A DNA stretch of 64,000 nt from Agapetus fuscipes. Lineage: Eukaryota > Arthropoda > Insecta > Trichoptera > Glossosomatidae. The position numbers were made by a program, and so were the translations under genes. Positions 1-64,000 of this stretch are shown piece after piece. The notes below the pieces were generated by a model. The model saw only the letters and a list, made by a program, of their open reading frames with translations. It made no database searches and was not told the DNA's origin. The DNA is taken from positions 15,313,960-15,377,959 of the forward strand of contig OX637333.1 in NCBI GenBank assembly GCA_951799405.1, written 5' to 3'. Position 1 is the stretch's first letter; each line of letters opens with the position of its first letter.

Positions 1-74
1 ACATAAAATAAAAAATAAGAATTAGTTAATGGGTTCAAAATTTGCGAGAAAGAAGGAAGGTCTAAGATAATATT

Positions 75-280
75 GTTTTTGCTAATCTCATTGATGTGAA
101 ATTCAATGGAAGTTTCCTCGCTCCCATAAAAACGTTCTCATTTCTTATGAAGGCTAATAAACTTGCTGGTACTAAGATTTAAATAAGACAAAAATACCAA
201 AACGGAAAATATTATCTGACACCCTCCATGACAATTGAATCCAAGCCATGGTGTTAAATGCAAGCGTTTTTCAAAATTAA
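75..280 (-). repeat. Family B SINE fragment (degenerate)
   Basis: This stretch resembles the internal part of the longer family B copies at 42720-42900 and 24780-24860: the block around TTCTTATGAAGGCT, then an AAAACGG stretch and a ...CAAGCCATGG... segment line up in the same order. It is diverged and has no recognisable tRNA-like boxes. The rest of 1-470 holds no gene that I can support. Confidence 0.45.
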
Positions 281-820
281 GTGTCGACCAAACATTATTT
301 CTTAAACATTTTACAAAATCGATGACATATTACATGCACATTAAAAAATATAAGATAAACTGCAACTTACTTGGATTTCCAATACCGGTTACGATAGACT
401 CAGTTCTTGTAAAAATGAAGCACTTCATAAAAATGTCCAATCACTGAATGAAAAAGCGCATTTTTTCCGTAATAGGGTAATTTCACACTTTTTTTTTCTT
501 TCGTAAATTGATAGATTTAAGTTATTAAAATAGTCTCCCGTTTTTTTTTTTTTTAATAATGCGTATTTTTTGAATTAGGGCGCTTCTAAATTTGTCATTT
601 TTCCATTTCCGGTGAAACGGCCCATTTTTTGCATTTGGGCGGATGTGACGTCGATGGATCTCATTCGGCTCAGCTGTCATTCAGTCGTGTGTATTTTTGT
701 ATGGCGGATTTGTTTACATTTGACGAGTATATCTATTTTCATCAATTTCAACTATTATTTGCACTTTAAAGTTAGTTGTGCCGTGTATAAAGTATAATTG
801 AATTGGTGTAATCATCAAAG

Positions 821-2995
821 ATGACTGAAAAGGGCTTTGAAAAGGCTCAATCTGACAATTTACCGGAGGTCGATGCTATGATGATGTATGTGTATTTCTC
901 GAAGAACATGGACTTCATAAGTTCAGAATTACGTGGAGTAAAAGCTTCAAGGTAAGAAAAATAGTTCTGTTTATGTGTCAAAGTTCATTTAGATTCATAA
1001 ATTCTCCAGATATTATACGTTTTCATGCAAACATCTTTCCTTTACAAATTCTGTAACCTTACTTATTCAAATTGCAATACTGCCATGTCATAGCTTCTAA
1101 ATCTTAATATAAAGGCTAAATTAATTGTTTATAAAGCTTACTTCCTTTATTACATCATTAAAAGTTGTTTTTAATCACATAACCTTACTTTACACCAGTC
1201 AAGGGTTGTGCACTTGCAATATATCCTAACCCTTATTCCGTTTGTTTGTTTTTAGATCTTCGAGAGAAAGTTACGGAGACAATGCCATTGGCTATGTGCA
1301 AGTGAAACGCGATGGAGCCATTTGCACTGTTAAGGCCCATATAACACCAGAACACAAAGTCCGTACAAAAGCATACGCGGTAACCTTGATCACCGATGAG
1401 GAACAAGGCACTGTTGAATCATGTGTCTGTGAAGATTGTCCAGCATCTCAAGGTCAGTAATGAATATTAGATTCACGAGGTGTCATGATTCCTTTGTAAA
1501 AGCAATAAAATGTAAGAGATCTAATTAGCAGGCTCGGCTCACCAAATAATTGCTATCTGTAATCTAAGATGCAAAGATATGTTAACATTTAAGATTCATG
1601 CCCACAAACGGACACGTGTAAGTTCGCGCTTACGAATTCTGTATGTGTACCTACTTACAAATTAAAATCCAATCTTCAAACGAACATACATCCTGCTACT
1701 GGTGCCGACCTTCCCTGAAACGGGCGACATTGGCAAAGTGAAACATATTTTATAGTGTGGGCGGTCAGACTCATATCAATCCATTGGCCAACATTATGGC
1801 CTTGCTGACTGCAAATATTTTTTCTTTTTAATTTCATTATTTTTCTAAAAAAAACAATATTTTGTGAAAAAATATTCCAATTTTTACTTAAAATTTATGT
1901 CAACAAAATAAGTGAATATCTTTTATTAATTCATCAATATATAAAGTATTAAAGCAGAGGTCTACATTATTTGCATCTGTATTATTCAAAATGAAACATT
2001 TTTTTTATTTTTACTCTCTTACAGGAGGTTGCAAGCATGCAGTAGCCTTTCTGTCATGGGTGCATCGTCGCAGCGAAGAGCCAGCAAAGACAGAAGTGAA
2101 ATGTTACTGGAAGCGGTCAAAGATGGCAGAGATAGGCTCAGCTGTGAAATTCATAAAATGTAGGGATTTAGGAGAACTTAAAACTTTCACAGCTGGGCCT
2201 TCGAGTAACGGAAAGTTTTTGGCATCCGTCGTTAAAGCAACGAAGGAAGCTGACGTCAAGGATGTCCTCCTTATGAAGTATTTTAAGGAGGGCAATCCTA
2301 TAGAATCCCTTAGCATCCATAGATTAATGGAGGAATTTATAGACGATGGAAAAGGCACGACCCCTCAGCAATTTCAAACATACTGTGAAAATAGAATGAG
2401 TGTTGAGGCGTGCAACGAGGCAGCCAAGGAAACTCTGGAGCAGGCTGATTGCACTCTTTGGTACGAGTTGAGGTATGGGAGAATCACAGCATCCAAGATC
2501 CATGAAGCGTCACGCTGTCACACTCCTGATGGCTCTCTTGTGGAGCAGCTGTTGGGAGGAAAAATTTTTGAGACGGCAGCTGTGACACGTGGCCGAAAAC
2601 TGGAAGAGTTGGTTTTCAAAAAAATCAAAAAGCAATATCCCGATCTGAAAAAATGTGGATTATTGCTATCCAAGCATTATCCATTTTTTGGAGCTTCTCC
2701 TGATGGAGTATCTCAAGAATATGTACTTGAGATAAAATGTCCAAGCACCGAAAAATGGATGGAGAAATATTTTGTCAAAGACAAACCCACTCCGAAATTC
2801 TTTGCACAAATCCAAATGCAAATGCATTTTACAAAAAAGAAAAGAGGAATATTCTGTGTTGCCAAACCGGATTTTGAAAAGAGTTGTGAGACAGTTGAAT
2901 GCACTGTGGAGTATGATGAAAATTATTGTTTAGATTTAATGGAAAAAGCATGTGAATTTTGGACTAAAACATTATTTTTTAGATTATTTCAATAA
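821..2995 (+). CDS. SWIM zinc finger + YqaJ-type nuclease, transposon-encoded (3 exons)
   Basis: I read three exons, 821-951, 1256-1452 and 2025-2995, joined at AG|GTAAG...TTTAG and AG|GTCAG...ACAG junctions with phases that match (2 then 1), giving 432 residues. The exon 2-3 junction rebuilds a SWIM zinc finger (CVC...CKH), which neither exon has alone; this supports the splice. Exon 3 holds a YqaJ/lambda-exonuclease-like PD-(D/E)XK fold: RITASK, then G-R-x-L-E-E, GASPDG, LEIKCP and QIQMQM, the usual order of catalytic and binding motifs. The predicted role is a DNA nuclease working with the DDE transposase encoded in convergent orientation downstream. A TATAAAG stands at about 786, and AATAAA overlaps the stop codon at 2991-2996. 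Intron 2 contains a family A repeat. No in-frame stop is seen. Confidence 0.82.
1555..1782 (-). repeat. Family A SINE-like repeat in intron 2 of the nuclease gene
   Basis: This is a minus-strand family A copy: tail side TCTAAGATGCAAAGATAT at the left, then the GACACGTGTAAG/CGCGCTTAC block, and the CCTTCCCTGAAAC...GGCAAAGTGAAA block. It sits wholly inside the intron, so it need not harm splicing. Confidence 0.8.
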
Positions 2996-3107
2996 ATGTT
3001 TTATTTTATATGAATTAATTTTTATCTGTAATGTTGATCTGCTATTCTTGTTCTTATTCTCTCAACATTCTGAATAATTATATACTTGAGAATGTTATTT
3101 ATTGTTT

Positions 3108-3360
3108 GTATCCCTTGACTTATAGGTTGGTATGACGCTGAACACCCATGCTGTAAAAAATGGTTCACTTTGCCAATAAAAGGACGGCAAAAGTTGCTGG
3201 GCTTTTGTTCATTTGAGTATTCATTTATAATATGATTTTTGAATTGTAAGTACACATGCAGCATTTGTAAGCGAGAACTTACACTTGTCTGTTTGTGGGT
3301 GTGTATTTAATAGGAACTTTAAATGTTTATGTATATTTTCAACCTAGATTACATTAGACT
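3108..3360 (+). repeat. Family A SINE-like repeat
   Basis: The copy starts with CCTTGACTTATAGGTTGGTA and includes AAAAATGGTTCACTTTGCCA, a stretch with CATGCAGCATTTGTAAGCG, and a tail resembling CTAGATTACATTAGA. It lies just beyond the nuclease gene's polyadenylation signal. Confidence 0.85.
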
Positions 3361-3527
3361 TTATGTATTACACTGTGGGTACTTTGAAAAGTATAGCTAT
3401 AAGGTGTTTTAATGCATATTTACCAAAGTCTAACAATTTTAAAGTATAGTTATTTATGTATTTTATAACTGCTGTTTCTTAACTACTTTTTTATATTTGA
3501 TATATGTGATAACTACTTTGTTAACAA

Positions 3528-3735
3528 AAGGTTCACTTGCCAATATTACCTCTGTTCCAGGGAAGAGCGTCAAGTTTAAGGGCTTGTGCATTCAGTTTAA
3601 ATTTGGGTCTTTATTTTGTTAATGAACATGCAGCATATTATGTAAACATTAACTAACACAATAAGCCTGCTTATAGAAATGTATTTAATATGAATCATAA
3701 AGTCATGTGTATCTTTACCATTTAGATTATAATGT
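3528..3735 (+). repeat. Family A SINE-like repeat, degenerate
   Basis: A more diverged copy: GGTTCACTTGCCAATATTAC, CAGGGAAGAGCGTCAAG, AACATGCAGCATATTATGTA, then a tail TTTAGATTATAATG. The first ~50 bases of the family consensus are missing or unrecognisable. Confidence 0.6.
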
Positions 3736-3983
3736 AAAAATGCACTACTTAACAATACCTGGTATTGGAGTTTTTCATATGTTCTTATTATGTAGGTATC
3801 ATCTTTCTGTTGGTTTTTCTAATAAAAATAAAGAAGTTGTTGATTGAAGTGTACTTTATTAATAAAAAAGGCTTTCCATTATTAATACAAACATTAATAC
3901 TCATTATGTACATGTTGCAACAGATGTAAAGTGAGATTCAGAAAAATTGACCAGAATAGTAAATGTAACTTAGTAAGCAACAT

Positions 3984-4259
3984 GTGAAATGAAGAGTTGA
4001 ATAGTAAAAATTAGATAAAAGCTATCAAGGTAAATTAAAACACATTGAGATTTAAAAATAATCTCAGTCATACAAGTGAAATGAAGAGTTGAATGGCAAA
4101 AAATAGATAAAAGCCACCAAGTTAAATAAAAACACATGAGATTTCAAAAATAATCTCAGTCATACAAGTGAAATGAAGAGTTGAATGGTGTAAAATAGAT
4201 AAAAGCGACCAAGGTAAATAAAAACACTTGAGATTTAAAAAGTAATATCAGTCATAAGC
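3984..4259. repeat. Tandem repeat, 3 x about 92 bp
   Basis: Three consecutive diverged units start GTGAAATGAAGAGTTGAAT at 3984, 4076 and 4168 and end around CTCAGTCATACAA. They lie between the convergent nuclease and transposase genes, within the 3' flank of the transposase gene. Confidence 0.85.
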
Positions 4260-4339
4260 TCAAAAGCATAAAGGTTAAATATAAGTACTGAAAATACAAA
4301 TTTAATTTTAAAAGTAATGTCTAAGGGTGGCTAACCCTT

Positions 4340-6996
4340 CTAAACTTTGATCAATGATTTTTGCAAGTTGATCAGACCACAAGCAATCACAATAATTTCA
4401 TCGAAGCGATTCACGAGGTTGTGGTCGATAGTTGAATGCATAGTGAGCATATGAAATTCTCTCACTCTGCTTATCACACGCTCTACGTGAATACGTAAAG
4501 CGGCAATTCGCTTTGCTTCCTTAACTTCGTTTTGGCTAAGGGTACTTTTCTGCAGCACGCTTGGAGGGCGAACAAGGTGAGCACCCTTTTCCTCTAAAAC
4601 ATGGGAAATATTCTTAAACCCCCGATCTGCCATCACCCATGTTCCTGTGGCGATGTTGTCGAAATAGCCACAGTCCTGAGCAATAGTAGAGTCGGTTGCT
4701 CGGCCTCCATACCCACATGATAAGAAATTAATGAGACCATCTGGAGTGCAAGAAATTAGATATTTTACCGTATTACAGGCCTTGTATTCAGACCACGTTA
4801 ATGATTGGTGCAGCGAGTTGCCTGGTTTCTCAATTTGAATTTCAAGACAATCAATAATGGAACGGACGTTCCTATATCGAGCTCGAAATGCAATGGGCAA
4901 TTCCAACCTTATGAGTTTTGCAGATGGCCATATAATCAACTCTTTGAGTACCCCTGATAAAATGGGAATCGTTTTCTTAAAAATGCGACATATAGAGGAA
5001 TCTTTATTTATATTTCGAATGTGCTCTTCGCTGGGTTGAAAAATTCATAAACCTTTACCAAAGACCGGTCACTGAAAGGTCCATCCAACCTTACAACAAC
5101 TGGGTCTTGTTTGAGAATTGGCGCTTTCTACAGCGACGACCAAGCTCGCAGAGGGCTCTTGAGGTGTGATACACACAAAAACAGCGCTCACCAAATAAAT
5201 CATCCTAATATTATTATTATTATTTAATCTGACATTCCAAAATGTGCACCTATTACTTTATATGAAAAATTCAACCTAATTTTCTTTAGGCAAATCATTA
5301 TATCTATAATAGGTGCACAAACTGTATCTTGCAGAATAGCCAATACATGGTACATTTCTTTTGGAATGCCTAAATACAGTTGAGGTTGGCGTTGCACAAG
5401 CAAAATATAACCTCTTTTCATCTCAACGTTAAGCGCGTCCATTTCCATATTGTTGTCTTCAAAATCCGAGCCACTACCATAGTCAACAAAAAGATCAAAA
5501 TCACTATCTTCAGGGTCTGAACTGGAAGATGAATAGACAGCTTCCACATTCAATTTTTCCAGAGGAGATTCCACAGGTTTCACCTTGATCGGTGAGCAGC
5601 TACTGTGAGTGGTCGGGGGTCTCACATTCAAGGTGTTGGTTGCTTTGCTCCTGTAGGTGGGTACCATATTCACCTGCACTGCTTTATCCAATGGAGCAGA
5701 AGTCAGATGCGTTGACTGCTCCACAGCATCCACATCAGTTGATGTGGATGCATCCACATCAACGGATGCGGAAGCATCCACATCAACTGATGTGGATGCT
5801 TCAGAGTTTGTAGCGTTCAGACTTGCTTCTCTTAAAAGTTCCATCACTAGCATTTTTCTTTTTCTAATCTCGCCGGTTTTCCTATCCACAGTCTTTTTAG
5901 CTTTTTGGCACTCAAATTTGTGCGGCAAAACTCCTTTCTTCAGGCGCATATTGCTTCCCATCAATCTGCCCATCATAAAGTTTTCCAAGTCGTCCTGGAG
6001 CTGTAAAAATATAAATAACATAATATGAGAGCATGTAGTTCACACAACTACTACAACAAAAAGTAAAAAGGTAGGTTAGACACATTAGTACATGACAATA
6101 TATTATTATTAAGTATGCACACAAACTTCTAGGATAAAAAAGTTGTGATGTCACACAGCCGGGTTGTCAGGGCAAAGGCAAGCTTATATTTTATTATAGG
6201 TTGCTAAGGGGTCTAGTCCCATAGACCTGTGACCTTTGGCCGATGAGAAAATATTATATTTACATTCCAGTCCATTGCTGCCTTCCTAAAGAAACAAGTA
6301 CAAAAAATTTGCTATGTTAACACTTGTTTTTTTATAAATTACGGAATCAAACAATATTTGAGGATGTTTTTGATCATTACTGACAAAAAAACTATGAGTT
6401 TCTAATCAATTTGTTACAAACAAATCGATTTTAATTTTGCTGGAGTGAAGTTTTCCGGGATCTGTTGCCGTGGTCTGTGGGAGCTGGAGCTTCATCTTCA
6501 TCTTCATCACAGTTCTCATCAAGATCTTCATCATCATCATACTTCACGCTGAAGAAGCCCATCGTAGAAATGGGCGAAACGTCCGGAAGCTCCAGCTCCC
6601 ACAGACCACGGCAACAGATCCCGGAAAACTTCACTCCAGCATCATCAGCCGGCCGTGTAAGCCTAAATCTCTGATTTTAATTTTGACACGTTTGACAGCG
6701 TTTTCACATGCCATTTCTTGAGCCACGTGATTTATTTACGAAGGCATGTAGAAATAACATATTTTATAAATAGGTATGCAATTAAATAACAACAAAATAC
6801 TATAACTTACATTGAAATGGTCGCAAATGAAGCGGGTAGATTTGGAAGACAGAAGTTCGTCTCGCTTCATCACAAGACACCATTTTTTGTGGATAGCTGG
6901 ATCGCGGGGCATCCGCAAAAACTTTTTATCCGGTGTTGCACGTGACGTATTTGTACACATCGGAACTACACAATATTTATGATACTTCGAAGACAT
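4340..6996 (-). CDS. THAP-domain DDE transposase (3 exons, minus strand)
   Basis: The exons are 6996-6811, 6000-5234 and 5030-4340, 547 residues in all; phases match (0, then 2). The first junction (AAT|GTAAGT ... TTTACAG|CTC) is strong. It completes a THAP zinc finger: C-x4-C near the start, a central W, C..HF at the exon 1 end, and the closing L-K-K-G-x-L-P-H-K-F supplied by exon 2. The second donor (AT|GTCAGA) is weaker and inferred. Exon 2 is a low-complexity acidic/serine linker with repeats of the STSVDVDA type, ending in a helix-turn-helix-like stretch. Exon 3 carries the DDE_Tnp_4/PIF-type catalytic core: D378 (SIID), D453 (VMADRGF) and E501 (IHVERVI), all present. The protein should bind element ends through THAP and cut and join DNA. 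Confidence 0.8.
5043..5165 (+). repeat. Family B SINE fragment inside the second transposase intron
   Basis: The intron sequence matches the reverse complement of 24890-24990: ACCTTTACCAA...GACCGGTCA, then GGTCCATCCA, and TTGAGAATTGGCGCTTT. The right end runs into GAGGTGTGATACACACAAAA and a TAT/TTA-rich tail like that of the CR1/L2-like LINE at 27840-27900, so two repeat pieces appear joined. Confidence 0.6.
6439..6640. repeat. 55-bp perfect inverted repeat with 92-bp loop
   Basis: The arms at 6439-6493 and 6586-6640 are perfect reverse complements by eye (left arm begins GCTGGAGTGAAGTTTTCC). The loop holds a GAT/CTT trinucleotide-rich run and the hammerhead-like motif. The whole lies in intron 1 of the transposase gene. 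Such paired arms around a hammerhead recall termini of Penelope-like elements or retrozyme-like repeats; that link is inferred. Confidence 0.9.
6542..6589 (+). ncRNA. Candidate type I hammerhead ribozyme
   Basis: The plus strand reads core box CTGAAGA (6549-6555; consensus CUGANGA), an extra A, a stem II GCCCAT (6557-6562) pairing with ATGGGC (6570-6575), then GAAA (6576-6579), and ACGT (6579-6582) followed by C at 6583. This gives the GUC cleavage triplet and a self-complementary short stem III, as in dimeric hammerheads. Stem I can form between CTTC-A-CG (6542-6548) and CGGAAG (6584-6589) with one bulged A. Deviations are A instead of the usual U at position 7, which is tolerated, and one additional A before stem II. 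Activity is not established. It is antisense to the surrounding transposase gene. Confidence 0.6.
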
Positions 6997-7475
6997 TTTT
7001 CAAGGTTTGTTGTGAGTTTATATTATGTTTGTCGGATCTCGGAAGCTTGATAATAGCACGTATTTTCACACTGACAGCCGGCTTTCTAATACTACCAACA
7101 CACGTCACTCACGCCACTTGGATCCAATGACGTCACACGAGCTCCAGCCAATAGCGTCGCGTTTGAATTGGACTCGATTTGTCGGCATTTTATTTTACAA
7201 AATTAAAAATGAAAAGCCCAATTTTACCACTTAAAAAAAATATAGTTGAGATCCTTGACTTATAATCTACACAAAAATATCGTTTTCAACCATATTGCTC
7301 ACCATTGCAATTACCCTATTGTTTGTAGAACAAAAGGTTATTTTTGTCATTTTTTTCAGCAGACGCCATTAAACACAGACAACAAATTTCTACTGTCACA
7401 TGTTTTGATTGGAACAAAATTTGAATTTCAAAAAAACTACCTACCCTCACTTTAATGATTACTTGCCATCTAGAG

Positions 7476-7895
7476 CAGTGGTTCCCAAACTTTTAATTTC
7501 GCGTACCACTAATGAAATTATAAATCAATGGCGTACCACTGAAGTGCAACAGTTAAAAAAAACATTCAAATGGTAAAGTAATAAAAACTACAACAGCTGT
7601 AAATGAAAATATTATATAGAAAAAAAATACAATACTCATAGTGCAGGGGTGTCCAACATTAGTATTTTTGTAATCGTGGCGGGACAGGCCTGTCTTAGTC
7701 TGAAAAATGGTGCTGCATGTTCGAAACAAAAGAGGAAATATTTGGCTCAGTTGTACTTAACTTTAAGCGCGAAATTGAAAAACGTTTAATCTTATTATTT
7801 ACTATGTATTTCCTATGGCCATGGCTGCTTGCGTACCACCTTAAGAAGCGTCGCGTACCACTGGTGGTACGCGTACCATAGTTTGGGAACCACTG
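7476..7895. mobile_element. hAT-type MITE (420 bp) with 8-bp TSD
   Basis: The ends are CAGTGGTTCCCAAACT and, inverted, AGTTTGGGAACCACTG with a small mismatch just inside. The 8-bp duplication ATCTAGAG is perfect at 7468-7475 and 7896-7903. The inner flanks repeat GCGTACCACT motifs in both orientations. A second hAT-like terminus, CAGGGGTGTCCAAC at about 7644, lies inside without a matching partner. No coding capacity is seen. Confidence 0.93.
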
Positions 7896-7903
7896 ATCTA
7901 GAG

Positions 7904-10025
7904 TATTTTTTTGGAAGTTTGCATGTAAAAGAAGCTTACAAAATATATCTTTCTCATTTGGGATCAGGGCGTGAATTTGAAGCATATGTGTAAGACAGAG
8001 ACAACTGTCAAGGCAATATCTCTATGAGTTTTTGCTTGAAATCATATTTCATTTTAGAATGCAGGATAGCTATTCCCAATTCTCACAAAAATCTCGAGTC
8101 CCCGAAATCAAGATTCACAAAAAATGGCCGCCTCGTATTCTGCAATGCAAGTGTTTCTGTCTAATACGATTCTATCAAAACGATTTGGCAACGTTGTTTT
8201 TGATCATGCTGTCTCATTCTAAATCATATATTTTTATTCGCTCTCGCAAAAGTCAGCTGGGAATTTAAAATAATATTATTATTTACATATTTTGGACAAT
8301 GTTATAATTTTCTGATATTATTATCGTGTTAAATAACGCATAATGTTTTCATCGACCAAGTTTTTCACCTTAAAACCATGAATTCTAAATTAAAAATATG
8401 ATACTGAAGTACTTCTTAATATTATGATATGTTATTTTACTGAGGAATAACATTTCGCCTTTTAAAAAATAAATACTTCTCAATATCATCGCAACATAAC
8501 CTCCATAACATAGATCTTCATACATTTTGAGCGCTCGAGATGCAACTCACCGGCAAAATGGCTCATGATTCTTCTCTAATGACAAGAATCGAGGTGAGAC
8601 CTTGTGGAATACCGTTTATGGCTTTTTTGACATATTTTCGTAAATTCTAGAAGATTATTGTCTATGGGTCAAATGGGAATAGCAGCCCTGGTTCATTTGT
8701 TCCCAGTGACAGGAGCCTGCCCATACCTCCATGTGCCTCCATGCCTGTGAGAGTCAATTTGCACTAGTGAAAAACTAGCATACAATGTTTAAGCTTTTGT
8801 AAGAACTCTTGTAAGGCCTGCACCCGAGAGGTGACAGACAGGCTAAGAAAGAACGGATAGAACTATGGAGAGAACTTACGTTTAAAAGTTCCGATATTAG
8901 ACCCGACGTATACATCCAACTTGTCACTTTCTTTCATAACCATTCTGATGATTATTTTACTATTTGAGCTAGTTTATACATGGAGTCAGCTTTTACTGTT
9001 TGTAAGCTCATTTAGAACACAGGATTGTGCACAGGATACAGCGTGAAGACTTGTGCACATTGACCACAGAGTATAGGTACTTAGAGTTGCCACCATAGAG
9101 TATTATAGGTTTATAGAGATCCCACTTAAAAAAAAAAGTGGGAATGCCAGAATCTTAGCCACCTCTGGGGAGATTACGGAAGCTTTTGATAATATTATGG
9201 AATGTATAATATCACTTATACCTAAAATTTATTTAAAATATTTTTGATATTATAGGAAACTAATGGTAAGGTCATGTCAAATAAAAGTTTTTTTTTTGTT
9301 TTCAAAATTTATTTCTTTTAAAATAAAATATACAAGTTTACACAAATATACATTCTTAAATAATACACCGAACAACATTTTGGTTTTAAGCTAAATTAAG
9401 GTAATTAAGGTTTTGGCAAATTAAGTTAAAATAATGTAAATCATTTTGAAAGTTTGATGTCAATTAAAGTTTATTTAGAGGCACTAGTATTTTTTAGCTG
9501 GAACGTAACAAAAACATGAAGGTTTTTTTTACTTTATAGCTGTCTTATATTTGTGAACGAATTTTTTTTGAGGTTACGACGGAAATACGTTGTCCGGCAC
9601 CAGGCCACCAATACACCATTTTCACGCACTCACGCACAAAGTATTATATTCTTTTCAAATAACTTTTTGCACAATTTAACGCCTGTGAAAACAGCCAAAA
9701 ACAGCATTCAACGGTTAAAAACTTACGACCCCACGCCAAGCAAGCGTTATCTGTGGGCGCCATTTTGGCTGTCAAGGGAATATCGGTAATACCAAATAGT
9801 AGTTTCCTACTATTATTTTGGACAAGAACCAATAAAGCAGCATCTACTGGTAGAGTAAGGAAGCTTGGTGGTCAATAGCGTTGTATGGAAGATTCCTAAG
9901 CCTGGTTGCCACTCCTGCGTTGAGAGTAGGTACCAAAGGTACATCGCATGGGACCATAGCGACTCTGGCGCAACAAGGGGCCAACTTTACTACGATTCAT
10001 AGACAATTTCATCGTACTATATATT
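7904..10025. other. Unassigned AT-rich stretch
   Basis: No coding region, tRNA or transposon ends that I can support. The short open frames here have no recognisable domain. The GC-richer part at 9580-9780 looks somewhat different from its surroundings but gives no identifiable product. Confidence 0.5.
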
Positions 10026-12341
10026 AAGGTGGATCGCTGTATGTATGGAAAAAATTAAAAATCATTTTTTCTTAATTGCGTTGTGCTGAACAGTTGCTCT
10101 ATGGGGTGAGTATCTGATATAAAAAAAAAATCTTATCAAAATATTAATTAATTATACTGCCCCAAATCATCAGAAAAATTACAAAAATACATAAAACTAC
10201 TCATTTTTACCCCTGTGCTTAAGAATCAAGTATTAGATAAAATCAAACGAAATATAATTTTGTTTCTTTAAAATGAATGAAATAGTTATTATTACGTGTT
10301 TGGTATCTTGTAATTTGAGAGGGGTGGGTGGAGGCACCCCCTAACTTTGTTACTCCGCGCAGACGCGCGTCACCCATTCGGTGCTCTCAGAGATGTGACT
10401 ATAGTTGTACGCTATTCATATTTTTTTGCACATACAAATTTGCGAGAGATCCTAAGTGTATTTTTGATATATCAGCGTGTTAATGCAACAGATTGGCTTC
10501 ATTTAACTATGCCAAACATCTTAAAGTACCGATAACTGAAAAATATTCTGATTGATCAAAAAACCAAAAGATAAATGATCATAAGCAGTGTTGATTTGAA
10601 AACTGCTGCGAGAAAATAAATAAAAACCAAACCGGAAACAGAAATATGAAACATACGAAGAAAAAGCTACAAGTTTATTGCCAAATCTGTCTGACCTATC
10701 AACTGATGTCTCTCAACAACCAGTCTCAAAAGTATTGGAAAAACTAGCACTTCAGAGACCGCTACTTCAAACTTCTTACTGGCATCCTGGAAAAACCTGT
10801 GAATAAATTTGGCATTTCCAATAAAGCTGAAGCTGCTCTTGTTTTGGCAACAATTCATCCAAAGTTTTCGATCAAAATAAAATTAGAAGAACCCGTGAAA
10901 AGCAGAGAACTAAGTTCAGCGGTGTCACAACTGATTCTGATTACTAAGATTTGGGTTTATACTTTGATGGACGTAAAAATAAAACCTTTAATATGGTGGA
11001 TCATAAGAGAAATATAATTGTAGAGGAGCATATTAGTTTACTTAAGGATGCAAGGTCACAGTACATAAAATATCTAGTAAAACCGCTGCAGTGGTGTATT
11101 TGTCAACTCCATGCCAACGAACTGCCGAACTGCAATTATTTGAATATATTGATGGTTGTACAAGTGGACAAAAAAGTTACTCTGGATCCATAGAAAAGGT
11201 ATTAAAAAGTTGTGAAGAGCTTCCAATAGTCTCGTTTCTAACTATCCAATGTGATGTACCTATTGGACGGAGAATAACTATAAAGTCTAGATATTGTTCT
11301 CAAAGCTTATTAAAAAGAAACCCTGGAAAACTAGTGCATTCAAAATGGCTCACAGAATACTACGGCTTTATGTTCTTTTTTTTTAGCCTTCTGACAAGCT
11401 GTTAATATTGGCAATTATATAATGAAAGCGGATGCTCTTATGTGGTATTACATCAAAACTAACCACATTGTATTAATGGTGCTAGGCACTTACACAAGAC
11501 AATCTAGCTGTCGCGATATTTGACAGATAATTTAAAGCAGATACTACATCCTGTTATACAGAAAAATGGATATTTCAATTATCCAACAAACAGCTTACTC
11601 GCTTTGCCTTTTTATGAGTTCTAGCCTTGTTAAGAATATTGAAATGCGACAGGAAACAATTTTGAGAATTCGAACTACGATCGGCCAAAACTTGATTTTG
11701 ATGGAAACAATTATAAAAAACCTTATAAACTGGCACGAAAATAATGTGACCAAGGCGCCTGTTACAAAATGGTTGAACTGTTAATTAACATCACGTTGTT
11801 AAGAAAATCCACCGCTTGTTGACGAACTAATCTCAAGCCATTTCCATTTTTCTTGCTACACGTTAGCCCCTGAAAGATTAGTAAAAATTGTAACAAAAAC
11901 TTCAGTTGCTGTTTGCGGTCTTATCAGAAGAGATAGATTCATTAAAACAAACCTGGAATCATGACAAATAATGCATTTTTTCAATTTAAAGAAAGATTAC
12001 CAATTCTCTTAATATCACTTTTTTCTAGACTTCTGTTGATAGCCATTTTTTCATTTTTTTTGCCATAAAAGGGTATTTTTCTATCATTTATAGAAAATCA
12101 TGCTGTGTGCTTAAATTTGAGCTTCATTATACTACAATTATTTTTTTCTTAATAAATAAAAAAAAATGTTTAGTATATAGGAGTTTTTATGATTTTTATT
12201 AAGTTTTCGAGTCTTTGGGGCAGTATAAGATCAAATATTTCGACCTAATGGTGGTACAATTTATTGTTTGTATTGATATAGAGCAGCTTTTGGCAAAAAC
12301 GCAAAATCGAAATTCCCAAAAAAACGATTTCGATCCACCTT
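10026..12341. mobile_element. Decayed DNA transposon, superfamily unassigned
   Basis: The outer ends are AAGGTGGATCG (10026-10036) and CGATCCACCTT (12331-12341). A second inverted block, ATACTGCCCCAAA near 10155 and its complement near 12220, lies farther in, and CTGCTCTAT/TTGCTCTAT-like words also match between the ends. The interior holds fragments of one conserved protein. No convincing target duplication is visible next to these ends, so the boundaries may be internal to a longer terminal structure. Confidence 0.6.
10650..11800 (+). pseudogene. Broken transposase-like gene of unassigned family
   Basis: Fragments in several plus frames follow each other: NKAEAALVLATIHPKF (~10810), YFDGRKNKTF (~10957), EEHISLLKDA (~11025), KPLQWCICQLHANELP (~11080), then after a frame change near 11130 CEELPIVSF and RNPGKLVHSKWL (~11210-11350). 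I remember this motif set from multi-copy, uncharacterised arthropod and cnidarian proteins in transposon-like settings, but I cannot name the superfamily. Frameshifts and stops make it non-functional. Confidence 0.55.
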
Positions 12342-13364
12342 ACTTAATATACATACATAATATTATTATGCCTGTATTATTATATTTATATTATTACCTA
12401 CTTTCGTATTATTATTCAAGGTTACCTACCCTGTTCAACAAAATAAAACCATTTTTATAAGTATTTTTTAATTATTTATTTACGTAAATATTTACAAAAC
12501 AATATTTTAACAAGACAAGACAAACGACAAAACAACATCTTATAAATTAAATATTACTAAAACTTGGTTTCAGCATTCCTCAATATTGTCTAAATTAAAT
12601 GCTGAGCATGCAAATTGCAAGGACAAAGATAAATACTTGAAAATTTTAAGTCGCCACCGAGAAAATACCCCTTTTTCATTTTACACAACCATCATTGAGA
12701 AATGATAACTTAACACGATGTCGGCACATGAATTCACTTCGATAAAACTGTGTCATCACTCGTCACCCAGCAGAGTTTTTAGGGAAAAGGCAAATGTTTT
12801 AGTATTGTTTGCTAATGACGGCAGTCCCAGACAAGGCTGACATATTTTGCTGCCAAGAAAAAAGTTTCAAATCCAAAAATGTTCGAGAGTCCATGTCACA
12901 TAACCTCACAATACGTAGCTTCAAAAATGTACATTTCTACGCGAGTGATAACTCGTATTTATTATACAAGCGGATCAACGAGGAAATATGATTCTAATAA
13001 AGTTAATAAAGCGTGATTTCATAACACGAATACAAAAAATAAATCACTTAAATAATTGACAGAACGAACGGCGTCACGAAAAAAATATCAATTGTTGAAC
13101 GGGTGGCCCTACGCCCAGATCAAACGTTTTAATTATTAATAAAAAAGTTTTTTTTTGTTTCGAAAAATAAAAGTAATGTATTATTTTGCTTTAATACATA
13201 AAATGTAGATGTTTGAAATAAAACATACATTTTAATATTTTCAAACTTATAAACTAATAATGTATGATGTGTTTTAGTACATCATGTATGATGTGTTTTA
13301 TCGCGGGGTATTTTCACATTTCTTGTAACTATAATATCTTTTGGTACCAACTGTCCTATTTGAC
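12342..13364. other. Unassigned AT-rich stretch
   Basis: I see no supportable gene or element. The open frame at 12809-12991 is short and has no recognisable motif. Confidence 0.5.
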
Positions 13365-13367
13365 TAA

Positions 13368-15019
13368 AGGCTGGTTCGGACAAGGCGAGTAATTTAGTCA
13401 AGTAACGAGTAATTTAGTAGCTAAACGTGTGCGAACCCCAACAATTTAGTCCAGTAGTTAAGTCAATGGTTTAGTCAAGCCGATCCATTTCATTCTATTT
13501 TTTCGGGCAAGTAGCGGCCCCGCCCACCGTCCGTGGGCGAGTGTTGCCGAGAAGCCACGGAAAAGTCCGAGTCCGAAGAGCCACGGAAAAGCCCGAGTCT
13601 GAGTCGAGTTTATTAGCGGCCGCGCCATTGGCCGCTCACTCTTGGCGGGGAAACGGAAATGCAAGAATGGCGGCAATTTAAATTGGCTGCAGTTTGAAAA
13701 GATAATGCCCGTTTTCAGCAAGAATATTTAAAGATAAAGTGCTGTTTAAAAATATTGAAGTACTTAAGAACTTCTTATATTTGCGAGCCCGATGTTCCGC
13801 TCCCTAAACTTAGCGACCTGTCAGTGAGGTTATGTCATGTTTAAACTGTAAATAAGTGGATATACACACCGATATCCTTGGTTTTTTAGAAACTCTTGAG
13901 AATATAGAAGTTGCTAGGACTTATCTACGTCCAAAAAGTTTTGAGAAAGGTAATTTTTTTTCGATAAGAATAGTATGACATCGATTTTTGGTGCGGATAT
14001 CAGCTGTCAAAAATACAATCATGTAGCTCCTTGCTGACAATAGAGCTGTACAAATATAGTTTTGGTAAAGATGTTGTGGAAATAACTATTATCGTCCATG
14101 AATTTATTACGTATTTAAAAACATCGATCTTTTACATTGATCGATGTTTATAGGTACCTACCATAAATTTGTCATATCACAGGCCTTATGATATCCTTCA
14201 GATGGATTGTTACTTATTGTTTTGTACAGAAACAATTCAGTGACACACGGGGATAACTAATTAGAGGCATTACAATTTTATGCCACTGTAAGCCATCAGC
14301 TGGTATCTGTGACAGACGTGAGAGGCGTATGTAGCAGGATTGAACAAGTTTCTCGCGGTCAGCCTCTGAAAAGTTGAACCATGTTTCTTCTTTAACTTGA
14401 TAATTGATTGGTGACCGCCGTGTATTTGAAAATGCCGATTTTACATGTCGAATATTGATGTTAATTGTCAACAACGAAAAACGCAACAGAGAAATGCATC
14501 TGAATGCAGCTGCAGACTAGAGCCGTATTATAGTGTGTGCATACAAAATATACTTTGTACACATCATTGAAAAGATAAAAATTCAATTAAAAAATAATGT
14601 TTGCAGCGTAAATGGTAGATATTATTATAAACATCAAATAGTCATGTGTTGTTTTTATTTAAAATGTGTATATTATTTTATAAACCATAAAATACATTTC
14701 GAATTTACAAAAGTCGAGTTTCGAAGTTGTTTGCTAAACAGGCTCCTAGCTAGGTGGCCGGGCATAAATCAGTTAATATTACCAAACCATAGCCAATTTA
14801 AAGGGCTTTATAATAACATGATTTTAATACTCAATTAATATTTTCAAACTGCAGCCAATTCAAATTTTCCGCCATTATAGAAAGGGCTTTCTGCAGCCAA
14901 CTTCGCACTTGTGTACTGTACTGGACCGTAATGCGAACGCTTCACGGGCGAGTAGCGCCCCGCCCACTACTAAATTACTCGTTACTTGACTAAATCAGTG
15001 GCCTCGTGCGAACTAGCCT
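13368..15019. mobile_element. PIF/Harbinger-like non-autonomous element with TAA TSD
   Basis: The ends read AGGCTGGTTCGGAC and, inverted, GTGCGAACTAGCCT; both are followed inward by a shared block (TTTAGTCAAGTAACGAGTAA and its complement at 14975-14995). The 3-bp duplication TAA stands at 13365-13367 and 15020-15022. Inverted similarity continues to about 13700 and from about 14840 (CCGCCATT / TTGGCTGCAGTTTGAAAA and complements), so the terminal repeats are long. A GC-rich patch (13500-13690) contrasts with the AT-rich surroundings. No transposase is recognisable inside; a minus-strand open frame at 14214-14486 has no known motif. Confidence 0.8.
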
Positions 15020-15022
15020 TAA

Positions 15023-15604
15023 GCCCGGCATGACATTGACTAATAACATCTGCTCCCCATCTGCTTGTGCACTGTTGTGCACGACTTGTGAAAACAGCCT
15101 CCAGAGTTAGTACCCTATGCTGTAAACAAAAACCAATTCCTTAAATGTAGGGAAAACAAAAAAAACATTTCCGAAGGCTTTGTCTATGGTAAGCTAAAAA
15201 AAAGCGCGAAATCAATTAATTCAAAACCATTCTTATAAAATGTATTTTTACGTAACATAGCCGGAAAAGAATGCACGAAAATGATACGTGACGCATGGAG
15301 GAAGTATTAAATGGAGGGTTCTTTGATTCGTGATTTAGTACCAATCAACATGATGCACCGTCTTTAACAAAATATTTCGACAAACGAAAATAGTTATTTA
15401 TGCCACTGCCTAGTAATGATAGTCTTTGTAACACGAGTGCTAGTTTGTGCCATGAGGCGCAGCCGAATCGCACAATAGACAGCAAGAGTGTTATAAAGAC
15501 TAATTACGTGCAGTGGCATACAACACTTTTTCTACGACCATGAAATAAATAACAAAATAGTAAATAATAGTCATTATACTGTACTCGTCCATTTGAAGTA
15601 ATTA
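15023..15604. other. Unassigned stretch
   Basis: No gene, repeat end or RNA that I can support between the Harbinger-like element and the first of two facing family A repeats. Confidence 0.45.
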
Positions 15605-15868
15605 CTCCTTGACTGATAGGTTGGTATGCGGCTGACCACCCATACTGTAAAAAATGGTTCACTTTGCCATTGTCACCCCTGATTCAGGGAAGGTCGGCAA
15701 GAGTTGCAGGGCTTATGTTCATTTGAGATTGGGGTTTTTATATTGTAGGTCCACATGCAGCATGTGTAAGCGCGAAATTATGCATGTCTGCTTGTGGGAA
15801 TGCATTTAATATGAATCTCAAATGATACATATCTTTGCAGCTTAGATTTAGATTTAGATTTAGAAAGC
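15605..15868 (+). repeat. Family A SINE-like repeat, near full length
   Basis: The copy runs from CTCCTTGACTGATAGGTTGG to a tail of repeated TTTAGA units (CTTAGATTTAGATTTAG). It includes AAAAAATGGTTCACTTTGCC, a CAGGGAAGGTCGGCAAGAG block and CATGCAGCATGTGTAAGCG. It faces a minus-strand copy 40 bp downstream. Confidence 0.9.
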
Positions 15869-15904
15869 TACCCCCTTTGTCAATCCGTGTAATTTATCAA
15901 TCGC

Positions 15905-16140
15905 CTCAATTATCTAATCTAATCTGCAAAGATATATTACATTTGGGATTCATTTTAAATTTATGCCCACAAGCAGACACATATAAGGTTGCGCTTATAC
16001 ATGTCGCATACAAAGTTTAACATTCAAACCCAAAACTAAAATAAACATAAGCCCTGCAACCATTGAAACAGGGGTGTCATTGGCAAAGTGAAATAAGTTT
16101 TTACAGCATATATGGTCAACCTATTAGCCAAGTAACTGTT
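15905..16140 (-). repeat. Family A SINE-like repeat (inverted partner)
   Basis: A minus-strand copy begins with the tail-side words TCTAATCTAATCTGCAAAG and ends near CAACCTATTAGCCAAG. With the preceding copy it forms a tail-to-tail inverted pair. Confidence 0.88.
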
Positions 16141-16592
16141 TAAGTTTGTTTTTTTTTGCGGGGAAAATATCTTGCATTATTTTCCTTTCAAGCCTTCTCT
16201 TTTCCTTCAAAATATAATATATAAATAATAAATCTGATGAATAAACCTACCACACTATTGACAAATTTTATTTGACTCTACACATAAAATATATTAATTT
16301 TCATTTGAACAAAGATTGAACACAGTGGGGAGGAACTATCAATAAATTGAAAATATTCATGTAATGGCTGACGTTTAAACGTGGTTGCTATGGAAACGGC
16401 CAATAATAGTTTGTTATCGGTCGATTAGAAGGATAGCCTCATTCAAGGTTGATACTCGAAATTAAAAAAGGGTTTCATTTCTGACAATGCGCATGCGCAC
16501 ATTTTCATTTCAACACCGTTACCAGTTGCGTAATGTAACATTACGCAACGGGTTTGGAAATGTATAGCATTGTGATTGCGTTAGCCGTTTTG
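16141..16592. other. Unassigned stretch with a 25-bp palindrome
   Basis: No gene is seen. At 16525-16549 the arms GTTGCGTAATGT and ACATTACGCAAC are perfect complements with one central base. Confidence 0.6.
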
Positions 16593-17871
16593 TAACTGTT
16601 ACTGTAACTCTGTCACCATTCTGCTAGGGGGGGCCAGAGCCTCTGCAGAGTTGCCTCCATCTTTTCCTATCCTTACATACCTCTTTCAATTCATTCACAT
16701 CCATCACCTTTTTCATGCATTTTCTTCTTTTACGCTCACTTTGTATATCCCATTCTTTCACAATCTCCTCAATCTGATCACTTCATACTTTTCTCGGTCG
16801 TCCCTTCCCTCTTTTTCCTTTCACACTTTCTTTGTATACATACTTTGTCAGTCTATCATCATTCATACTTTCCACATGCCCAAACCATCTCATCACATTC
16901 TTTTGTACCTTAACTTTCACATCCTCTTTCAAATTTCATTCTTTTTTTACCCATTCATTCCTAACTTAATCCCTCAGAGTTTTTCCTGTCATGCTTCTCA
17001 AATGCTTCATTTCCACCGTACATACTTTACTCATTTCGCTATCGTTCACTGTCCATGCTTCACTTCCATACATCAAAGTCGGTAACAATATGCCATTGTG
17101 TACCGCCATTCTCAGATCCATCGTCAATCGCTTGTTCTTTGTTATTCTTCCTATTGCACCGCCTACTTGCTTTCCCTTACACATCCTATTCTCAAGTTCT
17201 CTTGTCATCTTTCCATTCTTCTCAAACATACTTCCCAAGTATCTAAATTCATCCACAATTTCAACTTTCACAAGATAGATTGCGCGTATCGCGTTCAGAA
17301 GTGCTTTGTTCACAACATACCTCTCAAGCACACACCACATCATACTTCTATCCACCGAGTCGAAGGCTTGCTCAAGATCTACGAAAGCCGCATCAGACCT
17401 TTTTATTTACGGCTAGCTGTTTTTCGACTATCTGTCGAAGCGCGAATATCTGGTCTACGCAACCTCTTTCCGGCATAAAGCCAGATTGTATATCTGAGAC
17501 CTTCTCCTGGATAGATAATCGTACCCTATGGATAAGAATCTTGCATAGCAGTTTACCTGGCACACTAAGAAGGCTAATCGGTCTGAAGTTACGGCAGTCT
17601 TTTTTGTCACCTTTACCTTTGTAAATTGGCACAATGACCGCCTCTCTCCAGTCCGATGGAACCTCCTTGACACTAACACACAATTCGCAAAGCTCTTTTA
17701 TCCATTCAATCACACATTCTCCTCCCGCTTTCATCATCTCAGGTCTCACACCATCCACACTTGCAGCTTTTCCATTCTTTAAATCCTTTATGATCTTTCT
17801 TACTTCTTCTTTCGATATTTTCAAAACATTACCCTCATCATTATCTCCTCTCACAGTTGAATCAAATCCTT
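16593..17871 (-). pseudogene. Family L LINE, 3' part, internally deleted (reverse transcriptase remnant)
   Basis: On the minus strand, translated segments read through IKDLKNGKAASVDG, VPIYKGKGDKKDCRNFRPIS, GFMPERGCVDQIF and AFVDLE/FDSVD (RT blocks), then jump directly from LLNAIRAIYL to VEIVDEFRYLGS. The part with the YADD catalytic box is therefore deleted. The C-terminal MYGSEAWTV and MTGKTLRD region follows, and the 3' end near 16593 has the family's GTTACTGTAACTCTGTCACC. The left-hand (5') continuation is found at 26512-27315, beyond the inserted LTR element. The family resembles RTE-type LINEs in its C-terminal part; the clade is not certain. Confidence 0.85.
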
Positions 17872-18505
17872 TGTTATGTTATTTTAAAATAACATATAAG
17901 AAAAACCATCTCCAAGTGTGCAGTGCGTGTTTGTGGGCCGAACGGAGCCGAACGGTCACGGAAGCGGCCGAACTGTGCCGTGTGACCTAATGGGGCCGTC
18001 GGTCATCAGTTCCCGGCAAGATGTCAACCGATTAAGACGTCAGCGACGAAGCACCAAGCGGTGCAAGAGGGGGCACTACAATGGAGCTCCCTCCCCCCCA
18101 TCTACTCGGATTTCCTGCCAGCAAGGCACCCGCCTTGTGGACCAGAGACATAGGAGACATAGAGGCATAGGAGCGCCCACCCAGGGGCTCCAACGTGTGG
18201 AGGCGTCCGCCTCTTGAGCCACCGCTAGCATGGGGCGCTGCCCCAGGCCATTCAGTTCGGGAATCCAGCCAACAGAATAGGGAGTGTTTCAGTGAAAAGA
18301 CGTAGGTCTGGCCCTTCCCTTATTTCCCCCATATTAGTAAAGTAAATAAACCCTTATTTGTTCATGTTAAACTCATTTTTTACTATACAACCTTCCCAAG
18401 ATATAAGTAAGCAATACCGAAGGAAAGAACCCCACGCCCTGAGAGTGATGCTGATGAGAGCTAGCCGGATGTAAGTATCCTGAAGATACCTTTGAATTCT
18501 AAACA
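17872..18505 (+). repeat. 5' LTR
   Basis: The 634-bp repeat starts with a 20-bp palindrome (ATGTTATTTTAAAATAACAT) and contains a GC-rich central part (17930-18250) unlike its surroundings. It pairs with 25512-26511. Confidence 0.88.
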
Positions 18506-18506
18506 C

Positions 18507-18526
18507 TGGCGCATCCAACTGGGATT
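18507..18526 (+). other. Primer-binding-site candidate
   Basis: TGGCGCATCCAACTGGGATT begins one base after the LTR. The TGG start and position are as expected for tRNA priming; TGGCGC is shared by elements primed with lysine tRNA, but the rest does not let me name the tRNA. Confidence 0.6.
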
Positions 18527-19227
18527 CTTTCGATGTTGCGAACTTTTATTTTGGGAATTGTTTTGTGAAGCTCTGTTTTTTAGTGTATTTTTTTTGCTTT
18601 CATTATGACGTCATATGTTTTCTTGCCTTGATTTTGGAGTGAGTTGTTTTTGTTTTGATTGCTTTTGCATTTTGCTTTAATGTCCTTTTGACGATTAAAA
18701 ATTATGATAGAATTTTTATATCAATATAAATTGACATGCAATCTTTGAGAAGCCTGAAAAATAAATCATTAAATCTTGTATCATTTGCTAAGAAACCTCG
18801 TCATAATTTATTTTTTTATGCCAAATTTCATTTTTTCTTCAACATTTAGTATTCCTGTCTATTTTGATCTAACACTATTTTGTTTGCTACCTTTTTTGAT
18901 TTTCGCATTTGCGTAAATGTGCTTTGACGATTTAAAATTCTGTGAAATTTTAATATCAATAAAATTCACATGCATTTTTGAGAATTCAGCAAAGGGAAAG
19001 CATCATTATTTTGTTGTCTTTTCTACAGAAGTCCATCAAATTTGCTTTTTTTATATTTGTACTTGCCTATTTTTAAATTTATGCCATGAATTCTTTTTGA
19101 AGAGTTCATTTTGTGTTAATTACCCTTTCAAAAGCTTCTAACTAACATTTTTCAACATTAGCAATTTCTCAGAAGTTCATTCATTGTATTGTACTTTCAA
19201 AAATTTTAATGGATTTTTTTAACGCAT

Positions 19228-19928
19228 TTAAGGCGTGTTATAAAGCTAAAACTGCCAATTTTGTTTCTCACACTTTATGGTCTTAGAAAAATCGTTACAG
19301 TAATGGAAAAAATCAAGCATGTTTATTCATTTTTTATCTTAATTATAAAGCTTAAACAAAATATATTACTTAAAAATTGCCACCACAAAAAAATATTTAA
19401 AAAAACGCGTTTTTTTTACATTTTTAGCTTTTTTTTCGTGTGTGCTGTATTTTGGATTTTTTTTTTTTGCTCTTTACTTACAGAACTATACACTGTTTAG
19501 GTTCAATACTCAACATTTTTGTAAACAGAGTTTTTGAGTAAATATGGAAAAACTGAAACTACTAAATGAATTAAATTTTAATTAAATCAAAGAACACAGT
19601 TTTTCTATATTTACTCAAAAACTATTGACATTATTGAAAAAATGTTGAGTACTGAACCTAAACAATGTATAGTTCTGTAAGTAAAAAGCAAAAAAAAAAT
19701 CCAAAGTACAGCACACACGAAAAAAAAGCAAAAAATGTAAAAAAAACGCTTTTTTTTCAATATTTTTTTTTGGTTGCAATTCTTGAGTTATATATTTTGT
19801 TTAAGCTTTATAATTAAGATAAAAAATTAATAAACATGCTTGATTTTTTTCATTACTGTAACTATTTTGCTAAGACCATAAAGTGTAAGAAACAAAAACG
19901 GCAGATTTAGCTTTATAACACGCCTTAA
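19228..19928. mobile_element. Foldback element with about 320-bp arms and TTAA ends
   Basis: The sequence TTAAGGCGTGTTATAAAGCT at 19228 reappears inverted at the right end (AGCTTTATAACACGCCTTAA, ending 19928). The arms stay complementary almost to the centre near 19575. The ends coincide with TTAA, the target of piggyBac-type elements; since TTAA is a palindrome, the duplication cannot be told from the repeat. No coding capacity. Confidence 0.82.
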
Positions 19929-20048
19929 TGTTAGGATTAAGTTTTTGGTAATTCATGATGTTTTTTTCCCCATTCGGTTGTTTTTAACCCATTTAGACCG
20001 GAGGTTTTTTTTTGCGATTTTTTTCCTGATATTCATAATTGTTACATG

Positions 20049-20252
20049 AAGTGACTTTGCCAATGTCACCCCTGTTTCAGGGAATGTCGGCAAGAGTTGC
20101 AGGGCTTATGTTCATTTGAGGTTTGGATTTTATTTGTAAGTACACAATCAGCATTTGTAAGCGCGAACTACACGTGTTTGTTTGTGGGCATACATCTGAG
20201 AGCTTTGAATGAATATATCCTTGCAACTTAGATTATAGATTATTATTATAAA
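20049..20252 (+). repeat. Family A SINE-like repeat in the piggyBac relic
   Basis: The copy contains GTGACTTTGCCAATGTCACC, CAGGGAATGTCGGCAAGAG, AGCATTTGTAAGCGCGAAC and the tail TTAGATTATAGATTATTA. Its first part is missing. Confidence 0.85.
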
Positions 20253-20599
20253 TGGTGTAAAAACCTTTTTTTCAAGTAACTTTTCTTTTTAATGTTTCTA
20301 GTTTTTGAGACATGAGGTGTTCCGAAATCGGAACACTAGGCCCCACGGACTACATTTTTACACTATATGGGCGACGAAACTCCAGAACATCTAATGGGTT
20401 TTATTCAAATGTTTTGTGTAATTGCCAAGCTTTTTGCAAACTTAATTCGAAACAGAAGCACTAGGGGCTTGAATACCATTTCTTTCCCGTATGAAGCTCG
20501 ATACTAAGCAATATTTTCATCAACTCTAGCCACATCTTCCATATATTGGTTGTATAATTTTATCATGTATGGCTGTTGAACCTGTATTTTTTTTGAGAA

Positions 20600-20960
20600 T
20601 AACATTTTACTAGACCGATAGGATTAATTTCAGCTCCTGAAGAGGTAACAGTGACGATGATATTGTCATGCCACTTACAGACAATATTTCCCTGATTATC
20701 TGTACAAGTTGCGTAACCCTTCTTTTTGGAGATTATGGATACAAATCAATGTGTTTTTCCATTGGCGTGCTACTTTAGTGAGTTTTATTTTATTTTTTTG
20801 AGGAAGTTTTTGCTCAATAGAAGCAGGGGTAACTTCATTATCAAAGTAGAAATTAGAATCACCATTATGGACTAAATGTGCAGGTGCTCGGAGTAAGAAA
20901 CTTTGTAGATTATTTTTGTTCCCCCCTTTTCATCTCCAGAATCTTCATCCAAAATTGGCG
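20600..20960 (-). pseudogene. piggyBac-type transposase fragment
   Basis: Minus-strand translation gives AHLVHNGDSNFYFDNEVTPA, then VARQWKNT, and after a frame change GYATCTDNQGNIVCKWHDN followed by IIVTVTSSGAEINPIG. The K-W-x-D-N...V-x-V-x-S-S pattern is the segment near the last catalytic aspartate of piggyBac/PGBD proteins. The gene is short and shifted, so it is dead. Confidence 0.62.
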
Positions 20961-21689
20961 TTGTTTGCATTTTCAGGGGGTTCGATGATTATAGCCCTTG
21001 CTCTAATATTACTTTATATTTCGAGCATAAAGAGAATGTCATTTAACGATAAGCCCTTCGACATCTTGAGAAAGGCCTGTTGTAACTAAAAATAATTAAA
21101 AAATATTAGATCACTTTGACGTCTGAATGTTTTAAATTTAGTAGTTTACTATGTTTATTTGATATTATAGATAAGTTTTGTTTTGTTCAATAAAATAAAC
21201 TTGTACCTAAATATTAAAAAAAAAAACAATCTAAACTTTCTCCACTACCGTACTGCATTGAATGTGATTTGTACTCGTATGAGCCTAGTGTTCCAAAATC
21301 GGAATACCCGACTTTACCAACCCCTAATAATGACAATACCAATAATTTCTGTATATTGTGACTAGAATACGGTAGTGTATGTTAAATAGATTAGTAATAT
21401 CAAAAATTATTTTCATGGGACCAAAAATGCAAAAGTAATAATTACCTAAGTTAAAAAAACCGTTGCTGAAATCGTCCAATATTGTATTTCAATGTTTCTA
21501 AATATATCACAACGTCGTTACAGGTCTATGAACGTTCAAATACTTCCCACAAGCAAGCTACACTAGCCCTGTCACCCACTTGATACTCCTCACGCCATTT
21601 TTTGTTGATATTAAAAAGTAAAAAAAAAAAAACTGCAACGAGTCTAGTGTTCCGAAATCGGATCACTAGGCTTAAATGGGTGTGCTCAA

Positions 21690-23260
21690 AAAAATTTTAA
21701 AATATTATTTTTTTCGGGGTAAACTGGTGATTAGCTCCTTTCGGAAATTTACTACGAACTGTTGGCTACTATTTGTAAATAATTTTATAGATCAGCTTTA
21801 GGTACTTTTGTGTGTTGTCAGGGAACATTGAAATCATTCTAAGAACCCTCAAAAAACGAAAGAGGATTGTAATTTTTGTAAAAAGGTAGCTTAGGATTCA
21901 TTTAAGTTTAATATTTACGATGGTTTTATTTCTTGCAAGCAATAGCATATCACTTTTGTGCGATGTTTGACTGATATACGGGTCACTTGGAGATTTAAAC
22001 TTGAACGAATCAGAGAAATTTTGTTTTGTAGTGTACAAATAGGTTATTTAGTTAGAATTAGGATTTCTTGACAACATTTTTGTTTTTATGTATGTAAATA
22101 TCTTCAACAGTTTTTTTTGTGTAAAATTTCAATGGTTTTCCGAATTAACCCTTTGGAAAAAGATTGAATAATGAAGTTTCTTTATTCTTCTAAAAAATGA
22201 AGTGGCGCCATTGAGAAAGAGTGGGAGGATGTGGTCCTTCGGGAAAAGGAAGCCGTTTTCCGGGATTCTACTTTCGTAGGTCCGTGTGTGGATTTTCCAC
22301 GGTATGTTGATGTAGGGATGAAATTATCACTGCTTTGAGTGAAAATTGATGTAAGAAAAATGCTGGCCTTTTTCTTGGAAAAGGGAGCGCATTTTCTTGA
22401 GATGCTACGTTTCGTAAATCTGGGATCTGATATGCACTTTTGTGTATAAGATGACACTTAAAGCCTTGTTCATTTTGTCGAAGGAGGAAAATGTCTGTGA
22501 GGACAGACGTGTTTGAGGCTCGAAAGAGCTGGTGTATTTGTAATATTTTGTTTGTGTATTCCATAATCAATTTAAGATGTTGTATATGGAATGTTCCATT
22601 TTTTTTTCGAGTGAGTTCGTAGTGGATTTTACGCACTAACATATTAAGAGGCTACCGTCCTCAAACGCCGGTGAGTTTTGAGCGCTATTATATACCTAGT
22701 GTTATGGTTTGCTCTCCATTCTCGAAATCCAAATAAAAGGCATGTCTCACATAAACAGTACAATGAAAGTATAAATTAAGGATTAAAGATTTGAGCACAT
22801 ACCTACTGTCGTGACACACAAGGCAAAAAATGATTGGTTTTTGCAATGTGTGTCACAACATCTTGTGTTCAATACTTTTCCCTCTGTCTGGTAGATGAGA
22901 GCCGTGAGACAGAAATATGTTTGTCCCTTTCTACTTTGACGTGATATGGTAACTAAAAGTTTTGCACGCAAAAATGATTTTTTGTGTCATTTATTTTGAC
23001 TAATAATGTTACATTGCCTCAAATTATACTATATGTGTACAGATCTGGGATGGCGATGTCCCTTTCACAAATTTCTATTGCCCAGGGTTACTCCTCGTTC
23101 ACCGAAAACTAATTTAAAAAAAGTGTTTCATATTTTTTACATTATTAGAAATCTTACCAATTATTTAATGTTTTAAAATTGTAATTTAAGCAACGCCCTA
23201 AATGACTACAGCATGAGTCTCAATATTTTTCGGGTGGCGCCTTGTATCCAGTCGTTATTC
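21690..23260. other. Unassigned interior of the LTR element
   Basis: Two overlapping minus-strand open frames at 22182-22642 have no motif I recognise and are not supported as genes. No repeat ends were found here. Confidence 0.5.
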
Positions 23261-23261
23261 C

Positions 23262-23310
23262 GCTAGGGGTGGCCAGTACCTCTGTAGATATATTTCCACT
23301 TTATTTATTT
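23262..23310 (-). repeat. Family L LINE 3' terminal fragment
   Basis: CCGCTAGGGGTGGCCAGTAC followed by CTCTGTAGA matches the complement of the LINE 3' end at 55205-55245. Confidence 0.6.
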
Positions 23311-23324
23311 GTTCATTTTCTAGT

Positions 23325-23455
23325 TTGTTTTTTATTTGTAATTCACATTCAGCATTTGTAAGCGCGAACTAACACGTGTTTGTGGGCATGCATTTGATAC
23401 GAGTTTTGATTGTCAATTTAGCTTTGCAACTTCGATTATAGATTATTACAGACTG
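23325..23455 (+). repeat. Family A SINE-like repeat, 3' half
   Basis: TTCAGCATTTGTAAGCGCGA, GTTTGTGGGCATGCATTTGA and a tail TCGATTATAGATTATTACAG are present; the 5' half is absent. It is flanked on both sides by small family L 3' pieces, as if inserted in one. Confidence 0.75.
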
Positions 23456-23518
23456 CAACTGTAACTCTGTCACCATTCCGCTAGAGGTGGCCAGAGCCTC
23501 TGCAGAGTTGCCTCATTT
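23456..23518 (-). repeat. Family L LINE 3' terminal fragment
   Basis: GCAACTGTAACTCTGTCACC, then CCGCTAGAGGTGGCCAGAGC, is nearly the same as the LINE terminus at 16595-16650. Confidence 0.75.
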
Positions 23519-23564
23519 TCAATATCGACGGACTTTGTTCGTTTTCAATAAAGCTTATTCGATC

Positions 23565-23782
23565 TCTGTTACAAAGATGTATTGACATTCAAGGCTTATT
23601 CATATTTAATGCACGCCTATAATATGCAGGCACATCTAAATTCACGCTTACACATGTTGCATGTGTACCTACATACATTTTTTTTTTACTTTCTCTGAAA
23701 TAGCGGTGACATTGGCAAGTAAAAACATTTTTTACAGCATGGGTGGTCAGCCACATGCCAACCTACAAGTTAAAGAACACAA
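23565..23782 (-). repeat. Family A SINE-like repeat
   Basis: A minus-strand copy with TTACACATGTTGCATGTGTA, GTGACATTGGCAAGTAAAAA and GGTGGTCAGCCACATGCCAA before CCTACAAGTTAAAGA. Confidence 0.8.
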
Positions 23783-23797
23783 ATATATGATCAACTC

Positions 23798-23852
23798 AAC
23801 TTAACTAAGCTACACATATAGTGAAGCTTCTTGCCGCGTTATTGTCTAGCCA
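23798..23852 (-). repeat. Family B SINE, terminal fragment
   Basis: AACTAAGCTACACATATAGT followed by CTTCTTGCCGCGTTAT equals the 3' end of family B at 24630-24680. The region 23853-24625 beyond it holds nothing I can name. Confidence 0.65.
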
Positions 23853-24626
23853 GACAAATTTGGTTGGTGAAGACAATTTAAATTCACAAAACTATTTATA
23901 AAAAAGAATGGTTCAACTTCAAAACTATCGATATTTTTTTTTTAAATCAAGAAAAAAACCCATTAAGTTAAAGATTGCGACCCTGGTGCGTGAGCAAATG
24001 GATTCACACACACACGTCAAAATCGGGTGTTGTATGCGTAAGCTCGCGCGCCAGAAATTTCTTAGACAATGGGACGTGCTCTCGGCTCTGCATCTCAAGC
24101 TCGAATGTCGTTGAAACGAAATAAACAGCCGCTTTTATTCTATAGCTTTTCGCTTAACAAAATTATATGGAATTTTCGGAGCTGTTTTTTTATTGTATTT
24201 TGTTAAATTAACATGCATTATCACGAAAAAAAAATGCGGTCAACTTTGAGTTTGATTAATAAACTTACTATACATATATATTTTTTGTATACTTTCATTC
24301 ATAAAATTCAAGTTATTCATTGAACCCAGATAGCATTATTTTGTAATATTTCATAAGTTTGTGTACATTTTGACAGAATTCAAATAACTTTTATCATTTT
24401 TGGAAACGGTCAATCTGTAAAGTATACATTTCTTTATTTTATTCTGACAGTAACAGATTAAAAAAAAAAAGTAAACATAATGGACATTTAAAACCCAGAA
24501 CACCGTTTTGGACGTATTCGCTCTATGGGGTCAGCGAGTCTTGGATGTTGTCTCTATATGTAATTTTTTTTGTATTCAGCTCAGAACTTATTGTTATATA
24601 ATAGTCGACTCCTGTAACGAGTTATA

Positions 24627-25122
24627 AAACGCAACTAAGCTACACATATAGTGTAACTTCTTGCCTGCGTTATCCCCGAAGGGGTCGCATGTGGCGCTTC
24701 GGGACCTATTTATTTTTACAGGTAAGGGGGCCGGCCTCACACCAACCACTTTCAGTTGAAGTGGGGGTTTCCCAGCTCCCGGGAGGCTGGTTCTCATTTC
24801 TTGTGAAGGCTGAGTAAACCTTTGAGATCGAACCCTTGCTCTCGGCATGGAATGCAAGCATTCCTACCAATTGAGCTATCGACCTTTTTACGAGCTTGAT
24901 CGTCGTCGCTACAAAGCGCCAATTCTCAAGCAAGACCCAGTTGCTGTAAGGCTGGATGGACCTTTGGTGACCGGTCATTGGTAAAGGTTTTATGAATTTT
25001 TCAACCCGGCGAACAGCAAATTTTAAAATATAAATGGTATATTTTTTGTGCTCCGCCGGGAATCGAACCCACAACCTTCCCATTCAGAGTCCGCAGTGTT
25101 ACCACTGAGCTACGGACCGGTC
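24627..25122 (-). repeat. Family B SINE with two tRNA-like promoter units
   Basis: Read on the minus strand from 25122, the head is GGTCCGTAGCTCAGTGG with a later GGTTCGATTCC, i.e. Pol III A box (about 25102-25112) and B box (25059-25069). A second tRNA-like unit follows: TAGCTCAATTGGTA (24865-24878) and GGGTTCGATCTC (24824-24835). The element ends in CTACACATATAGTG-type sequence at the left. The first head has CTG at the anticodon position, but the fold is imperfect and the unit is continuous with a long repeated body, so I call it a SINE and not a tRNA gene. Confidence 0.82.
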
Positions 25123-25499
25123 AAGTTATGAGTTATGACTTGGTTAATATAAGTACCATTGTAAAATATGTTTTGATAGCTGTGATTATTATTTATTGTT
25201 TAGAGTTTTCGACATGTTTTGGTGAAGAAAAAAGGCCTTGTTACAAGATCGCTTTTAATCCGCGTCTTGTCGGTTATTGGAACCACCTTGAAATTTCCCA
25301 AACCAAATCGATAATTCTCACAGCCACCAGTTTTCTTCTTCCTTCTTTCTGGTGTATTGATAGGATAGAAGGATGTTCCTGTAAATCCCCTTTTCCTTTT
25401 TGTGTTCCCAAAAAATTTTCAATTTTCTTAATGCTCAAAGACCTGGTGTTGTGTGCGAAGACTGTTGGGTTGCTCCTGGTTTTCTTTCTTTATTTTTGT

Positions 25500-25511
25500 G
25501 AGAAAGGGGAA
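25500..25511 (+). other. Polypurine tract of the LTR element
   Basis: GAGAAAGGGGAA stands immediately before the right LTR, the expected place for plus-strand priming. Confidence 0.75.
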
Positions 25512-26511
25512 TGTTATGTTATTTTAAAATAACATATAAAAAAAACAATCTCCAAGTGTGCAGTGCGTGTTTGTGGGCCGAACGGAGCCGAACGGTCACG
25601 GAAGCGGCCGAACTGTGCCGTGTGACCTAATGGGGCCGTCGGTCATCAGTTCCCGGCAAGATTTTTTTTTTTTTTTTTTGGTGCACAACAGGTTGCCCTA
25701 ATTACAGTGCACCCTCACAGCCATCAACAAGCTGGGAGGAACTCTTTTACCATACTTTTGAAGGTGTCTACATTATATTGAAATATATCTATTTTTGACT
25801 CGTTAATGAGTTTGACACTCCGAGTTAAAGGATGTTGTGCCAACACATCGGTGCGGCTCATTGGTACATGAAAAAGATCATGACCTCGCCCCCGATTATA
25901 GTAATTTGGTACAAACAACCTGAAACCCTCCAACAGGGTGGGACTGTCTATTAAACCATTGATGACTTTATAAGTGAGCACCATCAGGGTCCCGTTGCGC
26001 CTAGTTTCTAAGCTCAAGATGTCAACCGATTAAGACGTCAGCGACCAAGCACCAAGCGGTGCAAGAGGGGGCACTACAATGGAGTTTCCTCCCCCCCATC
26101 TACTTGGATTTCCTGCTAGAAAGGCACCCGTCTTGTGGACCAGAGGCATAGGAGACATAAAGGCATAGGAGCGCCCACCTAGGGGCTCCAACGTGTGGAG
26201 GCGTCCGCCTCTTGATCCACCGCTAGCCTGGGGCGCTGCCCCAGGCCATTCAGTTCGGGAATCCAGCCAACAGAATAGGGAGTGTTTCAGTAAAAAGACG
26301 TAGGTCTGGCTCTTCCCTTATTTCCTCTTTTTCCCCCATATTAGTACAGTAAATAAACCCTTATTTGTTCATGTTAAACTCATCTTTTACCATACAACCT
26401 TCCCAAGATATAAGTAAGCAATACCGAAGGAAAGAACCCCACGTCCTGAGAGTGATGCTGATGAGAGCTAGCCGGATGTAAGTATCCTGAAGATACCTTT
26501 CAATCTAAACA
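25512..26511 (+). repeat. 3' LTR, interrupted by a LINE fragment
   Basis: This repeat matches 17872-18505 with scattered substitutions and is longer because a CR1/L2-like LINE fragment entered at CCCGGCAAGAT. It ends CTAAACA at 26511, next to LINE sequence (TAACACCTTCTTCACC). Confidence 0.88.
25664..26016 (-). mobile_element. 5'-truncated CR1/L2-like LINE inserted in the LTR
   Basis: A run of T at 25664-25679 marks the poly(A) end of a minus-strand insertion. The word CAAGAT flanks both sides (25659-25664 and about 26012-26018), the likely target duplication. The insert encodes the C-terminal tail of a reverse transcriptase: SLETRRNGTLMVLTYKVING, VPNYYNRGRGHDLF and NVDTFKSMVKEFL, a pattern typical of CR1/L2/Jockey-group LINEs. 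Confidence 0.82.
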
Positions 26512-27315
26512 TAACACCTTCTTCACCAAAAACCTCATTAATATATTCTTTCCATCTCTTTTTTACATCGTCTTTATTCCACAGAATGTCTCCGCTGACA
26601 TTTTTGATTCCTGGAGTTGTGGACCTCTTTCCATCTCTTTTTTACATCGTCTTTATTCCACAGAATGTCTCCGCTGACATTTTTGATTCCTGGAGTTGTG
26701 GACCTACAACTGTCGTTGTTTTGTCTCACCCAGCTCCAGAACATCTTTTTATTGTCAGAGAAGTCATTCTGTGCTCTTTCACTCAATTTTTCTTCCACTC
26801 TTCTCTTACTCATTTGAACGTCATTCTTCGCGAGCCATTTTTTCGCCTTGTATTCAGTCTCTAACACTTTATTCTTTCTGTCATTAATCCAATTTAAATA
26901 GCTCTCTTTCTTCTCTTTCACTGCTTGTTTAACCTTATCATTCCACCATTCATTGCCTTTCTTATGCCGAATCGTAACTTCACCGCATACTTTCTTTGCG
27001 CTTTCAACCAAACATGTTTTAAATGTTTTCCACATTTTTTCTACACATGCATTCTTCACAAGTTCCTTGCATTCATCCGATTTCAAAAACTGGCTTACTT
27101 TAGCTTCAAAATCATTCCTGACATTTTCATCATCTAATTTTTCCACTTTCACTCTTTTCATTTTAATCACTTTCACTCTTTTCATCTTGATCACTTTCGT
27201 ACTTTTCCTATCTTTTACTTCGCCTATCATTACTTTTGCACATGATGGTCTGAGCCCACGGATATACCTTGGTGGACTCTGACATCTCTTATGGCACCTC
27301 TCATACATTCTTCCA
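26512..27315 (-). pseudogene. Family L LINE, linker between endonuclease and RT
   Basis: Minus-strand translation gives KGNEWWNDKVKQAVKEKK, ESYLNWINDRKNKVLETEYK, KKMFWSWVRQNNDSCRSTTP and WNKDDVKKRWKE. This is the region just upstream of the RT in the LINE at 53437. The end YINEVFGEEGV continues, across the LTR element, as KGFDSTVRGDND at 17871. A local tandem duplication of about 63 bp (26577-26639 and 26640-26702) and a KVIKMKRV duplication near 27150 disrupt it. Confidence 0.85.
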
Positions 27316-27321
27316 TACATA

Positions 27322-27901
27322 TGTAGGTCAAAACCGCTTTTGTGATGTCTCGGGTTGACTATTGCTCAACGCTGTATATAGGTCAGCCGAAAAAACAGTT
27401 CAGCCGGCTTCAATCTGTGCTGAACTCTGCAGCAAGACTCAGATTCGGGATGTCTAAATTTAACCATATAACTCTATTGTTGAAAAAACTGCATTGGCTT
27501 CGTTTTCCGGAGAGGGTGGTCTACCGTGTTTGTCTGATGGTTTACAAAGCTGTCAATGGTATGGCTCCTTCATACTTGTCTGAAATGTTCTCACGTGTTG
27601 AGATAGATTTGAGACGCCAAACTCTCAGATCTGCGGAGTGTGGGGTGTTTGACTTAGTCCAGCCGTCACGTCAGACACGCACTAATTTTGGGGACCATGC
27701 TTTCCGGTTTGCGGGCCTAATGGAGTGGAACAGACTACCACCTAATGTGAGGAAGGCAGAAACTGTTGGTGTCTTTAAAGGAGCACTAAAGACGCATCTT
27801 TACAAAAAATCTTATCCGTGATTTGAGAGGGCCCTTGAGGTGTGACACACACAAAAACGGCGCTCTTTTGTTATGTGTACCTTATAAATAAATTCTCCTA
27901 A
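27322..27901 (+). pseudogene. CR1/L2-like LINE 3' fragment
   Basis: The frame from 27342 to 27821 encodes the conserved RT C-terminus: MSRVDYCSTLY, LQSVLNSAARLRFG, LKKLHWLRFPERVVYRVCL, KAVNGMAPSYLS, MEWNRLPPNVRKAE and FKGALKTHLYKKSYP. It stops naturally at 27821 and is followed by a 3' UTR with GAGGTGTGACACACACAAAA that recurs at 5160. The 5' end is truncated, and the Helitron-like array starts immediately after its tail. Confidence 0.85.
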
Positions 27902-29896
27902 TCTATTATATAAAAATCTAGGGGGTATTTGCGTCTGTTTTTTTCGAATTTGTAAAAATGTTTTTCTAAAAAGTGTTTCTCTTGATAAACTGAACTAACG
28001 CTCAATTCCAGAATTTTTGGTGTTTGTTTGTTTGTTTGTTTGTTTGTTTGTTTGTCCGTTTGTCCGTTTGTTTGTATATTTGTACCATTATAGGCGCCCA
28101 GACCGTTCGCAGCACGATGCTGAAATTTTGCACACCGCCATAAAGTGTCAGTGGCTAAACAACTGTCAGGGTCCGGATGACGTCACGTGCATATTTCGCA
28201 TACCTGCGATACAGACTGAAATTTGAAATCTTGCCGCTGGCGGCCATTTTAAATTTACAGGCTTGATATTCGAAACAGTCATGTCTCTTAGTAATTTTAA
28301 CAACTTTTGGAAGAAACTTTTTCGCAAAAAGTAAATTCTTCAAACAAAATTTGTAAATACCTACATAGAAAAAAATAAAAAATAATAGCTTTCAGGTGGC
28401 ACAACGGGCGCATGCATAAAGTTGGAACATTGAAATTAGGTATGCTATCTGAACATAAACAGACTTAAATATTTTCAAAAGAAAAACGAAATACATGAAG
28501 GATTTAGAGTAGCTGCCATACATTTTTTTTGGTTTCTTCAATATTTAACATTCTCCTGCCGTTTATTTTATAATTCTGAAGATTTATTCGCAATGATTAA
28601 GTTTGTTTTGCTAATGTTAACATTTTTTGAAAGAAAACTTTTTTCAATGACAATTTTTTTCCAACAAAATTTTGAAAAACCTGATTTTCACAAAAAAGTC
28701 AAATTTATAAGTAAAAAAATAAACTATTTTGATGCTACACAAACAATTATAATTTAGTGAAATGTAATGATATGTAATAGGACAATCCCGCCAAGTGTAT
28801 ATTTTGCATACCCGCGATACCAACTAAAAAAATACATTGCTCTGCAGGCGGCCATTTTGAATGTCTAGGCCTCATACTCCAATTTAAAATGCATTTTAGT
28901 AAACCCCATAAATGTTGGAAGAAACTTTTTTTCTACCGCAAATTTCTTTGAACAAATATTTAAAAAGTAAAATTTCATACAAAGTGTCTTATATATAAAA
29001 ATAAAAAAAGTTAAAAAGTTTTTTATTTTTATTTTCAAAAGTCATTTTTTTCTTAGAGTTCTGTCGATGGGTCGAACGTTTTCCCATACTTAGATTTTTG
29101 TAGAGTGTGAGTTTAGGCATTTTAAGGTATCTTCAGGTACCAAGCAGTATCAGACACTAAAATATCGTGAAAAGTATCACAAGCAGTTTTAAGATGTCAA
29201 AAGATAATTCAGAGCAGGACGAGCAGTTTGAAGGCATTTCATGACAATAAGAGCAGCTGGAACAATCTAAAAACAAAAGCACCAGTACCAACAAAACAAT
29301 GCCGTATGGCAAACGCAGTCATGTTTCATGCCACTATAAGACAATTGCAAGCAACACAGGTACGCTTAAGATACTATTACCAGCAAAACGAAAAAGAGCA
29401 GAAAAGACAAGTTGTACACTTAAATGATAATTAACGGGTCGAGCATCATTATAAACCAACACCAGAAAAATAAAGAGCAGAAATAACAAGCAGGATAAAG
29501 ACTTCAGCACCTGCACAACAATAGGAAGTAGCACGATCAGGCCTGGGATTCTACCATAAAACTGTCCACTTTTTTGTTGTTGTTGGTCAGTTAGTTCTCT
29601 TGAATTTTTTAAAAATCAGAGCAGGGGTAAAGTGTGCTGGCGAAGCCGGACTTTAAACTAGAATGCCGTAATCGTGTAGGCAGGCTATTTAACTTAAATT
29701 CGTCTTTCGTGGATTAAAGATATTCGGAACATGAAAATAATTAAATTACCTTTTCATCACAAAATTTATTAAATTAAATCTTAAAGCATTCAATGAAATA
29801 AAGAACATATGGGCAAAAAATTATGGCGAAGCCAGACTAAAACCTGCCCGGAGGGCCTAGCAGCCAACCGTGCGAGAGCGCGGTTTGGTCTGCTAG
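27902..29896 (+). mobile_element. Helitron-like unit 1 (long form)
   Basis: The unit starts TCTATTATATAAAAATC and ends ...GGTCTGCTAG at 29896, followed at once by the next unit's TCTTATATATAAAA. The 3' end has a 40-nt hairpin (29857-29896) with a GAGA loop. There is a (TTTG)n run near 28020. No Rep/helicase is encoded; small open frames repeat in every unit. It contains a ~190-bp segment (about 29650-29840) missing from units 2, 3 and 7. Confidence 0.78.
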
Positions 29897-31694
29897 TCTT
29901 ATATATAAAAAAGGAGAGGGTATTTGCGTCTGTTTTTTTCGAATTTGCAAAAATGTTTTTCTAACAAGTGTTTCTATTGACAAACTGAACTAACGCTACG
30001 TTCCAGAATTTTTGGTGTTTGTTTGTTTGTTTGTTTGTTTGTCCGTTTGTTTGTTTGTATATTTGTACCATTATAGGCGCCCAGACCGTTCGCAGCACGA
30101 TGCTGAAATTTTGCATACCCCCTTAAAATAATAGTGGCTAAACAACTGTCAGGGTCCGAATGACGTCACATGCATATTTCGCATACCTGCCATACAGACT
30201 GAAAATTGAAATCTTGCCGCTGGCGGCCATTTTGAATTTACAGACTTGATATTCGAAACGGTCATGCCTCTTAGTAATTTTAACAACTTTTGGAAGAAAC
30301 TTTTTCGCAAAAAGTAAATTCTTCAAACTAAATTTGTAAATACCTACATAGAAAAAAATAAAAACTCATAACTTTCAGGTGGCACAACGGGCGCATGCAT
30401 AAAGTTGGAACATTGAAATTAGGCATGCTATCTGAACATAAACAGACTTAAATATTTTCAAAAGAACAACGAAATACATGAAGGATTAAGAGTAGCTGCC
30501 ATACATTTTTTTTGGTTTCTTCAATATTTAACATTCTCCTGGCGTTCATTTTAAAAGTCTGAAGGTTTTTTCTCAATGATCAATTTGGTTTTGCTTATGT
30601 CAACATTTTTTGAAAGAAAACTTTTTTCAATGACAATTTTTTTCCAACAAAGTTTTGAAAAACCTGATTTTCACAAAAAAGTCAAATTTATAAGTAAAAA
30701 AATCAACTGTTTTGATGCTACACAAACAATTATAATTTAGCGAAATGTAATGATATGTAATAGGACAATCCCGCCAAGTGTATATTTTACATACCCGCGA
30801 TACAAACTAAAAAAATATATTGCTCTGCAGGCGGCCATTTAAAATTCATAGGCCTCATACTCGAATTTTGAATGCATTTTAGTAAACCCCATAAATGTTG
30901 GAAGAAACTTTTTTTCTACGGCAAATTTCTTTGAACAAATATTTAAAAAGTAAAATTTCATACAAAGTGTCTTATATATAAAAATAAAAAAAGTTAAAAA
31001 GTTTATTTTTTTTTAATTTTCAAAAGTCATTTTTTTCTTAGAGTTCTGTCGATGGGTCGAACGTTTTCCCATACTTAGATTTTTTGTAGATTGTGAGTTT
31101 AGGCATTTTGAGGTATCTTCAGGTACCAAGCAGTATCAGACACTAAAATATCGTGAAAAGTATCACAAGCAGTTTTAAGATGTCAAAAGATAATTCAGAG
31201 CAGGACGAGCAGTTTGAAGGCATTTCATGACAATAAGAGCAGCTGGAACAATCTAAAAACAAAAGCACCAGTACCAACAAAACAATGCCGTATGGCAAAC
31301 GCAGTCATGTTTCATGCCACTATAAGACAATTGCAAGCAACACAGGTACGCTTAAGATACTATTACCAGCAAAACGAAAAAGAGCAGAAAAGACAAGTTA
31401 TACACTTAATTGATAATGATCGTGTCGAGCATCATTATAAACCATCACCAGAAAAATAAAGAGCAGAAATAAAAAGCAGGATAAAGACTTCAGCACCTGC
31501 ACAACAATAGAAAATAGCACGATCAGGCCTGGGATTCTACCGTAAAACTGTCCACTTTTTGTTGTTGTTGTTGGTCAGTTCTCATGGATCTTTTAAAAAT
31601 CAGAGCAGGGGTAAAGTGTGCTGGCGAAGCCGGACTTCAAACTGCCCGTAGGGCCTAGCAGCCAACCGTGCGAGAGCGCGGTTTGGTCTGCTAG
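29897..31694 (+). mobile_element. Helitron-like unit 2 (short form)
   Basis: Starts TCTTATATATAAAAAAGG and ends CTAG at 31691-31694, directly abutting units 1 and 3. It is 1798 bp and lacks the ~190-bp segment of unit 1. Confidence 0.78.
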
Positions 31695-33506
31695 TCTTAT
31701 ATATAAAAAAGGAAGGGGTATTTGCGTCTGTTTTTTTCGAATTTGCAAAAATGTTTTTCTAAAAAGTGTTCCTCTTGATAAACTGAACTAACGCTCAATT
31801 CCAGAATTTTTGGTGTTTGTTTGTTTGTTTGTTTGTTTGTTTGTTTGTTTGTTTGTGTGTTTGTTTGTATATTTGTACCATTATAGGCGCCCAGACCGTT
31901 CGCAGCACGATGCTGAAATTTTGCACACCCCCATAAAGTGTCAGTGGCTAAACAACTGTCAGGGTCCGGATGAGGTCACGTGCATATTTCGCATACCTGC
32001 CATACAGACTGAAAATTGAAATCTTGCCGCTGGCGGCCATTTTGAATTTACAGACTTGATATTCGAAACGGTCATGCCTCTCAGTAATTTTAACAACTTT
32101 TGAAAGAAACTTTTTCGCAAAAAGTAAATTCTTCAAACTAAATTTGTAAATACCTACATAGAAAAAAATAAAAAATAATAACTTTCAGGTGGCACAACGG
32201 GCGCATGCATAAAGTTGGAACATTGAAATTAGGCATGCTATCTAAACATAAACAGACTTAAATATTTTTAAAAGAACAACGAAATACATGAAGGATTAAG
32301 AGTAGCTGCCATACATTTTTTTTGGTTTCTTCAATATTTAACATTCTCCTGGCGTTCATTTTACAAGTCTGAAGGTTTTTCCTCAATGATCAATTTGGTT
32401 TTGCTTATGTCAACATTTTTTGGAAGAAAACTTTTTTCAATGACAATTTTTTCCAAACAAAATTTTGAAAAACCTGATTTTCACAAAAAAGTCAAATTTA
32501 TAAGTAAAAAAATCAACTGATTTGATGCTACACAAACAATTATAATTTAGCGAAATGTAATGATATGTAATAGGACAATCCCGCCAAGTATATATTTTGC
32601 ATACCTGCGATACCAACTAAAAAAATACATTGCTCTGCAGGCGGCCATTTTGAATGTCTAGGCCTCAAACTCGAATTTTAAATGCATTTTAGTAAACCCC
32701 ATAAATGTTGGAAGAAACTTTTTTTTTACGGCAAATTTCTTTGAATAAATATTTAAAAAGTAAAATTTCATACAAAGTGTCTTATATATAAAAATAAAAA
32801 AAGTTAAAAAGTTTATTTTTTTTTAATTTTCAAAAGTCATTTTTTTCTTAGAGTTCTGTCGATGGGTCGAACGTTTTCCCATACTTAGATTTTTTGTAGA
32901 TTGTGAGTTTAGGCATTTTGAGGTATCTTCAGGTACCAAGCAGTATCAGACACTAAAATATCGTGAAAAGTATCACAAGCAGTTTTAAGATGTCAAAAGA
33001 TAATTCAGAGCAGGACGAGCAGTTTGAAGGCATTTCATGACAATAAGAGCAGCTGGAACAATCTAAAAACAAAAGCACCAGTACCAACAAAACAATGCCG
33101 TATTGCAAACGCAGTCATGTTTCATGCCACTATAAGACAATTGCTAGCAACACAGGTACGCTTAAGATACTATTACCAGCAAAACGAAAAAAGGGCAGAA
33201 AAAGACAAGTTATACACTTAAATGATAATGAACGGGTCGAGCATCATTATAAACCATCACCAGAAAATTAAAGAGCAGAAATAAAAAACAGGATAAAGAC
33301 TTCAGCACCTGCACAACAATAGAAAATAGCACGATCAGGCCTGGGATTCTACCGTAAAACTGTCCACTTTTTGTTGTTGTTGTTGGTCAGTTCTCATGGA
33401 TCTTTTAAAAATCAGAGCAGGGGTAAAGTGTGCTGGCGAAGCCGGACTTCAAACTGCCCGTAGGGCCTAGCAGCCAACCGTGCGAGAGCGCGGTTTGGTC
33501 TGCTAG
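31695..33506 (+). mobile_element. Helitron-like unit 3 (short form)
   Basis: Starts TCTTATATATAAAAAAGG and ends CTAG at 33503-33506. It is 1812 bp and very close to unit 2 over its length. Confidence 0.78.
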
Positions 33507-34600
33507 TCTTATAGATAAAAAAGGAGAGGGTATTTGCGTCTGTTTTTTTCGAATTTGCAAAAATGTTTTTCTAACAAGTGTTTCTATTGACAAACTGAAC
33601 TAACGCTCAATTCCAGAATTTTTGGTGTTTGTCCGTTTGTTTGTTTGTTTGTTTGTTTGTGTGTTTGTTTGTATATTTGTACCATTATAGGCGCTCAGAC
33701 CGTTCGCAGCACGATGCTGAAATTTTGCATGCCCGCATTAAGTGTCAGTGGCTAAACAACTGTCAGGGTCCGGATGACGTCACGTGCATATTTCGCATAC
33801 CTGCCATACAGACTGAAAATTGAAATCTTGCCGCTGGCGGCCATTTTGAATTTACAGACTTGATATTCGAAACGGTCATGCCTCTCAGTAATTTTAACAA
33901 CTTTTGGAAGAAATTTTTTCGCAAAAAGTAAATTCTTCAAACTAAATTTGTAAATACCTACATAGAAAAAAATAAAAAATAATAACTTTCAGGTGGCACA
34001 ACGGGCGCATGCATAAAGTTGGAACATTGAAATTAGGCATGCTATCTAAACATAAACAGACTTAAATATTTTTAAAAGAACAACGAAATACATGAAGGAT
34101 TAAGAGTAGCTGCCATACATTTTTTTTTGGTTTCTTCAATATTTAACATTCTCCTGGCGTTTCTTTTAAAATTCTGAAGATTTTTTCTCAATGATTGGGT
34201 TTGTCTTGCTAAAACCAACATTTTTTGAAAGACAACTTTTTTCAATGACAATTTTTTTCAAACAAAATTTTGAAAAACCTGATTTTCACAAAAAAGTCAA
34301 ATTTATAAGTAAAAAAATCAACTTTTTTGACGATACATTTACAACTATAATTTAGCAAAATGTAATGATATGTAATAGGGCAATCACGCCAAGTATATAT
34401 TTTGCATACTCGCATTCAAACTAAAAAAATATATTGCTCTGCAGGCGGCCATTTTGAATTTATAGGCTTCATACTCGAATTTTGAATGCATTTTAGTAAA
34501 CTCCATAAATGTTGGAAGAAACTTTTTTTCTACGGCAAATTTCTTTGAACAAATATTTAAAAAGTAAAATTTCATATAAAGTGTATATAAAAGTAAAGTA
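33507..34600 (+). mobile_element. Helitron-like unit 4, 3'-incomplete
   Basis: Starts TCTTATAGATAAAAAAGG and follows the unit sequence until about 34600, after which similarity drops. No CTAG terminus is reached. Confidence 0.7.
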
Positions 34601-35370
34601 TAAAAGTGTATGTAAATCTAAGTGTATGTAAATACTATTGATAAGCAAAAAATAGGGGGAATCTGAATGTTTACAAATGCTTATTTCTGATATTTACCAT
34701 ATACACTCATTTAAAAATCAGATAAAAATCATCCCGCTGGTGGCCAATTTTAGTTAAAAGACCCCATACTTGAAATTATCGTGTCTTTTTATAATCCAAA
34801 CAAATGTTGGAAGAAACTTTCTCTCAATAAATAAGACTTTCTAACAAAAGTTGTAAATACCTACATACGCAAAATTCCGAAATCATAACTTGCAAGTAGC
34901 GCAGCGATCGCATTTACAAACATGTAGAATTGAATTTTGGCATGTGACCTAATGATAAAAATATTGAATAACCCCCAAAATAAAAATAAAAATTAAACAG
35001 TTTTTCAAGTAGCCACCATACATTTTTTTTGGGTTTTAACGGGTTTTTTGCGTCCACTTTAAACTTGAGTGGTGAATTTTCCCAGTTCGTTATAGATTCT
35101 GCTAATTTCAATTAAATGTTGAAGAAAACTATTTTTTATGACGAATTTCTTAGAACAACACTATCAAAAGTTCATTTTTCCATTTAAAACATACTTCTTT
35201 GTTCATATGTATGGTTGATTAGTGAATATTTATTAGCCAACTGATACAATTTAAAAGAATTACTTTTTCCGTATTTTTCCCCTGGCAATATTAGACAAAC
35301 TTGCAACACTCAAAGAATTTTAGGGTATCCATGATTTTAAAATATCATGGCGACCAAAAAAACCTTTGTG
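34601..35370 (+). repeat. Diverged continuation of the Helitron-like sequence
   Basis: Scattered blocks resemble unit interiors: CCGCTGGTGGCCA, AATGTTGGAAGAAACTTT, GTAAATACCTACATA, GTAGCCACCATACATTTTTT and TTTTAGGGTATCC. The order suggests an older related unit or an internal sub-repeat rather than new DNA. Confidence 0.5.
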
Positions 35371-35390
35371 CTAAAAAATTGTAGCATTAA

Positions 35391-35516
35391 AAAATTGTGC
35401 TTTTGAGGTTGGTTTAAGATTGACCACCCGTGATGTAAAAAGTAAATTCGCTCTACCAATATCACCCCTGTTTCAAGAAAAGGCGGCATAAGTTGCAAAG
35501 TCACGTGTATACTCAA
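35391..35516 (+). repeat. Family A partial copy, first of a tandem pair
   Basis: ATTGTGCTTTTGAGGTTGG, GACCACCCGTGATGTAAAAA and CACCCCTGTTTCAAGAAAA recur about 130 bp later, so this is a local duplication of a family A piece. Confidence 0.75.
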
Positions 35517-35521
35517 CAAAA

Positions 35522-35641
35522 AAATTGTGCTTTTGAGGTTGCTTGGTTGGTTAAGACTGACTACCCGTGATGTTGAAAGTAAATTCGCTTTACCAATGTC
35601 ACCCCTGTTTCAAGAAAATACGGCAAAAGTTGCAAAGTCAC
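35522..35641 (+). repeat. Family A partial copy, second of a tandem pair (split by a solo LTR)
   Basis: This duplicate of 35391-35516 breaks off at GCAAAGTCAC and resumes after the inserted LTR at 35907 with TCACGTGTAAATGTACTTGT, ending near 35995 with CTCAGATTAAGATTATAAAC. Confidence 0.78.
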
Positions 35642-35906
35642 TGTAACGAGATGGATTTGTTTGTTAGGTAAAATGGAACATGAGATTTGAATTTGAATGA
35701 AAAGGAAAACAAAAGAACGCAGAGAGAGAGAGAAAAAAGCTTGCCTGGCGGGATAGCCACAAGCCTGTGTAATTAAGAATAAAGAATATTATTGTGCTGT
35801 GGTTAATTGTGTATACATTGTGAAAGAAATAAAAGTAAACATATTAAAGTGTGTATGTTATATTATTAATTGTGTCAATCAGCAGGAGAGAAGAAAAACC
35901 CTCACA
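35642..35906. repeat. Solo LTR with 4-bp TSD
   Basis: A TG...CA repeat (TGTAACGAGATGG ... ACCCTCACA) of about 265 bp interrupts family A, with TCAC on both sides. The uninterrupted target, CAAAGTCACGTGTA, is preserved in the tandem partner at 35505. A GAGAGAGAG run lies inside. Orientation and superfamily are not determined; a 4-bp duplication suits Ty3/gypsy-type integration. Confidence 0.78.
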
Positions 35907-35998
35907 TCACGTGTAAATGTACTTGTGGGCACGCATTAATTATAAATCTTAAACGGAATTTCATCCATGCAACTCAGATTAAGATTATAAACTGATAA
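35907..35998 (+). repeat. Family A, remainder after the solo LTR
   Basis: TTGTGGGCACGCATTAATTA and the AGATTAAGATTATAAAC tail complete the copy begun at 35522. The following 36000-36300 has nothing I can assign. Confidence 0.75.
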
Positions 35999-36299
35999 GT
36001 GTATGTGAAATGTGAAAACTGCTTTCCGAATATCGACAAAGTATTTTAGTCCCGAAAAAATATGCCTGGCATATGGACACCCTACTAATAAATTTAAAAA
36101 AAGAACGCGGAAAGGTGGACATTTTGATTTAATGACAGCTCGGTTTTGATATGTTTTGTTGTTACGTTTTGGAAAAATGAATGTTATAATTATTCAAATA
36201 ATAAGAAGTTTTGGAGTATTAACTGGCTTAAAATGAAGAGATATTTTATCGTTTAGTAAATTTAAAGAAGTGGAATATCTCAAGCATCTCCTAAACAGA

Positions 36300-36422
36300 C
36301 AAAGATATGTTTCTTTCTCGGCTACGGGTTAGAATCCTTTTCTTTTGAAATATGCCCCAAGAAATGTGGCATGTGGAACCTATTTATTTTTGCAGGTAAG
36401 GGATTTGGCTTTATGCCAACCA
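36300..36422 (-). repeat. Family B SINE fragment
   Basis: GTGGAACCTATTTATTTTTG and CAGGTAAGGGATTTGGC followed by GCCAACCAC match the family B body near 24700-24750. Confidence 0.6.
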
Positions 36423-36423
36423 C

Positions 36424-36652
36424 AGTGATGAAAGACTGACGAAGAAAGCATATGTTGCAAGAATAGATGTATGTCGTGGTAGAGGAAGACCGAGAAAGGT
36501 ATGGATGGACCAATTTTCCAAAATTGTAAATGAATGGAATATCCAGAGTCACAATAAAAGGAGAGCCTGTATGAAAAAGGTTATGACTCTGGAGGAAATG
36601 AAAGAAGTATGTAAGGGCAGAAAGAAATGACAGTTGATCTGTAATAGGCTAG
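36424..36652 (+). pseudogene. Family L LINE C-terminal fragment
   Basis: Plus-strand translation gives DERLTKKAYVARID, GRGRPRKVWMDQFSKIV, NEWNIQSHNKRRACMKKVM and LEEMKEVCKGRKK, then a stop; this matches the C-terminus of the LINE ending at 55229. Confidence 0.82.
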
Positions 36653-36747
36653 GGTTTTTAATATTAGAATTTCTTTTATGTTTAGTTTTTGATGTCTATA
36701 CATATTATTATTTGTTGATTTTAAAAAAGTTATTTGTTGTGTATGTT

Positions 36748-36935
36748 CCTTGACTTATAAGTTGGTATGCGGCTGACCGTCCATGCTATAGAAAATGGTT
36801 CACTTTGCCAATGTCACCCCTGTTAAAGGGAAGGTTGGCAGGAGTTGCAGGGTGTATGTTCATTTGAGATTCGAGTTTTTATATTGTATGTCCACATGCG
36901 GCATGTTCAAGGGCGAACTTATACGTGTCTTCTTT
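36748..36935 (+). repeat. Family A SINE-like repeat, 3'-truncated
   Basis: Starts TTCCTTGACTTATAAGTTGG and runs to ACTTATACGTGTCTTC, where it stops before the tail. Confidence 0.85.
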
Positions 36936-36964
36936 GATCACTGTTACCAAACTTTAAAAAAACG

Positions 36965-37075
36965 CTTCTAAACTGCACATATAATGCAACATCCTACCGC
37001 GTGGTTGCGAAGGGATTGCGCATGTGCCGTATGGAACATATTTATTTTAACAGGTAAGGGGAACTTACGCCTACT
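36965..37075 (-). repeat. Family B SINE, terminal fragment
   Basis: CTGCACATATAATGCAAC, GCGAAGGGATTGCGCATGTG and AACATATTTATTTTAACAGG correspond to the family B end at 24640-24725. Confidence 0.6.
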
Positions 37076-37133
37076 TGAGTTTAAAAATATATATAAATCG
37101 CCTCACTGGCGCTGGCAGCCATTTAGGATGTAC

Positions 37134-38301
37134 CAGGGCTGTAGCTAGAGTCGAATTTGAGGTAGGGCAGCATTGGTTACAGGTAGGGCGGAAGTAAAAA
37201 AAAAATATCATTATATCTGCTCTCGAAGCACGGGCTCCTAAATCAATCACCATGTACATGGTGTAATATTTTTGACAATGGAACTTCGTACTGCTTGAAG
37301 CACAGATCGCTTGAACCATTGCTTGAATTATTTGATTTTGAATTTCAGGTGAACGATATGTTGCGTTTTGTGGTATATGAGTGAGAACGTCGTTCAAATT
37401 TGGATCTTTCATACACGTGTATTCAAAGAAATTCTGAAATAATCCTTGCTCTTTTTCTTCTTCCAAAATATAATTTCCACGCAGAGCTAATTCGTTGACA
37501 ATTAGAAATTGTATTAGGTACTTCAACGATACACTTCACGTAATACCTATATTTTTTTCATACTTTTTGATTTATTAACGTTTCAACACTGCTAGATGTA
37601 GATATTCATTGTAATTTCTCCTGTCACATCGACATAGCTTGAATATGCGAAATTGATTTTTCATGTTTTGAAAAACAGGGGCATTTTTCCAATTTCTAAA
37701 TCCTGTGGAAGTGTACGAAGTCTGTTTTTTTTCTATGAGGTAAAAATTGCTGGCATGGATAGCAAAAAGCAGCATCTTTCTCGACAGAATACTGTAACCA
37801 TTTATAACGCTTGAACCAATCGGAAACAAAGGCTCTGTTATGTTGTTTTGGATATGTGTTTAAAACAACTTGTTTATTGGTTCTCCGATTTGTGCAACAT
37901 TAGAAGGAATACCAAAGCTAACATTACCAACATGTGTTGAGCAACCTGTTGCCATGGAACTAGGAGTAGAGATTGTATTTTGAACTACAACCTGTTTTGA
38001 GCAGTGAGGTTCTTCGTGGTCAATTTTCTCTTCAACTCTTCGTTTTTTCCAAAGAAACCTCGTATATCCATCGCGAAATCATCAATTAGGTACCAATAAT
38101 TAGGTACCAACTGTGTTTAGGTACCCATTTCTTTTCCTACTGCGTAAAGTTTGGTTAATTTCTACATTTTTTTCTTATCTCAAACTATGAACAAACAATT
38201 TTTACAATAATTTGTCTTAGTTTTTGGTATTTTTAAGGTAGGGCATTGTGATTTCAAGGTAGGGCATTGCCCCACAATGCCCCCCCCTAGCTACGGCCAT
38301 G
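37134..38301. mobile_element. hAT deletion derivative with 8-bp TSD
   Basis: The ends are CAGGGCTGTAGCTAG and, inverted, CTAGCTACGGCCATG. GGATGTAC flanks both sides (37126-37133 and 38302-38309), a perfect 8-bp duplication. Repeated GGTAGGGC words lie just inside both ends. The interior keeps only N-terminal parts of a hAT gene of the zinc-finger MYM/DUF4371 type. Confidence 0.88.
37200..37980 (-). pseudogene. hAT transposase remnant (TTF-type zinc finger + DUF4371 start)
   Basis: Minus-strand fragments read STGFRNWKNAPVF with nearby C and H residues (TTF-type finger region), then after a frame break NELALRGNYILEEEKEQGLF, QNFFEYTCMKDPNLNDVL and NATYRSPEIQNQIIQAM. This order is the beginning of DUF4371-type hAT proteins. 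The RNase H-like catalytic core and dimerisation domain are absent, and frames are broken, so it cannot mobilise itself. Confidence 0.75.
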
Positions 38302-38334
38302 GGATGTACACTGTACAGGCCACATACTGGAAAC

Positions 38335-38500
38335 ATGTCTTTTCTTCTGTGTCAGGGAAGGTCGGCAAAAGTTTATGGTTTATTAGTTTATGGTTGGATT
38401 TTATTTGTAAGTATACATTCAGCATTTCTAAACGCGATGTACACGTGTTTGTTTGTGGGCATGCATGTGATATGAGCTTTAAATCTTAATATATCTTTGC
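38335..38500 (+). repeat. Family A SINE-like repeat, partial
   Basis: GTCAGGGAAGGTCGGCAAAA, TTCAGCATTTCTAAACGCGA and TTTGTTTGTGGGCATGCATG, ending at AATATATCTTTGC where an inverted SINE pair begins. Confidence 0.78.
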
Positions 38501-39501
38501 TCAGTCGGTGTTATGGCCAAGGGTGCCAAGTGGGCTGATCTTTCTAGCGTGTTTGGAATAGAACAACATTGGTTCGATCCCCGCTTGGGTCATTTGACCA
38601 CAACTTTGACCCTGGTTCAACAGATGTTATAGGGTTATTACAATAACAACAATGAATTACTAATTGATTATATTAATACCCGTTTCTGATCAGGCAGAAT
38701 AGGTTGGTGAATTGCATTCCTCTTCACAAATCTTTTTTTTTTTTTTTTTCAAATAGATTTGTGAAGAGGAATGCAATTCACTAACCTATTCTATCTGGCC
38801 AGAAACAGGTATTAATATCATTAATTAATAATTCATTATTGTTTCTATTAATAAATTATTAATTATTAATTACCCAATAACATCTGTTGAACCAAGGTCA
38901 AAGTTAAAGTCAAGTGACCCAAGCGGGGATCGAACCAAACGCAACTAAGCTACACATATAGTGTAACTTCTTGCCTGCGTAATCCCCGAAGGGGTCGCAT
39001 GTGGCGCTTCGGGACCTATTTATTTTTACTGGTAAGGGGGGCGGCCTCGCACCAACCACTTTAAGTTGAAGTGGGGGTTTCCCAGCTCCCGGGGGGGCTG
39101 GTTCTCATTTCTTTGTGAAGACTGAGTAAACCTTTGAGATCGAACCCATGCTCTCGGCATGGAATGCAAGCATTCTACCAATTAAGCTATCGACCTTTTT
39201 ACGAGCTTGATCGTCGTCGCTACAAAGCGCCAATTCTCAAGCAAGACCCAGTTGCTGTAAGGCTGGATGGACCTTTGGTGACCGGTCATTGGTAAAGGTT
39301 TTATGAATTTTTCAACCCGGCGAAGAGCAAATTTGAAAATATAAATGGTATATTTTTTGTGCTCCGCTGGGAATCGAACCCACAACCTTCCCATTCAGAG
39401 TCCGCAGTGTTACCACTGAGCCACGGACTGGTCAACGTTATTCTTTTTCAAATACGCTAGAAAGATCAGCCTCTTGGCCCCCTCGGCCATAACACTGATT
39501 G
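38501..39501. repeat. Tail-to-tail inverted pair of family C SINEs
   Basis: The plus copy starts TCAGTCGGTGTTATGGCC and the minus copy ends GGCCATAACACTGATTGA. The two meet at a T-run (38733-38749). The head contains a D-arm-like TGGCC...GGCC, and GGTTCGATCCCCGC (B box) at 38570-38583, consistent with a class II (Leu/Ser-type) tRNA ancestor. The minus arm is interrupted by a family B SINE at 38940-39433. The whole can fold back on itself. Confidence 0.75.
38940..39433 (-). repeat. Family B SINE with two tRNA-like units, inserted in family C
   Basis: This is nearly the same as 24627-25122, including both A/B box pairs. It splits the minus family C copy between CGAACCAAAC and ACGTTATTC; a short duplication around AACG is likely. 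Confidence 0.85.
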
Positions 39502-39865
39502 ATGGAAATGTAATAAAAATAAATCTTAATATTTTTTTCTTTGTAAGATTTTATTTAAATTACAAACTAAATAAATTGCACAGAATCTGTACTCGACTTT
39601 CTTGCAAAAATTTACCCACTGTATGACGTATGTAAAGCTAGAATCATCTACCAGCTTATGCCGTTTCAATAAAAATGTAATATATCAATAATAAATCAAT
39701 TTTATTCCACCGCGGTGTGTACCTGCATACTCGTACAATATGGATATAGGCATATAAATACTTAAATGAATATAAATATTTTGTTGATTTATTTGAAAAA
39801 GTACCAATTACACAAGAAAGATCCTCGACTCATAGGTTGGTATGAAGCTGACCTCAGTACTGTAC
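39502..39865. other. Unassigned AT-rich stretch
   Basis: I see no gene or element ends. A family A-like start (CATAGGTTGGTATGAAGCTG) appears at 39831 and breaks off. Confidence 0.45.
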
Positions 39866-39867
39866 TG

Positions 39868-40797
39868 TACTGTATCCTGCCACCGTTTCATTAGGGGTGG
39901 CCGGTACCTCCGCAGATGCGCCTCCACTTTTTGCTGTCATCACCTTTTTCATACATACTCTTCTCTTATTCTCACTCTGCAGAATCCATTATTTCGCAAT
40001 CTCACCTATTTGGTCTAACCATTCTTTCCTCAGCCTTCCCCTTCTGCGCTTTCCTCTGACATTTCCTTTGTACACTTTCTTCGTTAGTTGTTCATCATCC
40101 TTTCTTTCAAGATGTCTGAACCATCTCATCGTACTTTTTTGTACTTTCATTCTCATATTCTCTTTTATACCACACTCGTTCATCACTCAAGCATTACGTA
40201 CTCTATCACTCAGTGTCTTTCCAGCCATTGCTCTCAGGTAAGCCATTTCAACCGTACTTACATACTTTACTCAGCTCACATTCATTAAGCCTCACTTCCA
40301 CCAACCAATATGCCATTGTGGACCGCCGATCTCATATTCTTCGTAAGTTTCCTATTTCTTGCAATTTTTCCAATCGTTTCCATTACACTTCTTCCTCTAC
40401 TAGCGCGCTTTTCCAATTATTTCGTCAATTTCGCATTCGACTCAAATTTGCTTCCCAGATAATCAAATTCTTTCACGACCTCCATTCCTTGACTTATAGG
40501 TTGGTATGAGGCTGACCACCCATACTGTAAAAAATGGTTCACTTTGCCAATGTCACCCCTGTTTCAGGGAAGGTCGGCAAAAGTTGTGGGGCTTATGTTC
40601 ATTTGAGGTTTGGATTTTATTTGTAAGTACACTTTCAGCATTTGTAAGCGCGAACTACACTTGTTGGTTTGTGGGCATACATCTGAGAGCTTTAAATGAA
40701 TATATCCTTGCAACTTAGATTATAGATTATAGATTATTATAGACCTCCACTCTTTTTTCATTCAGTCTTTATCTCAATTTTCTCGCATTTCTCAGTC
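39868..40797 (-). pseudogene. Family L LINE 3' fragment, interrupted by family A
   Basis: The minus strand encodes MMNECGIKENMRMKVQKSTM and WLDQIGEIAK near the C-terminus and, above the family A insert, the VEVVKEFDYLGS region (40740-40797 plus 40430-40484). The 3' terminus near 39868 has the TGCCACCG...CATTAGGGGTGG signature of the family. Confidence 0.85.
40485..40741 (+). repeat. Family A SINE-like repeat, full length with 8-bp TSD
   Basis: This 257-bp copy begins TTCCTTGACTTATAGGTTGG and ends TAGATTATAGATTATTATA. It is flanked by GACCTCCA at 40477-40484 and 40742-40749 inside LINE coding sequence, and removing it restores the LINE reading. It therefore defines both ends of the family and shows insertion with target duplication. 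Confidence 0.92.
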
Positions 40798-41010
40798 CTC
40801 CCAAAGTGTAAAAAATAATTCACTTTGTCAATGTCACCCCTGTTTCAAGGAAGGTCGGCAAGAGTTGCAAGTTTTATGTTTAATTTGTAAGTACAAATTC
40901 AGCATTCGTTAGCGCGAACTTACACATACCTGTTTGTGGGCATGCATTTCATATTAGTTTTGAATGTTTATATTTCATTGCAACTTATATTCTAGATTAT
41001 TATAGATGGT
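40798..41010 (+). repeat. Family A SINE-like repeat, 5'-truncated
   Basis: AAAGTGTAAAAAATAATTCA, CAAGGAAGGTCGGCAAGAG and TTCAGCATTCGTTAGCGCGA, with tail TATATTCTAGATTATTATAG. Confidence 0.85.
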
Positions 41011-42240
41011 CATTGAACCCTTTTGTATGCAAACTAGTACTTTGTATGGTGGGTAAACTTTTTAGTTATATTTTGAAAAAGTAACGACTGATTATTATTG
41101 GTATTTATAAAAATTTAAGAATCGCAGCCATTTATCTATTTTTAACCCTTTGACTACCAAGAAAATTGCTAATACATTTTGTATGGAAAATTTTCACTCT
41201 GTATGGCGGCTATACTTTTGATTCACTTTTTGGAAAAAATAATGATGGCAATATATAGCTTATTATTATTATTTTACATTTGTACTACATTATTTTTTTA
41301 TTAACCCTCTAACTGCCGAGAATTTTTCAATTATTTTTTTCTTTTATATGGCAACTCCCTAAATCGAGATTATGATGAAGAAATGATTATAATTATTAGA
41401 TAGCACTATTATATAAATGGATTCACAAAAAATTTCAGAAAAATCGTCGGAGCCGTTTTTGAGAAAATCGCATTTTAAATTTTCAGCTCTTCGGAAGCCA
41501 TCTTGAATTTTCAAAAAAGTAAAAAAAAAATGATTACGAATTAAAGTGATAAGCTTGTTCTTTCTATCAAATCTAAAACAAATTCAAATATCTTGCATTT
41601 TAATAGGTTTTTGTAATATTTTCGATTTAAAATTTCAGGTCGTGTAAACGGTGCTTTATATTTATTTTTTCAAAAAATTTTTTTTGTAAATTTGTAGAAA
41701 TTTATGTTGTCCGTAATATTGTAGAACATTATATTTTTGTTGACCCCTTAACTGTCGAGAAAATCACAATCGTTTGTTTTTTTCATATGGCAGCCCATAG
41801 ACACAGATTAGTAAGAGTATTGCCATAACTAATTTATTAAGTTAAAAACTAATAAATGGCAACTCTGAAAATTTAAAAAAAATTCTTGGAGCCGTTTTTG
41901 AGAAAAGTGCAATTTTATGTTTTTTTTGTATGGCAGCCATCTTGAATTTTCAAGTTGGTGTAATGCCATGTTATTCATACTTAATACATGTCCAAAAAAG
42001 TTGATGTAGCCAAAATTTGGTATCTCTAGGTCTTATACTTTGGAAAGTGACACACACACATACATACATACATACATACATACATACATACATACATACA
42101 GACGGACGTTTTTGAAAGATAGTGTTTTTTGGCATGTCCTGCACCAGGACAACTTATTTCCGTGAAAACCTCGAAATTTTTTTTTTACACCAAATCATAA
42201 CTTTCTTTATAGCCTTCGGCTATAGCAAGAAAGTAAAAAA
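41011..42240. repeat. Unassigned noncoding repeat with degenerate sub-repeats, (CATA)n and terminal hairpin
   Basis: Four diverged segments each start near AACCCTTTGACTACCAAGAA-like words (about 41145, 41303, 41743 and a partial one at 41028). A (CATA)n microsatellite lies at about 42058-42100. The right end is a hairpin, ACTTTCTT...AAGAAAGT (42200-42234), with a TATAGC/GCTATA stem around CTTCGG. No protein is encoded. Confidence 0.6.
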
Positions 42241-42314
42241 GGAACTCCGAAGAATTAGGCTTAGCTAAGTAATAAACTGCTTTTATTATAATGTTCTCTT
42301 ATTCAGAATCTGAC

Positions 42315-42562
42315 ACTTCCTTGACTTATAGGTTGGTAGGAGGCTGACCACCAATATTGTAAAAAAAAACACTTTGCCAATGTCACCCCTGTTCCAGGGA
42401 AGATCAGCAAGAGTTTGCTTATGTCCATTTGACATTGGATTTTATGTTGCAAATCCACATGCGGTATAAGTAAGCGTGAACTTATACGTGGCTGCTTATG
42501 GGAATGCATTTAATATGAATTTTAAATGTAATTTATCTATGCAACTTATAAAATTATTATTT
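42315..42562 (+). repeat. Family A SINE-like repeat
   Basis: Starts TTCCTTGACTTATAGGTTGG and includes ACTTTGCCAATGTCACCCC and CACATGCGGTATAAGTAAGC; the tail ends near CTTATAAAATTATTA. Confidence 0.87.
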
Positions 42563-42604
42563 TTATTATGCATTGTCAGATAATAGGTACCTACTTAATT
42601 GTTA

Positions 42605-43075
42605 ACATCCCAACGCGAAGCGACTTAATTACACATAAAGTGTAACTTCTTACCTGTGTTTTCCTCGAAGGGGTCGCATGTGGCGATTTGGGACCTATTT
42701 ATCGGGTCAGCCTCACGCCAATCACTTCGGTTGAAGATGTGGTTTCCCAGCTCCCACAGGGGGGCGGTTCATATTTATTGTGAAGGCTACTCCTTGCCGG
42801 TATTTTTTTTGGGTTTTAAATAAACACCGAAACGGGAAATCCTTTCTGGCACCCACGGTGGAGATCAAAACCTTTCTGCAAAGCAAACCTTGAATGCATG
42901 CATTCTACTAACTGTGCCATAGACCGGACTTTTGCAAGCTTGGTCGTCGCTACAGAGTGCGAATTCTCATGCAAGACCCAATTGCTGTACGGCTGGATGG
43001 ACCTTTTTGTGACCGGTCTTTGGTTAAGGCAATGAATTTTCCAACCCAGCAAAGAGCATTTGTGAGTATATATGT
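42605..43075 (-). repeat. Family B SINE, diverged
   Basis: AATTACACATAAAGTGTAAC, GAAGGGGTCGCATGTGGCG and TTGCTGTACGGCTGGATGGA follow the family B order. The tRNA-like parts are decayed (the head side ends near CCCAGCAAAGAGC). Confidence 0.75.
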
Positions 43076-43392
43076 AACATAACTCCCAATACAGTGCAAC
43101 TTCTTGCCGCGTCATCCCCGAAGGGTTTCGCATGTGGTGAGTCGAACCTATTTATTTTTACAGGTAAAGGGGCAAGCCTTATGCAATCACTTCAGTTGAA
43201 GTAGGGGTTTCCCAGTTCCCGAAGAGGGTGGTACACATTTCTTGTGAAGAGTGAGTAGGTAAACCTTGCCGATAATTGATTTTGGCGTTAGAAAAAAAAA
43301 CCGAAACGGGGAATCATTTATGACACTCTGGGTGGGATTCGAACCCGAGCTCAGGGCATTGCTCATGCTCATCCTGTATGTATGTGTCAGAA
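43076..43392 (-). repeat. Family B SINE, second diverged copy
   Basis: CATCCCCGAAGGGTTTCGCA, TATTTATTTTTACAGGTAAA and GTTTCCCAGTTCCC, ending in GGGATTCGAACCCGAGCTC, a B-box-like tRNA sequence on the minus strand. Confidence 0.75.
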
Positions 43393-43654
43393 GGACCCAC
43401 AGCACATAGACGCTCATACAAAGTTATATATTTTCTCAAGTGGCGTTACATCTTCCCGTGAAGTAAAAGCAATGGCACGACAAAACATGAACCTCTATGC
43501 CCTTGGCGTGCATAAAAGTAAATAGTTCGTTGTTAATGAAGCCATTTTTTTTTGTAATTGCATATCTCGGGTGGCACTCCATACAGGGACGTGTGTAGGG
43601 TATAAGCAAATACACTTCAGAATGAATATTTTCTTCTAATCCTTTAACCATTCT

Positions 43655-43707
43655 TACAATATGGATGGTCATTGGCTAGCCTCATACCAACCTATAAGTC
43701 AAGGAAT
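43655..43707 (-). repeat. Family A SINE-like repeat, 5' end only
   Basis: GGATGGTCATTGGCTAGCCT then CATACCAACCTATAAGTCAA is the complement of the family A start. Confidence 0.75.
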
Positions 43708-43990
43708 GAGTCTGAAATAGCACTGCTGTGAATAGACTCAGGGCTCCCCGCAGGAGCAACACGGCCAATTATTTGCATCGTGCCTTTTGTATTGCCGGCC
43801 CTCTGCTTTTTAATGTTTTACCACACGAGCTGACAGCTGTGGAGAGTGCAAATGTTTTTAAATCAATATTAAAGACATGTCTGTTCAGAAGGGGCTATGG
43901 CTCTGCAGTGCCCTTGCGGTGAACTCACAAAACGGCACTAAAAATATTGTTATATTGAATATTATTATTATCCTAACTTTTCTTTATTAG
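43708..43990 (+). pseudogene. CR1/L2-like LINE C-terminal fragment
   Basis: Translation gives LRAPRRSNTANYLHRAFCI, AGPLLFNVLPHELTA and NVFKSILKTCLFRRGYG, then a stop at 43922 and a TATTATTATT-rich 3' tail. This is the end of an RT of the same broad type as at 27342, but not the same family. Confidence 0.8.
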
Positions 43991-44089
43991 TAACATGAAC
44001 CAACTGATGTATTACATTATTCTGACAATGCATTTATTCTGGAACTGAAAAGAATGTGAATGCGATGTACGCATACCGTACATATTTAA

Positions 44090-44275
44090 CAATTTGTCTT
44101 TCGTGGATTCAAGATATTCGGAACATGAAAAAAATTCAATCACCTTTTTATCACAAAATTAATTAAATTATATCTTAAAGCATTCAATGAAATAAAGTAT
44201 ATATGGGCAAACAATTATGGCGAAGCCATAGGCAGCTAGCAGCCAACCGTGCGCGAGCGCGGTTTGGTCTGCTAG
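44090..44275 (+). mobile_element. Helitron-like unit 5, 3' end only
   Basis: TCTTTCGTGGATTCAAGATA onward matches the ~190-bp segment of unit 1, then the AACCGTGCGCGAGCGCGGTT hairpin and the terminal CTAG at 44272-44275. Confidence 0.75.
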
Positions 44276-46263
44276 TCTTATATATAAAAAAGGAAGGGGT
44301 ATTTGCGTCTGTTTTTTTCGAATTTGCAAAAATGTTTTTCTAAAAAGTGTTCCTCTTGATAAACTGAACTAACGCTCAATTCCAGAATTTTTGGTGTTTG
44401 TTTGTTTGTTTGTTTGTTTGTTTGTTTGTTTGTTTGTGTGTTTGTTTGTATATTTGTACCATTATAGGCGCCCAGACCGTTCGCAGCACGATGCTGAAAT
44501 TTTGCATGCCCCCATAAAGTGTCAGTGGCTAAACAACTGTCAGGGTCCGAATGACGTCACGTGCATATTTCGCATACCTGCCATACAGACTGAAAATTGA
44601 AATCTTGCCGCTGGCGGCCATTTTAAATTTACAGGCTTGATATTCGACACAGTCATGCTTCTCAGTAATTTTCACAACTTTTGGAAGAAACTTTTTCGCA
44701 AAAAGTAAATTCTTCAAACAAAATTTGTAAATACCTACATAGAAAAAAATAAAAAAATATATCTTTCAGGTGGCACAACGGGCGCATGCATTAAGTTGGA
44801 ACATTGAAATTAAGCGTGCCACCTAAACATACACAGACTTACATATTTTCAAAAAAAAACAAAAAATACATGAAGGATTAAGAGTAGCTGCCATACGTTT
44901 TTTTTTGTTTCTCCAATATTAAACATTCTCCTGGCGTTCATTTTAAAAGTCTGAAGGTTTTTTCCCAATGATCAATTTGGTTTTGTTTATGTCAACATTT
45001 TTTGAAAGAAAACTTTTTTCAATGACAAATTTTTTCCAACAAAATTTTGAAAAACCTGATTTTTACAAAAAACTCAAATTTATAAGTAAAAAAATCAACT
45101 GTTTTGATGCTACGCAAACAATTATAATTTAGCGAAATGTAATGATATGTAATAGGACAATCCCGCCAAGTGTATATTTTGCATACCCGCCATACCAACT
45201 AAAAAAATACATTGCTCTGCAGGCGGCCATTTTTAATGTCTAGACCTCACACTCGAATTTAAAATGCATTTAAGTAAACCCCATAAATGTTGGAAGAAAA
45301 TTTTTTTCTACGGCAAATTTCTTTGAACAAATATTTAAAAAGTAAAATTTCATACAAAGTGTCTTATTTATAAAAATAAAAAAAAGTTAAAAAGTTTCTT
45401 TTTTAAAATTTTCAAAAGTCATTTTTTCTTAGAGTTCTGTCGATGGGTCGAACGTTTTCCCATACTTAGATTTTTTGTAGATTGTGAGTTTAGGCATTTT
45501 AAGGTATCTTCAGGAACCAATATCGTGAAAAGTATAACAAGCAGTTATAAGATGGAAAAAGGTAATTCAGAGCAGCACGAGCAGTCTGAAGACATTTCAT
45601 GCCAATTGTAGCAGCTTGAACAATGTAAAAACAAAAGCACCGTTACCAACAAAACAATGCCGTATGGCAAACGCCGTCATGTTTCATGCCACTATAAGAC
45701 AATTGCAAGCAACACAGGTACGCTTAAGATACTATTACCAGCAAAACGAAAAAGAGCATAAAAGACAAGTTATACACTTAAATGATAATGAACGGGTCGA
45801 GCATCATTATAAACCATCACCAGAAAAATAAAGAGCAGAAATAAAAAGCAGGATAAAGACTTCAGCACTTGCACAACAATAGGAAGTAGCACGATCAGGC
45901 CTGGGATTCTACCATAAAATTGTCCACTTTTTGTTGTTGTTGTTGGTCAGTTCTCATGGATCTTTTAAAAATCAGAGCAGGGGTAAAGTGTGCTGGTGAA
46001 GCCGGACTTCAAACTAAAATGCCGTTATCGTGCGCAGCACGAGTAGGCAGGTTATTTAACTTAAATTCGTCTTTCGTGGATTAAAGATATTCGGAACATG
46101 AAAAGAATTCAATTACCTTTTCATCACAAAATTTATTAAATTATATCTAAAAGCATTCAATGAAATAAAGAACATATGGGTAAACAATTATAACGAAGCC
46201 AGACTAAAAACTGCCCGTAGGGCCTAGCAGCCAACCGTGCGAGAGCGCGGTTTGGTCTGCTAG
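44276..46263 (+). mobile_element. Helitron-like unit 6 (long form)
   Basis: Starts TCTTATATATAAAAAAGG and ends CTAG at 46260-46263; 1988 bp, including the ~190-bp segment. It abuts units 5 and 7 directly. Confidence 0.78.
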
Positions 46264-48043
46264 TCTTCTTATATATAAAAATCTAGGGGGTATTTGCGTC
46301 TGTTTTTTTCGAATTTGCAAAAATGTTTTTCTACAAAGTGTTTCTATTGACAAACTGAACTAACGCTGTGTTCCAGAATTTTTGGTGTTTGTTTGTTTGT
46401 CCGTTTGTTTGTTTGTATATTTGTACCATTATAGGCGCCCAGACCGTTCGCAGCACGATACTGAAATTTTGCACACCCCCATAAAATGTCAGTGGCTAAA
46501 CAACTGTTAGGGTCCGGATGACGTCACGTGCATATTTCGCATACCTGCCATACAGACTGAAAATTGAAATCTTGCCGCTGGCGACCATTTTGAATTTACA
46601 GACTTGATATTCGAAACGGTCATGCCTCTCAGTAATTTTAACAACTTTTGTAAGAAATTTTTTCGCAAAAAGTCAATTCTTCAAACTAAATTTGTAAATA
46701 CCTACATAGAAAAAAATAATAACTTTCAGGTGGCACAACTGGCGCATGCATAAAGTTGGAACATTGAAATTAAGCATGCCACCTGAACATAAACAGACTT
46801 GAATATTTTCAAAAGTTCAACAAAATCCATGAAGGATTAAGAGTAGCTGCCATACATTTTTTTTGGTTTCTTCAATATTTAACATTCTCCTGGCGTTTAT
46901 TTTCAAATTCTGAAAGTTTTTTCTCAATGATCAAGTTTGTCTTGCTAAAACCAACATTTTTTGAAAGAAAACTTTTTTCAGTGACAATTTTTTTCAAACA
47001 AAATTTTGAAAAACCTGATTTTCACAAAAAAGTCAAATTTATAAGTAAAAAAATCAACTCTTTTGATGCTACACAAACAATTATAATTTAGCAAAATGTA
47101 ATGATATGTAATAGGACAATCCCGCCAAGTGTATATTTTGCATACCCGCGATACCAACTAAAAAAATACATTGCTCTGCAGGCGGCCATTTTGTATGTCT
47201 AGGCCTCATAATCGAATTTAAAATGCATTTTAGTAAACCCCATAAATGTTCGAAGAAACTTTTTTTCTACGGCAAATTCCTTTGAACAAATATTTAAAAA
47301 GTAAAATTTCATACAAAGTGTCTTATATATAAAAATAAAAAAAGTTAAAAAGTTTTTTTTTTTAATTTTCAAAAGTCATTTTTTTCTTAGAGTTCTGTCG
47401 ATGAGTCGAACGTTTTCTCATACTTAGATTTTTTGTAGATTGTGAGTTTAGGCATTTTAAGGTATCTTCAGGTACCAAGCAGTATCAGTCACTAAAATAT
47501 CGTGAAAAGTATCACAAGCAGTTTTAAGATGTCAAAAGATAATTCAGAGCAGGACGAGCAGTTTGAAGGCATTTCATGACAATAAGAGCAGCTGGAGCAA
47601 TCTAAAAACAAAAGCACCAGTACCAACAAAACAATGCCGTATGGCAAACGCAGTCATGTTTCATGCCACTATAAGACAATTGCAAGCAACACAGGTACGC
47701 TTAAGATACTATTACCAGCAAAACGAAAAAGAGCAGAAAAGACAAGTTATACACTTAATTGATAATGATCGTGTCGAGCATCATTATAAACCATCACCAG
47801 AAAAATAAAGAGCAGAAATAAAAAGCAGGATAAAGACTTCAGCACCTGCACAACAATAGAAAATAGCACGATCAGGCCTGGGATTCTACCGTAAAACTGT
47901 CCACTTTTTGTTGTTGTTGTTGGTCAGTTCTCATGGATCTTTTAAAAATCAGAGCAGGGGTAAAGTGTGCTGGCGAAGCCGGACTTCAAACTGCCCGTAG
48001 GACCTAGCAGCCAACCGTGCGAGAGCGCGGTTTGGTCTGCTAG
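46264..48043 (+). mobile_element. Helitron-like unit 7 (short form)
   Basis: Starts TCTTCTTATATATAAAAATC and ends CTAG at 48040-48043; 1780 bp, without the ~190-bp segment. Its start resembles unit 1 (ATCTAGGGGG) rather than unit 2. Confidence 0.78.
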
Positions 48044-48366
48044 TCTTATATATAAAATTCTTGGGGGTATTTGCGTCTGTTTTTTTCGAATTTCCAAAAA
48101 TGTTTTTCTACAAAGTGTTTCTATTGACAAACTGAACTAACGCTCGATTCCAGAATTTTTGGTGTTTGTTTGTTTGTATATTTGTACCATTAAAGGCGCC
48201 CAGACCGTTCGCAGCACGATGCTGAAATTTTGCACACCCCCATAAAGTGTTAGTGGCTAAACAACTGTCAGGGCCCGGATGACGTCACGTGCATATTTTG
48301 CATACCTGCCATACAGACTGAAAATTGAAATCTTGCCGCTGGCGGCCATTTTAAATTTACAGGCTT
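48044..48366 (+). mobile_element. Helitron-like unit 8, 5' end only
   Basis: Starts TCTTATATATAAAATTC and follows the unit as far as AATTTACAGGCTTG, where a TA microsatellite takes over. Confidence 0.75.
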
Positions 48367-48381
48367 GTATATATATATATA

Positions 48382-48418
<37 letters not shown>
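48366..48418. repeat. (TA)n microsatellite
   Basis: Alternating TA runs, interrupted once by AATAAATA, mark the break in Helitron-like unit 8. Confidence 0.95.
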
Positions 48419-48421
<3 letters not shown>

Positions 48422-48484
48422 CTTGCTATACTTCTTGCGTCCACCCGGGAAAAATCCCATAGTAATACTGCGTCCACCGACTTG

Positions 48485-48505
48485 TTGCGTCCGGTATACG
48501 GACGC
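48485..48505. repeat. 8-bp hairpin TGCGTCCG/CGGACGCA
   Basis: TGCGTCCG and CGGACGCA are separated by GTATA. Related GCGTCC words recur around it (48440-48480). The surrounding 48420-49100 has no other feature I can support. Confidence 0.7.
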
Positions 48506-49099
48506 ACTATTATTTTTACTTAAAACCGAGACCAATCGAAAGCTATAGGCCTAGGGTTACTATAGTTAAAATATAGTTTGGACGCAATTTCTCCTCCCAA
48601 GCGTCTGGTGATATATTTTGTAGTTCACGGTTTGTCCGCTTGAGGCGCTGCATCGATGTATATTTTTTGGGAGTATATTTTTTTTCATTTTGACGATCAT
48701 CTTGCTTCCGTTATCAACTATCATTATTGCGGAATGGGGAGCAAGGGAAAGGGGAATGCGGAGCAAGTTTTTTCCTGCTCATTCTGCGTTTGAGCTTCGC
48801 GGAAGCAGCATTAACCGTGTGTCTGCGATAATATTTGCACAGTATACTGAGATGTGTTAAATTTACTGGCAAGATGAAACGAAACACCAGAAGTAGACGT
48901 ATTTTGAATCTGGCGTTGCGCAAAGATGAGTTGATACCCATATCTAGGATTTTCATCAAAATTCGCTCAATCTGTATTAGTCAAAAAAATAAAAACACGA
49001 AACAGATAAAAGTATGGATTTCACAATATTTGGGTTTATATTATGATGATGATGCTGAGTTGTTCATCAACTCAGCTTTCTCTCAGATTTCTTTATAGC

Positions 49100-49262
49100 G
49101 CCGTTTCGTGATGTAATCACTCCAAGGCTGCTTGTGTAAACGATGCCAGAAATTTGCTTGTCTTCAATGCATTCCGGAACTTTCCATGGTCCTCTAGCTC
49201 TCTCACTTGATGTGGCAGGTGGTTCCAGGCCAGAGGACCAGCAACTGCAAATGAACGCTATC
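49100..49262 (-). pseudogene. CR1/L2-like LINE C-terminal fragment
   Basis: The minus strand reads SFAVAGPLAWNHLPHQVREL and KFRNALKTSKFLASF, the common ending of CR1/L2-group reverse transcriptases. Only this tail is left. Confidence 0.78.
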
Positions 49263-49410
49263 CAAACAAAGTATTAAGTTACTCTTTTTATCGGTTCTTC
49301 AATCTTTGATTTTAGCTAGCAAGCTTTGACGTCAAAGTTCGCAAAGCCGACTTTGCTGTGTTTTGGCGGGACTCAAATTCTGCGCATATTATTTCTGAAA
49401 AGTATCAATG

Positions 49411-49517
49411 AAATTTTTATTTTTACTACTTAAAAAATATATTTGTTGTGATCCTTGAAACGTACTCTACACAACCATATTATTTTTAACCGTTTAACTT
49501 ACCACTGCAATTACCTT
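49411..49517. repeat. Isolated terminus related to the ISL2EU-like element
   Basis: TTTACTACTTAAAAAATATA, GATCCTTGAAACGTACTCTA and GCAATTACCTTATT line up in order with 7215-7320, the right end of the element at 474-7317. The outermost word differs by one base (ACCTT against ACCCT). No internal genes accompany it. Confidence 0.75.
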
Positions 49518-49746
49518 ATTATTTATTTTTAAATATCGACTGAAACGGTGAAACTGACAGGGCAACTCGTAAATGTGCTGCTTCAACTATTGACATTTAA
49601 TTTTTAGTTGAGGCACACACTTTGTAATCCTTCACTTAAAAATTTAGATATATTTTATATTTGTTTAGCTGCTAAAATCTGAATAGATCAAAAATGTGCA
49701 GATGAAAGTAATATGTAGATTAAAAGTAATATACCCACAAGAAATA

Positions 49747-52069
49747 TGCCCCAAAAGTCACAACCAAAAAACTGCTTATAAAAAAAGTACTTATTCACAT
49801 ATGAAATTGTTTTTGACGCAGATGAAGAAGTTCAAGAAAATGTAAGAGAATTTGCAGAAGAAAAACATTTTTTTCTGAACCAGGTATGATGCTCATTTAA
49901 ATTGACTTAAAATACATTTGTTGAAGTGCTTATTTTGGGACTTTTTGTCTTCAATTTGTCCATCAAATTGACGTTTCGTTGAACATCTGTGGATGATGTG
50001 ACTTTTTCAGAGTAGATAAATGTCTAAATGAACTAACTACTGTGCCCTTATTATAAAACATAGCGTAAATTCTCCCTTATCGCTCAACTTAAAAAATGCA
50101 TGAAAGCTTAATTACTCTTTTTATACTTACGTGTTAGGGTGGAGAATTTACGCAATTTTCATACAAGGAGTACTGTACTCACATGTATGCGTAAAACAAG
50201 CACTTCAATGTCTAGAGCTGGCCATACGAACCTTAAACCTTTTTATATTCAAAATAATTTACTTACAAAACTCAAAACTTACAGGACTATCCAGAATCAG
50301 ACTGCTTTTCGGCTTCTGGCTCGTCTGATGAATATCAATCTCCATAGGAAAAAGATGAAGTAAGCCATAGCTATTCCAATGGCTCTATTAGCGACGAGTC
50401 AGCTGACAACATGACGCCCAATACCACTAAAGATAATATCAATAAAATTCATCCTAGCTACAAACCATTAACCCTCATACAACAAGAACCTCGCCAGCTT
50501 CAACCAGGCTATGTATCACCAACCATCACACAACAAGAACCTCACCAGCTTCAACCAGGCTATGTATCACCAACCATCACACAACAAGAACCTCACCAGC
50601 TTCAACGAGGCTATGTATCACCAACCATCACACAACAAGAACCTCGCCAGCTTCAATCAGGCTATGTATCACCAACCATCACACAACAAAAACCTCACCA
50701 GCTTCAACCAGGCTATGTATCACCAACCATCACACAACAAGAACCTCACCAGCTTTAACCGGGCTATGTATCAACAACCATCACACAACAAGAACCTCAC
50801 CAGCTTTAACCGGGCTATGTATCACCAACCATCACACAACAAGAACCTCACCAGCTTTAACCGGACTATGTATCACCAACCATCACACAACAAGAACCTC
50901 ACCAGCTTCAACCAGGCTATGTATCACCAACCATCACACAACAAGAACCTCGCCAGCTTCAATCAGGCTATGTATCACCAACCATCACACAACAAAAACC
51001 TCACCAGCTTCAACCAGGCTATGTATCACCAACCATCACACAACAAGAACCTCGCCAGCTTCAATCAGGCTATGTATCACCAACCATCACACAACAAAAA
51101 CCTCACCAGCTTCAACCAGGCTATGTATCACCAACCATCACACAACAAGAACCTCACCAGCTTTAACCGGGCTATGTATCAACAACCATCACACAACAAG
51201 AACCTCACCAGCTTTAACCGGGCTATGTATCACCAACCATCACACAACAAGAACCTCACCAGCTTTAACCGGGCTATGTATCACCAACCATCACACAACA
51301 AGAACCTCACCAACTTTAACCAGGCTATGTATCAACAACCATCACACAACAAGAACCTCACCAGCTTTAACCGGGATGGGTATCACCTATCATTACACAA
51401 TACGGAAATTTCCAACCACAGGGGAATTGCTTATTTTCAACCTTCACAGAATATGAACCTCACCAAAAGTTAACAACCCACACGTTGCAAAATACCATAG
51501 AACCTGACCTTCTTCAAGCACAAACATATCTTACATCACAAACCACCACAGACCACGAGGCTCACCAATCACCAACATATCTCTTGCTGCACAATACAAC
51601 AGAACTAGAGTCTCACCAACCGCAAACATGCCTCATGCCGTTAACCAACAATGAGTCAGAGTCTCGTCAACTGCAAGCATACATGCCACAAAACAGCACT
51701 AAATACGAATTTGGTCAATTGAAAACATACCACATGCTGCAAAAAACAACAAAACTAAAGTCTCTCGAACTGCAAACATACCTCGTGGAGCAGAATATCA
51801 CATCACAGGAGCTTTGCCAACCGAAAACATACATCATGACACAAACCAATACTGAGCCAAAGTCTCGTCAACCGCAAACAGACATGCCGCAGAACACCAC
51901 TGAACACGAATCTGGTGAACTGCAAACATACCCCATGCTGCAAAACATAACAGAACTGGAGTCTCACCAACTGCAGGTAGAAGTCCTGTCTCATACTACC
52001 GAGGAACATCAATCTCAAGCCGTGGGCTGTAATACTTTGATCAAAAAAGGGCGTAACAAAGATTTTTAG
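49747..52069 (+). pseudogene. Broken gene of unknown function with a 17-residue repeat array
   Basis: A possible start at 49747 (MPQKSQPKNCL, then a stop) leads to EIVFDADEEVQENVREFAEE and HFFLNQ, ending at CAG|GTATG (49883). The frame resumes in phase after TTACAG at 50285 with DYPESDCFSASGSSDEYQ, a TAG at 50345, and then the array. The array frame is YVSPTITQQEPHQLQPG, 17 residues. After it, in the same frame, 51485-52069 encodes looser repeats such as QTYLTSQTTTDHEAHQ and ESHQLQ, ending KKGRNKDF. Stops at 49780, 50345 and inside the array make the gene dead. I do not recognise the protein; it is rich in Q, T, H and E. Confidence 0.55.
50490..51375 (+). repeat. 51-bp coding minisatellite, about 17 copies
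   Basis: Units of 51 bp containing GGCTATGTATCACCAACCAT and CACACAACAAGAACCTCACC repeat with few changes. Because the unit is a multiple of three, two frames stay open over long stretches. A higher-order period of 408 bp (8 units) is visible: the variant block at 50650 recurs at 51058. About eight units carry CAGCTTTAACC instead of CAGCTTCAACC. Confidence 0.93.
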
Positions 52070-53405
52070 AAGCTTAAGGTGACCTAGTTTATAGCAATGT
52101 TTGTGGACCCATGAGTGTCTCATCTATTCAAGGTGTGAGATATTTCTTACTCTTCAAGGATGCTGCAACAAGTTACAGGCATGTATATTTTATGAAACAT
52201 AAAAGTGATGTCATGGAAGCCTTCAAGGGGTACAATGCTATGATTAAGAATAAATTCATGCACAATGTCAGAATATTACGTCATACCGACAATGGAACAG
52301 AGTATGTAAATAAAGTTTTTAAAGAGTATTTGGAAAGAGAGGGTATAGTTCATGAGCGTACTGCACCCTATACGCCAGAACAAAATGGTCGAGCAGAGAG
52401 GGAAAATCGTACCATAGTGGAGAGTGCACGTTCAATGTTGTATGCGCGAGATATGCCATTGGAGCTGTGGGCAGAAGCTGTACAATGTGCTACATATATA
52501 TTGAATAGAACATCCTCCACCCAGACCCCAAATACAACAGCTTTTGAATTGTGGAACGGGACCAGGCCTCAATTAGGACATTTGAAGGTGTTTGGGAGTA
52601 TAAGCTATGTTCATGTTCCAGATCATTTACGAACAAAGTTGGAGAAGAAAAGCAAGAAAATGATACTAGTTGGCTATGACAGCACCAACTTCAGAATGTA
52701 TGATATGAATACAAAGAAAATACCTAAATATCTCAAGAAATGTAATGTTTGATGAGCATCATTTTCAAAGCACAAAGAAAAATATTGCACAAATAAGAAT
52801 TGTTGATGATGAAGCTACCAATATAAATGAGAGTTTGTAACAAGAAGCCAATGCAGATGACACTCTAGTTAGCAGTCCGTCAACAGAGAGGGAAGATAGC
52901 ATGCTGAGTTGTACCGGTGATGACCCAGACTATGAACCATCTTGACAATTGGAAGATTCAACAATACAGACAACGAATTTGAGACCACGGATGAATAAAA
53001 ATTATGAAGCAAATCTTGTCGAGCTGTCATCGCCTCAAACATATGCAGAGGCACTGAATAGTCCACAAAAGGCTGAATGGTCCAAAGCTATTCAAGAAGA
53101 ATTAACAGCACATAAAGAAAACAATACCTGGGCTGCGGTTAAAAGGTCTGCTCAACGAACCCATACTACGATGTGGGTTTTTAACATAAAGAAGAATGAG
53201 AATAGTCAAATAGCTCGTTTATGTGCAAAAGGGTTTAATCAAATTAACCATATTGATTATCAAGAAATATATTCTCCAACAACCCGTTATGATTCTATAA
53301 GAAAAAATCTTTCTTATGCTGCAAAGTATAATTTAGAAATTCAAAAGTTTGATTTCGACTAATACTTTTTGTTTATCAGTCAGTATATAGATAGAGTTCA
53401 ATTTT
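52070..53405 (+). pseudogene. Ty1/copia relic: integrase and start of reverse transcriptase
   Basis: The frame 52111-52752 encodes the integrase core: FLLFKDAATSYRHVYF, HTDNGTEYVN and APYTPEQNGRAERENRT, i.e. the last D and E of the DDE triad, then WAEAVQCATYILNR and GHLKVFGSISYVHVP. After stops, 52949-53362 gives NSPQKAEWSKAIQEELTAH, NNTWA and ARLCAKGFNQINHIDYQEIY, the start of the RT, cut before its YVDD box. A GTGGGAGTATTGGG at about 53408, like the polypurine tract of copia elements, follows, so most of the RT/RNase H was deleted. No LTRs are seen. Confidence 0.85.
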
Positions 53406-53436
53406 AGTGGGAGTATTGGGTTTATAAAAATTTAAC

Positions 53437-55262
53437 CTGAAAAATGAGAGAGCGCAGCAGAATTTCCTCACCAATAAAAAATCATTCTGGAGCTGGGTAC
53501 GTGATAAAAACGAAAGTCGCGGATCAACCACCCCAGGCATTAAAAACGCTGAGGGAATCTTGCTGTGGGACGAAAGTGATGTAAGGAAGAGATGGAATGA
53601 ATATTTTAAAATTTTATATGGCCAGGGCGAAAGAGACTATTATGATGTTGAATATAATGACAGCGATGAAGAAATTGTGAAAGAGGATGTGATAATAAGT
53701 ATAAAAGATCTGAAGAATGGAAAAGCTGCTGGGAATGATGGTGTGAATGCTGAGATGATCAAATGTGCTGGGGAGTGCATGGTTGAATGGATGTTTGAAC
53801 TGTGCAAGATGTGTGTGAAAGAGAGTAAAGTGCCGATGGACTGGAAAAAGGCGGTCATTGTTCCTATCTACAAAGGAAAAGGTGACAAAAAGGACTGCCA
53901 AAATTTCAGGCCCATCAGTCTTCTCAGTATAGCTGGTAAAGTATTGTGTAAGGTTCTCATAAAAAAAGTGAGACTGTCTACCGGTCATGGGGTTTCTGAT
54001 ATCCAGACTGGCTTTATGCCAGGAAGAGGGTGTGTAGACCAGATCTTCACTCTCAGACAGATTGTTGAAAAACATCTGGCTGTGGGTCGGAAGGTCTACA
54101 CGGCTTTTGTGGATCTCGAGAAGGCTTTTGACTCGGTGGACAGAGGTATGATGTGGAAAGTACTCCTAAAGTACGGTGTGAACGGCAAGCTTCTGAATGG
54201 AATACGCGCCAAATATAAGAATATAGTTTGGCGTGTGTAAGAGTGGATGGTAAATGTAGCGAATGGTTTGATGTTTACAAGGGAGTACGACAGGGGTGTG
54301 TAATGAGTCCGTGGTTATTTAACATAATCATGGACAATTGTATGAAAGAAGCAGAAATTTCTCATTATGGTGTGAAAGTGGGTGAGACGAATGTTGGAGT
54401 TCTTCTCTATGCTGACGATGCCGTAGTGTTGGCTGATACAGCGAAGGAGCTCCAGATGATTCTCACCAAAATGAATGATGCTTTTAGTAAGAACGGTTTA
54501 AAAGTGAATGCCAGTAAGACGAAAGTATTAGTGTTTGACAGGACTGAGGAATGCGAGGAAATTGAGATAAGACTGAATGAAACAAGAGTGGAGGTCGTGA
54601 AAGAATTTGATTATCTGGGAAGCAAGTTTGAGTCGAATGGGAAATTGACGAAAGAATTGGAAAAGCGTGCTAGTAGAGGAAGAAGTGTAATGGGAACGAT
54701 TGGAAGAATTGCAAGAAATAGGAAACTTACGAAGAATATGAGATTGGCGGTCCACAAAGGTATATTGGTTCCGACATTGATGTATGGAAGTGAGGCGTGG
54801 ACAGTTAATGAATGTGAGCTGAGTAAAGTATGTACGGTTGAAATGGCTTACCTGAGAGCAATGGCTGGAAAAACACTGAATGATAGAGTACGTAATGATT
54901 GGGTGATGAACGAGTGTGGTATAAAAGAGAATATGAGAATGAAAGTACAAAAAAGTACGATGAGATGGTTCGGACATCTCGAAAGAATGGATGATGAACG
55001 ACTAACGAAGAAAGTGTACAAAGGAAATGTCAGAGGAAAGCGCGGAAGGGAAAGGCCGAGGAAAGAATGGTTAGACCAAATAGGTGAGATTGCGAAAGAA
55101 TGGAACCTGCAGAGTGAAAATAAGAGAAGAGTATGTATGAAAAAGGTGATGAATATTGAGGAAATGAAAGTGGTTTGTAAGGACAGAAAAAAGTGGAGGC
55201 GCATCTGCGGAGGTACCGGCCACCCCTAGTGGAACGGCGGCAGGATACAGTAACAGTAACCT
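53437..55262 (+). pseudogene. Family L LINE: near-complete reverse transcriptase with one frameshift
   Basis: The upstream frame (to 54240) holds KKSFWSWVRDKN, IKDLKNGKAAGNDGVNAEMI, FRPISLLSIAGK, GFMPGRGCVDQIFTLRQIV and FVDLEKAFDSVD. A shift near 54230 moves into 54228-55229: VRQGCVMSPWLFNI, LLYADDAVVLAD (catalytic box), YLGSKFESNGKL, TLMYGSEAWTV, WFGHLERMDDERL, RPRKEWLDQIGEI. The endonuclease is missing by 5' truncation. The 3' end carries GGCCACCCCTAGTGGAACGG and CAGTAACAGTAAC. The C-terminal organisation is RTE-like; the clade is not proven. Several fragments elsewhere in the window belong to the same family. Confidence 0.88.
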
Positions 55263-55265
55263 ATA

Positions 55266-55936
55266 GAGTTATGATACCTATTAGAAATAATCATTGGAAG
55301 CATTGAACAAATTATTATTGTTGTAACTGAGTATTCGTACAATAAAATTGTTATGTATAGTAAGAAAAATAAAAAATAAGTTTTTGCACTATAAAAAGAT
55401 ATTTTCTTCAAATAAAAACTCATAATCCAATAGTTTTGAAAATTGAATGAACTTATTTCTGCCCAGCCCCATTCATACTAACAGCTTGTGGTGGAGTCCG
55501 GTGGGCTACACGTATTGCATCATCATTTCATAGCACGTGTTGTCTGTCACATAATATTATTACGTAAGTGCGTTGTTTGACGCCAAATTCTGCATTTTAA
55601 AGGGTGTAAGACGTGTATTAGATTAGATCTTTTAAAAAACTCGTATATTGGAGGACGCGCGATTAAACGTAAGCACAAAAGACGCGACAAGGGCCCTCTA
55701 ATAGTCCGTATATAAAAAATATACGAGTGGACGTGAAAAAGTAAATGACGCAATAAGTACACCAAGACAAATGGTGCGTGAATATCCATAATTTTTTGTT
55801 TTTTAAAAAACTGAGTTGAGCAGGAAAGTTGCATACAATATAGAAGTCAATATTCGCAGAAACTTTAGTTAAAAACTTAGTGGAAAGGACGGAAGCCATA
55901 AGTCGGTGTCCCTGTATGGACGCAACAACTATACCG

Positions 55937-55968
<32 letters not shown>
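55266..55968. other. Unassigned stretch ending in (TA)n
   Basis: No gene is supported. CGTATATAAAAAATATACG near 55709 is a short palindrome. The (TA)n at 55942-55968 is the target of the gypsy insertion. Confidence 0.5.
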
Positions 55969-55972
<4 letters not shown>

Positions 55973-56444
55973 ACGAAATTAGGGTTCAATTGTCTTTCCA
56001 AATTAAAAATACACAGGTCTCCTTTAAAACTTATTTATTTTACACTGTTACAATATTTATTTTCACACTACTTTCTCGATTATTCTACTTGGTTTCGGTT
56101 CACTGATCAGATAGCTTCGATGTGGTTGTTAGTCGCTATGATACTGGCCCGCTCTGCAGGCCATTCGCACCTTTATACTCTGTAGAGCAGTATGATCTAG
56201 AACCAAAGTTGCTAGACGGTTCCAGAGTAATTATTACTTCTCGACTCTTCACGTACTACCTAGAGATACAACCAAAATCCTACCTACAAATGTAATACAG
56301 TATTCCTATAATTATAACAAATACCTACTTAGCCTAGAGAATTCTACACTTATACATAATTATCGATCTTACCTACCAATACTTTTGAGGATTCTTATAA
56401 CTATAACTACCCATACTTATTTCAATATGTATATTTACATAACA
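55969..56444 (-). repeat. 3' LTR of the gypsy element
   Basis: The 476-bp repeat begins TGTTACGAAATT and ends TTTACATAACA on the plus strand. It is identical by eye to 62917-63392. Confidence 0.95.
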
Positions 56445-56458
56445 CTACCCCCCACCTA
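56445..56458 (-). other. Polypurine tract
   Basis: On the minus strand TAGGTGGGGGGTAG abuts the 3' LTR. The tract is also coding: it specifies the last glycines of Pol and the stop codon, which touches the LTR. Confidence 0.85.
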
Positions 56459-59400
56459 GACTGTTTCGTCCCGGAACAGTCTTGACTCTGTGTAGGTAGG
56501 GGCATGCTGATCCACGTCGACACCCTGTGGTCAGGAAGAAGTGGCAGTCCACGGATTTCTCCCCACTGGCTCTCGGCTGCGCTTGCTCGCAGCACACCAT
56601 GACGCTGATGCCGACTCCCGAGAACACTGCTTCAATCATACTCCGGATTATCCGCCAGTCTCGATTAGCGCGGCCGCCACCCATCTTCGGTATTGCCAGA
56701 CGCGCCTGCTGATCCTCCAACATGTAGTCACGCAGCTCAACAAGGCCGTCCCACAATGCCTTGTAGTCCTCTTCCAGGTTGCTGGAATCCGGGACAACCA
56801 GGCAGTATGCTTGTTGACGCCCCTTCGGTAGTCTCAGAGCTCTTCCTTGCGGGCTGCTCGAGGGTTGCGGTTCTCCGAATTTGTATCGGAAGACCCGTGC
56901 AATTCCCCTAGACATATCTAGATCTTCCGGTACACTGCATGCCAGTGTGTGGTCCCTAGTGACCTCAAATAAGTCCTTGTGGACTTCTGTGGTCACTCCA
57001 TGGCGAAACTTCTGCCCTGCCTTCGCGTTCTCCCAAAACGTCTCAAAGGCTGGTGATCTTTCGGATGCGACGCACTGTCGTACTTTTTGGGCTGGTTGGT
57101 CATCATTATTGCCTAGGTATGGTGAGAGGCGATTGTAGTGCACGACCCTTGGTTTTCCGTTTGGTCTCTTTTTTATGCGGTAGACCACATCGTTGATGCG
57201 CTCCAAGATCTCGTACGGCCCGTCCCAGGAACGCTGAAGTTTCGGACAGTATCCTTGGCGCCTCTTGGGGTCAAAAAGCCACACCCAGTCACCAGCTTTG
57301 TACCCCATGCTGTCAGCTCTGGTGTCATAGCGCTCCTTCATTTGATCGCTGGCTTCCCCGATGTTCATGCGGACCTGATCATGGATGTCATCCAGCCTCC
57401 TGCGAAGGTCTGTCACATAGTCTTCTCCGGCTAGGTCTTCACCTGGTTTGCAGCCAAATTTGAGATCACAAGGAAGTCGCATTTCTCGCCCAAACAGTAT
57501 GCTGCTGGGAGTCTTCTTCGTCGTTTCCTGAACAGCCGACCGGTAAGCCAATAAGAACAAAGGCAGATGTCGGTCCCAGTCCCGCTGATGGCTGGACACT
57601 ACTTTGGCTAAGTACCTCCCCACGGTACGGTTCATCCTTTCCACCATTCCATCAGACTGTGGATGTAGCGCAGTGGTCCTGGTCTTGTAGATCCCTAGCC
57701 GCTCACACATTTGCTGGAAGATAGCAGCTTCAAAGTTCCTTCCCTGATCAGAATGTAATTCCAGGGGTACGCCAAACCTGCTGATAAATTCGGTAACTAG
57801 AACTTCAGTCACGGTTACGGCCTCTTGGTTAGGGATTGAGTAAGCTTCCACCCACTTGCTGAAGTAATCCATCACCACCATGATGTACTTGTTACCCTTC
57901 TCAGTTGTAGGAAATGGGCCAGCTATGTCGATGGCAATTCTTTCAAAGGGGCTGCCAACGTTGTACTGACGCATTGGTGCTCGCCTTTTCCTTTGCGGTC
58001 CATTGGCCGTTGCACAGGTTACACATTTTCGACACCAATCTTTGACGTCTTCGCTGCAGTTGATCCAGTAAAATCGCTCTTTCACTTTCTCCAGCGTCTT
58101 CTTAACGCCTAGATGTCCTCCAGAAGTTCCTCCATGCAGCAGTCCAAGGATTTCCGGTACTCGGCTCCTCGGAACGAGGGTTTGCTTTCTTCTAAGTGTG
58201 CCGTCTTCCTTCTCGATCTTTCGTTTCAGAAACCCTCCTTCTATCACTATGGATCCCCATTGAGCCCAATAAGCCTTGACAGTTGGTGATAAGGGGGCGA
58301 GTTTTTCCCAGGTTGGCCTTTCTCCTTCTCGCGCCCATTCCATCACATACTTCAAGTCCGGATCATTCAGTTGGTCTTGCGCCAATTTTTCATCTTGCCA
58401 GTCCTCATCTTCGGTGGTCGTCCTTTGGACAATTGCTACCTTGTCCTCCATCTTGCTGCAATGTTTGCAGTCACTGGCGCATGGTCGTCTGGATAATGCA
58501 TCCGCATTTCGATGAAGCGTGCCAGGTCTATGTTCGGAGTCATAATCATACTCCTGGAGCCTTTCAATCCATCTAGCCACTTGCCCTTCTGGGTTTTTGA
58601 ATTTCAGAAGCCAAACCAGTGCAGCATGATCAGTCCGTAGTGTGAATTTTCTCCCGTACAAGTATTTGCGGAAGTGTTCCACTGATTTTATCACGGCAAG
58701 AGGCTCTCGTCTGGTCACGCAATAATTTCGTTCTGGCTTGGAAAGCACTTTACTGAAGTAACCCAGAACAGTCTCATGCCCATCCTGTATTTGGGAAAGG
58801 ACGCCTCCTATCCCCACATTACTAGCGTCGGTATCCAGGATGAACTTTCCATCTTTTCGTGGGTAGCTCAAGATGGGGGCACTTGTTAATCTTCCCTTAA
58901 GCTCTTCAAATGCTTGTGCGCAGGAATCACTCCAATGGAAGCGAGTGTTTTCTTCCGTAAGCTTGGTGAGCGGTTTTGCAATGTCCGCAAATCTTGGCAC
59001 AAACCTCCTGTAATAAGTGCACAGCCCCAGGAAACTCCTAGTTTCATGTTTGTCCTTCAGCACGGGCCAGTCTCTTACTGCCTTGATTTTGGCAGGGTCA
59101 ACTTCAACTCCACGTTGAGAAACTATGTGTCCCAGGTAATTTACTTGTTTCTTGAACAGGTTACACTTTTTCGGGTTGAGCTTCAGTCCAGCGTCTTGTA
59201 GTCGCCCGAAAACTTGCTCCAGATTTCTCAACTGATGGTTGAAGTCCTTTCCCAGGATGATTATGTCATCCAAGTATACCAGGCAGGTTTCCCATGATAG
59301 TCCTCGCAGCACATTCTCCATCAGCCTTTCAAACGTGGCGGGGGCATTGCATAAGCCAAATGGCATCACGGTGAACTGCCAAAGTCCAGATCCAGTCGAG

Positions 59401-60707
59401 AATGCAGTTTTCTCCTTATCTTTGGCATCCAATTCAACTTGCCAGTAGCCACTTTTCAGGTCCAATGTGGAAAAAATGGTGCATCCTGCCAATGTGTCCA
59501 AGGTGTCGTCAATCCTTGGCAGAGGGTAACTATCCTTTTTCGTAACATCGTTGAGCAGTCTGTAGTCCACACAAAATCTCGTGGTACCATCCTTCTTTTT
59601 CACCAGTACCACCGGGGATGTCCAAGGGCTACTTGATGGTTCTATGATGCCATCCTTGCTCATGTCTTTGATGATCTTGTCAGCTTCTTCCCGCTTTGCA
59701 AAGGGTAGTCTTCTTGGAGCCTGTTTTATTGGTCTCGCTTCTCCGGTGTCTATGCTATGTCGCACTACCTTGGTTCTTCCCAGACGGCCATTAGAGTCCT
59801 CGAAAATGTTCTGGTAGCGGCAGATCAAACTCCTCACTCTCCGTTTGTTTTCCTCGGTTAGACCTTGGGAAGCGTCGTGGACCAGGGCTTCCAATTGTGT
59901 TGACAATTTGTTTCCTTCGCATGACATGTTTGTCATCTGTTGCACAATGGAAATTATCCTCTCACATCTGCCCAAAACAAAACCTTCATTCATTTTAACT
60001 GGGTAGCTGTTCACATTCATGATCTTGACAGGAATGGTCTCCTTTGCGCGAATCACTGTTCTTGCCACCATGACTCCTTTGTTAACATTGTCCATGTTCT
60101 CCGGTTCTATCATACAGATTTGGTCATTTGTACTACTGGAATCCAGGCGGGCACTCACTATCATCTCGGATCGCCCCTTCACTTCGGTATTCTTGGCTAG
60201 GATAACACGTGCAGCCAGTTTTTTCCGTCGTTGCAGGATGACTTCTTCATTTCCAATTTTAATGGACCCTTTCTTTAAATTTAAACTGCACCCAAATCTG
60301 TCCAGTATGTCCATTCCCAATATAACGTCTTCTTCAATGTTGGCCACCAACGTCCGATGATCAAAAGTGGTGCTGCCAATTTGGAAGGTGGCAATCGTCT
60401 CCCCATACACCTGTGCTGACTCTCCCGTGGCGGTGTGCAGAGACCACTTTGTTGGTGCAATCTGCTTACCTCGTGCCACTATGTCGCGTCTCAGAATTGT
60501 CCTGGTTGCTCCCGTGTCCACCAGTAGTTCACGAGTTACTCCATCTATTATGCCATTGATAAAAATGCTGCTGGCTTTTCCTCTCACGGTTGCGACAGTA
60601 GCAGCAGATTTCAGGGCCTCTCCAGCGTGGGTCAACGGTTGCCCCTTCCCATTAACCCTTTCTAGTTTTCCGCAGCCTGTTTTCTGGGTTTCTGAGGCTT
60701 GGGACAC
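56445..60707 (-). CDS. Gypsy Pol: protease, RT, RNase H, integrase, macro-like domain, CCCH finger
   Basis: The 1420-residue frame (probably entered by -1 frameshift from gag) has, in order: aspartic protease (DTGA at 64-67, ILGMD at 129-133); RT (RRLPFAKREE linker, FSTLDLKSGYWQ near 412-423, YLDD at 478-481); RNase H (DTDAS 625-629, RTDHAAL 691-697); integrase zinc finger (H858, H865, C895, C898); DD35E core (D927, D987, E1023); GPY motif (1163-1165). From 1241 to 1372 it resembles TARG1/OARD1-type macro domains: DLFEVTRDHTLACSVPEDL, then MSRGIARVFRYKFG, and LAIPKMGGG. A CCCH finger follows (C1388-x7-C1396-x5-C1402-x3-H1406). By my recall-based alignment, the aspartate used for catalysis by TARG1 is alanine here, so it may bind rather than cleave ADP-ribose. 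Confidence 0.92.
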   Translation of the reverse strand: MSQASETQKTGCGKLERVNGKGQPLTHAGEALKSAATVATVRGKASSIFINGIIDGVTRELLVDTGATRTILRRDIVARGKQIAPTKWSLHTATGESAQVYGETIATFQIGSTTFDHRTLVANIEEDVILGMDILDRFGCSLNLKKGSIKIGNEEVILQRRKKLAARVILAKNTEVKGRSEMIVSARLDSSSTNDQICMIEPENMDNVNKGVMVARTVIRAKETIPVKIMNVNSYPVKMNEGFVLGRCERIISIVQQMTNMSCEGNKLSTQLEALVHDASQGLTEENKRRVRSLICRYQNIFEDSNGRLGRTKVVRHSIDTGEARPIKQAPRRLPFAKREEADKIIKDMSKDGIIEPSSSPWTSPVVLVKKKDGTTRFCVDYRLLNDVTKKDSYPLPRIDDTLDTLAGCTIFSTLDLKSGYWQVELDAKDKEKTAFSTGSGLWQFTVMPFGLCNAPATFERLMENVLRGLSWETCLVYLDDIIILGKDFNHQLRNLEQVFGRLQDAGLKLNPKKCNLFKKQVNYLGHIVSQRGVEVDPAKIKAVRDWPVLKDKHETRSFLGLCTYYRRFVPRFADIAKPLTKLTEENTRFHWSDSCAQAFEELKGRLTSAPILSYPRKDGKFILDTDASNVGIGGVLSQIQDGHETVLGYFSKVLSKPERNYCVTRREPLAVIKSVEHFRKYLYGRKFTLRTDHAALVWLLKFKNPEGQVARWIERLQEYDYDSEHRPGTLHRNADALSRRPCASDCKHCSKMEDKVAIVQRTTTEDEDWQDEKLAQDQLNDPDLKYVMEWAREGERPTWEKLAPLSPTVKAYWAQWGSIVIEGGFLKRKIEKEDGTLRRKQTLVPRSRVPEILGLLHGGTSGGHLGVKKTLEKVKERFYWINCSEDVKDWCRKCVTCATANGPQRKRRAPMRQYNVGSPFERIAIDIAGPFPTTEKGNKYIMVVMDYFSKWVEAYSIPNQEAVTVTEVLVTEFISRFGVPLELHSDQGRNFEAAIFQQMCERLGIYKTRTTALHPQSDGMVERMNRTVGRYLAKVVSSHQRDWDRHLPLFLLAYRSAVQETTKKTPSSILFGREMRLPCDLKFGCKPGEDLAGEDYVTDLRRRLDDIHDQVRMNIGEASDQMKERYDTRADSMGYKAGDWVWLFDPKRRQGYCPKLQRSWDGPYEILERINDVVYRIKKRPNGKPRVVHYNRLSPYLGNNDDQPAQKVRQCVASERSPAFETFWENAKAGQKFRHGVTTEVHKDLFEVTRDHTLACSVPEDLDMSRGIARVFRYKFGEPQPSSSPQGRALRLPKGRQQAYCLVVPDSSNLEEDYKALWDGLVELRDYMLEDQQARLAIPKMGGGRANRDWRIIRSMIEAVFSGVGISVMVCCEQAQPRASGEKSVDCHFFLTTGCRRGSACPYLHRVKTVPGRNSLGGG

Positions 60708-62029
60708 TTGGTGCTAAGGTGGCCCAGCTGTCCGCAGTTCCAGCAGCGTGGGTCTCGTCTTCGAGGTCTCAGACGTTCCAGCACTTTTTCAATTAGCTCC
60801 TCGGTTGTAGGTAGCTTGACCTCCTCTGCCTCGACTGCACGAACCCTGGCGTGGCCCCTGATGGACTGTTTGACAGCCTCAAACTCGAGAGCTTGGCTGA
60901 GCGCCTCGTTCAAAGCCTTGGGATGGGCCAGTTTTACGGCTTGTTGCGTCTCCCATTCCCGCAATCCATTTAGGAACTTGTCCACTGCCAAGCTCTCACA
61001 GATGTCGTCAGAGGCTGTCGGGTAAGCGTCTCGTACCAGGCGGGCGATGTCCATTTCAAACTCCTGGAGGCTCTCGTTGGGCTTCTGCACCCTTGTGTTC
61101 AGCTGCGACTTGTACAGCTGCTCCAGGCACTTGTGGCCATAGCGCATATCCAAGCGCTGCTTCAGCTGCCCAAAGTCACCACGGTTGTCCAGGGGTATGG
61201 CCTGCAGAACCCTGAGAGCGTCTCCTCGGAGCGACAGGCTGAGAACCGAAGCCTTCTTCTGCTGGCTCCAGGCTCCCATCATGGCAGCCGTCTCAAAGAG
61301 GGTCAAATACTCCTCCCACGACGTCTTCCCGTCGAAGGTCGGAAGGTTGTGCTTCGACAGCGAAGGGTCGTCATCCCCTCTAGTGACCCTGGTTGGAGTT
61401 GAGCATCCCTGGTCGGTCTCGTCGTGAAGGCCGCCTTTGGGGGATATTCTGGTGGACTCCATCTGGCACTTGTCAGCCAGCTCGGCACGCAGACGATCCT
61501 CCAGGCTTGCCACACGGGCCTCAATCTCCGACATTGCTCGCGAGCTTTCTGCCACTTTCTTCTCCAGCCCGGCTAGGTTGCTGGTCATCTTCTCCTCCAG
61601 CCCAGTCATCTTCTCCTCCAGCCCGGTCAGGTTGCTGGTCATCTTCTCCTCCATTCCGGTCAGGTCCTCCTTCAGGGTCTTGGCGTTGTCAGCCAACTTC
61701 TCCTCCAGGGTCTTGGCGTTGTCAGCCATCTTCTCCTCCAGGGTCTTGGCGTTGTCAGCCATCTTCTCCTCCAGGGTCTTGGCGTTGTCAGCCATCTCAG
61801 TCTTCAGTCCTGTCAGGTTACTGTTGATGCTGATATTTAGCTCGTCCAAGGCGCGGTCCCCTCCAGACGCCATGACAAAATATGCCGGGTCTTCGCCTGA
61901 CTGCTCCAAGGCCTCTATGAGGCGTGCTTGTAAGGCTGCCTTTCCTCCTGAGGTCTCCAGGTCCCTCTCCAGAAGCTCATTTTTAAGCTCAGTGACTTTG
62001 AGGTCCTTGACGTTCACTTTAGTTGCCAT
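60662..62029 (-). CDS. Gypsy Gag with N-terminal SAP domain, coiled coil and CCHC knuckle
   Basis: The 455-residue protein starts at a good ATG (62029) after an AT-rich leader. Residues about 8-46 form a SAP-type DNA-binding motif (LKVTELKNELLERDLETSGG ... LQARLIEAL). Residues about 80-185 are coiled coil with 11-residue repeats of ADNAKTLEEKM (33-bp DNA repeats at about 61660-61795), then TGLEEKMTSNL repeats. A capsid-like part follows: LPTFDGKTSWEEYLTLFE, LRGDALRVLQAIP. It ends in a basic stretch and one CCHC zinc knuckle (CWNCGQLGHLSTKC). It overlaps pol by 46 bp in the other frame. GGAAAAC just before the gag stop is a possible slip site. Confidence 0.93.
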   Translation of the reverse strand: MATKVNVKDLKVTELKNELLERDLETSGGKAALQARLIEALEQSGEDPAYFVMASGGDRALDELNISINSNLTGLKTEMADNAKTLEEKMADNAKTLEEKMADNAKTLEEKLADNAKTLKEDLTGMEEKMTSNLTGLEEKMTGLEEKMTSNLAGLEKKVAESSRAMSEIEARVASLEDRLRAELADKCQMESTRISPKGGLHDETDQGCSTPTRVTRGDDDPSLSKHNLPTFDGKTSWEEYLTLFETAAMMGAWSQQKKASVLSLSLRGDALRVLQAIPLDNRGDFGQLKQRLDMRYGHKCLEQLYKSQLNTRVQKPNESLQEFEMDIARLVRDAYPTASDDICESLAVDKFLNGLREWETQQAVKLAHPKALNEALSQALEFEAVKQSIRGHARVRAVEAEEVKLPTTEELIEKVLERLRPRRRDPRCWNCGQLGHLSTKCPKPQKPRKQAAEN

Positions 62030-62532
62030 TTTATTTTCAAAATTTACGTCAAAACAAAAATATTTTCAAATTTATTTAATACAAGTTTTGAGTTTTATAT
62101 ATATAGCTGTTTTGAATACGTACTTTAGCAAAAATAATAATTTATCTGATTACACTGTGAGTAGGTACTGTCTTTTAATATTTATTTTTAATTCACCAAT
62201 ATTTTTTTACATAATAATGTCTGATAGTACATAATTATTTATTTCGTCTCAAGTCTTTCAAACACACAGGTAGGTACTAAATGTACATTCACACACTTGT
62301 AAACGAAGGGCAGTTATTCAAAAACTTTTTCTCGATGAATCTGGAACGTTCTTTTGTAATATTTTTCAAGATTTTTATTTATTTATTTTATTTTTTAATC
62401 ACACACAATAATAAAAAAAAACTATGGTCCAATTTGATGACTTTCTCAATGCGGTAAAATAGTCATTATGTTATGTCCAGAATTATGTTCCATATGATGT
62501 TCCAGAATTTTTTTTTGAACTTGCTTTTTGCG

Positions 62533-62755
62533 TCTTTTCTAATCTAATCTAATCTAAGCTGCAAAGATATATATCATTTAAGATTTATACTAAATGCATT
62601 CCCACAAGCAGATATGTATAATTTCGCGCTAACACATGCCGCATGTGGACCTACAATATAAAACCCAATCTCAAATGAACATAAGCCTTGCAACTCTTGC
62701 CGTCCTTCCCTGAAACAGGGGTGACATTGGCAAAGTGAACCAATTTTTATATTAT
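62533..62755 (-). repeat. Family A SINE-like repeat in the gypsy leader
   Basis: TCTAATCTAATCTAATCTAA, AAGCTGCAAAGATATATATC, CACATGCCGCATGTGGACC and GACATTGGCAAAGTGAACCA are family A words in reverse order. It lies between the primer site and gag, in the same sense as the gypsy element. Confidence 0.87.
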
Positions 62756-62894
62756 TTTCTTTTAACAAAAATTTATTTAAACACTTGTTTTCACAAAAGT
62801 CAGTTCACACAAAGTTCAATTTGACTAAAGTTCATTTTAACACTATTTAATTTATTTTATTTATTTTTAGGAAGAAGATCTTAATTTTTCTTGA

Positions 62895-62914
62895 CAATTC
62901 CGCACCTGACACCA
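62895..62914 (-). other. Primer-binding-site candidate of the gypsy element
   Basis: On the minus strand, two bases after the 5' LTR, the sequence reads TGGTGTCAGGTGCGGAATTG. TGG start and spacing fit tRNA priming; TGGTGTCA is compatible with a leucine tRNA but this is not certain. Confidence 0.7.
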
Positions 62915-62916
62915 AT

Positions 62917-63392
62917 TGTTACGAAATTAGGGTTCAATTGTCTTTCCAAATTAAAAATACACAGGTCTCCTTTAAAACTTATTTATTTTACACTGTTACA
63001 ATATTTATTTTCACACTACTTTCTCGATTATTCTACTTGGTTTCGGTTCACTGATCAGATAGCTTCGATGTGGTTGTTAGTCGCTATGATACTGGCCCGC
63101 TCTGCAGGCCATTCGCACCTTTATACTCTGTAGAGCAGTATGATCTAGAACCAAAGTTGCTAGACGGTTCCAGAGTAATTATTACTTCTCGACTCTTCAC
63201 GTACTACCTAGAGATACAACCAAAATCCTACCTACAAATGTAATACAGTATTCCTATAATTATAACAAATACCTACTTAGCCTAGAGAATTCTACACTTA
63301 TACATAATTATCGATCTTACCTACCAATACTTTTGAGGATTCTTATAACTATAACTACCCATACTTATTTCAATATGTATATTTACATAACA
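62917..63392 (-). repeat. 5' LTR of the gypsy element
   Basis: The 476-bp partner of 55969-56444. It contains the element's promoter by position; no specific box is claimed. Confidence 0.95.
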
Positions 63393-63472
63393 ATATGTAG
63401 TCAGTGACTATGCGAGTATTTTGTCCATACCACGTGTATGTGTGCTCGTCTTTATGCTTATACCAAGTATTT

Positions 63473-64000
63473 TATAGAAACATCCCATGCTCCACACACA
63501 TATCAACAAGCCGTCTCCCACTGCCATTGATAACACATCTTCCGTTTGGTCCTATTACCCTTTCATACTCTTCCTTTCTTCTAATCACCTTTTCTTCTTT
63601 GTCTTTCATTCTGATTTTATCGTCAAGCATATCCCAGAATTCATTTTTAATCTCCATACATTCTGAATCTACTGGCGCATAGCATGCTATCGGTAGAAAA
63701 TTCGTTCTGTCGTACTTGATCCTTACTAGGAGAATCCTCGGGGAGATCCTTTCATAATTCCTGATATAGCTCTTCACACATTTACTAACAATCACACCAA
63801 CACCCTGTCTAGGACATCCATCTTTCACACCTGAGTAAATAAACAAATTTCCATTACTTAGAACTTTCTCTCCTTCACCTTTCATTTTAGTTTCGGTCAC
63901 ACATAAAATTTTAATTTTTCTCTCATTCATCTCTTTCAATAGTTCTTCTTCCTTATTTTTCATACCTCTTACATTCAAAGTAGCAATATTCCATTCATCT
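63473..64000 (-). pseudogene. Family L LINE endonuclease domain, continuing past the window
   Basis: The minus strand reads IATLNVRGMKNKEEELLKEM, IKILCVTETKMKGEGE (catalytic E of the apurinic-type endonuclease), GVGVIVSKCVKSYIRNYE, LLVRIKYDRTNFLPIACYAP and IKNEFWDMLDDKIR. It ends in RLVDMCVEHGMFL, where the gypsy-side DNA begins, so the RT part is missing here. The start lies beyond base 64000. It is the part lacking in the LINE at 53437. Confidence 0.82.

Follow-up and report, generated by a model that had tools for sequence, protein, structure and literature searches.

A captured TARG1/OARD1-type macro domain at the Pol C terminus of an insect-associated Ty3/gypsy clade, with the catalytic dyad lost in an Agapetus fuscipes element

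Results

Organization of the Element

The window, i.e. the whole 64,000-nt stretch of Agapetus fuscipes contig OX637333.1 that was analyzed, harbors an LTR retrotransposon with the following features.

62917..63392, minus strand: 5' LTR, 476 bp, TG..CA ends, 100% identical to the 3' LTR
62897..62914, minus strand: probable primer-binding site (TGGTGTCAGG..) adjoining the 5' LTR, 2 bases internal to it, located by eye
60662..62029, minus strand: gag ORF, 455 aa (ORF list, Pfam, repeat search)
56445..60707, minus strand: pol ORF, 1420 aa, protease-RT-RNase H-integrase-macro-CCCH (ORF list, Pfam)
56586..57005, minus strand: macro domain of the TARG1/OARD1 type, covering residues 1235-1374 of Pol approximately (sequence and structure match)
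56790..56792, minus strand: codon of P1306, aligned with the TARG1 catalytic K84
56667..56669, minus strand: codon of A1347, aligned with the TARG1 catalytic D125
56490..56558, minus strand: CCCH zinc finger of the C-x7-C-x5-C-x3-H type, covering residues 1384-1406 of Pol (Pfam, spacing)
55969..56444, minus strand: 3' LTR, 476 bp, paired with the 5' LTR by their shared stretch
55965-55968 and 63393-63396: target-site duplication ATAT in the flanks of the LTR pair

The paired LTRs, the presence of gag, the PR-RT-RH-IN order of pol and the short target duplication identify a Ty3/gypsy element, and the closest Pol relatives (best 120 of 5271 matches) were also of the gypsy type by their domain sets, with K02A2.6-like, Ty3-I and transposon 412 among the names that they carried. 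Pfam and a repeat search revealed in Gag a SAP domain, a coiled coil with 33-nt repeats, a Retrotrans_gag domain and a CCHC zinc knuckle. A -1 shift separates the frame of pol from that of gag, and the two genes overlap briefly. The pol stop codon abuts the 3' LTR, and this arrangement, the one examined for the envelope gene that is a trait of errantiviruses, leaves no space for an ORF between the two. The identity of both LTRs agrees with the young age that a previous sequence-only reading had attributed to the element.

The Pol Tail Contains a Macro Domain and a CCCH Finger

That reading had also placed a TARG1-type macro domain followed by a CCCH finger behind the integrase, and both assignments were confirmed. 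The homology of the macro domain to TARG1/OARD1 is beyond chance (E 6.3e-11), and TARG1 was its best match by sequence and by structure in a PDB search, so that its macro fold is closest to that of TARG1; alphavirus macro domains ranked next. The finger shows the expected spacing, with a Pfam score of 17.5 that is below the curated value of 20.5. The C-x7/8-C-x5-C-x3-H spacing was observed in 14 of 22 tails, that of the window included, and the finger is absent from the remaining 8, one of which is truncated.

The loss of the catalytic aspartate, suggested earlier, was corroborated and extends to the lysine: K84 and D125 of TARG1 are replaced by P1306 and A1347, respectively, and the whole hydrolase dyad is therefore missing from the window element. 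All positions equivalent to the pocket signature of TARG1 (D20, G43-I44-A45, P118, G121 and G123) are nevertheless retained. Because 18 of the 21 aligned tails hold both K84 and D125, the general picture of the clade is that of an ADP-ribose eraser. A change from erasing to reading, the earlier proposal for this element, would have occurred secondarily in the window lineage, where the loss of both residues could also signal a change of ligand.

Distribution and Phylogeny of the Tail

All of the 40 loci scored for identity were nearly identical, and the domain was found in all of the 150 loci scored for its presence. The search for related gypsy elements yielded 21 tail-bearing relatives in other datasets, which rules out a one-off fusion and bears out the expectation that other family members carry the tail. 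Searches of viral contigs returned 25 remote loci (22-32% identity), a single peptide pattern gave zero loci in bacterial and archaeal genome contigs, and a PF01661 search of the element's own genome produced 3 matches, none of them at the element. Several database proteins from a leafhopper and fireflies labeled OARD1-like or macro-domain appear to be transposon-derived, so that gene catalogues are affected.

In a midpoint-rooted tree of the sampled Pols the tail-bearing members formed one clade. This grouping and the homology of the tails throughout do not favor several independent captures, although P0023, which has no tail, groups with P0019 and P0020, and step-counting alone would permit two gains at that point. 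In the macro domain tree the tails join the stand-alone OARD-like protein P0129 (UFBoot 97), the grouping of the transposon tails to the exclusion of P0129 has a UFBoot of just 35, and the window element has the longest terminal branch. Because three members nested in the clade (P0007, P0023 and P0022, the last one with a remnant) lack the domain, it is not indispensable, unless those copies are broken.

The clade also includes an abundant non-autonomous derivative that has discarded Pol and carries the macro-CCCH module fused to Gag, together with a host-derived spliced coding piece, a myosin rod fragment. In three loci (L073, L077 and L079) the tail has no upstream integrase, so that an integrase dN/dS value against the window element is meaningless for them; it was by this discrepancy that the derivative came to light. 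Because the derivative has no integrase, a role of the domain that depends purely on tethering to this enzyme is disfavored.

Selection on the Tail

The macro domain dN/dS between subfamilies A and C was 0.18, with a bootstrap range that excludes 1, and the selection on the tail predicted by the sequence-only reading was thus supported: the macro domain is under purifying selection in the window lineage despite the loss of the dyad. The tail evolved faster than the integrase in the same comparison (dN of 0.181 and 0.060, respectively). When a neutral tail was allowed to drift to 43% identity, the frame remained open in 1 of 2000 simulations. Close pairs gave macro dN/dS values of 0.44 (L074-L075), 0.51 (L039-L071), 0.63 (window-L089 and window-L091) and 0.95 (L090-L091), and L089-L091 differed by 4 nonsynonymous and 0 synonymous changes in the macro codons, but mostly few changes or decaying copies underlie these pairs of weak or no apparent constraint.

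Discussion

It is almost certain that an ancestor of one insect-associated Ty3/gypsy clade acquired a host TARG1/OARD1 gene at the 3' end of pol, accompanied in most members by an RNA-binding-type CCCH finger, and ADP-ribose is probably the ligand of the macro domain. Most members of the clade would use the domain to strip ADP-ribose off their proteins, off nucleic acids or off the local chromatin, and so to counter host ADP-ribosylation. In the window lineage hydrolysis would have been lost and ADP-ribose bound instead, and the CCCH finger would hold RNA, so that host factors carrying ADP-ribose would be kept away from the Gag/RNP complex or would serve to guide it. Taken as a whole, this sequence of events, from capture through the change from eraser to binder to a role against host ADP-ribosylation, has about an even chance of being correct; counter-defence as the benefit of the domain is a tentative proposal, somewhat short of that, and SIRT6-KAP1 silencing is a case from mammals.

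The macro domain might alternatively be a targeting device that recognizes ADP-ribose deposited on broken DNA or on special chromatin and brings the integration complex to such sites, much like the chromodomain of chromoviruses. Its location immediately after the C-terminal domain of integrase, the expected place of a targeting module, and a fold kept after the loss of catalysis suit such a reader, but the derivative has the domain on a Gag without integrase, and the hydrolytic dyad kept by most tails would be needless for a pure reader, which makes this explanation unlikely. Similarly improbable is that the pocket of the window lineage has given up ADP-ribose and that the domain now helps Gag/Pol to bind RNA or proteins; the absence of both catalytic residues and the long terminal branch point in this direction, and the intact pocket signature argues against it.

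A functionless tail carried along in a burst could account for the three members without it and for the close pairs with no constraint, and in copies so young an open frame alone is weak proof of function. However, this neutral explanation, to which we give very little credit, is rejected on the A versus C dN/dS and is also opposed by the simulated frames, the active-site residues conserved across relatives and the retention of the tail in a derivative that discarded Pol. Nothing was found in favor of a chance resemblance or a chimeric assembly, which the scored loci, the relatives in other datasets, the open-frame simulation and the conserved tail residues rule out for practical purposes.

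Returning to the captured TARG1 domain, a broader and more doubtful proposition is that a widespread insect LTR clade possesses its own anti-ADP-ribosylation weapon, an eraser in most lineages and here remodeled into a binding-only reader, which would act at the Gag/RNA stage and so have let a Pol-less, Gag-fused version become a highly successful element in its own right. If true, insects would use ADP-ribosylation as an anti-transposon mark, and a conserved ADP-ribose eraser or reader in gypsy elements would be parasite-borne evidence that this modification acts on insect transposons. The clade offers a natural series of members with an intact dyad, with the dyad lost and the domain conserved, with the domain lost, and with the domain fused to Gag without Pol.

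Comparison with Known Systems

The domain shares its fold with the terminal ADP-ribose glycohydrolase TARG1/OARD1/C6orf130 (ALC1-like macrodomain class) and, in most tails, its K84/D125 dyad, which the window lineage lacks; the TARG1 of cells is small and occurs on its own, whereas the element version is the C terminus of a gypsy Pol with a CCCH finger. The macrodomains of alphavirus nsP3, coronaviruses and rubella virus are likewise encoded by mobile or infectious elements, and those of alphaviruses were among the viral models matched by the element's domain. The viral ones, however, belong to other macro classes and form part of the polyproteins of RNA viruses, unlike the TARG1-class domain within a reverse-transcribing element described here. 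Chromoviruses are gypsy elements with a chromodomain, a reader of histone methylation, behind the integrase, a placement comparable to that of the macro domain, which differs in its nature and is also retained where Gag has no integrase alongside. Acutely transforming retroviruses carry gag-onc fusions and resemble the derivative in being pol-less with a host-derived spliced coding piece on Gag, but the latter is an insect retrotransposon with a myosin rod fragment that retains the macro-CCCH tail, and no oncogenic role is implied.

No macro domain in an LTR retrotransposon appeared among the matches listed in the open-licence PubMed Central literature, nor is it among the domains named in section 12 of PMC9289625. 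Fixed extra domains in LTR retrotransposons are considered rare (PMC9289625). Such a domain points to host pressure. The same article describes Ty3/gypsy elements of orchids that encode an AlkB m6A RNA demethylase, proposed to counter host surveillance (PMC9289625). These 25-kb plant elements differ in the domain and its mark, in the use of an additional ORF and in an activity shown in vitro, but they are likewise a gypsy lineage with a fixed captured eraser of a nucleic-acid mark.

Structure and Abundance of the Element

The element under study is organized as follows:

55969-56444, minus strand, LTR of 476 bp, paired with 62917-63392
56445-60707, minus strand, pol (protease, RT, RNase H, integrase), shifted to frame -1 with respect to gag
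60662-62029, minus strand, gag (SAP domain, coiled coil, CCHC knuckle)
62917-63392, minus strand, LTR of 476 bp, paired with 55969-56444

The two LTRs are identical in sequence, with TG..CA termini and the target duplication ATAT. The pol stop codon directly abuts the 3' LTR, and Pol runs 224 residues past the integrase C-terminal domain, a tail comprising a TARG1/OARD1-type macro domain and a CCCH zinc finger. The Gag coiled coil (window:61557-61830) is composed of 33-nt and 54-nt direct repeats, and its length might possibly differ among copies. Searching the window's own genome (618 Mb in 148 contigs) with the tail gave near-identical DNA at all 40 loci scored of 1029 candidates and protein matches at all 150 loci scored of 1037 candidates, the matched stretch being stop-free in 141 of these 150. 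Some copies from the protein search (G000 loci) have open frames of 1834-1856 aa, with room for gag and pol jointly, whereas the window has two overlapping frames instead.

Elsewhere in the window, an ORF at 1991-2995 encodes a YqaJ-type viral recombinase/alkaline exonuclease domain (Pfam E 6e-15), and a reverse transcriptase at 53560-55229 (RVT_1 in 54228-55229) adjoins the gypsy element; the ORF at 53560-54240, which overlaps the RVT_1 region, looks by eye like the first part of that reverse transcriptase.

The Tail Is a Trait of One Pol Clade

The sequence-only reading had proposed a search for the tail in other family members; besides the genomic loci, it was found in 21 of the 121 database proteins examined, a set drawn largely from the best 120 of 5271 matches to the whole Pol. 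With the tail as query and only Pol-length proteins considered, one protein matched, P0001. Among the 100 tail-less proteins, 87 end 4-24 residues past the integrase C-terminal domain, and the remaining 13 break off at that point, carry a remnant (P0022) or are extended by unrelated sequence, mostly in long gene models. A tree of the RT-to-integrase core included 113 of 122 proteins, counting the window; nine covering too little of the core were dropped, among them the tail-bearing P0001, P0025 and P0120. All 19 tail-bearing Pols in the tree (18 from databases plus the window) lie in one 22-member clade (support 1.0), and the tail is a trait of that clade. Nested inside it are the tail-less P0007 and P0023 and the remnant P0022, which we read as losses or possibly as broken copies.

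Where the source is a named insect, the tail or tail piece comes from a beetle (Callosobruchus, Brassicogethes, Pyrocoelia or Aquatica) or from the leafhopper Macrosteles, and several of these sequences are short annotated proteins that seem transposon-derived. An integrase end or post-integrase linker is attached in P0126 and P0128 (Macrosteles), P0123 (Pyrocoelia) and P0132, P0139 and P0148 (Aquatica); these proteins, some named OARD1-like or macro-domain, look transposon-derived. Records under the names Erysiphe or Klebsiella probably stem from contaminating animal DNA. The macro-domain tree places a single stand-alone OARD-like protein, P0129, together with the transposon tails (support 97), and the node joining the tails alone has a support of only 35. 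Among viral proteins, the best structural match to the tail is a putative VP8 from Kadipiro virus (BFVD A0A8E0KJF2; Foldseek E 1.3e-10 at 26% identity), which hints at a TARG1-like domain in that virus.

Loss of the Catalytic Dyad and Continued Constraint

In 21 aligned tails including the window (truncated P0015 excluded), the equivalents of TARG1 D20, G43, P118 and W129 are invariant (21/21); in macrodomains the D20 aspartate makes a contact with adenine. TARG1 catalysis relies on a K84/D125 dyad, according to PMC9411070 and PMC7050489, the latter printing residue 125 as Glu. K84 is present in 19 of the 21 tails, D125 in 18 and both in 18. The exceptions are P0016 (R, N), P0018 (K, N, with an alignment gap beside the N) and the window, where the apparent replacement of the catalytic aspartate by A, noted in the sequence-only reading, was borne out and K84 is also replaced, by P. 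In the window's genome, aligned representatives of subfamilies A (the window itself), B and C all lack the dyad. Because they form one clade whose sister, P0003, has it intact (UFBoot 100 and 87), dyad catalysis was, most simply, lost once, prior to the A/B/C split.

The dyad-less macro domain is nevertheless still under constraint. The sequence-only reading had proposed testing the tail for a dN/dS below 1; for the macro codons, the comparison of A with C gave 0.179 (dN 0.173, dS 0.967, Z -4.28; bootstrap 95% range 0.087-0.296, with 0 of 1000 replicates reaching 1); the window gave 0.167 against L073 and 0.200 against L079, two further loci. Constraint is slight in several close pairs of loci (L074-L075, 0.44; L039-L071, 0.51; window-L089 and window-L091, 0.63 each; L090-L091, 0.95; L089-L091, 4 nonsynonymous and 0 synonymous changes), which count against selection, although most contain few changes. 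Inserted copies are free to drift. A simulated neutral tail at 43% identity kept its frame open in 1 of 2000 runs. Between A and C, the integrase is more strongly constrained (dN 0.060) than the tail (dN 0.181).

A Pol-less Derivative Carries the Macro Domain on Gag

At L073 and L077 the tail is in a single frame with Gag, joined via a coiled coil; at L079 coil and tail are present, with the frame interrupted before Gag. Three complete copies were obtained:

L089 (L077 with more flank), 1996-4380, non-autonomous Gag-myosin-macro-CCCH derivative without Pol
L090, 2083-4410, the same
L091, the same

Their LTRs are 99.6-99.8% identical among themselves and 93-95% to those of the window. Each has one ORF (795, 776 or 810 aa between stop codons) in the order SAP-Gag, coiled coil, macro domain and CCCH finger, and the window pol core found no match in the three copies. 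The 118-aa insert is Myosin_tail_1 by Pfam (L089, E 7e-12; L090, E 3e-8, under the curated cut-off), and in the PDB it matched Myosin-10 (E 0.0016) and nothing else within an E limit of 0.01. Its first part matches three separate exons, in the same order, of a multi-exon host myosin gene (L110, contig C13:6405400-6411300) over 52 bases at 75%, 36 at 86% and 101 at 82% (best E 2e-23); a fourth short match was not significant, and the placed matches cover that first part only. Since the intervening DNA is absent from the insert (some pieces being deleted), the insert probably derives from a spliced message, and its identity of only 75-86% to the host exons suggests an old capture, even though the copies themselves are young.

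A check of 12 more places showed that six had the insert and six were ordinary Pol copies, giving insert plus macro domain at 11 places with the five earlier loci. The insert as query matched at 98-100% identity in all 150 places scored of 241 candidates (149 stop-free, 126 within open frames of at least 750 aa). Two derivative copies on the same strand (L094 and L095, contig C33:10381300-10385450) lie only 3.5 kb apart, possibly a tandem with a common LTR.

Possible Role and Comparison with Known Systems

The data establish capture, fold, the dyad in most tails, its loss in the window, continued constraint and retention with Gag. The ligand would be ADP-ribose, and the element might gain by having host ADP-ribose marks on its RNA, proteins or chromatin removed or masked. 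Precedents are KAP1 mono-ADP-ribosylation by SIRT6 in LINE-1 silencing (PMC4695847) and the macrodomains with which viruses oppose ADP-ribosylation by the host (PMC7729036). The chief rival, that the macro domain steers integration, is weakened by the derivative: because it retains LTRs, Gag and macro-CCCH with all replication enzymes gone, the tail is separable from integrase. Gag, too, may belong to the incoming complex, so targeting stays compatible with the Gag fusion. The macro domain would be present on all Gag molecules of the derivative, versus only the frameshifted fraction otherwise.

Among the matches listed in the open-licence literature, we found no LTR retrotransposon described as carrying a macro domain. 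The most similar precedent is the AlkB demethylase of orchid gypsy elements (PMC9289625). Gypsy elements that have captured a host domain are known in kind; what appears unusual here is the predicted change from eraser to reader, together with the Gag-fused derivative.
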